Source of the DNA: Earliella scabrosa
Taxonomy: Eukaryota; Basidiomycota; Agaricomycetes; Polyporales; Polyporaceae
Assembly: GCA_022605405.1 (NCBI GenBank)
Contig: JABYQQ010000022.1
Span: 496,001 to 560,000, forward strand
DNA: 64,000 nucleotides
Direction: 5' to 3'
The position numbers and the translations under genes are program-made. Of the stretch, positions 1 through 64,000 are shown piece by piece (the stretch's first letter is position 1; each line of letters starts with the position of its first letter). The notes beneath the pieces are model-generated. The model had not been told where the DNA came from. It did no database searches and worked only from the letters and a program-made list of their open reading frames with translations.

Positions 1-354
1 AGTGGCGCGTTCCTCCTCGCGTCAAGGCTGAACGCGTCGGTGGACTGCAAGGCGTTATGGACGAAGGTGGTGGAGGGGTATCACTATGGTTAACTAATGG
101 ACGAGACTCCGCACCCTTGCACACGTAGAGTAGATATAGACCGCCATTCACGCATGCACGAGGCCCAAGGGATGTATTGCGGGTGAGTAATAGTGCGGTA
201 AGTGCTGTTGAGAGTATACTGTATTACACTATGGGTACGACGGCGGATGCGAGTGGAAGGGTGAGTGTGCGGGTGTTGAACCTCTATGATCTAGGGCCGG
301 GGCGGGGATGTGCAGGATGGGGCGTGGTAGGGGAGGGCGTCGATACTCGTGAGT
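1..354. other. Flank downstream of OPI3, no gene seen
   Basis: No convincing reading frame, repeat or RNA gene is visible. Short open frames here lack splice context and family resemblance. It lies 3' of the OPI3 gene and should contain that gene's 3' UTR. Confidence 0.5.
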
Positions 355-1196
355 TCATAGCTCCTTTTTGGAGTTCGCCTTCGCAGCGGTCGCCTTTGTT
401 GAGTAGATCATGTCCGTGAACGGACCCTCGAAGCGGAGGGCGATGATGTAGACGATGTACACGTAGAGCGTGATGAGCAGACCGGCAGGGCGCTCGTACC
501 TGGTGTGTCATGGATGTGTCGCATTAACACGCTGCACACACGCGCCATGCGCGCCACCGGAGGACAGAAGAACTCACCAGAGGGCAGTCGCGGCGAACGA
601 CATGGTGCTTCCAACGTACATGGGATCGCGGAGGACGTTGAAGGGGAAGCCCTCGACGCGGTGGTCCATGAGGATGCCGAAGTAGTCGCCGAGGAAGGTG
701 CCCGTGATCCCGAGGGCCCAGGTGGAGGTGATGACGAACGTCTGGCCGAGGACAAAGAGCACGGCGGGGACGAGCGTGTCGAACGGCTCAGGGAGCATCT
801 TCATCTGCGGCTGCTCGAGCAGGGCTTGGTGGTAGCTTCATGTTGCACGTCGCATCCGTGAATACCGCGCGAACGTCGCCAGACGAGTGGACATGAAGTA
901 CTCACAACGCGTCCCGTACCATGCCCGCCGAGAAGATGCACAGCGCGAGGAAGTAGCATCCGTACCGCGCGTTTCCGCCGAATATGCGCGTTATGGTCTT
1001 GTTCCTGTACTCTGTGTAGTCGCAGAGGCCAACGCGAGGGATATTGAGCAATGCTGATATGTTGGGATGATGAGCACGCAGACGCACCGTTTCGTGCAAC
1101 GATGTTCCATGCGGTCGGGTTGAACGCGATGGCCGCGACGGAGATAAGCAAGGACTGCTTGGAGAAGTCGATGAGGGTAGATAGCGAGCTCGTCAT
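355..1196 (-). CDS. OPI3: Phospholipid N-methyltransferase OPI3/PEMT
   Basis: Endoplasmic reticulum membrane enzyme that performs the last methylations from phosphatidylethanolamine derivatives to phosphatidylcholine using S-adenosylmethionine. Four exons, 1196-1088, 1011-906, 835-578 and 499-355, join in phase to 205 residues, almost the length of yeast Opi3. The N terminus carries AIAFNPTAWNIVARNEYRN, followed by TRIFGGNARYGCYFLA and the family signature GDYFGILMDHRVEGFPFNV then PMYVGST. The C-terminal exon starts at WYERPAGLL, contains a membrane segment with RFEGPFTDMIY, and ends in a Lys-rich tail KANSKKEL. Introns are 76, 70 and 78 bases. The ATG at 1196 begins the conserved N terminus; there is no ATG shortly upstream in frame. 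It is divergent with the BTB gene starting at 1803 and shares a 0.6 kb promoter region with it. Family assignment is very secure; exon ends are read from consensus and phase. Confidence 0.93.
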
Positions 1197-1601
1197 GGTC
1201 GGGGTCGTCAAGGTCGTCGTGAACGTTGAGGAGGCCTGTCAAGTCGCCAGCGAAGAGGCTCAGCAAAATCCAGGCAAAATCACGCGCCGCGCCAGAACGC
1301 CTCGCGTGAGCGTCTAATGCGCGAATGGTGATTGGACGCGGCACTTGGGCCCTGCGCAGCCTCCAGTGTTGTACAAAGTTCAAACTACTCTCTCTCACCT
1401 CAACCATCGTCGGAGCAATATTGTTTCAGACATTCAGCTTGAGTGATAGAAGCTGGAGCTACGTGCGCAACGTCGAAATTCAACCATCGGAGACAATTCG
1501 CTGCTGGCTATATACCCCGCAGCGTGAGCTCCATGTGACCACTTCCATGACACAACGGGTACCCCTGTGGGACCAAACCCTTCCTGAACCAGATGGCTTG
1601 G

Positions 1602-1609
1602 TATAAATA
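1602..1609 (+). promoter_or_regulatory. TATA box for BTB gene at 1803
   Basis: TATAAATA lies 194 bases before the ATG at 1803, inside the 0.6 kb space shared by OPI3 (leftward) and the BTB gene (rightward). Spacing to the ATG leaves room for a 5' UTR of about 160 bases. The rest of 1197-1802 shows no gene. Confidence 0.5.
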
Positions 1610-1802
1610 CCCCAGACGGTCTCAGGATCATCTCAACCCACCCAAGAGAGCCACGGTGAGCGAATTTAATGGTATTTTAGCCAACAACTAACCGGGTGCA
1701 TGCGTTCAGACCAATCCTACATCCTTACATCGACCGAGGTCTGGCACACAACGAACGCATACTCGCATCATACGCTGACTATGCTAGCAGTGATAGTATC
1801 TG

Positions 1803-2848
1803 ATGAAGCACAGTCGTCCCGTCTCCCCATGCCCAACCCCACCAGGCCCAGACGGCGCTTCCAAGAGAGACGACGAACTATGGTTCGAAGATGGGAATCT
1901 ACTCCTCGTTGCCAGTGAAATCGAATTCCGAGTCTATCAGGGTCCTCTTCTAGTTCACTCTCCCATATTCAAAGACATGCTTTCGCTCCCACAACCCGAA
2001 GGCGGACCGACACCGTGTCCAGTGGTGCATCTTGCCGACTCACCAGAGGACCTCCGACACTTCCTGCGCGCGTTTATGCCAGGGAAGACATTACGGCAAG
2101 TGTTTCGCGCACCATCAGCGCATAACCCAGGCTTATGCTCCGAACGGCGAATAGCACCGGTCCTCACGAGCCCACCTTCAACGAGGTCTCTGCGTGCATT
2201 CGTCTCGGCCACAAATACGAGGTCGACTCGATGGTCCAACAGAACATGGCCTTCCTCCGGAAATACTACACGGACGACTTCGACGTGTGGTACCCCTCCA
2301 ATCACGTCCGGCCGCCGTCCTTCCAGGCCATTCATTCCATTGGCGTCGTCAACCTCGCGCGCCTGACCGGCGATACACGCATGCTCCCTACCGCGCTCAT
2401 GGACTGCTGCACGCTCGGTGCAGAAATCGTCGAGGGGCTCACCCGCGAGGACGGCACACGGGAGACGCTCTCGATGGACGACCTCGGGCGATGCTTCGTC
2501 GGGCGCACGAAGATGGCGCAGGCGAGCGCGCGCATCGCGCACCAGATGTTCCGCCACGTCGTGGCGCCGGCGTGCAAGCACACGACGTGCTGCGCACGCG
2601 TGCTGCAGCGGATGCTGAACGACCTCGGGGAGGCGAAGGACGACGTGATCTCGTGCGTGGACTGGTACGCGTCGTGGATGGTGTACGTCGACTCGCGCGA
2701 CGAGGAGCGCGAGCTGTGCAACCGGTGCTACAAGATGCTCGAGGGGGAGCGGCCGAAGCGGCTGCAGAAGGAGGTGTGGATGAACTTGCCGGTGATGCTG
2801 AACATCGCGGTCGAGGGCTGGGGAACGAAGGTGAAGGCGGAATCATAA
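1803..2848 (+). CDS. BTB/POZ domain protein (single unit)
   Basis: Two exons, 1803-2095 and 2155-2848, give 328 residues. The 59-base intron has a GC donor (GCAAGT) and TAG acceptor; the acceptor was chosen because it aligns R-TGPHEPTF with R-AAPDEPTF of the paralogue at 8482. The BTB core runs from DDELWFEDGNLLL (about residue 24) through FRVYQGPLLVHSP and SLPQPE to the end of exon 1 (FMPGKTL). Exon 2 continues with IRLGHKYEVDSMV and IHSIGVVNLARLTG, then ETLSMDDLGRCF and a CxxC-type LCNRCYKML motif near residue 300. Proteins of this kind are strongly expanded in Agaricomycetes; general BTB roles are dimerisation and Cullin-3 adaptor or transcriptional functions, but no specific role is known here. 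First of six BTB genes in 1.8-15.1 kb. Confidence 0.87.
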
Positions 2849-2976
2849 GTCAGTATGGACAGGTGAGCACCATTAGAACCTGTTGTATTGTTGTGGACAC
2901 GATCCTGACAGCTGTAGATCTCGATGTAGTAGGACTATGTATGATATAACGATGGACATTCGACACGAATTCGTCA

Positions 2977-5317
2977 TCACGGTGCCTTTGGAGGCTCATC
3001 AAGCTCGAGCATCTCAGGGAGCTTTGCGAAGATGGCCCGCTCAGCATCCTTCTTCCGCTTGAAGCAAACCATCCTGTAGCAATTCCAGCACAGCTCCCGA
3101 TGTTCATCGACCTTGTCAACGTAACCCTGCCAGCTCTCCCACCATCGGAACTTGGCGAGCTGCTCGTCGTGCTGCATGACACCGTCCAGCATCTTCTGCA
3201 ACATCGGCCGACATCTCTTTGAGCGCGTGCAGTTGTTCGCAACTTGGGGCGCGAACACCTTGTGCTGCGCAGAAGCAGTCGCCTGGACGTCCGCGTTCTT
3301 TCCTGACAGGCAGCGACCGATATCCTGCAAGGATAAGGTCTCTCGCTCGCCGTCTTTGCGCACGAAGCCGTTCATGATCATGTCGACGTCCAACAGCGCA
3401 CACTTCATGAGGGCTACACGGAGTATGGTGCTGGCGCCCGTGAGGCGGGCGAGATTGACGATGCCGATGACGTGGTGCGGCTTGAAATCCGGGGGGCCTC
3501 CGCGAGGTTCCTTCCACCATCCCTCAAAGGTATCGGGATAATAGTACCTTAAGTAGTCCAAGTTGGGCTGCACCAATCCGTCCACTTCGTACTTGTGGCC
3601 AAGGCGGATCTGCGCAGACACTTGCTCGTATGTGGGACTGGGGAACTCCAGTCTGGACGAAGAGAAGCACGATGAGATCAGTCATGACACGAGTTCCCAC
3701 TGTCTGCAAGGGACACACCCTGAAAACGCATCGCCTGTAAAGAAGGCTCGAAGGAACTGCCGCAGGTCGTGGCTCGAGTCCGAGACATGTACGACCGCAT
3801 GCGACGTGCTTGTTGGCCCGGGGCACGGAGGACTTTGTGCATCACTGGGAGATTGCGGAAGAGAAAGCATGTCTCTGAAAACTGGAGAATGGAATACGAG
3901 GGGACCTTTCCAGACGCGGAACTCGACATCCGAGGTGATCAGCGTGAGATTCCCGTGTTCGAACCATAGCTCGTCATCGTGGGGGCATGGTTCTGCCTGT
4001 ATGGCCACATCGCGGTAGATCGTCCCCTTCGATTGTGACTCGCTCGTGGTCTCTTCTACCTCGTAGTTAGCTAGAGTACATCTACGATGAGTAACGAAAA
4101 CCGTCACCTTCTTTGGTATCTTCACCCTCCTCCGACGCGGCATCAGCCTTGACTTTCGCTACACCCATAATGTCGGGGAGTTCAGAAAGAAGTTTTGCGA
4201 TTTGTTCAGTCTGGCGTGAGGATCCGTAGGAGCCGATCATTGCGTAGCACTTTGGACACAACAGGCGGTCCACATCGCACTTCTCTACGGTGGCAGTCCA
4301 CGGATTGGTCTCCTGGAAGGTGACCCCATGTAAAGCGCTTTCGTTCTCAGCCAGGTTTAGGATGAGCCGGTCGAACACGGTTTTGCACTGGCTTGGGCGC
4401 GTACATCCTGCTGCGACCTCAGGACGGAAGAGCGCCCGTGTTGCGGCGATGTACGCACGAGAGAGCGCAGCCCTGCCAGCGATACATCGAGCGAGGTCGT
4501 CCATACTGAGGGTCTCCTGGGTGCCGTCTGCCCGAGTGAAGCCGTTGACGACCTTCTGGCCAAGACACGAACACGCCATGAGCGCCGCAGGGAGCAGCTC
4601 GTCCGTCCCTGTCAGGCGCGCGAGGTTCACGACCCCGATCGCGTGTATGTCGTCGAATTTGGGGGGCTTGCGACAATCAGTGTAGATCCAGTCTTCCGCA
4701 GCCAAGGGCGGGAAGTACAATTCGAGGTAGGCCAGCCGCATACTGACCATCGAGTCGACCCCATAGCGATGTCCGAGCCGTATTTGCGCGGAGACCTCAT
4801 GGTAGGTCGAATCATATTCTCCGACCCCGCTGGCATGATGTCATCGCATGATATCAGCAGTTTCGACCCCGACAGATGAGGACACATACCACAATGTCTT
4901 TCCAGCAACAAAACCTTGCAGAAAGTACTTGACATCCTCGGGAGAGTCGGATAGATGTAGCTCTGCATACGGCGGCCCGGGGGCAGCGATATCCGACTCC
5001 GTCCGAATCGACTCTTGGGCGGACATCATGTCGCTCAGAATGGAGGAGTGACGAGCAATCGGCTCTCTGTAAACGCGGAACTCGACGTTGCCAGCAATGA
5101 TCACCAGATCGCCGTCGTCAAACCACAATTCACCATGTCGTTCGGGTGTAGCAACTGGGGACGGCTCAGAAACCGTCCGAGGCGTTGTCACTTCCGAGCC
5201 GTCGGCCTGGAGTGAGCTCGTAGATGAGTCAGACGTCTGTACCGCTGCGTCATGACGGCCCCTTGTAGATAACAGGAGCTCTGAGTCGCTGCCGTTGGAT
5301 CGACCGTCATCCGACAT
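2977..5317 (-). CDS. Tandem double-BTB protein, 719 aa
   Basis: Four exons, 5317-4890, 4829-4126, 4070-3719 and 3652-2977, close in frame to 719 residues containing two complete BTB-plus-C-terminal units. Unit 1 starts with GELWFDDGDLVIIAG, unit 2 with DDELWFEHGNLTLITS near residue 409; each unit has the intron after its BTB core that is also present in the single-unit genes. The 55-base intron 4125-4071 joins the two units: it removes an in-frame stop after unit 1, and unit 2 has no ATG of its own that fits downstream of that stop. CxxC motifs LLCPKCYAM and LCWNCYRM occur in the two units. Paralogous to the gene at 5596-7971, with the same four-exon plan and an exon 2 of identical length (704). 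Annotation as two separate genes is the main alternative. Confidence 0.8.
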
Positions 5318-5595
5318 GGTGGTGGTGAAAGAGAGGAACGGATGATGGCGCTTAGCTGCCGCAGTACGTTGACGAGTGTTTTATGTAAACGGGGGCGAAC
5401 AGGAGGCGAATGAATGTCTCAGACGCAAAATTTCCAACTGTCGACAATGAGTTCGAGGATCTAGTATGTAGTCGTGACCGCCGATGTGAAGAAGTGGATT
5501 GGAGCAACTCCGGAGCAATTCAGTGAAGCGTTTACAAGAACTAAGTCGTATCATCACCCCAATCCCACAGATCTACTAGCGCTTTAGTATCGATA

Positions 5596-7971
5596 TCAAT
5601 GCTCCATGGGCTCGGCCAGTTCCAGTACTTCAGGAAGCTTTGCGAATATCGCGTCGTCTACGTCCGTCCTGTACCCGAGCATATCATGGCATTTCCAACA
5701 CAGCTCGCGCTTGTGGTCCACCCCATCGATGTAGTCGTGCCAGCTTTGCCACCAGTTGAGCTTGAACTCGAAGCGGGACGAATTGTCGCGGAGCACGCCG
5801 TCCAGCATGTTTCGGATGATCGGCCGGCACTGTCTGGGGCGCACGCAGTCATTCGAAGGACCTGCTGAGAACTGCCGGTACATTGCTTTGATCGTGGCCT
5901 CGACATTCGCATGTGCGCCAGACAAACATCGACCCATGTCTTCCATCGATAGTGTCTCGCGTGAGCCATCTGGGCGGACAAAGCCCCGCGTGATGGTCTC
6001 TGGGGGTAGTGTTGTGCAGGTGAGCAGGGCGGCAGGAAGCATGGAATGGGTGCCCGTCAACCGGGCGAGATTGACGACGCCGATAGCGTGCATCGGCTCA
6101 GAGTCCGGCGGATCGCATTCACTGGCAGACCACCAAGCCTCCACGTCGTCCGTATAGAAACTCTTCAGATATTCAACGTTACGCTGTACCATCGGGTCGA
6201 CCTGGTACTTGTGGCCGATGCGGATCAACGCAGAGAGCTCATGGTGCGTGGGATCAGGGTATGCGAATCTGGACGAGGCGGTGTTGATTGACAGGCTATT
6301 AGCCACGACATGCAAGAAAACAGCTGCAGGAATGCACGCACGTGAACTTGCCCCCAGGGAAGAAAACACGGAGGAAGTATCGCAGATCATGGCTGGACTC
6401 CGAGACCTGCACCACTGCCCCCGGGCCTGATGTCAAGGAAGATCGAGATGGTGCGTCGTCGGATGGCTGGGGAAGAGACAGTAGGTCTCGAAACACCGGA
6501 GAATGTGCAATGAGAGGTGCCTTCCAGACGCGGGATTCCGTATCCTGAGTGATGAGCGTGAGGTTTCCGTCTTCGTACCATAGATCTTCGTCACGGGTAT
6601 AAAGCCAAGTCTGTACAGCAATGTCTCGAGCGTTTGAAGCCCTCTGTTGGACGCCTGGCGCGGGGTCTGCTAGGACGCGTATGAAGCGATGAGTGCCTAG
6701 CAGACCCGAGTGATTGTCGAGCTGGCCGCTCACCTTGACGAAGTTCATCCACTTTGATGAGCTGCTCAACCCCCATGAACTCGGGAAGTGCGGACAGGAG
6801 CATCGCTATCTGTTCAGCTTGACGTCCCGAGTCCCAGCACGCGATCATCGCGTAGCACTGTGGACACAGCAGGCGATTCTCGTCGATAGCCTTGACAGCC
6901 TTTGTCCATTGATTCTTCTTGCTCATAGGGACTTCGAAGAGGGCCTCGTCATACGATGGAATGTTGACCGCGAAGCGTTCAAGGACAGATTGGCATGTGT
7001 CAGAGCGTATACATCCATCTGCGACTTCAGGACGGAACAACTCATGCGTTGCGGAGGCGAAGGCTAGAGACAGGGCAGTTCTGCCTGCGATGCATCGAGA
7101 GAGATCGTCCAAGGTGAGTGCTTCTCGCGTACCATCAGGACGACTGAAGCCAGTGCCTATATTCTTCCCGAGATATGAGCACGCCATCAATGCGGCAGGG
7201 AGCAAGGAATGGGTATTGGTCAGGCGGGCAAGATTGACGACTCCGATCGCGTGGATGTCCTCAAAGTTCGGAGGCTTGCGGCAGTCGGGGATGAACCAGT
7301 CCTTGGGGTTGTCGACGGGAGGAAAATAGCGCTTCAGGTATTCCAGACTGTCCTCGACCATCGCATTGACTCCATAGTTGAGGCCCAGCCGTACGCGCGC
7401 TGAGATCTCGTGGTACGTAGGATGATACCTTCCGACACTGATGGGATAGACTGTCAGCTCGAACGAGTACAAAAATTGAAAGGAGCAGTCACCGAAGCGT
7501 TTTACCGCTCACAAATGCTTCTAAGAATATCTGGAGGTCTACAGGGGAGTCTGGGAGCTGTAGGATCGTAACTCCAGGAGGTTGGTCGCCGACGGAGTCA
7601 GCGCCATTCCCCAGCCAGGATTGGGGACCCTGCTTGGCATGGAACAGGTCTCGAAGCTTAGGAGAATGCCTGAGTATGAGCTCCTTGTAAACGCGGTACT
7701 CAACACCTCCGGCGATTAATAGGAGGTCGCCGTCGTCAAACCATAATTCAGCATGTCTCTGAGTTACTACGGTCTCCGAGATGTTGAGCGGCTCGGTTTG
7801 AGTTGCTTTGTCATTTCCAAGGGCATATTGAGGGCCTGACTCTTCTGCTGTTTGTATGGACGCATCTTGTTTGCAGCTCGTGAGCAATATTGGGGCCGAC
7901 TCGCCAGCAAGTTCGTCGACTGCGAGCGGCTCGACCACTGTGGGCACATCGGCAGCGGGATTTCCCGACAT
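5596..7971 (-). CDS. Tandem double-BTB protein, 727 aa
   Basis: Exons 7971-7493, 7437-6734, 6669-6342 and 6268-5596 give 727 residues. Unit 1 begins with AELWFDDGDLLLIAGG, unit 2 with DEDLWYEDGNLTLITQ. The linking intron (6733-6670, 64 bases, GTGAGC to CCTAG) joins ...LRQ to ADPAPGVQQRASNARD in the correct phase; unit 2 has no nearby ATG of its own. Unit motifs include IHAIGVVNLARLT and the Cys pairs LLCPQCYAM and LCWKCHDM. Direct-repeat neighbour of the 719-residue gene, so the double-unit architecture predates or accompanied the duplication. The function is unknown; two BTB domains in one chain would favour intramolecular pairing or larger assemblies. Confidence 0.8.
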
Positions 7972-8481
7972 GGATCAGTTGCTTAATTGCAAGAGATCTC
8001 CTGAGAGCAATTGATTAGCACACAACTGGGGGCCCCAGATCGTCTACTCACGAAGTGGTGGTACGAGGGACAAACCAGGGACTATAAGCGCCCATGCCAC
8101 TGACGCGGCAGACGAGCGCTAGCCTCGAGGCATCCATGTGGCGCAGCTTGCGATCCGAGTCGATCACTGCTCGCTACCAACCACCATCTGCAACTTCAGA
8201 CGGCACATGCTCAGAGGTCAATAGCATAGTAGTCCTCTTACACTTGTGATACTATTGCGAAACACGTAGTACGGTGAGTATGATCTCGGGCGGAGCACTC
8301 AGTTCCTTCACTAAGTAGTCTGTCACTCCAGTTCAAGTTGTGCGGGCCCTGATAGCCTTGTCTTCACTTAAGATATACCGTCACAGCGAGCCCTCTCGCT
8401 TGAGTTCACTCCTGTAAGTAATGCACAGCTTGTATACATGGCTTTAGCTCACACTCACCCTCGCTATGCCATTCAAGTATC
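7972..8481. promoter_or_regulatory. Shared promoter region between divergent BTB genes
   Basis: About 510 bases without a gene separate the minus-strand double-BTB gene (ATG at 7971) from the plus-strand BTB gene (ATG at 8482). No clear TATA box or repeat was found; transcription of both genes must start here. Confidence 0.45.
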
Positions 8482-9705
8482 ATGACCCCGCCAACGACGC
8501 CGGTAACCACCATGACCGAAGATGTGGTGGTTTCCTCATCTGAAGCTGAGGCGACGGTCACGGACCCTCCGCCAGCCGAGTTCAATGCATCTGAGGATAC
8601 ACCTCCGAAGCTGCCACTGCCCGACGAGGAGTTCTGGCTTGAAGATGGAAACCTGACACTTATCGCAGGAGACGTTGAATTCCGGGTCTACAAGGGTCCA
8701 ATCGTCGCCAACTCGCCCGTATTCAAAGCGATGCTCACCCTCCCCCAACCTGACGGTGCTACACAACCGCAATGCACATGCAACTACGCCCCCGCCCTCG
8801 TACACGTGTCCGACTCTCCAGAGGACCTCCGCCATCTCTTGCGCGCGCTAGTGCCCGGAAGGACCCCACGGTGAGTCGGATCTGATCGCTGACGCGTCCA
8901 TCGCTCATACGAAACTTTCAGTGCGGCGCCTGACGAACCGACCTTCCACGCTGTCTCGGCATGCATCCGTCTCGGAGACAAGTATGACATCGAGTCCATC
9001 GTGCAGCGCAGCCTCGCTTATCTCAAGAAGCACTTCGTAGAGAGCTTCGACACCTGGGCGCGCATCGACCCTCCCCGTCCACCCGCGTTCGAAGCGATCC
9101 ACAGCATCGGTGTCGTGAACCTCGCGCGCATGACGAACACGCCTTCGCTGCTCCCCACGGCGCTGATGAGCTGCTGCATGCTCAAGCCCTCAGAACTCGT
9201 GAACGGGTTCGCTCGCGAGGACGGCACCCCGGAGAAGCTCTCGCAGGAGGACATCGGACGCTGCTTCCTCGGGCGTGCGAACCTTATGCAGGCGAACACG
9301 CTCGCCACGCTCGGGCTCTTCACCCAGACGCTCTCGGAGGGGTGCACGCGACGCGATGTCTGCGCGCCGGTCTTTCTGAAGCTGATAGACGAGCTCAGGA
9401 ACAACGAACGGGTGGTGTGCACGCTCGAGTGGTACAAGTACTGGTCGGACTACATCGATGGGCGGGATGACGATCGCCGGATCTGCGCGCCGTGCTACAA
9501 GATGCTGCAGGAACGCGAGAAGGTCGCGCATCGCGACATCTGGCGAAGGCTACCTGAGCTGATGGACGTTGTTGTTGAGGGATGGGCCGCCGATCTTGCC
9601 ACCACTGCTGCTCCAGAGCCGCCGCTCGTGGCTGACGGTCAGGTGAGTACTCGTGCCCGCTTGCTTCATGCGTTCGCGCTCACAGGAAAGATTTGGCAGA
9701 CGTGA
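8482..9705 (+). CDS. BTB/POZ domain protein
   Basis: Exons 8482-8870 and 8922-9705 give 390 residues; the 51-base intron has a perfect GTGAGT donor. An acidic, Thr/Ser-rich leader of about 45 residues precedes the BTB core (EEFWLEDGNLTLIAGD, FRVYKGPIVANSP). Exon 2 carries IRLGDKYDIESIV, HSIGVVNLARMTN, EKLSQEDIGRCFLG and ICAPCYKML. At the 3' end a second possible intron (9643-9685, 43 bases, GTGAGT to CACAG) would replace the last 20 residues by 13 others and move the stop to 9727; both forms are open, so the C terminus is uncertain. Related most closely to the gene at 1803. Confidence 0.85.
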
Positions 9706-9850
9706 CACGGACTCTTTGCGCGAATGAAGAAATGTACATAGGCTTGGCTGCCTCTGACCGGTTCTGTATCATATATGATTGTACCAGCAGTCCTCTCAAT
9801 GCGTTCCAAGCTCGACTCCGAGTCCGAGGATCATGCCTGATATTGGTGCC

Positions 9851-11957
9851 CTACTCGTAACCTAGTGACGTCTCCGACGGGCGCTGCGGCAGCATCAGTG
9901 GAAGGCCGTCAACCGCGTGCGAGGCCACGAGGAGCATCTCCGGGTAATGTGTGAACAGCCCGAAGGAGAGGGTGAACTCGAAGCAGGTGGTGGGCGTCCG
10001 AGACAGCACGCACACGTCCGAGTGGGCCAGCTCGAACTTGCGCGTGAGGTTCGGCCACTCGTGGATATGGTCGGCAGGACAGGAGTGAGGGACATCCCTC
10101 CCCCGACACTCGCGGTTGACCACGTTCGCCCAGTATTCGGGCGCAGAGAGTCTTCCCTGCGTGCGTGCGCGCGAGGCCATGCAGCGGCCGATGTTGAGGA
10201 CGAAGTTGTCGGTGGCCCAGCAGGTAGCGTGGAGAGACTGCACCGATCTGGTGAAGAGTTCCTGCTCGAAGACCAGCGTGTACGTCGGCGATGTGAGGTT
10301 TGGAGCTGTATCGTCCAAGGCGACTCTGTTGAGGTGCAGGACGATTGCCATGTTGTACAGATCTGTGGCGCGCGGGGAATCCGAGGGTAGATATGGGTCG
10401 ATGGTGAGGTATCTTGAGTCGCGGTCGATCGGGCCTGTGATGGGGCGCATGCCGCTGTCGTTGAGCAGACAGACGTTCTCCCATACGGTGCTGGGCAACC
10501 TCTTGCGCCAACAGGGGAAGCGCGTCGTCGTGAAAGACCCGAAGGGAGAGTATACAACTCGGGTATATCGAGCACGGGGATACGCTCCTACGCGATGGAC
10601 GAGAACCCCCGAGCTGCCAGTGGATTGTTGGAGGATCAAGTATAGGCGTCGTCCGCCCAACGACCATCCAAGATCGCCGAAGATGTGGTTGCGATACTTC
10701 ACTATGGGTAGAGTGGCAAGGACTCCATGGGGCGTGACAAAGAAGGTCATGATGGGTTTGCTACTTGGATGGGATGGTTGGTATTTGAACTAAGCCAGAC
10801 AGGATGATCAGTGACGACAGAGTGAAGCTGCTCCCAATATCACTCACGAGACCACGAGGTCGCCGGGTGGCATGGCTTGGAGGAGTGTAGACAATGCTCG
10901 CGCAGCCGGCGAAATCGGATGGCGATGCCGCGAAAAGATAGGAGTCGCACTTGGAGGACAGGAGAAATAGTTGACTGTATTCGCACCGCGCTCCCCACGC
11001 GAAGAGTGTGGTGTCCGGGGACTGCTTCATGATCTCCTCCTGAAGGCGACGGAATGCCTTCTTTCCTTCGCCATAGATGGTTGGCATGTTGATGTCAAAG
11101 ATGCCCAGCAGACAGTACGCTTCGTCTTCTGCGCGAGATGTACGCCGTGACGCTGCCCATGCCATCCGTTGGGCGACGCTGAACTTGGGGAGTGGTTCTT
11201 CGAAGCGAAGAATGGCGGCGGGAACATGTGTAATGGTCTCGAGCAACTCCGCCCGATCCGCTTTCGAGCAGATGATCTCCCACGTCCTGGAGACGAAGAG
11301 AACGATTCTTGGTGCGATAAGCTCTTGGAGCGTCCACCCGCGGGTGTGCCATGTGCTCCTGCGGAACTGTCGCTCGCTCGCACGTTCATCAAAGTTGCTC
11401 CCGACGTCCTGTAGGTAGGCGTAGCAGATGCGTGCTTCGGAGTAGTACTGAAACATGGAATTGATGGCCTCGGAGAGCTCTGCGCTGCTCGACTTGTTGA
11501 TGCAGCAAGTGTCCACCCAGAGCCATTCGTAGCCATGTCGCTCCGCAAGCTCGCAAGACCTCCTGATCTTTTCTGACATCAGATCTCGCGGATTTCGTGG
11601 AGAAGATTGCGATGTTGACCTGGCGGTTGAATGAGCCTGGTAGTCGAAGCGAGAGCGACCGCGGCGCAGTGCCTGAACATCTTCGAAAGTCTGCTCGTCG
11701 TCTCTCCATAGGTTCAAGTTCGGAAGAATTGCACGTCGGACACGGACGTTGTCTGGAGAGGAAGGTTGCGATATTGACCTGGTAGATGTATCCTTGCGGT
11801 GGTCGGAGCGAGAGGGAGGGCGGCGGAGCGCCTGAACGTCTTCAAATGTCTGTTCGTTGTCGCCCCATACGTGCGAGAGGATTGCATACCCGCCAGGGAC
11901 GTTGTCCGGAGAGGAGAAGCAGTGCAGTTCAGCGTGTTTGGTGCTTAACAGCCACAT
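9851..11957 (-). CDS. HET-domain protein with internal duplication
   Basis: Exons 11957-10848 and 10789-9851 (58-base intron) give 682 residues. HET (heterokaryon incompatibility) signature: GGYAILSHVWG near residue 22, WLWVDTCCINKSSSAELSEA, CYAYLQDV, then WHTRGWTLQELIAP. This is followed by the usual basidiomycete HET-associated region with EDEAYCLLGIFDINMPTIYG and LQEEIMKQSPDTTLFAWG. Exon 2 encodes a beta-rich C-terminal part beginning MTFFVTPHGVLA and containing CPADHIHEWPNLTR. HET proteins trigger cell death on encounter of non-self in filamentous fungi. Odd feature: residues 15-65 are repeated with divergence at residues 66-117, enlarging the segment between the first two HET motifs by about 50 residues relative to the other HET genes in the window, which may impair the fold. 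Confidence 0.88.
11607..11915 (-). repeat. 153-base tandem duplication inside HET gene
   Basis: Two adjacent copies, 11915-11763 and 11762-11607, encode SSPDNV...DEQTFEDVQALRR-type blocks (EQTFEDVQALRR occurs exactly in both). Copy 1 keeps the HET motif AILSHVWG; copy 2 has drifted to AILPNLNLW. The frame is kept throughout. Confidence 0.85.
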
Positions 11958-12580
11958 GTATTATCTGGCTGTCCCAATCCTGCCTTGATAGTTGGTATCA
12001 ATACGCGGACGAGATGCTCGCTGAGTATGCTGACCTACAGGGGGTGCACTCGACTTCAAGTTGAAGTGTAAGACGTTAGACGTTGGTAGATTTGGGGGTA
12101 ACAACGAACCATGGACCATGGCAATCTGAACGTGTATTAGTACTACCATCCAAGTTGAGTTCCAAGGATAATAAGCTGAAAATAGACGAGCCGCCTTCCT
12201 GCCATTCGCCTGGGATTCGTGGACTACCAGGATCGCAAGCGATCCTGTGCAACCGACCTTCGTAGAAGGCCCGTCCGAGTCGCCCTATTGTCAAAAGGAC
12301 GCATCGTGAGAGGACAGGCACGGTTTGGTGTGTCCTCGCGGCGCAGCCATATGTGCATAAGTTGAGAAGTTCGTTCAAGTTTGAGTTCGAGAGGCAGTGT
12401 CAAGCAGGGCTCGGGCCGTGACCGGCCCGGTCGGAAGGCTTCCAACCGTGTCGCCACCCCCATTCTTGAACTTGAATCCTTGTCCTCGACCACTTTGACC
12501 GTCTTGCTAGGAAACTCACTGTGCGCCCATCAACCCCCTTCGCTAGAATCGTACTAACAACACCACTGACAGCCCAAGGG
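11958..12580. promoter_or_regulatory. Divergent promoter region, HET and BTB genes
   Basis: About 620 bases between the HET gene (leftward) and the BTB gene starting at 12581. No gene, repeat or clear TATA box was recognised. Confidence 0.4.
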
Positions 12581-13637
12581 ATGATGGCCGCAGAGAGAGC
12601 AAGAAAACGCACTCGCAGCACAGGCCCACTCGATCCCGGTCCCGAACGCCCCTCCAAGCTCGGCCGGAAACGCACGCGCGATCCAGACCTGTGGTTTGAG
12701 GATGGGAACGTTGTACTCGTTGCCCAGAACGTCGAGTTTCGCGTCTACGCTGGACTGCTGAAGAAGCACTCTCCTGTCTTTCGCGACATGCTCTCCCTCC
12801 CTCAACCAGGACCAAGCTCAGGCGTCGGCGCTCCTGACGTACCGGAGATAGAGCTGATGGATCATCCGAGTGATGTGCGGCGTCTTCTGGAGGGTCTCAT
12901 AGTGGGGAACGACCTTCGGTGCGTGTTTATGCTCTACCCCGAACATTGTGCGTGCGGCGGGTGCCCCTAAGACGCATTCGTGCAGATTCATCGCCGACCT
13001 CCCGGACTTCACGACGCTTGCCTCCCTCGTCCGCATGGCCCACAAGTATGAGATTGACGCGGCAGTCCAGATGGCCGCAGACCACTTGCGCCGGCTTTAC
13101 CCAGCCGATTTTGACGACTGGAACCGGACACGCGAAGACACCCCCCTCTTCAGTCCTCTCGAGCACATTGGCGTGGTCAATCTGGCACGTCTTATCGACG
13201 CGCCTGATATTCTCCCAGCTGCGTTCATGCGGTGCTGCGGCCTTGATCCCGACATCCTTCTCGAAGGCTTCGAGCGCGAAGACGGCGTAGTCGAGAAGCT
13301 CTCTCAAGAGGACCTCACCCGCACGCTCATCGCTCGCAGTGAAATCGTGAAGGCCGACACCAACCTTTGCGTATATGCGCTGGAGCGCACTTCACCGTTT
13401 TGCCATTGTCCGACGGACTGCGAAGAGAATATCAAACGCGTGCTTTGGAAGTATCTACTGCCCTATTATACGCTGTCGCTAGGCGTCCCGTGGTCGAATA
13501 CTTCCGTGGCAGGTTACCTGGAGGAAGTCAACGTCATACCTTGCGAGGAGTGTATGGAATTCATCCGGGCGCGAGAGGCTGAGCAGCTTCGGGAGCTGTG
13601 GCTCGAATGGCCCGAGACACTGCGTCTGGGTAGTTGA
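12581..13637 (+). CDS. BTB domain protein, basic-leader subfamily
   Basis: Exons 12581-12918 and 12986-13637 (67-base intron) give 329 residues. A basic, Arg/Lys-rich N terminus (ERARKRTR, GRKRTRDPDL) precedes DLWFEDGNVVLVAQNVEF and KKHSPVFRDMLSLPQP. Exon 2 reads LVRMAHKYEIDAAVQM, LEHIGVVNLARLID, EKLSQEDLTRTLIARSE and ends with CEECMEFIRAREAEQLRELW. The C-terminal CEEC replaces the CxxC of the other BTB genes. The two adjacent ATGs at 12581 and 12584 start the leader. Forms a pair with the next gene; their common leader could be a nuclear localisation signal, which is inference. Confidence 0.85.
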
Positions 13638-14045
13638 TGCCCTTCATATAGGTACGTTGGCGTATGCTCACTATTGGCTCGTCATTCATCCTCTCAATAC
13701 CTACTAGATGCACCAGGGTGTACAGCTCTCCATCTCCTGGATTGAGCGTATGCCATGATTTACCAGGCTCATATATCTACCAGTTAATGTATGCGGCGCG
13801 CTGCTAGCAATAATTGCGTCTCCTCTTAGATCTCTCTATTCTCTATATCATGTCCGTGCTCTGACGCAGTCTGCTCGTCCTCGAGGGTCGTCGGCCCGGC
13901 GACTGCACGGCCCGGTTGACCATCACGTGGTAGCAAGTACTTCGTCCACCGCGAGCGTCCCTTCTTCAACTTGCTCCGACACCACTGTCACCAGTCCTCA
14001 ACGACGCCGTCCTGACTGTATGCGCAACTGGATACGCGACTCATC

Positions 14046-15070
14046 ATGGCGGCGGATTGGTCGAGGAAACGCACTCGCGACCAGGAAGCAGATAGAAGTC
14101 CAGAGCGGCGACCGAGGCTCACTCACCGACGCGTTCGCGATCCTGATCTCTGGTTCGAAGACGGCAATGTTCTGCTGATTGCGCAGGATGTCGAGTTCTT
14201 GGTCTATGCCGGGCTTCTCACCAAGCACTCTCCTGTCTTTCGCGACATGCTCTCTCTCCCTCAGCCTGCTCCCAGGTCTGGCGCGCAGAAGATCTCGGAG
14301 GTGGAGCTGTCGGACCACCCCAACGATGTGCGACGCCTTCTAAGCAGTATGATACTGGGAAACGACTTTCGGTACGTGGTCTTCCTCGACATATGCGTTT
14401 CCAATCACGTACACGCCTGCGTAGTTTCGTGAACCACTCCCCCCACTTCAGGCTCATCTCCTCTCTCATTCGCATGGGCCATAAATACCAGATCGACGCT
14501 GCTGTCAAGATAGGCACGGACTACCTGCTCAAGTACTACCCTGCCGACTTCGCCACCTGGAAGAATCAACGTCAAGGCGCCCCTCTCTTTACTCCGCTGG
14601 AGCACATCGGCGTCGTCAATCTCGCTCGTCTGATCCGTGCCGACGACATCTTGCCGGCCGCGTTCATGCACTGCTGCTCTGTCGACCCTGCGAAGCTGGT
14701 GAAAGGTTTCGAGCGCGAGGAGGGGGTCTTCGAGAAGCTCTCCTACGACGACCTCACACGCGCACTCATCGCTCGCGGGGAACTCATCAAGGCCGACGCT
14801 CACGCTTGCGTCTACGCGCTGGAGCCCGGCGTTTCATGTTGCGACACTTCGGACTATTGCTCGGAAGTGCTTCATGGCGCTCTGTGGCACCATATCGCCG
14901 AAGACGAGGATCGGAGCATGGGTCTGAACTGGCATAAGATGTCTTGGGCGGACTACTTCGAGTATTTGGAGCCGGATCCTTGCGAAGAGTGTCTTGACCT
15001 GATTCGGGAACGAGAGGCGGAGATGCTGAAGGAGCTGTGGGATAGGTGGCCGGACATCCTCGGTGTCTGA
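14046..15070 (+). CDS. BTB domain protein, basic-leader subfamily
   Basis: Exons 14046-14371 and 14425-15070 (53-base intron) give 323 residues. The TAG acceptor at 14424 was preferred over a later CAG because it aligns RFVNHSPHF with RFIADLPDF of the neighbour. Shared features: WSRKRTRDQE leader, DLWFEDGNVLLIAQDVEF, TKHSPVFRDMLSLPQP, LEHIGVVNLARLIR and CEECLDLIREREAEMLKELW. A tandem duplicate of the gene at 12581, same strand, about 0.4 kb apart. Confidence 0.86.
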
Positions 15071-15242
15071 CCCGCGAAAGAGTGTGGGCATAGTGGTACG
15101 TCTCACCATGTCGATCTTCTGCGAATACTCTGGAATCTGATCCACTTGGCAGAATGGACGAGTCATCATTGCAGACTGCTTATAGCATAGATAGTCCACT
15201 GTTGAAGGTCGCTCACAGATTCAGAAGTTAGAACACGGTATG

Positions 15243-16923
15243 TCAGTCATCCTCAAAGTCAGAGTCGCCCTCTACCCCAACCGGAGCGCCGATGTTCCCC
15301 AAGGTACTCGACGAGAAGCGAACGTCCGTGATGTGGGTTGGGACCGTCGAGCTGATAATGCCGATGCCTCTTCCGCCGAGGCGTGACGTCGCGACCCGAA
15401 GGTTCAGGATGAAGCGGGACATCGTGACTGCGCTTAGTCTGAGGCAGCCGTGTCAGGCGAGACCACCCTATAGGCGTAGACGCGATTCGTGAGCGCTCAC
15501 ATGTTTGCTTGTATGTTGAGAGAGTTCAGCCCCTGTCGTATGGTTGTCAGCACCCTGTTGATGATAGAGGTCTGGTACACCTACTACGACCAGCGTTGCG
15601 ATACCAGCGATGTTGATGGCCAAGTTGACTCTGTTTCGAAGCGAGAGTTAGCTTCCAGCACAGACGGACGTTCTCCGAGAGTGGTTCCATACAGGAAGTA
15701 CATCGTTCCTGCAGATGATCATCAGCCCTTTCATCAGTGTCAGTGCCCGAAATTCATTACTCGTGCTCACCATCTCTGAGGAGCACAGATATCAACGAGG
15801 TGTCGACGTTCGCGCTCCGTGCAAGCAAGACGACTCCAGCAGTGCGGTACCAGGTGATCCCGAGGACCAGGACAATCTGGGCAATCACGCAGATTCGAAC
15901 TGCAAGAGCGACTGTGCAAGTGTGCGTCAGATCGCGATATGGGGATTTTTAGGACGTGATCATGCCCACCTCTGCGAGGGAAAAAATCAGTCTAGGACGC
16001 GAACATACCGACGTCACGACGAACCTGTACCAGAGTTGCGGATCCTGCTCGATGCCCTGTGTGCTGTAGCAGCCCACAGCGAGAGGATTCCCGGTTCCTA
16101 TTGAGGCGGTGGATAGCTGTGCCTAGTGAAAATACGTCATTAAGCACCTCTGAGGTGCAGTTGAGCCAAGGTAGCCACATACAATATTCGCCGGAACTGA
16201 AACGAATCCAAGGATGAAGACTAACGCGGTCAACCACCAGTTGCGATTGTTGATGGCGTGTATTCGGAGGGCCGAGAATACTGGGATGTCTTGATATCAG
16301 CAGCGGGATACGCGGCGAAGAAAGGAGACACGACGCACCGATATTGACCATATCGAGGATAACAGTGAGACTCGACAATGCTCTCGTAATGGTAGCGCAG
16401 CTGTCATACGCGCACATCAGATGAATGTTGAGATGGTTGCCGAAGGGACATACCTCTGTTGTAAAACGTAAGATAATCAGTCAGTACAATGGTGACATGA
16501 CGCCGAGATTGACACACACACCAAGTCTTCTCCCCACCAATTGAAAGAAGAGACGAGATAGAGGCCGGCGACTGCTAGGAGAGCGAATCGGTTAATGAAG
16601 AACAGCACCGTCGGTACTGTGTATCTGCTTCTCCATATCACGCGCGATTCCTCATGCACGGTGAGGAGGTGCTCGTAGATAATCAGCGCTGTGTTAACGT
16701 TGTGTCAGCACTTGATGATGTGCCATATTCTCAAGTACAGGACTTGCCCGAAGAGCCCACAGCGAGATATTGAGTTTGAGGTATCCTGGATGGTCATTCG
16801 GGGAATCAGCTCCGTGTTGTCCCTGTATAGATGAAGCAGGAAATACCATAGGTACTGGTAGAGTGACACAAGATCCGCAGAGGTGAGGTTGACCGAAGGT
16901 GGATTCGAGCTGGAAGGGAACAT
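15243..16923 (-). CDS. DUF6533-type multi-pass membrane protein, 322 aa
   Basis: Exons 16923-16847, 16785-16748, 16688-16522, 16455-16454, 16400-16339, 16280-16183, 16116-16025, 15971-15970, 15911-15771, 15708-15693, 15630-15585, 15532-15501 and 15438-15243 sum to 969 bases and stay in frame. Exons 4 and 8 are only 2 bases. Intron 2 has a GC donor (GCAAGT). The DUF6533 region is ALIIYEHLLTVHEESRVIW with PTVLFFINRFALLAV; further membrane segments are LRIHAINNRNWWLTALVFI and VLVLGITWYRTAG; the tail reads TMSRFILNLRVATS and ends acidic. Function is unknown; these proteins are abundant in Agaricomycetes and resemble seven-helix membrane proteins. Same exon plan as the genes at 46668 and 61547. 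Confidence 0.85.
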
Positions 16924-17661
16924 GGCTAGCCGTACACACTACTAGTAAGACCGGGGGGCGAGTTGTGATCCAGCACAAGCATTGCGGGTGACCGTATCCG
17001 CGTTGGTGTGATTATAGGTGAAAATCGGCGCGATGGTTTGGGAAAGGTGATAGCGATAGGTTGAGCCCAAGACCGGAATGCTATGCAGCCTAGAGTAGAG
17101 AAGAGATCTACGCGGGTCCTGGGCGCGACAGGTTGGGTCGTACCATTTGCAAAACTGTCACATCCGGAGACGCCTGAGGTCCTACATACCTGTCTTCATG
17201 ATACACCTTAACTGGAACGAGAGTCGTCATGGTGTTACCGTGCACAAGCGATAGAGAGCAATATAAATGAAGTGGACTTGCGATGAGTGAGAGGGGTGTA
17301 ATGAAGTTATAAGTTACTGTGCATAGCGGAGTTGAATTGATGGACATCGAGCGCGTTCTGGATGAGCAAGCGGTGTACAGCATGAGGTCCGGGGACTGTA
17401 GTGGCCCGGGAACAGATGGGGTTACCTGTGCTGCGTGAGATCACGGAATGTCAAGGTTGACTAAGACCTTCGCGGGGCCTGTAGTGTGATGATCTAGTTC
17501 CACACCGAGGGCCATTGCGGGCGACAGACGCGTCGCTCTTCGATCCTCGTCTCTCTCTCTCTCTCCGTCGTTCTGAAATCTTGGAAGTCTAGACGTCTGA
17601 CGCATAACGTGGGTGCCGAGTGCGGCTAGCCAAAATCATCCTCGTGCGGATCTGCTACAGT
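16924..17661. other. Gap between two DUF6533 genes, no gene supported
   Basis: Upstream of one minus-strand DUF6533 gene and downstream of the next. A short CT repeat sits near 17550. No reading frame with family resemblance was found. Confidence 0.4.
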
Positions 17662-19278
17662 CTAGACAGGTGCTCCCAACGAGACAGAATTTTGAGACGT
17701 GAAGTGCAAGGACGACGCCGACATTGATATCCCGCTTATTTCGATACTGCGTTCTGCGGCCATGCGAAGATTGAGGATGAAGCGCGACATCACTACCCCG
17801 TTCAGTCTAAAACATACACATCTTAAGTACTGTGTGTTCATCGCCAGCGCAATGACTTACAGGCCGATATGAATGTTGAGGAAGTCGAATCCCTACAAAC
17901 CGATCGTTTGCAGGTATAAGAACGGTAACTTGACGAGGGAGACGATTGACACTGACTTCTGCTAATGTGACTAACCCCGCTATGTTGATGCTTAGTGCGA
18001 ACCTAAAGTATACGTGAGTACTACTGTAGCGGAGGCTTGCAAAAATGCCTATCATCACACACAGACAGTGTACCGCCCCTACAAACCATGCACTACGTTG
18101 AGTACCTCCCAGACGCCTGTGCCAGACAGACTACTCACCATCTCTGAATAACATGGATGAGACCGGATTGCTATGACTCAGACCTTGCGTGTTGTTGAAG
18201 GTCCAGGCAGTTCGATACCAAGTAATCACAAAGACGATCACATCTTGCAAGATTCCAGAGATACGGAGTGAGAAGGACCCTGAATAGCATAAAGGACAGT
18301 CAATCAGATACGTTCACGACAGTGTTGATCATGAAGTCATTCACAACTGTGCAGGACTGATTAGTAGGGTGTGAACCAAGAAGCGCAGATCACTGACATG
18401 GACCACATGTCAGTAGAGGAGTCGGGAACTATTATCTCCAGTCCGCCATAGCAGCCCATAGTTACAGGAGAGTTTGTTCCAACAATGGCTGTAGGAGTCC
18501 ATGCCTCCAAAAGCAGGAATTAAGGACATGCACCTGAAGGGTCGAGGATGAGAGGATTCACAAAGTTGCCCAGGACAGTGCCGATTCCCAGAGCTGAGAC
18601 GATGGTCGTCCAGAACCAATTACGGTTGTTGATTGCGTGTACACGGACAGCCGTGATCGCTGGCATCAATGTCAGCGACGGATACTTGAGTGACGAGGAG
18701 ATGATCTGCACACGAACCCAAGTGGACGAGGGAAAGCGAGGTATGAAGACTCAGTCTCACTCTGGCCATGACTTCGCAGCTGATACACACGAAGTTTCGT
18801 CGGTTCACTACGGACATCGTATCCGGATCGTCACGACCCAAGCATACCTCTACAGAGATGTGATTAATAATGACTTTCTACCAGTGCAGGGAACTCACGT
18901 AATCAACCGGCCACCATGCAAAGCAAGTGGCAAGGTACATGATGCTGAGGACCAACAGGGCATACCGATTGATGAAGAAGAGCACTGCAGGCGCGGATAA
19001 GGAACGTCTCCATATTACTCGATATTCTTCATGCGCTGTGAAGACATGCTCGTAGATGATGATAACTGCATTTCACTCAGTGCAGTTCACATACACATTG
19101 AACATGATGGATGCACTCACCGATGCAGGACACGATCAAGCAATTGGATGGAAGCCCCCTGTCGCACATCGAGTACTATCAGTTCATGTTTGGTACATCG
19201 TGTTGGAGCGTCTGACCATAATCGTCCATGATACTCAGCGAGATCGTGGATGTAATCGGATGTGTTGGAAGGGGCCAT
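17662..19278 (-). CDS. DUF6533-type membrane protein, truncated tail
   Basis: Exons traced: 19278-19217, 19158-19121, 19065-18899, 18849-18848 (2 bases), 18779-18718, 18659-18534, 18488-18398, 18346-18345 (2 bases), 18279-18139, then exons of 16, 46 and 32 bases, and 17806-17662; total 930 bases, 309 residues. Motifs: IIIYEHVFTAHEEYRVIW, APAVLFFINRYALLVL, AVRVHAINNRNWFWTTIV, ISGILQDVIVFVITWYRTA and VVMSRFILNLRMAAE. The stop at 17662 comes 12 codons before a second in-frame stop at 17626; the skipped codons (VADPHEDDFG) match the acidic tail of the paralogue at 58350, so the tail was lost by a point mutation. Closest relative is the gene at 58350, in mirrored orientation. Confidence 0.8.
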
Positions 19279-19656
19279 TTGCGATACACCCTAGGCCCGA
19301 GCCATCTGGCACATTTATACCAGTTCAAGACTGCATAAGAAATGCCGAGGAAGGATCAAGTTAGCAGAGCATTCCTGAGTCACATAGGTCATCGTATCTC
19401 AACGAAAAACTTCGCTGAAACCCCTCTGGGATGAATGGTGAACAAAACCTAGCAAGACCTCAGTCAACGAAGGAGGCGGATCGGACAGCGCGAAAATCTT
19501 ACAGACTGTTCATTCGCCTATGACATGGCCATACGCCTCAAAATGACAGCGAACAGGCACGGATGGACATACATGGCGTATTTTGGAGCTCCGGGAGATT
19601 GCAATGACGCTTGAACTGAGCACTAGGAAGGACGTAACCTCAACTTTACTCGCCAT

Positions 19657-20330
19657 CTACTCCGCACCGAACCGCTCAATCGATGGCGTGACACCACCCT
19701 CAGCATCCTCGAGCCCGGCCAAATGAGGCGCGACCTGCCAGGTGCGTCCCTGCGGCGACGTCACCGTCAGCCCGAGCACGTAGTACGTCAGCGCGGACGT
19801 GAGCTCCGAGCTCCAGCCGTGCGCGGTGGCTCGTGTATGCCGGGTCGCAGTCGAAGTAGCTGCGGTACCTCCCGGACAGCATTCACGAGCACGCATGGCG
19901 GTCGGGGACGACACGGGGAGCGGGAGCGCCCTGGAGAGTCTGAGGAGGATGACTTACGAGAAGTTGAAAGAATGAGCCGCAATTGGTTGTGAACGAGGAG
20001 AAGTGGGCTAGACGCTGAGGTTCGTGCACAGCATGGGAGGAGCTCCATCGCGATGGCGTCGGTGCCCGCCTGGCAGCTGTCGCGTAAACGACATTTTTGT
20101 GAGTGGGTAGAATGGAAGGGACACGGTCACACGGAGCGCACGCACCTCGAGCCGACTGACGAACGACGAGATCGTGTCTGGGAAATCACGCGGGACCTGG
20201 CTGGAGCGCATCTCAGTTCTTCGTAAGGCCCTTGCTGACGGGGTCTACGCGGGTGACGTCGTCAAGTTGAACAGGACGAACAAAGAGATGGATTGGGAGT
20301 TTGCGACGATTCAGCAGGAACTGCAAGGAC
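19657..20330 (-). pseudogene. Decayed 3' copy of GH78-like rhamnosidase
   Basis: The minus strand repeats the last three exons of the intact gene next door (20487-22921) in broken form: LTYYVLGLTVTSPQGRTWQV and the following GLEDAEGG are recognisable, as is a copy of the ELPDTISPFISGLE segment (here FPDTISSFVSRLE), but frames are interrupted and the N-terminal two thirds is missing. It lies immediately 3' of the intact gene, suggesting tandem duplication then decay. Confidence 0.8.
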
Positions 20331-20486
20331 CATAACAATTAATGAGGCCGGCAATGAGAAGCACAAGAGAACGTACAACTGATACCCTCCTGCCGAGGAT
20401 CTTCACGACACCGATGCAGAGAGCCGAGGCTGGTACGAGAAGAAACATACCTCAGTCAATTTATGACGGCGACAGATTCACAAGAT

Positions 20487-22921
20487 TTACACCACGACAG
20501 ACACGACATACTTCCCTCCCTCCAATTTCAGACCTTCCGCCCCTGCATCGACATCTCCCACCACACGCGCCTCGCCATTCACCGCAACCTTCCCCCGCAT
20601 CGGGACCTGCACCACGCCGGACGTACCCGCCGGAACGTCGACCTCCAGCGTGAACTGTCCCTTACCCGCCCTCCACTTCACACCGAACCACCCAAGCGGG
20701 GTCGTGAACCCGCCCTCGGCAGCCTCGAGCCCAGACAGGTGAGGTGCGACCTGCCAGGTGCGTCCCTGCGGCGACGTCACGGTCAGCCCGAGCACGTAGT
20801 ACGTCAGCGCGGACGTCGGGCCCGAGCTCCAGCCGTGCGCGTGGCTCGTGTACGCCGGGTCGTAGTTGTATCCGCGATAGCTGCGGTACCTGTCAAGCAG
20901 CATTTGTGAGCACGCATGGGCACGGAGGTCAGGAGCGAGAGCGCGTTGGAGAAGAGGACGGCTTACGAGAGCGAGCCGTTGGCGGTGAACCCCTCGAGGA
21001 GGGTGGACTGGACGCTGAGGTTCGTGTACAGCATGTAACCCCACTCGCGCCGGAGCAGATCCATCGCGATCGCGTCGTTGCCCGCCTCAAAGTGCGCTTG
21101 CAGCTGCCGCCCAACCGACGCTTGTCAGTATATGTGAGTGAGCAGACCGCGGGGCGAGCAGGGACGCACCTCGAGCCCGCTGATGAACGGCGAGATCGTG
21201 TCCGGGAGCTCAGGCGCGACCGGCCCGAGCGCGTTCCAGTTCTTCGTGAGACCCCTGCTGACGGACACCGCCTGCGCGCGCGACGTCGTCAGATTGTACA
21301 GGACGGCCATCGAGTTCGCGTCCTGCGGGCAGAGCGTCGTCGTCTCGTTGTCCCGGTACATCCCCGCGCCCGGGAGCCAGAAGACATCGTTGAATCTCTC
21401 CTTGAGCTGCGTTGCGTTCGCGGTCCATGCAGAGGCCAGCGCGCTGTCGTTGACGTGCGAAGCGAGGTCTGCGGCAGTCACGAGGACCTGAAGGGTGTAC
21501 GTCACGTCAGCCATATGCAGCGTTGGGCAAAGCACAGGACGGTCGACGGAGCGACGAACCCGATACAGCAGAGCGTTGCCTTCGGCATTGATCCCTCCGC
21601 CTCCGAGCCGCGCCCAGTCCCTCAACCCGGTCACGTTCATGAGGCCCGACGGGCCGACCTTGCCCTCGAGGAAGCCCACCGCCCTCGTGTAGTTCGCCCA
21701 TACGGTCAGCAGCCAGTCGGAGTCGCCGGAGTACACGAAGTAGTTGTGCGTGCCGATGAGGGTCCACGCGTGATAGGTGTCGCTGTCCAGCTGGCTGAGC
21801 GGCGGGCCAGACTCGGGCAGGGCGCCCGTCCTCGGGTTGATCGCCGCGAACATGGTCGAGAGGGCGTTGCGCGTGGGGAGGAGGTCGTTGGTCGAGACGA
21901 ATTGCGTTGGGACGGCGATGCCCATGTCGCCCGGCCAGACAGCTCTAAAGGATGTCAGTGAGGATAGGTCGTGCGGAGTAGAGACGTTCTGCACGCACCG
22001 GTCTCGTTTAGCTCCGTCGACGATGATAGGGCCCGCAACACCCAGAGTTGCGTTGTTCGCCCATCCTGCACGAGGCGAGTGTCAAAATTTGAAAACGCGC
22101 ATATACCTTGCTCACGTACCCGGAGACTTCAGGAAGGGGACTTGTCGTCCGGTGTTCAAGGGAACTACGTTGGTCTGCACAGTGTATGCTCCAGCGTACC
22201 ACAGCTTCCACATAGTCAGAACGGACTCCGCTTCACATACACAGAGGCGTACCTTGGTCAGAAAGTTCCTGTCGTGAAACACAGGGTCGGACGCGTAGAA
22301 ATAACCACTGTAGTCGCGCAGATTGGCGATATGAGGCGCGAATGAGATGGCACAAGACACATTCGACAGCGTCACGGGTTCGTCGGAGGTAGACACGAGA
22401 GTCAGGAAGCGGAAGCCCCCTCGCAAAGTCGCGGCCGGCTGAGTCCAGAATCCGTGAGGCAGCGGGGCGTCGACTTGGAGAACGCCGTCGAACGACTGGT
22501 TGGCGGCCGGATAGGTCGAATCGTCGGACGTGAATGGACTGATGAACATGGGCGATTCGGTGAACGAGAGCGCGACTGAAGATGCATTGGACGCATCGTC
22601 GAAATTCAACGAGATCAACCCTCCGACCTGAGAGAGAGGTTGAGATCAGATGATGGATGGAGTTGAAGACAGGACTAGCTGGATACGCACCTCGATGCCG
22701 AAGTCGAGCGCAACCCATGAGCCATTCCCGCTCAAGGTGGCGCCGCCTTTTGAGATGAGATTTTGGGGGTTTCGAATACTGCCAGAGACACGCTTGATGG
22801 AGATCGGGCGTACAGTCCTGCTCTTCGGTGCATAGTTGAACGCATCCCAGGGACCAGCGGGCGCAGACGCACCAACGCCGTAGGCGAAGATGCCGAGGAG
22901 TACTAGCAGCCAGAACGCCAT
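20487..22921 (-). CDS. Secreted GH78-like alpha-L-rhamnosidase
   Basis: Seven exons, 22921-22691, 22627-22253, 22204-22120, 22065-21999, 21944-21170, 21103-20967 and 20889-20487, give 690 residues. The N terminus MAFWLLVLLGIFAYGVGASA is a typical signal peptide. A beta-rich N-terminal domain (GGATLSGNGSWVALDFG, SDPVFHDRNFLTKLWYAGAY) leads to the six-hairpin catalytic part with DGAKRDRAVWPGDMGIAVP, SQLDSDTYHAWTLIGTHNYF and GLMNVTGLRDWARLGGGG. The C-terminal exons hold LTYYVLGLTVTSPQGRTWQV and a beta-domain. Fungal relatives release L-rhamnose from pectic or flavonoid glycosides; substrate is not deducible. A 72-base segment, 21559-21488, has GTTCGT and CTTCAG ends and may be an additional intron; it is open and divisible by three, so both readings are possible. 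Confidence 0.85.
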
Positions 22922-23508
22922 GACTTACCTTCATCCGTGCACTCAATCCATCCATATATAAGCTACCGTCATCGCTCCGAGAAGTCGCAAGCTTTCTCCT
23001 TCGTCGAAGTCGTGCCAGGCATCACGAGGTGAGCGAGCGGGCCGCGGTTGAATGCGACCGTTGTCTGCTGCACATATGCTGGAGTCACGGATTCAGCGTC
23101 CTCAAACTGTGTGTGGGCAACACACTGAGCGTTCGGGTGTATGTTGGGCTACGTTGGGCCGAATGGTCAGGCAAAGGTCAACGATCAGAGTAGAAGTACC
23201 GAGGGCGCAGACGGCAGTGCTCAGCCCGTGGTCGCGTACGACCAGGATGATGACGGGTGGACACAAGTTCGTTGATTTCAAGGAGACAGGTCTCTTCTGC
23301 TACTCCAAACACAGATAGCGACGAAGTGAGCGTAGGAGTGATGGTGGTTGTCCAGTCCGAACGCAGGGCGCTACTTGTAACGCAACCAAGTGGGCGCTTC
23401 GTATTGCTTGCTTTCTATCGTTACTCCATGCTCTTCCCTGGCTGGTTCTGCAATCTGGAGACATGAGCTGTCGCTGCTTGCCCTCGTTTTCTTTTCTCAC
23501 TGGTGTGC
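22922..23508. other. Upstream region of GH78 gene, no gene seen
   Basis: Contains the GH78 promoter on its left side. No coding evidence; GH78 is followed on the right by the KA1 relic and its short direct repeat. Confidence 0.35.
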
Positions 23509-23558
23509 CTCGTAAGGCTGTTTCTCAAGTGAGCTCGTAAGGCTGTTTCTCAAGTGAG
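23509..23558. repeat. Perfect 25-base direct repeat, two copies
   Basis: A 25-base unit starting CTCGTAAGGCTG occurs at 23509-23533 and again without change at 23534-23558. It sits at the left edge of the KA1 fragment; absence of divergence indicates a recent duplication. Confidence 0.9.
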
Positions 23559-24245
23559 CTCGTGTGATCCAGACAGCGACTCGAAGTCGCCGTTCGCCCC
23601 TCCAGCTCCACCGGCGACAGTTGGCTGGCTCGAGAAGACTACATCCTCGAGCAGCGTCACCTTCCGTATACACCGCGGCGCGGTGGACCCTGGAGCCATC
23701 ACGACTGGGTCACCGCCAGAGGTCATGAAGCACGTCAAGACTGTCCTCGAAGACATGGGCATCGAGATCACCGTCGAGCGGGAGTACGAGTACAGGTGCA
23801 TCCGTCCAACGAGGAGCGAGACGGGCTTGGCTTTGGCCCAAGGGTCGGGAGACATGGACGCGCTCACTTTGGTGGGCCCAGACCCCTCAGACGGGGTGCG
23901 TATCGTCTCGTCATGGATGCCTCTTCACCCATCCCGCCCGGTCTGCCGGTCAACCACCGCGGCTTACCTGCTGCTTCACAGTTCAGCACTTCGTCCGGAC
24001 TCTCCACGCACCCCCAGTTGCCGCAGTTGTCTGTGGAAACCCTTTGCCAGGTATCGCCGTTCGCGGTCAACGTTATCTACGGCAATGCATCGGAGGACGC
24101 CGGAGACGAAGTGCGGTTTGTAGTGGAGCTAACGCAAGTCCCTCATCCCAGCCTGGACAAGACCACATACAGTCTGGATGTCCGTAGGCTTAAGGGCAAT
24201 CTCCGGAGCTACACATTCCTGATTTACACCCTGAGAGAGTCAGTA
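23559..24245 (+). pseudogene. Orphan KA1-domain end of a CAMKL kinase
   Basis: Encodes only the C-terminal kinase-associated part of a fungal Ser/Thr kinase: VTFRIHRGAVDPGAITTG, PPEVMKHVKTVLEDMGIEI and YRCIRPTR, then after an intron (GTGCGT donor) FAVNVIYGNASEDAGDEVRF and LDVRRLKGNLRSYTFLIYTL. These match the KA1-like tails of basidiomycete CAMKL kinases as I know them. No kinase domain is present in the window, so this is a detached 3' gene fragment; introns are retained, so it was copied at DNA level. Two further, more broken copies lie at 29280 and 55480. Confidence 0.7.
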
Positions 24246-24595
24246 TCTTTCGTTGCATCGTCGTTGACCGCTAGCAGGAAGCTGACGAGATGCTTTGCAG
24301 GCGCGTTCACCTCCCTCCGTGATCCCACGGGATCGATCGGCCTCATGGACTCTGTCTGTGGTTGGTCTCTCGTGCTCCGCCAGTCACGACCCATATTTGA
24401 GGATGCTCCATCGTGGACCTTGCAGTGGGACCACCGCGCAATGTTCATTGCTCGCGGAGCGTGCTAAGACACGCTGTGCGTGTGCCAGCTCGTATCATCG
24501 ACGGTGCTACCAGCTCACGCGCAACAGTCCCATCCATTACTGAGGTCACCCGTACACGATACACGTACATCAACGAAGTTATGAGCCGCACAACG

Positions 24596-25632
24596 AGAAA
24601 GCGCATTTCGGTTTCCCCGCCCGCGCCGCGACTCGACCCGACTCAGGTCCTCCCCCAGAGCCGGAGCGCAGACGGGTACTCGTCCCGAGGACCACGAAGA
24701 GGTATGCGCCAGGACCGGAGTTACTCCCTCGGGAAAACAAGCCACGACGTGTACCCGCTGGCAAGACCGACTGCGGAACCCCCCAACGCACATCCCGGAC
24801 TCCGCTGACCCCGGATCTCCACCATCACCCAATCCATGTCGACCTGCGGTGGCCAGCTCACACGCCAACAGGAGAGGGGAGGCCAGCGCTCAGCCCGGGA
24901 CGAACCGCTCGAGAGCACAGTCCGCCGTGCCAAGGAATGCACGCCGCAGAAGAAGAGGAAACGAACTCGCCTGGCAGTCTGCCGCTGGACTCTGGACTTG
25001 TCGAGCGTAAGCTTGAGCGTTCTGTCTTGCCCACCCACCACCCAACGCGTCCACATCTGTGCTAGGTCAGCCAGCTCCGCGACTCACTTCGAACCCTGCG
25101 TCTTGGTCTGGCGGTCTTGCCCGCCCGCCTCGTTATCTTCGTCCAGAGCTCTTGAGCCCTCGGTCTTGCCCACCCATCACCCAACGCGCCTACATCAGAG
25201 ACCCGTCAACCCACCTACACACAGTGCGGACGGCCGACTGCGAGCATGTGGTCAGCCCCATGGCGTCCGACAGAGGAAGAAGGGAAGGAGGGCTCACGGA
25301 TGGGCAGCCACTCGAGCGAGGAGAGAGAGGACAGAAGGCGGAAGACGGAAGAGCGAAGACAAGCCTGACGAACGCTCCCTGCCCGTTCCCTCGCCTTATA
25401 TATGTTCGAGTTGGCGGTGGAGGACGACGGTCAGCCTCTCCGTCCGCGATCGACGTCGGCACGTTGACAGCCCGCCGGCGTGGAGACCGTGGACCCGAGG
25501 AAGCGAAGATGGGCAGAGCCAATCGCGCGCTAGGAGGGCCCGGGGCGCGTCACTCGCTCGAAGCGGACATCGGCGTCACCGGCGAGGATGAATAGTCGGG
25601 CGCAGGTCAATATTGTTCGGGTCGCGTCGCAC
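24596..25632 (+). repeat. Dispersed repeat R1, copy a
   Basis: A roughly 1 kb unit beginning near GCGCATTTCGGTTTCCCCG and ending near GTTCGGGTCGCGTCGCA. It recurs at 33032-34047 (same orientation) and 54380-55262 (inverted), plus fragments at 30181 and 35951. Inside are two copies of a CTTGCCCACCCA-type motif and, on the opposite strand, TATATAAG (25402-25395) followed by pyrimidine-rich sequence, i.e. a leftward promoter. No transposase or reverse transcriptase is encoded. It could be a solo LTR, a non-autonomous element or the 5' part of a repeated gene. Confidence 0.75.
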
Positions 25633-26146
25633 AGACTCGAGCTGTTAGAGCAGTGGCATTCTCTTTAGAGTGGCCTTCCGAGTCGGAGGGTTCTGGCAAT
25701 ACTTACGTGGCGCAAACCTCAATTGTCGTCTCGTTTGTGGCTATAGCAGCGGTGACGAGCCTCGCCGACTTGGCAGGTCACACATTCGCGAAAAAGATGG
25801 TGATGACCTCTGGTTCGACGTTCTACTGTATCTCCCTCATCGAGACATATGAGCCTTTAGCTTGAGGCATTGTTTCCTGACCGTATCCTGTGCCACATAC
25901 ATGCAGTCGCCAGCAGTCACATCCATGCGGACGCCCCGAGTATTTGTACATGTTTGTCAAGGGTTGGGGTTACCCATGACAGCGTCTATGCATGTAGCTA
26001 TCGAGCCTCTCGAAGTCCTCCTCGTAAAGCTCTAGAGTCTCGCCCTCAATCATCATTGTGCCTCAACATCTACCAGTAAGCCGTTCCGGTACTCTCTATT
26101 GCCTCGGTAGTGTCACTTATACCAGGAATAATATAGAGCTTTGCTC

Positions 26147-28205
26147 ATGTGGCTTCTCAGCACTGGCCGCGCAGTACTCACGCATTTCGTCTCCCCAGAG
26201 CACATCACAGGAGGATATGCCATCCTTTCTCATGTCTGGGGTCAACACGAGCAGACGTTCCAGGAGATACAAGGGGTGATCTCGAGATGCGCCAAGACCG
26301 GAGAGAACCCCCGCGACCTCGCATCCGACAAGATCAGGAGGTCCTGCGAGCTCGCGGAGAGCCATGGCTACGCGTGGCTGTGGATCGACACCTGCTGCAT
26401 CGACAAGACCAGCAGCGCGGAGCTCTCCGAGGCCATCAACTCCATGTTCTACTACTACTCCGTCGCAGCGGTGTGCTACGCTTACCTGGAAGACGTCCCC
26501 AGTGACGACGACTTCGCAGCGCAGGACTCGATGTTCAGGAACAGCAAGTGGCATACGCGAGGATGGACGCTGCAGGAGCTCATTGCGCCCGACGTCGTTA
26601 TATTTGCGTCGAAATCCTGGGATATCATCGGATCCAAAGCCGATATGGCCGTGGTGCTTCAGGAAGTAACAAGGATCTCTGCGGCCGTCCTCCGGCTAAA
26701 GCAGCCACTGTCAGCGTTCAGCATCGCACATCGCATGTCGTGGGCCGCGCTGCGGCGAACGACGCGCGTCGAAGACGAGGCGTATTGCTTGCTCGGGATC
26801 TTTGACGTCAATATGCCCACGCTGTATGGAGAGGGTCGAAAGGCGTTTCAGAGGCTACAGGAGGAGATCATGAAGCAGTCCCCGGATACGACGGTTTTCG
26901 CTTGGGGCTCGTGTTGCGAGTCCAGCCAGCTCATGAACCAAGGACCATGGGATGAATACAATCAATATCTCTTTGCGCATTCTCCCTCCCTATTTGTCGA
27001 CTGTCACGATATTACATTCGTTCCTCGCGAAATCGATCTTGCCTTTGAGGGTTCTTACGAGGTGCGTCCCCTCCATACCTATCTTAGCATCTTCACTAAA
27101 TGCTAGTGCATTGGCACTTGACCAGCCTGCCATCCCAATCCGTCAAAATCTAGACGAAGTCATGACGTTTACAATAACTCCTCATGGTGTGCTGGCGAAA
27201 CTACCTGTTGGACGCCTCGGCCCTGCCCGCATCGGTGATCTCGGGTGGCGCAAGGACGGACGACCGGCCTTCTTGTTGTTCTGGGTTGTGGGCGACGATG
27301 ATGACTCCGCACTCCCAATGCACTGCGGTGCGCGGACCAACGCCTCACTCGATTCCCGAATAGTCCTCGCATCAATTCCTGTTGAGACATCGTGGAAAAC
27401 AGTGTACATAGCGCATCGTGTGCTACCACACCACAATCCGCTCTACGGTCCTCGAGATCTCTCCAAAGTCGTATCCGCTAACCTCAGCTATCACTCCCCA
27501 TTCCATTTTCTACCCGGGTTCAGTAGCGACGACAAGAGTCCTTCCGGATTCTCTGTACTGAAAGACAATTCCTCTACCTTTCCGTTTCCTTGGACTGGAA
27601 CGCCTCCTTGGACATCCATCAATCAACTGATCCATATTCCTGGTTCGCGAGGCTGGAAAGGGCTTGTCCTTCGCTTAGGACTATGCAACTCGACTCAGCC
27701 TTCGTCTTCGCCTGCAGTGGCGCATTGGGCGCACATACAGAAATTCCAGTTTCACCGTATGGACGGCGATCCCATGGATGCTAACATGATGTGGAAGATC
27801 GCAGATACGTTGCTATCATGCAACGACATTGCCGATGTTGTGCGCGACGCCGATCTCCTCTACGACGTCGAGTCCCCGCACCACTCGTGCGCCACAGACC
27901 ATGTGCTGGGATGGCCGGACCTGACGCGGACGCGCACACTCACATACACCGATCCCGGTTCGATGGTGTCTACCAGTGCCCATAAAATCACCCTATCCTT
28001 TACACGACACAATCTCAACCCGCGTCGTACCCTCGTCCTTCGTGCCAGGGCACAAACCATAGATCCGCTCACTGCTCCCCCTCCCCAGCATCGGAACACG
28101 CGTCGGCTACTATCATGTCCTACGCGAGAAAAAATTGCCGTACCGAGCGTTGCGAGGGCGAGAAGTCCTTGGGAAGCATGCAAAGTCCAGTCGAGGATGC
28201 CCTGA
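26147..28205 (+). CDS. HET-domain protein, 664 aa
   Basis: Exons 26147-27061 and 27126-28205 (64-base intron, acceptor GACCAG) give 664 residues. HET motifs: GGYAILSHVWG, WLWIDTCCIDKTSSAELSEA, CYAYLEDV, WHTRGWTLQELIAP; associated region VEDEAYCLLGIFDVNMPTLY and LQEEIMKQSPDTTVFAWG. Exon 2 begins PAIPIRQNLDEVMTF and contains TITPHGVLAKL and CATDHVLGWPDLTR. The C-terminal 50 residues after the conserved LSFTRH motif are unlike those of the paralogues and may come from acquired sequence, because the related genes stop about 30 residues after this motif. Inferred role: non-self recognition and cell death. Confidence 0.87.
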
Positions 28206-28369
28206 AGCCCGACTTGTGCTCTCGATGAGCAGCGAGTCGCCTGCCTCGGATCGCAACAAGGTAGGCGCGACTTCAGATCGCGCAAGTGCTATCTGTTGCA
28301 CGAGATCCAACGTCCCTTTGGAACCCCCATGGCAATCACGGACCTTACGCCTCAACGCCCTGAATCAAG

Positions 28370-28785
28370 TGATCTGTCCCCGCCGTATATCTGGAGCGAA
28401 CCTCCGATACGGAGACCCTTCTTCGAATCAATGCTGCTGTCCAACCCGGATGAGAGAAATCATCGTCCTCCAGATCGGGCGATCCGGGTCTCGTCCCCCC
28501 AGATGTGAAGCTCCCACGGGCCCGCATGCTGCCACGGCGGACCCCGCTCATCACCGTGGCGAGAAGCAGGTCCGCCCGGGCGTGCACGGCGCACCCCGAC
28601 CACTCGTGTAAGGGGGATCACATCATGGCACGGTGGCCAGACCTCTCTCGGACGTTCTTGCACTTACTGACCTTTGATTTCACGCTTTCCTTCACCCGGT
28701 ACTGTGGATCTACGTCTGTTCAGCCTGTCATGTATGTGATGACTCATGCTGCGGGTCGTCCATGTATGAGACTCTTATATTGACT
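28370..28785 (+). pseudogene. Decayed 3' end of a HET gene
   Basis: Nucleotide-level match to the last 430 bases of the HET gene at 36409-38287: both contain TACATCTGGAGCG-like, GTCCTCCAGATCGGGCG, CGGATCACATCATGGC-like and TTTGATTTCACGCTTTCC-like stretches. Frameshifts and deletions destroy the frame. The similarity continues past the stop into 3' flank (28910 compared with 38640), so a genomic segment, not a message, was copied. Confidence 0.8.
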
Positions 28786-28969
28786 GTTCAAGTTCATCAA
28801 TGGTATACGACCTCACAGACCAGCGGAGAACGTCATACGTATCGGACGTTCATCTCACGCGATCCAGTTTCTTGGATAGACAATATACTGTAGGGCACAT
28901 ATCAGATGCATGTCAACCACAGAGGCCTGCTGCCTCATGTCCGGTCGTCCATCGCAGTTCGGTCTCTTA

Positions 28970-29045
28970 GCTGGCGCCATCCTCCCGGGGTTAATCGCGG
29001 CGAACGGTCGAGAGGGCGTTGCGTGTGGGAAGGGGATCGTTGGCA
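28970..29045 (-). pseudogene. Short GH78 exon fragment
   Basis: About 75 bases match the intact GH78 gene around 21815-21890 (the stretch reading TTGATCGCGGCGAA and GAGAGGGCGTTGCG on the plus strand). No frame of its own. It occupies the same relative place, left of a KA1 fragment, as the intact GH78 gene does further left. Confidence 0.65.
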
Positions 29046-29279
29046 GCATGAACGTTCTGGACACACCGGTCTCACTTCAAGCTTCAGTGCACCGCACATG
29101 CCTCGGGCGCCAACTTGCGCCCAGAACGAGCGGGCGCTTCGTAAGTACTCTCTGCTGCACCAGTCTCTACTTAACTCGAAACACATCCCTGGACCAATTC
29201 CGCATGCTGGAGACATGGACTGTCGCTGCTTGCACTCGTATCTCTTGCTCACACGTCTTCCTCTAGAGCCCAAGTCAGC

Positions 29280-30005
29280 TCGTGTGCTCGAGGCAGCCAC
29301 TCGAAATCGCCGTTCACTCCTGCAGCTTCCGACCCGACGACGGACGTAGACCGTTGGCAGGTTCGACCAGAATAGAGCCTCGACCGTCGTTACCTGCCGT
29401 ATACACCACGGTGCGGTGCATCCTGAGGTGACCACGACCAGCTCCCGCCCGAGCTCATGATGCACGTCAAGACCCTGATGGGCATCGACACGACCGTTGG
29501 GCGGAAGTAGGAGCGAGAGAGGCTCAGCTCTGCCCACACAATTTGGAGATATCGACGCCCTTACTTTGGTCGGCCGCGATCCCTCAGCCCGGGTACGTTA
29601 ATCATGGTCGCTTCTCGACCCTCTCCGCGCGGTCTGCCGACCAACCAGCACGGCTCGCTTGCTCCTCTACAGTCCGGCACCTCGTATGGGTTCTCCCCGT
29701 AAGTCCAGTTGCCGCAGATGTCTGTCGAAATGCTTTGTCGAGTGTCGCCTTCAAGTTCTATCTATCTATCAAGGAGGAGATCGTGACCAGCTCAGACCCC
29801 TCCCTCGGTGGATATCCGAGTCAGCCGCCAAGGTGTATCGTCCGAGGTGGACATTGTGTACGGCGACGCACCGCAGGATTCCGGCGACGTAGAGCGATTC
29901 GCGGTGGAGCTGACGCGCATGAACCATCCCGACCTGGACAAGAGTACGCACAGTCTCGATATGTCCTCGTTGACAACTCGCATAATGCTGATTAGATACC
30001 GTGTA
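29280..30005 (+). pseudogene. Second KA1 fragment, broken
   Basis: Degraded copy of the segment at 23559-24245. Recognisable pieces include a CACGGTGCGGTGCATCC stretch (HRGAVDP region), GATGCACGTCAAGACCCTG, and near 29840 DIVYGDAPQDSGDVERFAVE with SLDMSSL. Stops and frameshifts prevent translation. Confidence 0.65.
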
Positions 30006-30180
30006 TCGTGTACGCGCTTTCATCTCTGTTGACGACCCACGGACTCCCACGGAGTGTGCTAACAGACGCTAACCATCCTATCAGTATGAGCGGCTCGTAC
30101 GGCTGCCAAGTAACAATGTCATCCATTATCCAGGAGACCTGTACAAGTACGACAAGCGAGGCTACCGAGTCGCAGAAAGA

Positions 30181-30312
30181 GAAAGCGCATTTTGGTTTCC
30201 CCGCCCGTGCGCCGACTCCTGGGCTCGTCGGGAGTCGGCGCGCGGGCGGGTACTCGTCCCGAGGACCACGTAGAGGTATGCGCCAGGACCGAAGTCCCTC
30301 CCTCGGGAAAAG
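30181..30312 (+). repeat. Truncated R1 copy
   Basis: The first about 130 bases of R1 (GCGCATTTTGGTTTCCCCG through CTCCCTCGGGAAAA) are present; the remainder is replaced by pyrimidine-rich minisatellite sequence. Confidence 0.75.
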
Positions 30313-30379
30313 AGAGACTCACTCACCTTTGAACCTACCTTCCGCCGCTAGAGCAGCACCTACCTTCCCCGCGAATGAA

Positions 30380-31130
30380 ACCGCTGATGATAATTCCCAA
30401 CTTGAACGACCTACCCTTCGCACTTACCTTCTTACGCGACTTACCTTTCGACTTACCATTCACCTCTCGACTCACCTCTCGACTCACACCTCCACGCTCA
30501 CCTCCACGCTCATTTCACGCTCACCTTTCTCAACCACCGCTCGACCTACGTCCAGAATCAGTTCTCGCATTGTGTCGACGCCCATCTCTCGACTCACCTT
30601 CACGCTCCCGCTCCCCGCACATCTCGTACTCCTTTCAGGCTCCCGCTCCCCTATCTCCACCGTCTCTCCCCTCCTCCCCTCACCGCTCAACCTACCTCCA
30701 CAATCAGCTCTTGCCCTGACCCCACGCTCTCAACTCACCTTCACGCTCCCACTCTCCGCACATCTCATTCTCCCTTCAGGCTCCCGCTCCCCTATCTCCA
30801 CCGTCTCTCCCCTCATCGCTCAACCTACGTCCAGAATCAGTTCTCGCCCTGTGTCCACATCCATCTCTCGACTCACCTTCACGCCCCCGCTCCCCGCACA
30901 TCTCGTTCTCCCTTCAGGCTCCCGCTCCCCTATCTCCACCGTCTCTCCCCTCGTCGCTCAACCTACCTCCGTACTCAGCTCTCGCCCTGTCCCCACGCAT
31001 GTCGTGCGACTCACCTTCACGCTCTCGCTCCCCGCACATTTCGTTCTACCTTCACGCTCCCGCTCCCCTGTCTGCACCGTCTCTTTCCTAACCTCCACAC
31101 TCACCTCTCGACCTACCTGAACACCTCTCG
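30380..31130 (-). repeat. Intron-bearing minisatellite, about 130-base units
   Basis: At least four imperfect units of about 130 bases starting near 30590, 30730, 30865 and 31005; on the plus strand they read CGACTCACCTTCACGCTC, then CCGCTCCCCTATCTCCACCG. On the minus strand every unit contains a GAAG/GTGAGT donor, a CTGAT-type branch point and a TAG acceptor about 50 bases later, i.e. each unit carries one potential intron and one purine-rich exon encoding RGETVEIGERE-like peptide. Confidence 0.7.
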
Positions 31131-31220
31131 CCCTCCACCCTCACTCGATATACCTTTGGACCAACTTCTCGGTTCTGCACTATCCTTGACGTCTTGAAGC
31201 CCCGACGGAAGCTATCCAGC

Positions 31221-31514
31221 CTGCAAAGCAAACGATCACCCGCGACACACGAAGCAAGTAGACGACGTACCTCGAGACCTGAAACGAGACAGTCAGTATC
31301 GTCCTTCCTCTCGCAGAGACACCTACCTTTGACCTGAAACGAAGTGCAATCAGTGAAGTTCCACATACATCAAGACCTACCTTCCGACCTGCAAAGAGAG
31401 ACGAGACGCGATCAGTACCGTTTGACCCTTTACAGGAAGACGCACCTTTTGACCTGAAAGAAGGCGTCATCAGTACCGCTCGACCTTTCGCATGAAGACC
31501 TACCTTTCGACCTG
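31221..31514 (-). other. Array of five 7-8 base exon modules
   Basis: Reading leftward, five modules each have branch point (TACTGAT, CACTGATT or similar), acceptor CAG, a tiny exon and a strong donor (GTAGGT, GTGCGT or GTACGT). Tiny exons: 31511-31504 GTCGAAAG, 31453-31446 GTCAAAAG, 31388-31381 GTCGGAAG, 31333-31327 GTCAAAG and 31278-31271 GTCTCGAG. Introns between them are 50, 57, 47 and 48 bases, and a 50-base intron leads to a longer exon starting at 31220. Joined, the modules have one frame that stays open into that exon and encodes a Lys/Arg-rich stretch. Whether it is transcribed is unknown. Confidence 0.6.
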
Positions 31515-31557
31515 TAACGAGACTTAATCAGCACCGCCCTACCTTCAGAACGGAAAC

Positions 31558-31645
31558 CTACCTTTGGAAAAGAAACACCTACCTTCCGGGAGAAAAACAC
31601 GTACCTTCCGAGAGAGAAACACGTACCTTGCCCTAGCGTCTCACT
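31558..31645 (-). other. Tandem 5' splice-site-like repeat
   Basis: Reading leftward, five consecutive AAG/GTACGT, AAG/GTAGGT or close donor-like sites occur at 18-22 base spacing (repeat unit AAGGTACGTGTTTCTCTC) without intervening acceptors, directly upstream of the micro-exon array. Confidence 0.6.
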
Positions 31646-31776
31646 CACCTGGTTACTAACCTCCCGTATACGAAGTACTCACCTCTGACGCGCACCGCTA
31701 CAGAAACACTTACCTCGACGAACTTACCTCGACGCACTTACCTCAGCCTACCTCATCCCCTCTTGAACTTGGCCCC

Positions 31777-32482
31777 TTACCTCCGATAATGACTCGCGAT
31801 GGAAAGAAAGCACGTACCTGATCTTACCCTGACACGGAAGGCGGTAAGTTTCTGCGCCCGATGCTGGATGATGAGCTCACGTACCGTACAGGCGACGTGG
31901 GCGCACGCGGATCCGAACTTGAAGATCTTGTTGTCGACCACTGCTGCTGTAATCCGCGAACTCCGAAATCCGTAACCCGAAAGATCAGTCGGTGAGCTCA
32001 TGGTGAACGACGCAAGGAGACGACTTACCTTCCTCCCTCTAGGAAGGAAAATGTCAACATGACGCGGTACCACGCTCGGCGAACGAGAAAGGCTCACCAT
32101 CAATCCACCCCACCCCAACCGTTCGTGTCGGCCAGTCGACCGAGGACTACACTCCGCAACTCTGACAGACGACACGGTGGTCAGAGCTCAGCAAACGGCT
32201 GAGAGAAGAGGGCCCAGGAAACGACCGTGACGTACCTCGCGTCAGCATATAGAAGGCTCAGAGGCCGAGTGGACGGTCAGCGCGAAGGTCGAGAAGCTGC
32301 AACGAGAGGCGACGCACCGGGGATGGAGGAGGTTGGCGCATGACGCTGAAGAGGCTAAAGTCAAGGCGAGTCCGAGCAGAGCGAGCTGCGGGTCTGAGTC
32401 TGTGTCGCCGACGAGAGGGAAGTGCGGGCGAGGAGTAGATGGGGGAAGGAGAGCAAGCGTGTTGGAGGGACGGCGAGCGCAA
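31777..32482 (-). CDS. Uncharacterised leftward gene start, fragmentary
   Basis: Not recognised. Open stretches on the minus strand contain MSSPTDLSGYGFRSSRI and VDNKIFKFGSACAHVACTV, next to donor/acceptor pairs, including a possible 10-base exon AGGGAGGAAG (32043-32034) preceded by a branch point and TAG and followed by GTAAGT. Pyrimidine-rich sequence near 32480-32410 could be a transcription start. It would be the 5' part of a gene running into the micro-exon array at 31.2-31.6 kb. Exon structure was not resolved, and the coding status is doubtful. Confidence 0.3.
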
Positions 32483-33031
32483 CCTTGCGGGTTATGTCCC
32501 CCGGAGTGAGGGAGGCGGCTGGCGAGTGTCAGCCTTGGACTCCCAACGATCGGCTGTCATCGACATCCTCGGGTCCCCCCAGCAGCGACTAACCAGGCCA
32601 TCCGAAGGGCTCGCTGGGTGGATACGTGCCCACCCAATGACTCTGAGCGTCCAGGACTTACACCTTTTGGTCTGTCGCATTCATCTTTGACGTGAACACG
32701 AACGGCGGGCCGTCTTAGCGTGCAGTGGCGGTTCGAAAGCATGGCGAGTGGGGCGCTTATGTTTGGAGACGTCGGGATTAACCATCGCGCGTTAGCGCTC
32801 TTCCGCGCCGCGAAGCGACGGCCCGTCCGGCAGAGCGCCGCGCCGCCCGCTACGGCGTCCCAATTGTTCGCTTGATGACAAGTCATGACGATCCTTATGG
32901 CCCTCGCAGTTCTTCACCAGCTTGAAGGGTCAGCGACCCCGTAGGTGCGTCTCCAACACGAGTCTCAAGATGTTTGTATATTGAACTACAACTACAAAGT
33001 TTAACCTAACGCAGCAAAATTTGTCTAGTAA
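32483..33031. other. No gene recognised between unknown gene and R1
   Basis: About 550 bases with no family resemblance. It ends at R1 copy b. Confidence 0.35.
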
Positions 33032-34047
33032 CGCGCATTTCGGTTTCCCCGTCTGCCCTCCGACTCGACTCGACCCGACCCAGGTCCTCCCCCAGAGCCG
33101 GAGCGCAGACGGGTACTCGTCCCGAGGACCACGAAGAGGTATGCGCCAGGACCGAAGTCCCTCCCTCGGGAAAATAGCCACGACGTGTACCCGCTGGCAA
33201 GACCGACTGCGGAACCCCCCAACGCACATCCCGGACTCCGCTGACCCCGGATCTCCACCATCACCCAATCCATGTCGACCTGCGGTGGCCAGCTCACACG
33301 CCAACAGGAGAGGGGAGGCCAGCGCTCAGCCCGGGACAAACCGCTCGAGAGCACAATCCGCCGTGCCAGGGAATGCACGCCGCAGAAGACGAGGAAACGG
33401 GCTCACCTGGCGGTCTGCCTCTGGCGTCTGGACGGGTCGAGGATTGCGCTTGAACGTTCTGTCTTGCCCACCCACCACCCAACGCGTTCATGTCTGCTAG
33501 GTCAGCCAGCTCCCCGACTTACCTCGAACCCTGCGTCTTGGTCTGGCGGTCTTGCCCTCGTCGTCTCGTCCCAGCGCTCTGGAGTCTTCGGTCTTGCCCA
33601 CCCACCACCCAACGCGCCTAGGATCAACACCCGTCAGCCCGCCCGCCTGACAAGAATGTGGTCAGCTCATGTCGCGGAAGGAAGGCAAAGGATGGACGAC
33701 GTACCAAGGGACCAAGCGGTCGAGCGAGGGACAGCGAGGAGAGAGGATGAGAGAGGACGGAAGATGGAAGAGCGAAGACAAGCCTGGCGAATCCATATCG
33801 CCCACTCGCCCGCCTTATATATGTTCGTGTCGGCGGTGGCAGACGACGGTCAGCCCCTCCGTCCGCGATCGACGCCGACCGTCCGCCGGCGGGGAGTCCG
33901 TGGACGCGAGGAAGCGAAGAAGCGAGGACGGACTGAGCCAATCGCGCGCGGGGATCGCCCCGTCACTTGCTCAATGTGGACGTCGGCGTGACCGGCGAGG
34001 ATGACCAGTCGGGCGCGGGTTGACGTTGTTCGGGTCACGTCGCATGG
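33032..34047 (+). repeat. Dispersed repeat R1, copy b
   Basis: Near-complete match to R1 copy a (24596-25632). The opposite strand carries TATATAAG at 33821-33814, pointing left toward the unknown gene at 32.5 kb. Two copies of the CTTGCCCACCCACCACCC motif lie at about 33463 and 33592. Confidence 0.75.
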
Positions 34048-34657
34048 CAGCAGAGGGCGGCGGTGGCATGTGTTTTTGGACACGGCAGGGAGCAACATTC
34101 TGAGTTCATGTTGCGATGTGTCGGGGCCCGGGGCGCGGACCACGGCGAGTTCGCGCTCTCGTTCGTGCGCTCTGGAGAATGCGCGGGATCCGCTCAGGAC
34201 GCTCGCCGCTGGTCGTGTGTGCTGCATTTGCAGCCCCAAACTCTGTCCCATTGTTTGTACATGACCAGTCTGCCATCTGCGCCTCTGCGGACATTACATA
34301 CAGAGTCTCGACCGATTCAACAAGGTCCCGACTGTTACGCTACTGTACCGACCGTCTCGGCGTCGCATCTATCAGGTCAACATCGTATCCACCAGCTCGA
34401 ATCGTACCTGCCCCGGCCGAGGCTCGGGTATGTAGCTGTTTAGGCTACTACTGCACATCAACGACGCCATCTGCACTCGCCGTGGGTACAGTATCGATAA
34501 CCCATCTCATCATTGCCAGCCTTCCGGACACTGTGAGTCAAGTTATATCAGAGTGTAATCTGCGGTCGTTTCCGACTATCCATGTGATATCTTACCTGCC
34601 GCGTCAACCTCGTAGCTACCAGTTCCTCTTGACACGGATCGGTATATGCTCGAATGA
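34048..34657. other. Gap right of R1b, possible HET-tail remnant
   Basis: No intact gene. Around 34110-34200 a plus-strand frame reads GEFALSFVRSGE, loosely like the C-terminal FEFTLSF motif of the HET genes, but too little is left to call. Confidence 0.3.
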
Positions 34658-35560
34658 CTACTTCGTGTCCACGACGGTGTCTGCAGGGACCGAGCCGGTT
34701 CCAGCAGCCGGTGGGATGGTGGCGAGAATGGCGGCGGTATTCTCTGCACACCGCCGTTCTGCAGCTCGCTTTTCCAACGCGTCGAGCTTGCGTTCGAAGG
34801 CAAGCTGCGTTTGGAGCGTGAGCACTGCGAGTGATCCCTGTGCATCGCGCGGGTCAGCGCAGCTTTGTCTCTGAAAGTGTCTCGATTACGAACATTGAGC
34901 AGGGTCCAGACGCTCGTGAGGAGGAGGTGGCACTTCTCCAGTTCGTCTTCTGTCTCCTTTCGGCGCAGAGAGCGCTTGATGAACGACATGTCCGCCTGCC
35001 GGTTGATCAAGTCCAAGATCCCACGGAGGCTCCTGCGTATTCATCAGCTTGCGCTCACTCCGCCCAGTAAGCAGTGCACAGAGCAGCCAAACGCGATACG
35101 AACTTCACGAGTCTGGCGATATCCAGCTCGAATGCGTCAGCCACGGCGTCTCCAAGAGTCGCGATCGCAGTGCACATGAACTGCACTAGGGAGGTGCTGC
35201 GCTGGGCGAGGTGGACGAAGGCACGCATGTTATTCTTGCTCTACCAGGGAAAGAGTTGTTAGCTGGACGTGAGAACAGAATGCACGAGGCGCACCTTGAC
35301 CACCGGAATTGCCTTCCAGATGTCGAGGAGGAGGTGCGCCGCCTCTTCAAGGTCTCGGCTTGTGACGTGCTCCGAGCAAGAGTCAAAGCGTGCGCGAGGC
35401 CGTCGAGTAGTTCTGGGTCGACAAGGCTGTCTTTAGGAAAGATCGTGATCTTGTTGTACTTCGCGCGGGCATCCTCGATAGCGTTGTGGAGGTCGCGCGT
35501 GTAAGAGTCGTGGGGAGCGTTTGGGACGACGAGCTTGCGGTGTTCAGAGGCGGCGGTCAT
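34658..35560 (-). pseudogene. Coiled-coil gene copy with frameshift
   Basis: Paralogue of the plus-strand gene at 48952-49860 with the same four-exon layout: start MTAASEHRKLVVPN at 35560, exon 2 (NNMRAFVHLAQRSTSLVQF), exon 3 (LINRQADMSFIKRSLRRKE) and last exon (LEKRAAERRCAENTAAIL ... VPADTVVDTK, stop 34660-34658). Between GCGCACG and GAAGAGGCG (about 35390-35340) it is 7 bases shorter than the paralogue, which shifts exon 1 out of frame and leads to a stop. Unless an unseen intron repairs it, this copy is broken. Function of the family is unknown. Confidence 0.7.
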
Positions 35561-35950
35561 GACGGTGGGTGGTAAGAGAGTGTTGTTCGTAAAGAGCAGG
35601 GCTGCGCTTGTCTCCCCCAGGCAGACGTTTGGAGAGACCTATTGAAGGGGGTCCTAGGGCTGCGGTGCTGCGGTGCGCTAAGGCGGTGGGCACCGCTCCC
35701 TACCGCCTCCTACCGCACCGCGTCACCATCCGAACAAACATGTACAAACCGTATAGCGAAGCGCGTCGCACATGGGCGTCTATTCGCGACCAACACAATC
35801 CGCCTTGTGCCCTAGACTGTTTATTGATTTGCCTCTTATGTTCCCTGGATTATCGTTGATAATGCGCGCGGTTCGAACAGCTTACACCTGACAGTCTTGC
35901 TCGTTACCGAGGACCGTACATCAGCCGAAGATAGTACCACAACAACGACT
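35561..35950. promoter_or_regulatory. Upstream region of coiled-coil copy
   Basis: Similar in part to the region before 48952 (both contain TACAT or ACATGTTTG-like stretches and a run through GCGGTGC), so the duplication included promoter sequence. No gene seen. Confidence 0.35.
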
Positions 35951-36105
35951 CGAAAGCGCATTTCGGTTTCCCCGGCTGCCCGCCTCGACTCGACCCACGT
36001 CCTCCCTCAGAGCCGGAGCGCATACGGGTACACGTCCAGGTCCACCGCCAGACCATGAAGCACGTCAAGGCTGTGCTCGAACTTGACATGGTCACCACCA
36101 CCGAC
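35951..36105 (+). repeat. R1 fragment fused to a KA1 fragment
   Basis: 35951-36030 matches the start of R1 (GCGCATTTCGGTTTCCCCG through GAGCGCATACGGGTAC). It then switches directly to the KA1 segment around 23712 (CCATGAAGCACGTCAAGG). The join indicates recombination between the two repeat families. Confidence 0.7.
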
Positions 36106-36408
36106 CCGAGGGATATGTACCGTCACCACGCAGCCTCGATGGATGGAATGTATAACGGCAGTGCTCGGCGCTGCGCCCACTGTTTGATGTGTCCCATCAA
36201 AGATTCCACTCAAATACCTTGATCTCTTCCACGTCGCAGCTTTACTAGTGCGACCAGCTGAAAAGGACAGGTGTGGATACTACTACAGCTGTTCATCCTC
36301 TGGCGCAAGCATTCACCCTGGAGTCGCCGTACATCCTGCAGTGAGTCCACTATTCACACCCATCATCATGCAACGCTCTCACGATGACGCTACCCTAAGC
36401 GTTCCGAT

Positions 36409-38287
36409 ATGTGGCTTCTCAGTACTTCTCGTGCCGAGCTCAAGTTCTTCGTCTCCCCAAAGGACGTTCCCGGAGGATACGCCATCCTGTCTCACGTATG
36501 GGGCAGCCAGGAGCAAAGCTTCCAGGACATGCAAGCCCTGTATACCAGATGCGCTAAGACAGGCGAGAACCCCCGCGATCTCGCCTTCGAGAAGGTCAGG
36601 CGCTCCTGCGAGCTCGCCAAACGGTATGGCTACGAGTATCTGTGGAATGACACGTGCTGCATCGACAAGACGAGCAGTGCGGAACTCTCGGAGGCCATCA
36701 ACTCTATGTTCAACTACTACTCCCTCGCGGCTGTCTGCTACGCATATCTGGAGGACGTCTCGGGCGCGGCCGGGGACAGCACTGCCGAGCAGGACGCGCA
36801 GCTGCGGAGCAGCAGGTGGCACACCCGTGGATGGACGCTGCAGGAGCTCGTCGCGCCCCGACGCGTCTTCTTCTTTTCGCAGGCTTGGGACTTCTTAGGA
36901 TCAAAAGACGACTTTGCGCCGCTCCTCGAGGAAGTCACCGGCATCCCTGCGTCGATTCTGCGGCTGGAAGCGGCTCTGGGAGATTTCAACGTCGCTCAGC
37001 GCATGTCCTGGGCGGCGAACCGGAAGACCACGCGTATCGAGGACGAGGCATACTCCCTGCTGGGAATCTTTGGCATCAACATGCCCACGCTCTACGGCGA
37101 GGGCTCCAGGGCATTCTTGCGTCTGCAGGAGGAGATCATGAGAAGGTCGGCGGACACGACGCTCTTTGCGTGGGGCGCGTACTGCAAGTGCTCTCTGGTC
37201 GCCAACACATACTCTTACGGCCAGTCCGTCAGCCGCGTCTTTGCTCCCGCCCCTTCCGCGTTCGGTCTGAGCGCGGGGATCCAGAATGTTCCACTAGGTC
37301 GCCGGTGGCAGCAGATGAGCTATCCGGTCAGTGCATATTTATATTTTGTCACTTGTGCGCGGTAGGCTAATTTAGTCTCGCCGACAGCAACCGCGCGTGC
37401 GGCGTGCCCACCCTGGTGGTACCATGTCTTTCTCCACGACGCCATATGGCGTACTTGCCCACATTCCCCTCATCACAATCGGAGACCTCGTCCTCGGAGA
37501 CCTGATGTGGTCCACGTCGGACGGGAAACCGCTCTTTCTCCTTCTCGTTCCAATCCCCATCTACACGAGCCCTCCGTCCTACTTCGTCGGCCGTCCCCTG
37601 CCTCCGACCAGCAGCCCCAATAGCGAGTTTGTGCGTTCCGTGCACGACCCACCCCGCATCTCGCTCAAGGACTTCCCTCTGGTATACGTCAGATCACGCA
37701 AGTGGCGAACAGTCTATCTGCAGCACGAGGTCCGAATGCCCTTCACCCCGCACGGCAATCGCATGCCGTACGCCTTCGGCCCGCCCGCTCCCGAACGGGT
37801 CGTCGTGCGACAATGGCTGTCCCTCGCCGATGACGGCTCCCCCGTATCCTTGGATCTGGATCGCGTCCTCCCCAAGCCGTACATCTGGAGCGGGTCGCCC
37901 CCGGCAACGTTCTTCCTCAAGTCGCCGCTGCTCGACAACTCGGCCGGGGAGATATTCGTCCTCCAGATCGGGCGCTGCACGGAGAGGGTCTCGTCGCACC
38001 AACTCGCCTTGAAGCTCCTGTGGGCGCGCATACAGCGCATCACGCTGCCAGACTCGGACTCCGCTCAGAGCCGCGGCGAGGAGCTGCGGGTCCACCAGGA
38101 GGCTCACGCCGGCCACTCGTGCAGGGCGGATCACATCATGGCGTGGCCAGACCTCTCCCGGACGTTCTCGCATTCGCTCGCGCGCTCCACGAAGTTCTTT
38201 GACTTCACGCTTTCCTTCACTCGGTACTGGGAATCTGCGTCTGTTCAGCCTGTTATGCATCTGACTCTGCGGGTCGTCCATGGATGA
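36409..38287 (+). CDS. HET-domain protein, 605 aa
   Basis: Exons 36409-37326 and 37388-38287 (61-base intron GTCAGT to GACAG) give 605 residues. HET motifs: GGYAILSHVWG, YLWNDTCCIDKTSSAELSEA, CYAYLEDV, WHTRGWTLQELVAP; associated region IEDEAYSLLGIFGINMPTLY and LQEEIMRRSADTTLFAWG. C-terminal part: MSFSTTPYGVLAHIPL, IFVLQIGRCTERV, CRADHIMAWPDLSRTF, FDFTLSFTRYWES. DTCCIDK is preceded by N instead of the usual I in the WLW(I/V)DTCC motif (also in the next HET gene). Source of the decayed tail at 28370. Inferred role as for the other HET genes. Confidence 0.88.
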
Positions 38288-38611
38288 GACTCTTGTTATC
38301 GTTCATAGGCTCGCTAGGGCGCGCCGGTAACGACCTCACAGTCCAGCGGAATAGTTAACTTGGCATGTCGACGCTTTCTATTATCTAATGCGATTCTTGT
38401 GTCACGTTGCCTAGACTGCTGGGAGCATATCATGAGGATCAGACAACTAGCGCGCGCCTCAGGATGACCGCCCCAGCGCAAAACGCGGATCCACACATAT
38501 CAAGGACGGCGTCGGTTCAAGAAGTTCCGGAGCGCTTTCAAAGGTTCGGACACGGCGGCAGTCCGACCACAGATCTTTGCTGTGATGAGGCGGCATGATC
38601 ACAGTCTTCCA
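38288..38611. other. 3' flank of HET gene, copied elsewhere
   Basis: No gene. Parts recur downstream of the decayed HET tail (28786-28960). Confidence 0.35.
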
Positions 38612-39578
38612 TCATCGCCTAAGTCTGCTACAGATCACGCATGTCAACCACAGAAAAATCCTCCCGCCAACCAAGAATAGCTGCGATTCATGTCTGGTCG
38701 TCCCTCGAACACTGCTCTCTCCGATCATGTCAGCGGGAATGATCAGGGCGCTGGCAGTAGAAGCGCAACTTACTTGTGGTGGACTTGAATCTCTATCTTC
38801 TGCGGGAACTATATTGGTAACCCTATACTCCCACACAGAGCGACAGTGAGAACACCCAGAACACCTATAGGGTCTTTCAGCACCTTCTACGCGGCACGGG
38901 ACCTAGAGCTACCACTAGTACGACTACACTTACCGAGGCCTGTGAAGCAGGGGAGCGTGTAGCATGGGCAGCACAGCGGGTTCTCAAACACGCCTGGTAG
39001 CAATGGATGAGCTCATGCATCTGCGTCATGCGTGTGGGAGCGCAACATACCGCGGCAGCACCAGCCGGTCAAGCGAATGGCGAAAAATGCGACGATGAAG
39101 AACAACACGATGGCGTAAAAAAGGTTGTCTGCGCGCCGTGTCAGTATTTTTGCTCACGATCACAGCAAACAGTAAGGCTACGCTCACATTGCTGGTCAAT
39201 GAAGAAGCTTGTGGTCACGAGTGCTGAGGCTGAGCCAGTGGTAGTAGGGGGCGTGTCGGCTGCTGGTGCCTCTCTCTTGACGAGACTAGTCGTGGCGAGA
39301 AGCATGGTGCCCGAATTGAGCGACTTCACGTCCCAGGTGCCCAAGAGAGACAAGAGCAGGATCAGAGCCAAGGAGAGTATGATTCCTATAGCAGCCATCC
39401 TGAGCTGACGATGGCGGATTTGCGTTCTGACGCATTGACACCGCCTGTCCATGCTGGTGGACTCTAAATCTAGGTCTTCGCAGCCGACTTGCAGGTGGAG
39501 CGATCGTGCCTTCTCGTCGCTGTAGGTTGTGATTACCGGAGCTGGGTGCATCCCATATTGTTGATTAGTGAGCGCCAT
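38612..39578 (-). CDS. Uncharacterised two-helix membrane protein
   Basis: Exons 39578-39188, 39128-39051, 38993-38934 and 38808-38612 join in phase to 241 residues. The N-terminal 76 residues are polar; helix 1 is MAAIGIILSLALILLLSLL; a Thr/Ala-rich loop follows; helix 2 is NLFYAIVLFFIVAFFAI. After it comes a Cys-rich stretch (WCCR, then NPLCCPCYTLPCF). No family was recognised. A further GTAAGT donor lies within the last exon, so the C terminus may differ. Small membrane proteins of this layout are common orphan genes in Agaricomycetes, which is only an impression. Confidence 0.55.
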
Positions 39579-40536
39579 TATGGTGGGCTGCGTGCGTTCG
39601 GATTGTGTAAGTCCCAAGTCCCGACTGTGGTTCGGATTACTGAGTACCTAGGTGAACCGAAGTGCCGATGGTCCTGAAATAATCGCGAGACTGAGCAGGT
39701 TGGACAGAATGAAGTGGAAGAATGGCCATACCAACTCAGACTATATGGGCTTGTGACAGGGTTCCTCTACACAGCCTGCTTAGTCGGAGTCATCAATTGA
39801 GCGCAGAGTCCAGAGCAATTTGTTCAAGAAGCTGAACTCAAAATGACACGGGCGGTGATATGTGGAAGTACCACTACTCGGACTGATACAACCGGCGCAT
39901 GTCCAAGAATAGATCGTCCATGGGGACACAGTCTGAGAGCGACAATACTTACAAGTGAGCATGACTATGGGCAGGACGACTAACAGAGACAAGGACACCT
40001 TACCCTTTGTGCCACACGGAGGTCGCAGATACAACATTCTCAGCCTGGTGAGGCAGGTGCTGTAGTTCGAGTTAGTCCCGCCTGCACCCCCTTCAATCAC
40101 CGCGCCGGCCTCTCAATCTATTGCCGTACCACCACAACCGACGCTCAGTACCACAGTACCATATAATTCATTTGCGCGCGCTGAACAGAAGACGTTCTTA
40201 GGACGCTCATTCCCAGCCTTCCCAGCGTCGATATCATGATGGTAGCCGAACGTCTATCTGCGACGCTACACGGATCATTCAGATGTTCCTGCCGCAGTCC
40301 AATACGTCTACTTGGCTCTCTCGCTCCTTCGCATCCTGTCGTGCCATCATAGCGCGTTGATGCTGTGCATGTTTGTCCCCGCGCCGGGGCTGGATACGTA
40401 GCTTGACATTTATACTCTCGAGGGAACCCCACCTACCTTAACTCGCCCTCCACTACACTTCTATCCTGGTGAGTCCAGCCTACGCTAAGTAGTGCGATGA
40501 GCTGTATTCACACCCAGAGCCGCAGATACTCACATC
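39579..40536. other. Gap before HET gene, no gene supported
   Basis: Minus-strand open stretches near 39780-40100 and 40145-40432 lack an ATG or a recognisable domain. The right end holds the promoter of the HET gene at 40537. Confidence 0.35.
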
Positions 40537-42488
40537 ATGATGTGGCTCCTGAGCACTGACCGCGCGGAGCTACACTCCTATCCATCGCCCGAGAGCGTCC
40601 CAGGGGGATACGCAATCCTCTCGCATACATGGGGCGCCGTCGAGCAGACCTTCCAAGAGACGCAAGCCCTCAGCGCGAAATGCGCAACGACGGACGAGAA
40701 CCCCCGCGACCGCTCGTCCGACAAAGTCCGGAGGTCGTGCGAGCTCGCCCAGAAGCGCGGCTACGCATGGTTGTGGAACGACACCTGCTGCATCGACAAG
40801 ACGAGCAGCACCGAGCTCTCCGAGGCGATCAACTCCATGTTCCGCTACTACTCCGCTGCCGCGGAGTGCTACGCCTATCTGGGCGACGTCCCGAACAGGA
40901 CCGACGAGGTTGGATGGGAGTTCCTGTTTCGGGGTGCTCGGTGGCACAGTCGCGGGTGGACGCTGCAGGAGCTCGTCGCGCCGCACTCGGTCTTGTTCTT
41001 CTCCAAGTCCTGGAAGTTTTGTGGAAGCAAGGCTGATTCGGACCTTAGCGCCCTGCTGAAGGAAGCTACTGGCATCCCTGCGTCTGTCTTGCGGGGCGAC
41101 AAGATCCCAGCCGACTTCAGCATCGCGCAACGCATGTCGTGGGCCGCCAAGCGGCAGACAACTCGCCTAGAGGACGAAGCGTACTCCCTGCTTGGGCTCT
41201 TCAACGTCGTTATGCCGGCGTTGTACGGGGTGGGAAGGCAGGCATTCCGCCGGCTGCAAGAGGAGATCATGAAGAAGTCGCAGGACACCACGCTATGGGC
41301 TTGGGGTCCATGTGGAGAGTGGTCCCTAAATCTGTCGTTACAAGGATCCTCCGTCAGCCAGGCGTTTGCTCCTGCGCCGTCCGCATACGCGGACTGTTCG
41401 GATGTTCTCTTCACTCCTGGCGGCAACGTGTGGAGCTTCGATGATGCTATTATATTTCCGGTCAGTGTCCACTCGCGCGTTTGAAACGTGACGTACTAAT
41501 AATTATTAATATTTCTGACTTCTCGCAGCATCGAGTCCACAGTGGCGCCATCACGTTCTCCGTCTCACCGTACGGCGGCCTGAAGGTCCAAATCCCCTTC
41601 ATCCACTGCCATTCGCTTTCGCTCCCTTGCGTCGGCGACCTCGGATGGTCGAAGAATGGAAGGCGGCTCTTCCTGGTTCTCGTTCGTGACAAGACCATCA
41701 GGTCCAAACATCCTAGATATGCCATAGGCGGGATGTTCCGCTCGAACGGGTCAGGCGCGTTCATGCGAATGACATACCTCCCTCCCTACCTCGATACGCT
41801 TGCACGCCGGGTCTCGGACAGAGTCTACCTGTTGCACGGCGTCATTGGACAGCATTCTTCTCCGACTCACGCCGTGAAGCAGGCGTTCTCGGATCTTCTA
41901 GCCCTGGTGACACGCGCCCCGTCCCTCCTACAGCCACACTCACATGTGTGCACCGAGATCGCTCTTCCAGACAGTGATATCGTGCTGCCGCTCGATCTTA
42001 ACAATCACCTCCCCCACTGGCATCCATGGGTCGGGTCCCCACCGGCGACCATCGTGCTCCGGTTCACTGATTCCAACTCCCTGTGGACCTCCGGGACGCG
42101 CGACATCTTCGTCCTGCGCCTTGGTCAGTGCACTGCAGAGGGGTCGCGTAGGATGCATGGCAGAAGTCGGTGGGCGCACGTCCGGAAGGTCACTCTGCGG
42201 ACACCGCTGAGCGATGCGCATGGTGTCGTCGACGCTGTGATCCGAGCGCTGGGGCCTACTGAGGGGGTAGACCGTCAACGTTCCGAGTCGGAGAGCAGCA
42301 CGGAGGACCATTCGTGTGCGTCCGACCACGTATGGGAGTGGAGCGAGCTTTCGCGGACGTTCACACATGCTATCACCCATTCCACGAAGTCGGTCGAGTT
42401 CACTGTCGCCTTTTCGCGGTTCTGGGAGAGGTCGCTGGGAGACGACCACCCGGACCTACAGATTAAGTGGCGTGTGGTGCACGCATAG
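40537..42488 (+). CDS. HET-domain protein, 627 aa
   Basis: Exons 40537-41460 and 41529-42488 (68-base intron) give 627 residues. HET motifs: GGYAILSHTWG, WLWNDTCCIDKTSSTELSEA, CYAYLGDV, WHSRGWTLQELVAP; associated region LEDEAYSLLGLFNVVMPALY and LQEEIMKKSQDTTLWAWG. C-terminal part: ITFSVSPYGGLKVQ, DIFVLRLGQCTAEG, CASDHVWEWSELSRTF, VEFTVAFSRFWE. Two adjacent ATGs (40537, 40540); the second gives the MWLLSTDRAEL start shared with all HET genes here. Same orientation as the neighbour at 36409. Confidence 0.88.
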
Positions 42489-42616
42489 ACTTGTATGGCT
42501 CGGGAGAATATGACACCTATTGGAGGTTCACCGACGGCTGTGTGGGTGCAGTGAACATGACTGCATACAACGCGTATAAGAAAGTCACTCAGCTGGAGGC
42601 TCCGTGATTCTCCAGC

Positions 42617-42781
42617 ATGACGGAGTCTGTGAACACTGCTGCCTTCGCGCGCGCGATTGAGGAGTACAAGGAGGTCGTCAAGGCCGAGATCGGGGCTGAT
42701 AGGACCCACGGTCGGATCGATCGCTTGTGCGAGGTAGAGGGACCGGAGGTACATGCTTGCCAGCCTGCAGATGTGCCTTGA
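42617..42781 (+). CDS. Small ORF, 54 aa, doubtful
   Basis: An ATG-started frame reads MTESVNTAAFARAIEEYKEV, a helical, charged stretch, continuing to a stop at 42781. A donor-like GTAGAG at about 42733 could extend it. No family recognised. Could be a remnant of a coiled-coil gene or chance. Confidence 0.2.
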   Translation: MTESVNTAAFARAIEEYKEVVKAEIGADRTHGRIDRLCEVEGPEVHACQPADVP

Positions 42782-43147
42782 GGATCGTTGAATGTGCGAT
42801 CGGTGATTCGGTGATTCGGCGAATAGACGACTCACGATCGATAGCGTAGGGGTAGACTGGCTTGCGGTCGACAGTGACCAATCGAACAGGGCGCGGAGTA
42901 AATGACGAGCGATGAGATGTTGTAGACGAGTGGTGGATAGCGGTAAGTGCGAGGGACACCACGACTGAACGTTGGCGATACGTTCATACGGCACAACGCA
43001 AGTAGTGGTATCACAAGACCCGGTGGTATTGCTCAAGACTTGATGAACAGCGGATGATACAACACATGGATGGAAAGATCGAGCATGCGGACAATCCTGA
43101 CCTGGAGTGATCTGGCCACAATTCCAGCTCCCTCGTCCCCGCCCCTC

Positions 43148-43647
43148 CTACTTTTTCTTCTTCGGTTTCTTCTTCTTCACCCCACCTCCTGACGGACCTG
43201 ATGGTGCGGGTACGGACCCTGACGCACCAGCCTCCGGTGCGGCTGCTTGTGGTGCTTGCGAGGTGGAGGGAGCGGTCGACGCCTGCGTCGGTCGTCGGTT
43301 CTGCATCTTTTGCATCAGGGCAAGGTTCAGCGCGTCGAAGCGGTTCAGGAACACGGATGAATGTGTCTTGAACTTCAGGCACTGTGTGGTCAACAGCACT
43401 GTGAGTAACGATCTATGTCCGAGAGCTTTCGCGACGCACCGTAGTGTTATCCGTGATTTTGAGCACCAGCTTTCCCGCCCCATCCGTCGCCTGCCTCCAC
43501 TTCACGCAGTACCTCGTCTGATGCGCGCGATCCTGGTCATCGTCAGCTCTGGGAGGACACAAGTGCCAGACTCACAGTGTTCGGAGACTTCTCATAGAGA
43601 GCCTCTGCGGCCTCCTGGTACTCCTGCCAGGACGAGATGTAGACCAT
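43148..43647 (-). CDS. SRP9: Signal recognition particle subunit SRP9
   Basis: Exons 43647-43576, 43517-43440 and 43381-43148 give 127 residues. Start MVYISSWQEYQEAAEALYEK is characteristic of fungal SRP9; TRYCVKWRQATDGAGKLVLK and KITDNTTCLKF follow, then HSSVFLNRFDALNLALMQKM, all diagnostic for the SRP9/SRP21 fold. The C-terminal 45 residues are an Ala/Pro/Ser-rich linker ending in GGVKKKKPKKKK, a basic tail suited to RNA contact. SRP9 pairs with SRP14 on the Alu domain of SRP RNA and slows translation during targeting to the endoplasmic reticulum. Convergent/divergent neighbours: HET gene on the left, carrier gene divergent on the right. Confidence 0.93.
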
Positions 43648-43916
43648 CGCACGAGCAGAGGCAACGCAGATTCGGGCGCCTACCAAGCCTCACGGACGGA
43701 GAGTGCCTGTGACCGTTGCGCTGTCACTGTGACTGACGCGGGGGTCGGCACCCCGCACCGAAACGCCGAGCCCAGGGCCGCGGCCCCGCCGCTTGAAGCC
43801 GACGGCGCTGTGATCGTTATGAGCACGTATTTTTCGCGCTCTCCTCTCTCCGCACGCGACCTCTCTCGTACCACTTCTCTTCACGATCCTGCTCCCCGTC
43901 TCTCTTGCTCAGAACG
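43648..43916. promoter_or_regulatory. Bidirectional promoter SRP9 / carrier
   Basis: 269 bases between two divergent housekeeping ATGs. CT-rich stretches near 43845-43915 precede the carrier ATG. No TATA box is evident, as often for housekeeping genes. Confidence 0.5.
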
Positions 43917-45541
43917 ATGTCCGACACGACGCAGCGAAAGCGTGAGTGTTGGGGTGGTGCAGAGCGGGGTGTATGCGTCGTCGGACTGACTCGGAACTCT
44001 CTGGACACGCGCGGGATGTACCTTCAACGTGGAACGACGACGACGACGTAGCGCTCCCCTTTGTCGCAAACTTCGCGGCGGGTGCCATTGCGGGCATCTC
44101 TGAGATTCTGACGTTCTACCCTCTCGGTGAGTTGCGAGTAGTCTGAGCGCATACAATGAAGGCTAACCGAGCTCGTGTCTGCAGATGTCGTGAGCATCTC
44201 GTTTGTAACGCTGGCGGGGCGGTTATTCACGCGGATAGGGTCCTGAGCGCACCAGGTCAAGACGCGTATGCAGCTGGAGACGGGGAAGAGCAAGACGGGT
44301 GTGCTAGGGAGCTTCCAGACCATCATCAAGGAGGAAGGGTACGTCTGTCTCTATCTCCGCACCTTCCGTACCCGTCCGCCTCATACCGCCTACCTCAGTT
44401 TCGGTCGGCTATACCGTGGACTGCTGCCCCCGCTGCTCATGGAGGCACCGAAGCGTGCTACGAAGTTGTACGTCACCGAATCCCATGGAGCTTCGGGTCC
44501 CTCTGCTCACATTCTCCGCGCAGTGCCGCGAACGACTTCTGGGGCAAGCAGTTCATGAGCCTCGCTGGCGAGAAGAAGATGACCCAAAATCTCGCTATCG
44601 CGACCGGATGTGCAGCTGGTGCGACGGAGAGTTTCGTCGTAGTGCCGTTTGAGCTCGTCAAGATCAAGTGCGTTGTTCCTACCCTCCATACACAGCTCCT
44701 TCTTGTCTGACTTGCATGCGCGAAGGCTGCAGGACAAGTCAAGTACCTTCGCGGGCCCGATGGACGTCGTGAAGAAAGTTGTACAGAAGGAAGGCCTACT
44801 CGGTACGTCGCACTCCTTTTTCAATGACTGTATGCGTCCAACTCTTTGCGCATCTCAGGTCTCTACGCGGGTATGGAGGCGACGATGTGGAGGTATGTCT
44901 CGCGCTCGCCATCAGCACACCAAATGCTCATGCTGAACGGCTGCAGACATTTCTGGTGGAACGGAGGATACTTTGGGTGCATCTTCCAAGTCCGGGCATT
45001 GCTTCCGAAGCCTGAGGTACGTCATCGGGTTCTCATCTAGCGCTTAGTCTGCGGAGAAGGCCCAACGGCTGCTCGACTGATGCGCTTCTTCAATTTAGAG
45101 CAATAAGGCGCGCTTGATGAACGACCTCGTCGCGGGAACAGTAGGCGGGCTCGTCGGTACCGCGATTAACACACCGTAGGCGTTCGGGTCGTCCACGCGA
45201 CAGGTGAATATCCACTCATGGGGCGCGTTGTCAGGTTCGATGTCGTGAAGTCGCGCATACAGGGCGCGAGCAAGGTCCCTGGGGTCGCACCGAAGTACAA
45301 CTGGACATACCCAGCGTACGTCCTTATCTCTAAGCACCCTTCTCACCCCACTAACTCTCGCAATGCTGCGCGCAGGTTGTTGACAATCGTGCGAGAGGAG
45401 GGTCCCGCGGCGCTTTACAAGGGCTTCGTGCCCAAGGTGCTCCGACTCGCGCCCGGTGGCGGTGTGCTCCTGCTCGTCGTCGAGTTCACGTTGAACGTCT
45501 TCCGCCAAGGTTGGTACAACCGTCTTGATGTGACCCGATGA
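43917..45541 (+). CDS. ODC1: Mitochondrial 2-oxodicarboxylate carrier
   Basis: Twelve exons, 43917-43941, 44052-44126, 44185-44189, 44256-44338, 44399-44464, 44524-44667, 44726-44802, 44859-44892, 44947-45016, 45099-45175, 45235-45315 and 45376-45541, give 300 residues. Three carrier repeats with PLDVVKTRMQ, PFELVKIKLQDK and PFDVVKSRIQ signatures. Typical ODC stretches: PLPFVANFAAGAIAGISEIL, LLMEAPKRATN, ATESFVVVPFELVK, GGYFGCIFQVRALLP and GFVPKVLRLAPGGG. Yeast Odc1/2 exchange 2-oxoadipate and 2-oxoglutarate across the inner mitochondrial membrane. Exon 3 is only 5 bases (ATGTC) and encodes the D-V of the first PLDVVK signature. Exact substrate is inferred from family resemblance. Confidence 0.92.
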
Positions 45542-46600
45542 CCGTGCACTGACAGCGAATGTACTAGCCCTCGGTCCGCCCTACATCTGAGCCGGGACTG
45601 AGCAGCCTGTTGCGCAGTGCTCCTGAAGAGCGTGGTTTGGTGATATCGATGGACTTGTATCAGCCTTCGGACGTGGATATGACGCCACGACGCTTCGGAT
45701 ATCCCGCGCTGTGTGTTGTACGTCCCACGTTTTGCTGCTAGTCATGCCCGGGATCAGGGGCGTCGCGCTGGTCCGTGCCCTGGAAGCTCATTACTATCCT
45801 ATATGCTGTAGAGTAGTCTAGATGCGCAAGGATTTGTCGCTGCCTGCTCTGTCCTATATGGGGCAGGTCCGGACGCCTGAGGCATGCAGGCTGTGAGTGT
45901 GGAACTGACATCTGACATAGACCTGTCGGCTCATGCCACGGACAACGAGGACTTGGGGGAGTTCGGCGTTCGTCAGGATCTCGCGCGATCAGCGTACGTA
46001 TGTCCGAATACATTCATGCATAGTACGGATGTATATGTTGCACTGAGGACCTACTAACTGCTGTGCGCTGGCAATCATCCGGCTCATTTTCCACTGACAA
46101 CGGATCTGGGAAGCGCATCTCAGCTCCTTACCTCAATGCATCAATACTCTACCAATCAATGGGCTGAAAGCGTGAGCTCAGGCTGACTTCCCTGACGCAT
46201 CCCATATCTGACACTTGGCATTCTCTATCTCGTGTCGGTAGTTGAGCGCGCCGGTTGATCAGGTAGTCGGCGGCGGTGCTCTTCGTTCTTTCGGGTGAGG
46301 CGCTGACAGTATGTCCGAGGCATGGAAGTAAGTACACTGTGGGACTATTCAATCGCATTGTCCTGTACAGCCAGTGAGAGCTCTTGGCCTCCTTATCCCT
46401 CGGAACTTGATCGAGTTTGCATTGCAGCATGTCGTCCACACTGGCAGCGGCAGCGCAGTGTGATCTTTTTGAGACATGGTCTGGAAAATTTGCCCGACGT
46501 GAGTAGTCAATCCCTCGGGTTTAACAGATCTCAGAACTATCGCCTTCACGCAGGGAGTCACCGAAGAATACAGTCCGAGTACTCTAGCGCTGCCCACGGG
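45542..46600. other. Gap before DUF6533 gene
   Basis: No gene seen. 46080-46250 resembles 60465-60640 plus 61131-61170, the region upstream of the paralogue at 61547, showing that the 5' flank was duplicated together with the gene. Confidence 0.4.
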
Positions 46601-46608
46601 TATATAAA
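46601..46608 (+). promoter_or_regulatory. TATA box of DUF6533 gene at 46668
   Basis: TATATAAA, 60 bases before the ATG; the paralogue at 61547 has TATATAAG in the matching position, followed in both by a CAGCTGC motif. Confidence 0.65.
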
Positions 46609-46627
46609 CCTCAGCTGCACTCAGGGT

Positions 46628-46661
46628 AGGTAGTACGCTGCACGAGGTAGTACGCTGCACG
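46628..46661 (+). repeat. 17-base perfect tandem repeat in 5' UTR
   Basis: The unit AGGTAGTACGCTGCACG occurs twice back to back between the TATA box and the ATG. The paralogue at 61547 has only one related copy. Confidence 0.9.
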
Positions 46662-46667
46662 CACAAG

Positions 46668-48365
46668 ATGAAGTCTCTTGATACGAACACATCTGTCATC
46701 GGGCTGACGAATGAACAAATCCTGGATCTGTACGAGGAGCTATGGTGAGTGCCCCTATTGACCTCGGCGTACAGTACGTGCCATGGAGTCTTACACTATG
46801 ACACCAGGATCCCTCAGGCAAACTATCTGGTCGTCGGAGCAGTTGGTGAGTTCGGTCTCTCGAGTCTCATCAAGTCATCTACTCTGACAGTCCAACGTAA
46901 TCGTTATTCACCGCAGCATTGATTATATATGAGCATATCCTCACCGCACAGCAAGAATATCAAGTGATATGGAAGCGCAAGCTCTCCCTCCCGATAGTGC
47001 TGTACATCTTGAACAGATACATCCTATTGGGTGTGGGTGGTCTGTACATCTTTTGCTCCAACCTGGTATGGTTGCCAATGGACCACGTAAGACGTAATCA
47101 TCATACCTCTAATCTCCGCTGACCGTATCGGCATGCTTCAGACGTGCGTTGGCCCTTCATGTTGGCCATTTTGTCCCATGGTTGATCATCTCCGGTCCAG
47201 TTGCAACGTCCTCTTTAAGGTTGGTACTGGCCTTAGAACTCTTCTCGACGTCGTCACCACAGGTGAGTTAGTGCCCTTCGCTCGCAATTGCCTCATGCTA
47301 CAATGAGCTGCTCACTTCCCAGCCTTGATGGCTCTTCGTATACATGCCATCAACAATCAAAACTGGTGCTGGACAGTCATGACCCTCTTGCTCGGTCTTC
47401 TTTCTGTTCCTGTCAACATTGTAAGCCACTCCATGCCTCCATCTTTGCCACAACGATGATGAACGTGGTTGAACACTTATATAGTACATTTCTGTTTTAA
47501 CTCAAAACACGACACTCTACCCTGTTGCTCCGGGCTGCATTTTGAATGGGCGGTTAGAGAACTTGAATTGGTGAGACCATTCATTCTGTTCCTTGCGGAG
47601 TACGATGCTGACATTGATTTTGATCACGCAGGAGTGAGCGCAAGCCGTTGTTACTCACAGATGCCTTGAGACCTCACACACAGAACACTCACAGTAACGG
47701 TCGCGGTCCGCATCTCTAGAATCGTCCAGGATATAATCGTACTGGGAATCACATGGTATCGGACATTCGGTACTCTAGTTGCTGCACGACGTGCGCATGT
47801 CCACACCTCTGTGGTGTCTGTCTTGCTGCGAGATGGTCAGTTATTTATCTTGCTAATTCAACTATACAGAACTGATGTAGCATCGTTCTAGGGACCATGT
47901 TTTTCATGTGCGGATAGACATACTGTCAGTTGCCGAGTCTTACCATGGAATTGACACGAATACATCAGGGCCACATTAGGGGTCTACGTCGTGAGCATAC
48001 TCCTCGCTTTGACGGTGAGTAAACTCCAGATATTTGCCCGCTGCTCGCCTTGCGGGTCTGATATTCACTCGCTCCCTGGCATGACAGACTGTCAACTACT
48101 TCATCGCCGATTCCATCTACATGTGAGTATTGCTCCGATACCCGATACCCGCTACCACACTACAGCTTCAAGTGCTACGCACAGACTCAGGGCGGTCACC
48201 ATGTCACGTTTCATCCTGAATCTTCGTGTGGCAACGTCGTATGGCGACAGCGCTGCTTCAGCGTTGAGTTTCACAGGTGTTCTACCCTCTTCATCCATAT
48301 TTGGGAACATAGGCGCTCCCATACACATCACTGAGGATCAAGACGAAGAGGAGGATGGACTATAA
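46668..48365 (+). CDS. DUF6533-type membrane protein, 317 aa
   Basis: Exons 46668-46744, 46808-46845, 46917-47086, 47142-47143, 47201-47262, 47323-47420, 47485-47570, 47632-47633, 47695-47835, 47892-47907, 47969-48014, 48088-48122 and 48185-48365 sum to 954 bases without a stop. Exons 4 and 8 are 2 bases. Motifs: IPQANYLVVGAVALIIYEHI, LTAQQEYQVIWKRKLSLPIV, ALRIHAINNQNWCW, IIVLGITWYRTFGTL, SVVSVLLRDG and TMSRFILNLRVATSYGDS; acidic C terminus EDQDEEEDGL. Very similar to the gene at 61547 including promoter. Multi-pass membrane protein of unknown function. Confidence 0.87.
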
Positions 48366-48951
48366 CCACTTCTGATGGACACTGCCGTTCTGGGATGGAG
48401 TTGTAACGATTCAGGGTCTCTGCGCGATATTTGGTTCCCTTGTCCTACTGATTGGCCTCTGGTGTCTGAAGTATTTATACTTTGAATTATCAGAACGGAA
48501 GCCCTACCCCGACTCGGAGATCTCAGAACACTATCATGTACAATCCGTGGCCTCTTTTCGTGCACTCATTGACAACTCCAGAGCAACAGAGATTAGGGAG
48601 GATCGATCGCAAAGCTCCTTTTGAGCTCTGACTCCGAACGCGTCCGATCGCACCTGGCCCAGCCTCCTTAGCCCCAGCCATGGTGGTACGCGCGGACGCA
48701 ACTACTTCCACTCATCCTGTAGCACCCGGTGCATTCTAGTAGTGCATAGCACATCTTGAATTCTCTCCACACATATCAGATGACGTACATAGGGTTATCC
48801 CCGCACCAATCGGGACGGGCGCAGGCCGCACAGCCCTGCCACAAGTTGTACATGTTTGTTCAGATGTTGGCGCGGAGCGGTGCTGCGTCAGCCTAGTACC
48901 GCATTCGCTATAGGACTCAGGAGCTACACCCTCTTACCACCCACCGTCGTC
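48366..48951. other. Gap before coiled-coil gene
   Basis: No gene recognised; contains the promoter of the coiled-coil gene starting at 48952. Confidence 0.35.
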
Positions 48952-49860
48952 ATGACCGCCGCCTCTGAACACCGCAAGCCCGTCGTCCCCGACGCTACCA
49001 ACGACTCTTACATGCGCGACCTCCGCAACGCTATCGAGGTTGCCCGCGCGAAGTACGACAAGATCACGATCTTTCCTGGTCAAACTCTTGTCGCTCCAGG
49101 ACTGCTCGATGATCTCGCGCACGAGTTGAAAACGCTCCCTTGCTCAGTGCACGTTACAGCCCGAGAACTCGAAGACGCGGCACGCCTCCTCCTCAAGATA
49201 TGGAAGGCAATTCCGACGGTCAAGGTGTGCCTCGAGCGTTCTGATCTCCTGTCCAGCTACTAACAGTTACCCTGGTAGAGCAATACTAGTATGCGCGCCT
49301 GCATCTATCTCGCCAGGCGTGGCACCTCCCTAGTGCAGTTCTTGTGCACCGCGATCGATGGTGTGGGAGACGCCGTGGCTGACGAATTCGAGCTGGCTAT
49401 CGCGCATTTCGTGAAGTACGTACTACGTTTGGCTGCTCTGTGTACTGTTGGCCGTAGTGAGCGTGAACTGACGAAGATGCAGGAGCCTTCGTCGTATGTT
49501 GGACGTCATTAACCGGCAAGCGGACATGTCGTTCATCAAGCGCTATCTGCGCCGAAAGGAGACAGAAGACGACCTGGAGGAATGCGACCAAGACCTCACG
49601 GACGTGTGGATGATGTTCGGGGTGGGTAGTCGAGGCAGCGTCCTGGACGTGGCTGCGCTGACCCTCGCGACGCATAGGGATCAGTTGCAGCGCTGACGCT
49701 CAAAGCGCAGCTTGCTCGCGATTGCAAGCTCGACTCGTTGGAAAAGCGAGCTGCCAATGCAGACCGGTGGTGTGCAGAGAATACCGCCGCCCTTCTCGCT
49801 GCCATCCCACAGGTTCGAACCGGCTCGGTCCCCGCAGACAGCGTCGTGGATACGAAGTAG
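48952..49860 (+). CDS. Uncharacterised coiled-coil protein, 243 aa
   Basis: Exons 48952-49224, 49279-49415, 49483-49621 and 49678-49860 join in phase to 243 residues. The first intron has an ideal CTACTAAC branch point. The chain is mostly helical and charged: YMRDLRNAIEVARAKYDKIT, ARELEDAARLLLKIWKAIP, DVINRQADMSFIKRYLRRKE, then a coiled coil LKAQLARDCKLDSLEKRAAN and the tail VPADSVVDTK. No domain was recognised. A mirrored, frameshifted paralogue lies at 34658-35560; every exon end matches between the two, which supports this model. Confidence 0.72.
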
Positions 49861-50946
49861 TCATTGAGCAGTAGGTCCGAGGGCGACATGATAATTAGGA
49901 CCTCATATAGGTGGTAGGCAACGACCGCAGATACGTCCAGTTGCATCTGATTGACCCAGATCCCCCCGCCCGGGGCCGCAATGATGGGATGATTTATCGA
50001 TGCTGTACCGTATTCGTCGATTAGAAGGCGGGTGTATACTTGGTTCGGTCTCTCAATTGCGAGACAGAATCATTGGTAAATATTGCGCGCGGCCCCCCCA
50101 TCGGTTTCCGAAGAATCAGGCCCATCTTGTCTTCGCCGAACGATATCTGCGTCCGAACGAGAGAACCCACGAGGTAGAGGCATGCAGTTACGGCCCAGTC
50201 GACATGCCTGGAGGTATGTGGTGAGTATCTTCACCCGCAGGAGATAGCAGCTGCGCTGACTCTCACTGTGGCTAGGTATCACTCCAAACGTACATGACGC
50301 TGCGATGCCCTCGGAGAGACGCTTCCTGTGCTGTGTGGTGTACGTACCACGATTTTGCCGCTAAGACGTCGACATGCGTCGGCCCATCCCACGGACCCGG
50401 AAAACTTGACCAGGTTTCCTGCTACTGAGGACGGAGCGATGTGGTCGTCAGTATTATCCGGTGGAATTACTCTTGCTCAAGTTGAGTATCCACAGAAAAC
50501 TTAATATAAGATCCGAGTCGGACGAACTTCGCTACGATGCCTCCGACTCAGGAAGCGAATCCTTCAAGTTGAGGCGTTTATAGTAATTCAAGCAGCACGC
50601 AATGCTTAGAGCGTGTCGCGAAATCGCGACATCTTCTACTGTCATCTGATCTGCAGCATAATGATTCCAACCCAAACTAAATGAGCACGAAGTACGTGAT
50701 TATACGTGAGAGGCATCCGAAGCGGCAAGCCCAACCGGAACTGGACGGACGTACGGAAAAAGAGCCAGGGCGTACGTAGTACGGAGTACAACACAAGGAA
50801 TATGGCAAACAGGTATGTGCGTGTGTACGGAGATTCGGTCTTGAAACAATCATGATAGACTGAGCAAACCGGACAGATCCGTACGTGTCGCAAGAAGCGC
50901 TTCGGACATACTCAGGCTGTCGAGTGGCCCGGGGTTTGGGCCTACG
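49861..50946. other. Gap between coiled-coil gene and HET gene
   Basis: No gene recognised. A stretch near 50300-50365 (CTGTGCTGTGTGGTGTACGT) resembles 45705-45745 downstream of the carrier gene, another trace of duplication. Confidence 0.35.
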
Positions 50947-52950
50947 TCAGGACCTCGGCGTGCGTGCGTCAACGTGTACAACCCGCCCCCTGAGGTGTAG
51001 TGCCACGGGGAGTATTGCCTGCCCGGAAGATCCTGTGATGGGCGCCATGTAGTCATCCAAAGCCGGAGTGGGAGCGACCGACATCGTGAACTCGAAGAAC
51101 GAGCGGGGCCCACACGGCAGAGCGAAAGTGCGCGCGAGCTGAGGCCATGTGAGGACATGATCACCAGGGCAGTCATGGTGCGGAGACGCGTCTGGCGTGT
51201 TCATCTGACTGGAGGACACCATGTTGGCCCAGCGACAGTTCCAGGTGGGGTAGGCACCGGCGCGATCGGGATCCAGCGCTTGAGGTGGAACAGTAGGGCA
51301 TTGACCAAGACGGAGGACGAAGTGATCAACTGGATAACAGTCCCCGGAGTGTGTCAGCCACCTCAGCTTGATCTTCTCTAGGAGGGGACCGTTGAATGGA
51401 GGGATACTCGTCAGCGGCTGCAGAGGCCGCCGCCATGGCTCGGAGTTGTCAATCCGACTCGTGCCAAACAGCTTCAATGTGAAGCCTGATTCGAAGGAAG
51501 CGCTGTCGGAAGTGTCGTCACCACCGCTAGACGAGAACTGGAATATGCCTCCTCCGTACATTGCCACTTTATTGGCGACGAACGGCATGTAGACGTGGAA
51601 AAGCTGGGGGCATTCGGTGATGCGGGTCATCGGGACTCTATGTGTCAGGAATACAGTCTTCCATTCGGCTTTCTCCGCCTGCTTCTCAACCCCGCATCCG
51701 GCATGTGTGCACATACTGGGACACAGGTAGGCCATACGTGCATGGAACCGACTTGGAGCCGTCGTAGAATCACTTTCATAGGCGCCATCGCCGATGCAGT
51801 ACCTGTTTTGTGTGAGGGTGTTATTGGCGCTATGGTCTGGAAGGAGGATCAACGATAGATGCCTCCCACTCTTCCACCACCCTAGGTCCACGAAGCTATA
51901 TGACCCACACCTTACTGTCAGGAGGGGCAATTGAGCTGCTACAGCGCCGTTGGGAGTGACGGAGAAGGATGGAACCCTGGCCATGACGCGATCAGGACCT
52001 CCAGAGATCCGACTCCACAGGGGGGCCGTTTCCCAACTGGAGGCTATTGATCGGAACTCGATGTCGGAGGAATTCAAGAAGACCCGTGGCGATGGCGCAA
52101 AGAGGCAGTACTTGGGATCGGGGTCATGGATTTTGGTGTTGAAGGCCGTATAGCTCATCCTTGATAGCTGGGAAAGCTCGGCGCACTCGCCCCAAGCGAA
52201 GAGAGTCGTGTCTGAAGACTGCTTCAGTATCTCCTCCTGCAGCCGAGCGAAGGCCTTGATACCCTCTCCGTACAGAGTGGGCATGTTGATATTGAAGAGC
52301 CCGAGCAGGCAGTACGCCTCGTCCTCCAGACGCGTTGTCTCCCTCGTAGCTGCCCACGACATGCGCTGCGCGATGCTGAATCGAGACAGCATTCTCTCCT
52401 GTCTGAGGATTGCCACGGGAACATGGGTGATCTCTTCGAGGAGAGACGCGAGCTCGGACTTGAATCCTAACGAATCCCACGAATTCGAAACGAAGAGGAC
52501 GAGACGTGGAGCGATTAGCTCCTGGAGCGTCCATCCCCTGGTGTGCCACTTGCTACGGCGGAATGGAGACCCCGGTTCGGTGAGGATGCAGTTGCTCGGG
52601 ACGTCCTCGAGGTACACGTAGCATATCCCGGATAGGGTATAGTAGTTGAACATGGAATTGATGGCTTCGGAGATCTCGGCGCTACTCGTCTTGTCGATGC
52701 AGCAGGTGTCTATCCATACCCACTGGTAGCCGTGTTCTTCGGCCAGCACGCAAGAGTTCCGGATCTTCGGAGATACCAGATCTCGAGGGTTGTCCCCTGT
52801 AGCCTCGCACTGCTTGCGTATCGCCTGGACGTCTTGAAAGCTCTCCTCGTTGGGTCCCCATCTGTGCGAGAGGATGGCGTATCTGCCGGGGACGGCGTCG
52901 GAAGAGACGAAAAATTGTAATTCCGCTCGATTCGTGGTCAGGAGCCACAT
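50947..52950 (-). CDS. Intronless HET-domain protein, 667 aa
   Basis: A single uninterrupted frame encodes the complete HET architecture: AILSHRWG, WVWIDTCCIDKTSSAEISEA, CYVYLEDV, WHTRGWTLQELIAP, LEDEAYCLLGLFNINMPTLY, LQEEILKQSSDTTLFAWG, then the C-terminal part PSFSVTPNGAVAAQLPLL, FVLRLGQC and CPGDHVLTWPQLARTF. The other four HET genes have one intron between the HET-associated region and the C-terminal part; here that junction reads straight through, so the intron was lost or never gained. GRYAILSHRWG deviates from the GGYAILSHVWG of the others. Mirror-image position to the HET gene at 26147. Confidence 0.9.
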   Translation of the reverse strand: MWLLTTNRAELQFFVSSDAVPGRYAILSHRWGPNEESFQDVQAIRKQCEATGDNPRDLVSPKIRNSCVLAEEHGYQWVWIDTCCIDKTSSAEISEAINSMFNYYTLSGICYVYLEDVPSNCILTEPGSPFRRSKWHTRGWTLQELIAPRLVLFVSNSWDSLGFKSELASLLEEITHVPVAILRQERMLSRFSIAQRMSWAATRETTRLEDEAYCLLGLFNINMPTLYGEGIKAFARLQEEILKQSSDTTLFAWGECAELSQLSRMSYTAFNTKIHDPDPKYCLFAPSPRVFLNSSDIEFRSIASSWETAPLWSRISGGPDRVMARVPSFSVTPNGAVAAQLPLLTVRCGSYSFVDLGWWKSGRHLSLILLPDHSANNTLTQNRYCIGDGAYESDSTTAPSRFHARMAYLCPSMCTHAGCGVEKQAEKAEWKTVFLTHRVPMTRITECPQLFHVYMPFVANKVAMYGGGIFQFSSSGGDDTSDSASFESGFTLKLFGTSRIDNSEPWRRPLQPLTSIPPFNGPLLEKIKLRWLTHSGDCYPVDHFVLRLGQCPTVPPQALDPDRAGAYPTWNCRWANMVSSSQMNTPDASPHHDCPGDHVLTWPQLARTFALPCGPRSFFEFTMSVAPTPALDDYMAPITGSSGQAILPVALHLRGRVVHVDARTPRS

Positions 52951-53590
52951 AGTACTGGGGAGACTGCAAAATGAGCTCCAGCTACAGTGCAGAAGAGTAC
53001 AACTTACTACAAATGTTGGATCCTGTCAATGTATACGGCAAAGACACTCGCCAACCGGGAGTATTTATCAGACACTGCTACTAGTGCGCTGTGGGATGAC
53101 GATCCACCTCGCACGTCAAGCGCGTTGATCATTGTGGTGACAATCCACCTCGCACATCAAGCGTGTGAGTCCTCGTGGACTAGCAACAGACTGATAAACA
53201 CCGCCCATGCTCGGTGAGTGGCCATGATTGCTACACGGACCCTGTCAGAAGATGGTAGCCTGAGAACGCACTGTTAAATGTCGGCCTACCTGCTGTTTGA
53301 TTGTTCCACGCCGATCCGCCGCACATTCTGTCCACCACGCGTAGAAATGTCTCATGACACACAAGTTGCAGATCATTGATTCAATATGCACCGACTCCGA
53401 TCTACAGGAATTAGCAACACGAAGCTCCGACCAAGCTTCCACGGTCCACATTACGAGCGCAGTGAGGGGGGTGAAACAAATGAGGGACGTTGTATACTGA
53501 CCTGCCCAGAACGATGTATGGAAGTCGTGCTTTTCTTCAACCTCGGGGCGGTGAGTCTGATCGTCACGAAGTCCGACCTGTCGGATCCAG
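52951..53590. other. Gap right of intronless HET gene
   Basis: Promoter side of the HET gene. Near 53095-53160 the phrase GATCCACCTCGCAC/ATCCACCTCGCAC recurs about 50 bases apart, a small imperfect direct repeat. No gene seen. Confidence 0.35.
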
Positions 53591-53594
53591 CCTG

Positions 53595-53710
53595 TACTAC
53601 GTGAACTCGATGCTCGTCGCCATGGGGTGGAAGAGGCCCTGTTCGCGAAGTTCCCAGAACGAGAGTCTGAACGTCCGCGTGAGGTCCGGCCCCTCGACAA
53701 TGTGGTGACT
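53595..53710 (-). pseudogene. HET C-terminal remnant
   Basis: Minus strand reads HHIVEGPDLTRTFRLSFWEL, like the DHxxxWPDLTRTF segment near the end of HET proteins, then stops soon after. A longer open stretch to the right (53749-54060) is not recognisable. Confidence 0.35.
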
Positions 53711-54379
53711 TGTCATAGCCGACGCCCGTAGTGGACTCCGTGCCGCTGCTATCGGCGGGAGTCCAGCGTTCTGACGAAGGTGAACGTTGCGAGCGGGGTG
53801 CCCTTCCAGCGGAGAGCAAGTAGGTACGCGTCCATTTGGTCAGCTGGTCCTGGCAGTGTGCTCCATAAGCCCGTAGAACGCGCGAAGGCTTCCGGTTCCG
53901 GGGAGAGCGGAAGGGCGAATGAACGATGAGGTTGAACTGGAGGTTGGGTCTTGACGCCCTTTGCAGGTATGCCGTCTTCGTGCCTCAGATAGAAGCTTAT
54001 TCGAGGTGCCAGCGATAGCTTTGCCGACATTAGGGTGCGGTTGGGAACGCGGCGTAAAAACACGCGCTGAGGAAGTGTATCGCCCAACGACGTACGTGAG
54101 GTGTCCCTACAGTCGTGGCCTGTGGCATGTGCGGGCGGGAATACCGCCAAAGATGCATCTTCTGTCCCGGGGGCCGACCACCCCGATCTGCGCCATCCCA
54201 TGTCAAAACCCGAATGTACAACTCGTAAGATGTGACTGGGAACTCAAACACGGAGTCCGTCATTGGGCGCTGATCTGATGTCTGGTGAACCCTGTATGGT
54301 CCCCGCCCGACACGTCCAGCGCAGAATGATGTCGGCTGCCGTCTCGATTCGGAAGACAACACATGCCGCCGCCCTCCTA

Positions 54380-55262
54380 TTTCAGGCGGCGTGTCCCGAC
54401 CAACGTGAATGTGCGCCCGGCTGGTCATCCTCGCCGGTGACGGGGCCGACGTCCGCATCGAGCGAGCGACGCGCCGATCCGCGCGCGCGATTGCCTCAGC
54501 CCGTCGTCGCTTCTTCGCTTCCTCGCGTCCACGGACTCCCCGCCGGCGGAGGGTCGGCGTCGATCGCGGAAGAAGAGGCTGACAGTCACGCGCCGCCGCC
54601 GACTCGAACATATATAAGGCGGGCGAGTGGGCGGGGTGGGTGTGCCAGGCTTGTCTTCGCTCTTGCATCTTCGCTCTTCCGTCTCTCGTCCTCTCTCGTG
54701 CTCGAGCAATTGGTCCTTCGGTATGCCGTCCATCCTATGCCTTCGTCCTGCGACATGAGCTGACCCCTTATTGACAGACGGGCGGGCTGACGGATCTCTG
54801 ACCAAGGCGCGTTCGGTGGTTGGTGGACAGACAGAACGCCTCGGCTCAAGCGCGCCACGATTGCCAGGTGAGCCCCATATCCTCTTCTTCTGCGGCGTGC
54901 ATTCGCTGGGACGGACGGCCGTGCTCTCGGACGTGATGTCTGGGGCTGAGCAGCGGGCCTCCCCGATCCTGTCGGCGCGTAGGCTGGCCACCTCACGTCG
55001 ACACGGAGTGGGTGGTGGTAGAGATCCGGGGTCAGCGGAGTCCGGGATGTGCGTTGCCAGAGGGTCCTACAGTCGGTCGTTCCAGCGGGTGTACGTCGTG
55101 GTGTTTCTTTTCCCGAGGGAGGGACTTCGGTCCTGGCGCATACCTCTTCGTGGTCCTCGGGACGAGTACTCGTCTGCGCTCCGGCTCTGGGGGAGGTCCT
55201 GGGTCGGGTCGGGCCGAGGCGAGTCGGAGGTCGGACGGGGAAACCGAAATGCGCTTTCTCGT
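54380..55262 (-). repeat. Dispersed repeat R1, copy c (inverted)
   Basis: Reverse complement of R1 copies a and b, with internal deletions. TATATAAG at 54611-54618 now points right, followed 25-60 bases later by a CT-rich start-like region and then donor/acceptor-like sites. Ends with the complement of GCGCATTTCGGTTTCCCCG at 55239-55255. Confidence 0.75.
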
Positions 55263-55479
55263 TCTGTGACTCGTATGTTACCTCACGCACTTGTTCCGCG
55301 TGTACGGGTCACCTCGAGAATGTATGAGATTGTTCCTCGTGAGCCGTACGACCCGCCCATCTAATCGCATGGTCAACGTCTGTTAGCACTCCGTGAGCCG
55401 TCTACTTAGATGAAAGCTCGTACATGATACACCGCATTTAATCAGCATCGTGCGAGTTGTCAACAAGGACATATCGTGA

Positions 55480-56130
55480 CCGTACGTACTCTTGTACAGA
55501 CCGGGATGGTTCATCCGCGTCAACTCCATCGTGAATCGCTCACGTCATTGGAATCCTGCGACGCGTCGCCCTACATGCCTTGGCGGCTGACTGGGATATC
55601 CGGGTCTGAGCCAGTCACGATCTCCTCCTTGATGGATACGACTTGAAGGCGAGACTGAGCAAAGCATGTCGACAGACATCTGCGGCAACTGGGCGCGCGT
55701 GGAGAATGAGGAGCTGGATTGTAGAGGAGCAGACGAGTCGTGCTGGTTGGTCGGCAGACCGCGCGGAGAGGGTCGAGAAACTACCATGTGGAGATGACAC
55801 GTACCCGGTCTGAAGGATGAGGTCCAACCACAGTGAGCGCGTCGACGTCTCCGTATCTTTTGGGCAGAGCTGGGCCTATCTCGCTCCTACCTCCGCTCAA
55901 CGGTGATGTTGATTATGGCCTATGTCTTCGGGAACAGACTTGCGTGCTTCGTGACCTCTGGCGGTCCGGTCGTCTTTGCCCCAGAATCCACCGCACCGTA
56001 GTGTATACGGCAGATAACGTCGCTCGAGGCTGTAATCCTCTCGAGCTTGCCAACGGACCGCGTCGGGGAGCTGGAGGAGCGAACGGCGACGTTGAGTCGC
56101 TGTCTCGAGCACACAAGGTCACCTGGGAAG
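55480..56130 (-). pseudogene. Third KA1 fragment, broken
   Basis: Degraded, inverted copy of the KA1 segment at 23559. The part near 56110-56050 matches the CGCCGTTCGC-CCTCCAGCTCC start, and 55790-55560 matches the second half. Frameshifts and deletions throughout. Confidence 0.65.
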
Positions 56131-56369
56131 CAGCTCTACCAGGCAGACGTTTGAGACAAAACCGAGAGCCAGTAGCGACAGGTCTGGTAAGTTGTATGAA
56201 GATCGCAGAACCGGGATGGAATTGGGTAGGAAACAGCAAGAGCTTCGAGTTAGACACTGGTGGAGAGCAAGGAGTGCGAAGCGCCCGCTTGGCAGTGCAG
56301 TCCTTGCGACAAGCCATCATCACTTTTGAAATCGAGCGAATTTTGACTCATGGATCGCGCTGGACTTGC

Positions 56370-57960
56370 ATTTCGCCACATCATTCGTCCGCTCTTGGCC
56401 ATCTCTCTCTCTGTTACTTTCATGCATCCGACTCTGTGTTTCACGACAGGCAATTTTTACACTTTCGAAACGTATTCCCCTCTAACTAGCCGTGATACTT
56501 GTACAGTGGAATGTTGTGTCTGAGAACACCGGACGACATACGCTAGATATCGCGGGCCTTATCATCGTCGACGGAGCTGAATCTGACACGAGACTGGTGC
56601 GTGCATAGTACGTGCAGAACGTTTCTCCTCCATACGATACCTATCCTCACGGACGCCCTTCAGAGCGGTCTATCCAGGCGACATGGGCATCACCGTCCTC
56701 GCCCAATTCGTCTCGACCCGACCAACGACCTCCTGTCGACGATATGCATGACACCATGTTGGCAGCGATCGACTTGAGGACTCCAGGCGCTCTGCGGCAA
56801 TCTGGTGCGCCACTCAGCCAGTTGGACAGTGACACCCATCACGCGTGGACACGACATTGGCACGCAAAATTATTTCCTACACTTCGATGACTCCGACTGG
56901 CTGCAGGCCGTATGGACAAACTACTTACACGAAGGCGGTGGGCCGCATCCAGGGCAAGGTCGGGCCATCGGGCCTCATGAATGTGGCTGGGTCGAGGGAC
57001 TGGCCGCAGCTCGGAGGCGCAGGCGCAGGTATCGATGCCGAGGGCAACGCGCAGTATCAAGAGGTGCGCACCATCGAACGTCCTGTGCTTCGCAGGTGGC
57101 TGACATGACATACACCCTGTAGGTCCTCGTGGCTGCCGTAGACCTTACCTTGCACGTCGACGACAGTAGACCGCGGACGCAACTCGGCTCAAGGAGAGGT
57201 TCAGTGACGACGCTCTATGGCTCCCGGGCGGGAAAGTACCAGCCGGGACAACGAGACGACGATGCTCTGCCCGCAGGACGTGGACCTGTCTAGTACAATC
57301 TGATGACGTCGCCAGACTCCAGCGCAGGCGCCGTCCGTCAGCAGGGGCCTCTGGAACGCGCCTGAGCTCCCGACACAGTCATTAGCGGGCTCGAGGTGCG
57401 TGCGCTCCGTGTTCTTGTTCTCCTTTCCGTTCCACGCGTCGTTTGGCGACAGCTGCCAGTGCAGTTCGATGCGCGATTGCGATGGACCTGCTCCGGTGTG
57501 AGTGGGGCTACATCCTGCGCACGGGGCGGCACAGCGTCAAGTTCACGCTCTTCGAGAGGTTCACTGCCAATGGCTCTCGTAAGCCATCCTTCTATCCAGC
57601 GCTCTCTCGCTCCGCTCGTTGTCCGATCCCTTCCCCGTGCATGCTCACATGCTGTCGGGCCCCGGTACAACTACGCCGCGCGGGGTTGGAGCTTGGGGCT
57701 CACCTCAGAGCTCACGTACTGCGTGCTTTGGCTGACTGTGAGTCGTGACGTAGCCGCAGGGACGCACTCGGCAGGTCGCGCGCATCATCTATCGGAGCTC
57801 GAGTCCGCTGAGGGTGGGAGCTACTTCTTTTCGCGCTCGGGTGGTTCGGCGTGAACTGGAGGGTAAGGGCGACGTCACGCTGACGGTCGACGTTCTGGCA
57901 GGACGTCCGGGGTGTTAAAGATCCCGATGCGAGGGAAGCCTCTCGCTTCTGTAGCGGTGT
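56370..57960 (+). pseudogene. Decayed inverted GH78 rhamnosidase copy
   Basis: Follows the intact gene (22921 to 20487) exon by exon: CCGACTCTGTGTTTCACGAC (exon 2 end), GGCCTTATCATCGTCGACGG (exon 4), GGCGACATGGGCATCACCG (exon 5), AGTTGGACAGTGACACCC, GATGAATGTGGCTGG-like text and a copy of the C-terminal exon near 57660-57850. Many frameshifts and stops. The flanking sequence to 58055 also matches (complement of 20390-20475). Confidence 0.82.
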
Positions 57961-58349
57961 GTATCCGTCGCCGTCATGAATTGACCGAGCTATGTTTTCG
58001 ACCCTTCTTGTGCCAGCGTCTACTCTCTCCATCGGTGTCACGAAAATCCTCGAGAACGTGGGAATATCGCATGTACGTTCTTCCGTTCCTTTGTTGACCG
58101 AGTTTTCCGTGTAATACCCTCAGTCATCATTCATGTCGTGGCGTCTCGACACGTTCTTCGTTCGCCTACGATGGTCAATCAAGAATGCTCCCGTGCGTGG
58201 GCCGCATCGCACCGACAACTTTCGCGTCTCTCGCATACGTGCTACCAGTGCTACGTTGTTCCGGTCGGGGGAGCATGACAACAGTGAGCACGAAGTTGAT
58301 GGTATAGGGGAGGTATAAGTGTACCCTCGGGATGCTGGTGATGTTGTAA

Positions 58350-59979
58350 ATGGCATCCTCAGACTCATCCGAGTATCTCCACGAAATTACCGGGTATTAC
58401 GGGAGACTATGGTAAGTCGCTCGAACGGCCTGTGACGTCGCTCTAATCGTGCACTCATTTGTACCGTAGGCGCTTCCCGTCCAACTGCTTGATCTTGTCC
58501 TGCATCGGTGAGTCTGTCGATCGCATCCAGTGTGTGTATTATCTCCACTGAATGGACTGTAGTGATCATCAGCTACGAGCATATCTTCACAGTGCAAGAA
58601 GAATATCGAGTGATATGGAGACGCTCCTTGTCCGTGCCTGCCGTGCTCTTTCTCATCAATCGGTATACCCTGTTGGTCCTCAGTATCATGTACCTTGCCA
58701 CTTGTTTTGCATGGTGGCCGGATGATCACGTGAGTTTGCTGAGTTTAGCAGAAGATCATTGTTAACCACATCTCTCCAGAGGTACGCTTTGTAACTGACG
58801 ATCTGGATACGGGTCCGCAGTAAACCGATGAATGTCTATTTGTATCAGTTGCGAAGTCATGGCCAGGATGAGACTTAGTCTCAATACCACTCACTGTGGT
58901 TCACTTGGGTGCGTGTGTAGATTCTGTCCTCATCCATTATCGCATTACTTACATTGCTGCCAGTAATCACAGCGGTCCGTGTACACGCAATCAACAACCG
59001 TAATTGGTTCTGGACAATCATCGTCTTAGCTCTGGGAACCAGTACCGTCGTGGGCAACCTTGTGAGCCCTCTCTTTGTCAACCTTTCAGGTGGATGTCCT
59101 CACCTCTTACTTTCTGAGGTCTTGATTCCGACAGCCGTCGTAGGAACAAATTCTCCCATTACTTTGGGTTGCTATGGCGGACTAGGGGTAGTAGTGCTCG
59201 ACTCCTCTACTGACGTATGGTACAAGTCAGTGATATGCGCTTCTCGTGTACACACAGAGCTGAACAGTCCAACCCCCAGATGTGATTGGTGAATTACCTT
59301 TGATTGACTGTCGCTTATAACGTCCAGGGTCTCTCGCGGACCGCATTTGTGGAATCTTGCAAGATGCGGTTGTCGTTGCTATCACCTGGTATCGAACTGC
59401 CGGAGCCCTCGACTACACGCAAGCTCCGAGTCCTAGTAATCCGATCATGTTCACGCTACTGAGAGATGGTGAGTCGTCCGTTCGTCGCCTATACATGGAA
59501 ATTCTCAGCGTAGTAAATGCTTTGTAGGGGCAATATACTTCCTGTGCGTGACGACAGGCATTTCCTTAAGCGGCCCATTCATGAAGAGTCCAGATTCGCA
59601 CTGTGCATCAACATCGCAGGGGTAGTCACATTAGCAGAAGTCAGTGCCAATCTTCTCAGTCTGAATGCTCTAATACCTGCGACTGGTCGGATTACAGGGA
59701 TTCACATCTCTCGGCATCCATGTCCGCTTGTAAGTTCTCTTTGCGTTGACTACGAACTTTTCAGCTGACCGATGTGTTCATTCTAGACTTAACGGGGTAG
59801 CGATGTCGCGCTTCATGCTCAATCTTCGCGTGGCCGCGGAGCTCAGCGCTGGAATGAGCGGGATGTCAATGTCGTCCTTGCACTTCATGTCTCAACCTTT
59901 CTCCTCTCGGGCGATCGGAGACTTCGGGGTACCTGTCGAATTTGTATCACATCCACACGAGGAAGATCTTGAATTCTAA
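58350..59979 (+). CDS. DUF6533-type membrane protein, possibly frameshifted
   Basis: Same exon plan as the family: 58350-58411, 58470-58507, 58563-58729, 2-base exon 58780-58781, exon from 58849, 58964-59089, a segment ending at ...DVWYK, 2-base exon 59280-59281, and later exons to the stop at 59979. Motifs: IISYEHIFTVQEEYRVIW, VPAVLFLINRYTLLVL, AVRVHAINNRNWFWTIIV, ICGILQDAVVVAITWYRTAG, AMSRFMLNLRVAAE; acidic end HPHEEDLEF. The exon from 58849 to the strong donor at 58909 is 60 bases, 2 fewer than in all paralogues, which would break the frame; a weaker donor at 58899 (GTTCAC) would keep it. Either a recent pseudogene or a shifted splice site. Closest to the gene at 17662. Confidence 0.68.
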
Positions 59980-60639
59980 CTCCGTTCTGCACCCACTCAG
60001 GGGCAGCATCTGAGGTTGATGAGGGGGCGCTCATGTTTGCTACATTTGCGAGATCATCATCGATACTGAGCATCATGATTCAGCAACCTTTCGAAATGAG
60101 GACACAAACCGACTACATCATTAGAATAAAATTCAGAATATCCTCCGCGGAACGCCACTATGATAAGTTCTCGTTGCCATTCGCTCGGCTGACTCAAATT
60201 CATACTAGTACGTTCCGGGCAGCTGGATATTCCTGTTCAACTATCTCACCCCCGGACGAATCGGTCAGTCAGTCGCGCGCGATTGGACCCCTAGCTGCGC
60301 TGGTCATTCAGCCGCGACAAGCTGTCGCCACACTGATCGCGGACGGTCATATCAATACCATATCACTGCCCGTCCATCAACGCAAGAACCACGGGACAGC
60401 CTCGTATATACACTGAATATAGTAGGCCTTCTGTGCACCGGCATCATGACCAAAAGATTCGCTGACAATGGACCTGGAAGCTCATAGAAAGGCATGCGGC
60501 CTAGTGGCACCATGTTGAGCTCTGTTACCCGATTCGTCGATAATCATATATCCTGGGGTTGAAGCGCGAGCTTAGGCTACCTTCCCTGCATCATGTCACA
60601 TGTGGTACTTGAAAGCTTGACACCTCACAGTAGCTTTTG

Positions 60640-61125
60640 ATTACTCAACATCAACTGCCAGAGTCTAGTATAAAGTGAACTTGGATGGAGAGTTGAATTG
60701 GAGACTTTATGGAAACATGAACATCTGTAATTTCTCTAAGTCCATCACATAACATGATATATTGCCAGTGAGATGTGCAGATAACAAGAGAAAGTGGTGT
60801 AGTGGTAAAAGCTGTGTGCTTAGTTGATGTGCTTGTATAATTACAAGAAGGTCAAGGGTTCAAATCTGGCTGATGGCAAAAAAGAAATCTTTTTTATTCC
60901 ACTGTATATTGGTATTGTAATGATGCCTTTTGGTGTTACAACCTATACAGAGATGGTCTGAATTGGTTCAGATGAAGATGTCAAACTGTTGAAGAGAGTT
61001 CAAAGTATATACTACTTAAGCAAATGTAGCACTTATAAGTGCTAAAGTAGTAATGGACCTAGCCATTTAGCCTATTTGGCACCAGCCAGTGCTAATAAGT
61101 GCTAATAGTGCTGATCAGACATAAT
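60640..61125 (+). mobile_element. AT-rich insertion with tRNA-like boxes (SINE-like)
   Basis: An AT-rich block of about 490 bases is present upstream of the DUF6533 gene at 61547 but absent from the otherwise similar flank of the gene at 46668. It holds an A-box-like TGGTGTAGTGG (60795-60805) and a B-box-like GGTTCAAATCT (60857-60867), as in tRNA-derived elements, and no complete tRNA cloverleaf. Ends and target-site duplications could not be fixed. It contains an 18-base perfect palindrome and AGTGCTAA repeats near its right end. Confidence 0.55.
61027..61044. repeat. 18-base perfect palindrome
   Basis: TAGCACTTATAAGTGCTA reads identically on both strands; further AGTGCTAATAAGTGCTAA units follow at about 61090-61110. 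Confidence 0.9.
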
Positions 61126-61506
61126 ATAGGGATTATCTCGTGACGGTGGTTGAGCGCGTTGAGAATAGCAGTAGATAACTATCTTGAATTTTCCACTAGC
61201 AATGCGTGCCCCGTCGTACGGACCAGCCAGCCTCCCCATCGGCGCTGTTCTATCCGAGCAGAACTGGAAGCTTGAAGGTCAGGCATTGCCTTGTGAGCTG
61301 GGTTATCTCTCGGACTTGATCGAATTTTCACTGTGGCGTGTCGTCTGTGAGATTCTTTGGAGACAGATGGCGCTGGTGTGGAAAGCTTTTGAAGGCTTTA
61401 CCCGAGGTAAGTAGTAGATTGCATGGTATGCTTACTACAGGTGTCATAACTGTCACACGTCCGCGTCATGACTCGAAGCCGGAGTCCTTCTAGCGCTGTC
61501 CCCAGG

Positions 61507-61514
61507 TATATAAG
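61507..61514 (+). promoter_or_regulatory. TATA box of DUF6533 gene at 61547
   Basis: TATATAAG 33 bases before the ATG, matching the TATA position of the paralogue at 46668 and followed by CAGCTGC in both. Confidence 0.65.
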
Positions 61515-61546
61515 CCCCCAGCTGCCTAGACGGTAGTCTACACAAG

Positions 61547-63263
61547 ATGAAGTATTTTGGTACCGGAACGACTGTCATTGGGTTAACCAATGAGCAAATT
61601 ATTGATCTATACAAAGAACTATGGTGAGTACCTCTATTGACCTCGGCATATGCCACATGCCAAGGAGCTGTGTACTATGGTATCAGGATCCCTCAGACAA
61701 ACTATTTGGTTGTTGGACCAGTTGGTGAGTTCGGTATCTGGTGTCTCCCCTCGGAGCCATCTACGCCGTCAATCCCTGACCGTCACAAACCGCAGCACTA
61801 ATTGTATATGAGCACATCCTCACCGCACAACAAGAGTATCAAGTAATATGGAAACGCAAGCTCACCATTCCGATAGTGCTGTACCTCCTGAACAGATATA
61901 CCCTATTGAGCATCGGGGTTCTATATATCTTCTGGTCCTACCTGGTATGGGTGCCAATGGATCATGTAAGTTCATCATACTGTCTCGTTGAATATCACCG
62001 TTGACTGTCAATGTGTGCTCTAGACGTGCGTGAGCCCCGCAGTCTGACCATAGTCGCCCCGTGTCTAATTTAAGTTTCAGCTGCAATATACTCTATAAGA
62101 TCACTTTAGGTCTGACACTTCTTCTGGACGTCGTCAACACAGGTTCGTGATCGTTGGACTAGTGATTAGCTGCCTTGTGTCTCAATGTGCTGCCGGCTGT
62201 CGCAGCTTTTCTTGCTCTTAGGATCCATGCGATCAACAATCACAACTGGTACTGGACGTTCATTGTCATACTGCTCGGACTCGTCTCTTTTCCCGCTGAC
62301 ATTGTGAGTGATTCCATGCCTCCGTCGTGGTAACAAAGATGATGGTCAGTTGATAAACATATACTATAGCACTTGGTTGTCTCCACCCGACACGCAACAC
62401 TCTACCCTGTGGTTCGCGGCTGTATTGTGAATGCCGACAATGGGCAGCTACTGAATTGGTGCGGCCATTCAGTTACCTCCACTACTTGTAGACTATGAGA
62501 CTGACGTTCGAATCTATCATGATAAACTTTGGCAGGGGTACGCACAATTTTCTTGATACTGAGAGATGACATGGCCTTATAAAGAGGACATTTTCAGTAG
62601 CGGTCGCAGTCCGCATCTCCAGGATTGTCCAGGATATCGTAGTGCTAGGCATCACGTGGTATCGGACATTTGGTACTCTAGTTGCTGCCCGACGTGCGAA
62701 TGTCCACACCTCTGTGGTGTCTGTCTTGCTGCGAGATGGTAAGCCAGATTGCCAAGCTTGATGTGAGTCAAGAGCACTGAACGAGAACTTTCTCAGGAAC
62801 GATGTACTTCCTGTGAGGGCAGACATGCTATCAGCTGCCTCTTACTATGGGATTGACGAGAACTTTGAATCAGGGCCACGTTAGGGATCTACGTCGTGAG
62901 CATCTTCACAGCATTCACGGTGAGTCAATTGCAGATTTCAGATGTCTGCGCAACTTCCTGTGTGAGTCCAATACTCACTTGTTCATGACAGACCAGCAGC
63001 TACCTCATCGCCGATTCCATCCACGTGTGAGTTCTGTTCCAGATACTCGCCACTATACTACGGCTTGAAATCGTATACAAAGAATCAGAGCAGTCACCAT
63101 GTCGCGCTTCATGCTCAACCTCCGTGTGGCAGCGTCGTACGGCGACAGCGGCGGTTTAGCATCGACTTCCACAGATATCCCATCCTCTTCATCCATGTTC
63201 GGGAACATAGGCGCTCCCGTGCAGATCACCGGGGATGAGGACGAAGAGGAGGATGAACTGTGA
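61547..63263 (+). CDS. DUF6533-type membrane protein, 318 aa
   Basis: Exons 61547-61623, 61687-61724, 61796-61965, 62024-62025, 62081-62142, 62206-62303, 62370-62458, 62536-62537, 62598-62738, 62797-62812, 62874-62919, 62992-63026 and 63083-63263 sum to 957 bases, 318 codons plus stop. Exons 4 and 8 are 2 bases each. Motifs: IPQTNYLVVGPVALIVYEHI, LTAQQEYQVIWKRKLTIPIV, ALRIHAINNHNWYWTFIVIL, IVVLGITWYRTFGTLVAARR and TMSRFMLNLRVAASYGDS, with acidic end EDEEEDEL. The acceptor before the last exon is AAAG, weaker than CAG. Predicted multi-pass plasma membrane or endomembrane protein of unknown function. Confidence 0.87.
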
Positions 63264-64000
63264 CAAACTCTAATCAAAATCGCCTGCCGCAACACTCACT
63301 AACGCTGGGATGGACTTTGCCATAATCCGATGAACTCAGGGCGATACCTGGCCCAGTACTCCTGCTTGACTGTATAGCACATACAACTTCTTGTATCGTC
63401 AAAGACGGAAATTCACCTGCAACGCTGAGCTCTCACAGCACCATCGCCGACGCACCTCAAGCTTCGCGTGTACCCAGACACAAGCGATTCCCACTGTGCC
63501 GGCATGAGAGCGGAGCTCATTCCACAGACTGCGCGACACATATGGGGAACCCTTCCCTTCCTTCTCTGAGCTGGCCCTCGCGAGCAGTTTCTCACCACGC
63601 CCCAACCGAATTGAAGAGGTGAATGACCGCGCAGCGCGTATTTGAACCGACGTTCCTAAAAGAGGACAACCTATGAACGCCTGTGAGACTCGGGAGTAAT
63701 AATTTCCTGTCTGATACACATACCGGACGACGGTAGGTGACTCTGAAGAAAAATCTATTATAATGACGCGCTCGTGGTGCGTGCCGCGCGCAAGAGCAGA
63801 AGGGGTGGATATATGACAGATATATGTAAGGTGAAGGCACCGTGATCATGAATTCATTCCATAAGTAGCTCACAACGGCGGTCCATCTATCTTGTCAAGT
63901 GAATCAAATTCAAGAGCAATGCTATCAGATGAGCGATCATACGAACGCACATACTATGCAACGTGCGCCGCGGTCACCCCCGCCCCGACACGTCCGTTGC
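63264..64000. other. Right end of window, no gene supported
   Basis: Open stretches on the minus strand (63399-63719) show no domain, consistent splice sites or paralogue in the window. Confidence 0.4.

Follow-up and report, generated by a model that had tools for sequence, protein, structure and literature searches.

Exons of a single base are already known from plants and from Fusarium. In plants, the 1-nt exons of APC11 and VPS55 were verified by RT-PCR or RNA-seq (PMC4674806, PMC8831610), and for Arabidopsis APC11 the authors argue for stepwise splicing by intron definition (PMC4674806). As these reports describe them, the plant cases comprise one 1-nt exon per gene in few gene copies. 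For fungi, the 1-nt exon of CYP621A in Fusarium, published in 2026, is presented by its own authors as the first described for a fungal gene (PMC12940212). According to that report, the case concerns one 1-nt exon in orthologs of a single ascomycete P450 and makes use of SRA reads. Two further fungal systems are related in other respects. The P450s of Phanerochaete form a big white-rot gene family with small exons and frequent introns of 45-55 bp, the shortest exon given being 6 bp, or two amino acids (PMC1184071), and stwintrons consist of two closely associated introns which are removed stepwise (PMC7385547).

Here, we describe a gene of the basidiomycete Earliella scabrosa, termed gene Q, which very probably is a functional member of the DUF6533 family containing two constitutive coding exons of two bases each, derived from an old ancestor of that family. 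With CYP621A it shares the nuclear location in a fungus, coding exons below 3 nt that lie between canonical GT-AG introns and are essential for the phase, and the discovery via family comparison; for CYP621A, nearly all public models were reported as wrong (PMC12940212). It differs from CYP621A in that the family of gene Q contains two 2-nt exons per gene, in basidiomycete paralogs with identities down to 18%, recognised from sequence alone. A conserved and widely misannotated exon of fewer than 3 nt is also the common feature with APC11 and VPS55 (PMC4674806, PMC8831610). The Phanerochaete P450s resemble the family in their small exons, short introns and large gene number, with a minimum of 6 bp there versus 2 nt here (PMC1184071). 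A stwintron has its one intron lodged inside the other, whereas gene Q has two complete introns with two coding bases between them. A search of open-access titles and abstract openings yielded no report dealing with fungal 2-base exons or with the gene structure of the DUF6533 family, which does not imply their absence from print. As far as this search reaches, the length of two bases, the presence of two such exons per gene and their spread through a large basidiomycete family are new.

Gene Q is located in a window of 64,000 nucleotides, i.e. the whole stretch of DNA analysed (contig JABYQQ010000022.1, positions 496,001 to 560,000), to which all coordinates refer. In the part of this window from 28001 to 32000, the GC skew is -0.224, far beyond that of the rest.

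The gene is encoded on the plus strand and is read in 13 exons. Exon 1 (61547..61623, 77 nt) begins with ATG and is followed by exon 2 (61687..61724, 38 nt) and exon 3 (61796..61965, 170 nt), which contains the bulk of the DUF6533 domain and ends in phase 0. Behind intron 3 (61966..62023, 58 nt; donor GTAAGT, acceptor TAG, branch-like TTGAC) lies micro-exon 1, the 2 nt AC at 62024..62025, which together with the next base forms Thr96 directly before Cys97. Intron 4 (62026..62080, 55 nt; donor GTGCGT, acceptor CAG, branch-like CTGAC) separates it from exon 5 (62081..62142, 62 nt), the length of which is equal in most parsed members of the family. Exon 6 (62206..62303, 98 nt) and exon 7 (62370..62458, 89 nt) follow, the end of the latter being placed at 62426 by the aligner used in the family survey. 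Downstream of intron 7 (62459..62535, 77 nt; donor GTGCGG, acceptor CAG, branch-like CTGAC), micro-exon 2, the 2 nt GG at 62536..62537, finishes Trp178 and begins Val179; at this place the aligner favours another reading. Intron 8 (62538..62597, 60 nt; donor GTACGC, acceptor CAG) has a weaker branch-like match, TTGAT. The remainder of the gene comprises exon 9 (62598..62738, 141 nt), exon 10 (62797..62812, 16 nt, a length kept in most parsed family loci), exon 11 (62874..62919, 46 nt), exon 12 (62992..63026, 35 nt) and exon 13 (63089..63263, 175 nt), which ends with TGA. The sequence before AC reads CTCTAG and that after it GTGCGT, while GG lies between TTGGCAG and GTACGC; both micro-exons are found between canonical splice sites (AG-AC-GT and AG-GG-GT).

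A first-pass annotation of this DNA had placed the two micro-exons exactly here, with AG on the left and GT on the right, and had given the introns around them 58, 55, 77 and 60 bases. These positions and lengths hold, and the joins CAT-AC-CTGC and AATTG-GG-TAGC match the modelled gene. The 13 exons proposed are indeed open up to the stop at 63263, giving 316 aa; their sum, stated as 957 bases, is corrected to 951, 957 being the exon sum of paralog B. It had also been claimed that the frame is lost without either micro-exon. This is true of both, with an early stop upon skipping of AC only: the frame then ends after 100 aa, whereas skipping of GG leaves a wrong frame open until aa 307. The assertion that the gene can be read only by means of the 2-base exons was too strong, for frame-keeping single introns exist at both joints and a reading of 1014 nt without the micro-exons is likewise open. 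An AG-NN-GT pattern seen in one gene alone would be unconvincing. As a single gene could not settle the question, the family was used as evidence, and judged from its loci the pattern lies above chance.

The protein of gene Q matches DUF6533 (PF20151) with 49.7 bits against a Pfam cut-off of 24.1 (E 3.8e-13). SNB1 of Coprinopsis has the same Pfam domain and seven predicted helices, and is required for fruiting-body patterning (PMC10949477). The product of gene Q is probably a seven-helix, receptor-like membrane protein. The AlphaFold2 model of the paralog P0012 contains long helices consistent with seven (mean pLDDT 65.5), and the best 50 of 830 PDB matches of this model are GPCRs by title, with E values of at least 0.009 and TMq of at most 0.44; this structural match is weak because the model is of modest confidence. 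In the model, the residue of micro-exon 1 adjoins the conserved Cys close to where the third helix begins, and micro-exon 2 is placed near the start of the fifth. Cys97 (exon 62081-62142) and Cys167 (exon 62370-62458) of gene Q are invariant in an alignment of nine sequences, and we take their placement to be like that of the TM3-to-second-loop disulfide pair of class A GPCRs.

The Earliella scabrosa genome, searched as a 51.7-Mb assembly of 48 contigs, holds at least 150 DUF6533 matches. A non-random sample of 40 loci, made up of 5 window genes, 7 relatives picked by similarity and 28 high-ranking hits, was parsed with a splice-aware profile aligner in which the exon length is free and GT-AG is obligatory. 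The profile was seeded with four public proteins and then refined on parsed loci, so it is not independent of the loci. Among exons shorter than 15 nt, the aligner used 2 nt 55 times, 5 nt twice, and 6 nt and 7 nt once each; exons of 1, 3, 4 or 8-14 nt were used in none of the 40 loci. Since lengths of 2, 5, 8 and 11 nt all mend the same frame, the pile-up at 2 nt is meaningful. Junction 1, defined as the joint between the DUF6533 exon and the exon that measures 62 nt in most copies, was assigned a 2-nt exon in 32/40 loci and a 5-nt exon in two (L057, with TCAAG, and L065). The dinucleotide in the 32 loci is AG (23), AC (4), GG (4) or CT (1). At junction 2, a 2-nt exon was called in 23/40 loci with mixed dinucleotides, AT occurring in eight. 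Both micro-exons together were found in 20 of the 40 loci, and the number of independent loci is lower by one, as the parsed proteins of L063 and L064 are identical. These two copies lie about 10.5 kb apart and represent a recent duplication.

When exons below 12 nt were forbidden, the score fell in 36/40 loci, with a total loss of 688 bits. As a control, the interior of each interval was shuffled ten times with its dinucleotides preserved. The shuffles gave 2-nt exons in 15/340 cases at junction 1 and 13/230 at junction 2 (28 in 570 overall) and matched the real score in 10/340 and 4/230, respectively; at junction 1, exons of 5, 8 and 11 nt (13, 12 and 12) were about as frequent in them as those of 2 nt. 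The real micro-exons are preceded by a pyrimidine at acceptor position -3 in 31/34 cases at junction 1, two of the 34 being 5-nt exons, and in 23/23 at junction 2. Skipping of the micro-exon leads to a stop in 30/32 loci at junction 1 and in 22/23 at junction 2.

The two halves flanking a micro-exon were also compared with the family's ordinary introns of up to 80 nt, leaving out L048, L050 and L058. Median lengths are 57 nt for the upstream halves, 59 nt for the downstream halves and 59 nt for the ordinary introns. G at position +5 is present in 98% of the upstream halves, 85% of the downstream halves and 92% of the ordinary introns. A strong branch-point match was detected in 38/55 upstream and 31/55 downstream halves and in 133/277 ordinary introns, compared with a fraction of about 0.2 in shuffles; in gene Q, it is found in introns 3, 4 and 7, and intron 8 has the weaker match only.

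No 2-nt exon was called by the aligner in 8/40 loci at junction 1 and in 17/40 at junction 2. Apart from the two loci with 5-nt exons, those at junction 1 include L003, where the micro-exon is absent and one intron of 55 nt is found, L001, for which there is no clear call, and L048, L050 and L058, which gave poor parses. L007 lacks the downstream intron, so that AG is continuous with the Cys exon; here a 2-nt exon appears to have been absorbed through the loss of an intron. For junction 2, nine of the 17 aligner-negative loci were judged to have the micro-exon, by eye or from a public protein: a suitably placed AG-NN-GT is seen by eye in paralog C, gene Q, L039, L040, L003, L006, L008, L052 and L059, and in C and L040 the 2-nt exon is demanded by public proteins. 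L044 has a single intron and an exon 7 of 91 nt, as if 89+2, and in L004, L048, L050, L053, L057 and L058 the micro-exon is absent or without a clear call. At junction 2 of L061, a gap of 109 nt is observed in which CTTGCAG abuts GTACGA, so that introns of 53 and 56 nt touch with zero bases between them; the exon downstream measures 140 nt, as if 138+2. Here a 2-nt exon may have evolved into one of zero length.

Close tandem paralogs of gene Q are paralog A, located in the window at about 46669-48366 (+), and paralog B (locus L039). Paralog A carries AC at 47142..47143 (+) as micro-exon 1 and GA at 47632..47633 (+) as micro-exon 2; in paralog B, micro-exon 1 likewise reads AC. The window paralogs C, D and E are more distant from gene Q than A and B. 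Their micro-exons 1 and 2 are AG at 16454..16455 (-) and AG at 15970..15971 (-) in C, AG at 58780..58781 (+) and AT at 59280..59281 (+) in D, and AG at 18848..18849 (-) and TT at 18345..18346 (-) in E. Gene Q and paralogs A and B share 13 exons of equal length, save for exon 7 (89, 86 and 95 nt, respectively); in this comparison, A is two bases short at the stop, and junction 2 of B as well as the ends of both paralogs were placed manually. The dN/dS values of the three genes are 0.14-0.31 before the joints, 0.33-0.40 between them and 0.20-0.30 after them (0.23-0.31 overall). With values of at most 0.40 in all three blocks, one protein appears to be under selection across both joints.

Public protein models of Earliella scabrosa offer a further view on the joints, and P0006, P0007, P0012 and P0018 originate from the same contig as the window. 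Peptides around the joints were searched exhaustively against the DNA, allowing GT/GC-AG and at most two introns of 40-200 nt each. For P0012, which derives from L040, exactly one reading exists at junction 1 (49-AG-67) and exactly one at junction 2 (53-AG-63). P0006, the model of paralog C, has one reading at junction 2 (53-AG-58) and requires the micro-exon there, which the final aligner run does not choose. At junction 1, P0006 avoids the micro-exon of paralog C through a donor two bases further on and an intron of 119 nt. The exon 3 donor of this gene (about 16454-16522, -), TTG/GTGTGTGT, consists of two overlapping donors two bases apart, from which either a 2-nt exon or the single 119-nt intron of P0006 results with the frame kept; real alternative splicing is possible at this site. 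The models of A and B (P0018 and P0007) leave the 2-nt exons unused. By inspection of part of 26 public proteins, which include some from other species, junction 1 reads as one Ser followed by Cys in P0001, P0004, P0011 and P0012, and shows insertions, losses or other sequence in P0002, P0003, P0005, P0007, P0009, P0015 and P0018.

Single ordinary introns with other canonical sites might bridge the joints, the AG-NN-GT pattern then being due to chance. Such introns are easily found: the frame-keeping, stop-free GT-AG introns at junctions 1 and 2 number 16 and 12 in gene Q, 7 and 2 in paralog A, and 4 and 10 in paralog B. At junction 1, single-intron ALTERNATIVES exist in 32/32 carrier loci, with a median of 10.5 per locus, and at junction 2 in 22/23; fair sites with at most three residues changed are available in 11/32 and 2/23 loci. 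Other sites are also used by the public models P0006 (at junction 1), P0002, P0003, P0007 and P0018. Nevertheless, we regard this explanation as unlikely, although in an individual gene a single-intron reading may apply. The alternatives are scattered, with the commonest position fitting 11/32 loci at junction 1 and 10/23 at junction 2. Two positions at junction 1 (donor +0 or -21, acceptor +19) stay open in each of Q, A and B, but their acceptor falls 19 bases inside exon 5, and they lose at least seven residues, including the Cys invariant in nine sequences, and need an AAG acceptor in Q and A. The best-scoring junction-1 alternative of gene Q, among the 12 of 16 listed, has its acceptor 38 bases upstream and adds 12 residues. 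At junction 2, no alternative is open in the three genes together, and one is shared by Q and B. Moreover, the bridging introns would mostly have about twice the usual family length (median 59 nt), P0012 is unreadable via single bridging introns, and the aligner picked 2 nt 55 times, whereas the shuffles spread across 2, 5, 8 and 11 nt. Junction 2 is the weakest point for a 2-nt exon in gene Q itself. Support there is reduced by a competing reading of 57+46 nt, which the aligner scores above the 2-nt exon in Q and paralog B, and by the single-intron alternatives that most loci have; the 2-nt exon is favoured since it keeps LNW in A, B and Q and fits the family.

It is very improbable that the two additional bases come from a non-canonical site two bases inside an intron, where an early 3' site would add AG or a late 5' site GT. 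Either shift would cause a stop in 0/32 loci at junction 1 and in 1/23 each at junction 2, and at junction 1 the AG shift specifies the same codon as an AG micro-exon. At junction 2 of Q, A and B, however, the AG shift creates a TGA stop, and the shift in general requires introns without GT-AG ends and leaves the central AG-NN-GT, the second branch point and the doubled length unexplained. A decaying gene, in which 2-base exons merely seem to rescue a broken frame, is scarcely credible. It is true that no identical public protein was found for gene Q among the matches (best identity 56%) and that the poorly parsing L048, L050 and L058 belong to the family, but the 13 exons are kept in three paralogs, 2 nt recur at the same joints family-wide, and the pseudogene reading of gene Q was rejected on the low dN/dS in all three blocks of Q, A and B. 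In stwintrons, it is the donor, acceptor or branch element of the external intron that is split by the internal one. This arrangement was rejected for gene Q, where each intron has its own donor and acceptor and the two bases between are needed for the frame, as was a zero-length exon of the type found at ratchet points of recursive splicing, two bases being retained in the model.

The reading with two 2-base exons proposed by the first-pass annotation is thus supported by the same joints across a diverged family, by halves that resemble introns and by the DNA-to-protein reading of P0012. The frame on either side of each joint, the canonical splice sites, the recurrence in the family and the selection on both sides can be read directly from the DNA. 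With regard to the age of the micro-exons, carriers at junction 1 have identities down to 18% (median 26%), and in a midpoint-rooted FastTree phylogeny, in which several inner supports are low, both micro-exons occur on both sides of the root. They are likely ancestral to the sampled family; the midpoint root and the low inner supports keep this short of proven.

For the splicing of such genes, we infer that intron definition would treat each half like any other intron of about 55-60 bases. The two introns flanking each 2-base exon would be removed one after another, because two splice sites so close together are presumably too near for joint occupancy. As skipping of micro-exon 1 shifts the frame and leads to a stop within few codons, correct stepwise removal would be needed for the protein. 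Since many dinucleotides are tolerated at junction 2, splicing probably does not depend on the two exon bases as a signal; the preference for AG at junction 1 may be owed to the codon, to the donor or to both.

In a wider perspective, we see an even chance that both micro-exons are ancestral to the DUF6533 family of mushroom fungi, that a genome such as that of Earliella scabrosa splices about 200 of them, a figure extrapolated from a non-random sample by applying the rates of 32/40 and 23/40 to 150 listed hits, and that removing the paired introns in order, given that the frame fails without micro-exon 1, is an obligatory and possibly regulated checkpoint in the production of these receptor-like proteins. 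If true, this would perhaps be the largest set of exons below three bases in any organism. The joints are often misread in the public models of this basidiomycete family, to which the fruiting-body gene snb1 belongs. In the published cases found, exons of 1-2 bases are confined to few genes, while the DUF6533 family would offer dozens to hundreds. Its 2-base exons vary in dinucleotide, donor and intron length, and some paralogs seem to have lost one intron. The family would thereby provide a natural experiment on how small an exon can be, on the order in which almost-touching introns are removed, and on the birth and loss of such exons.
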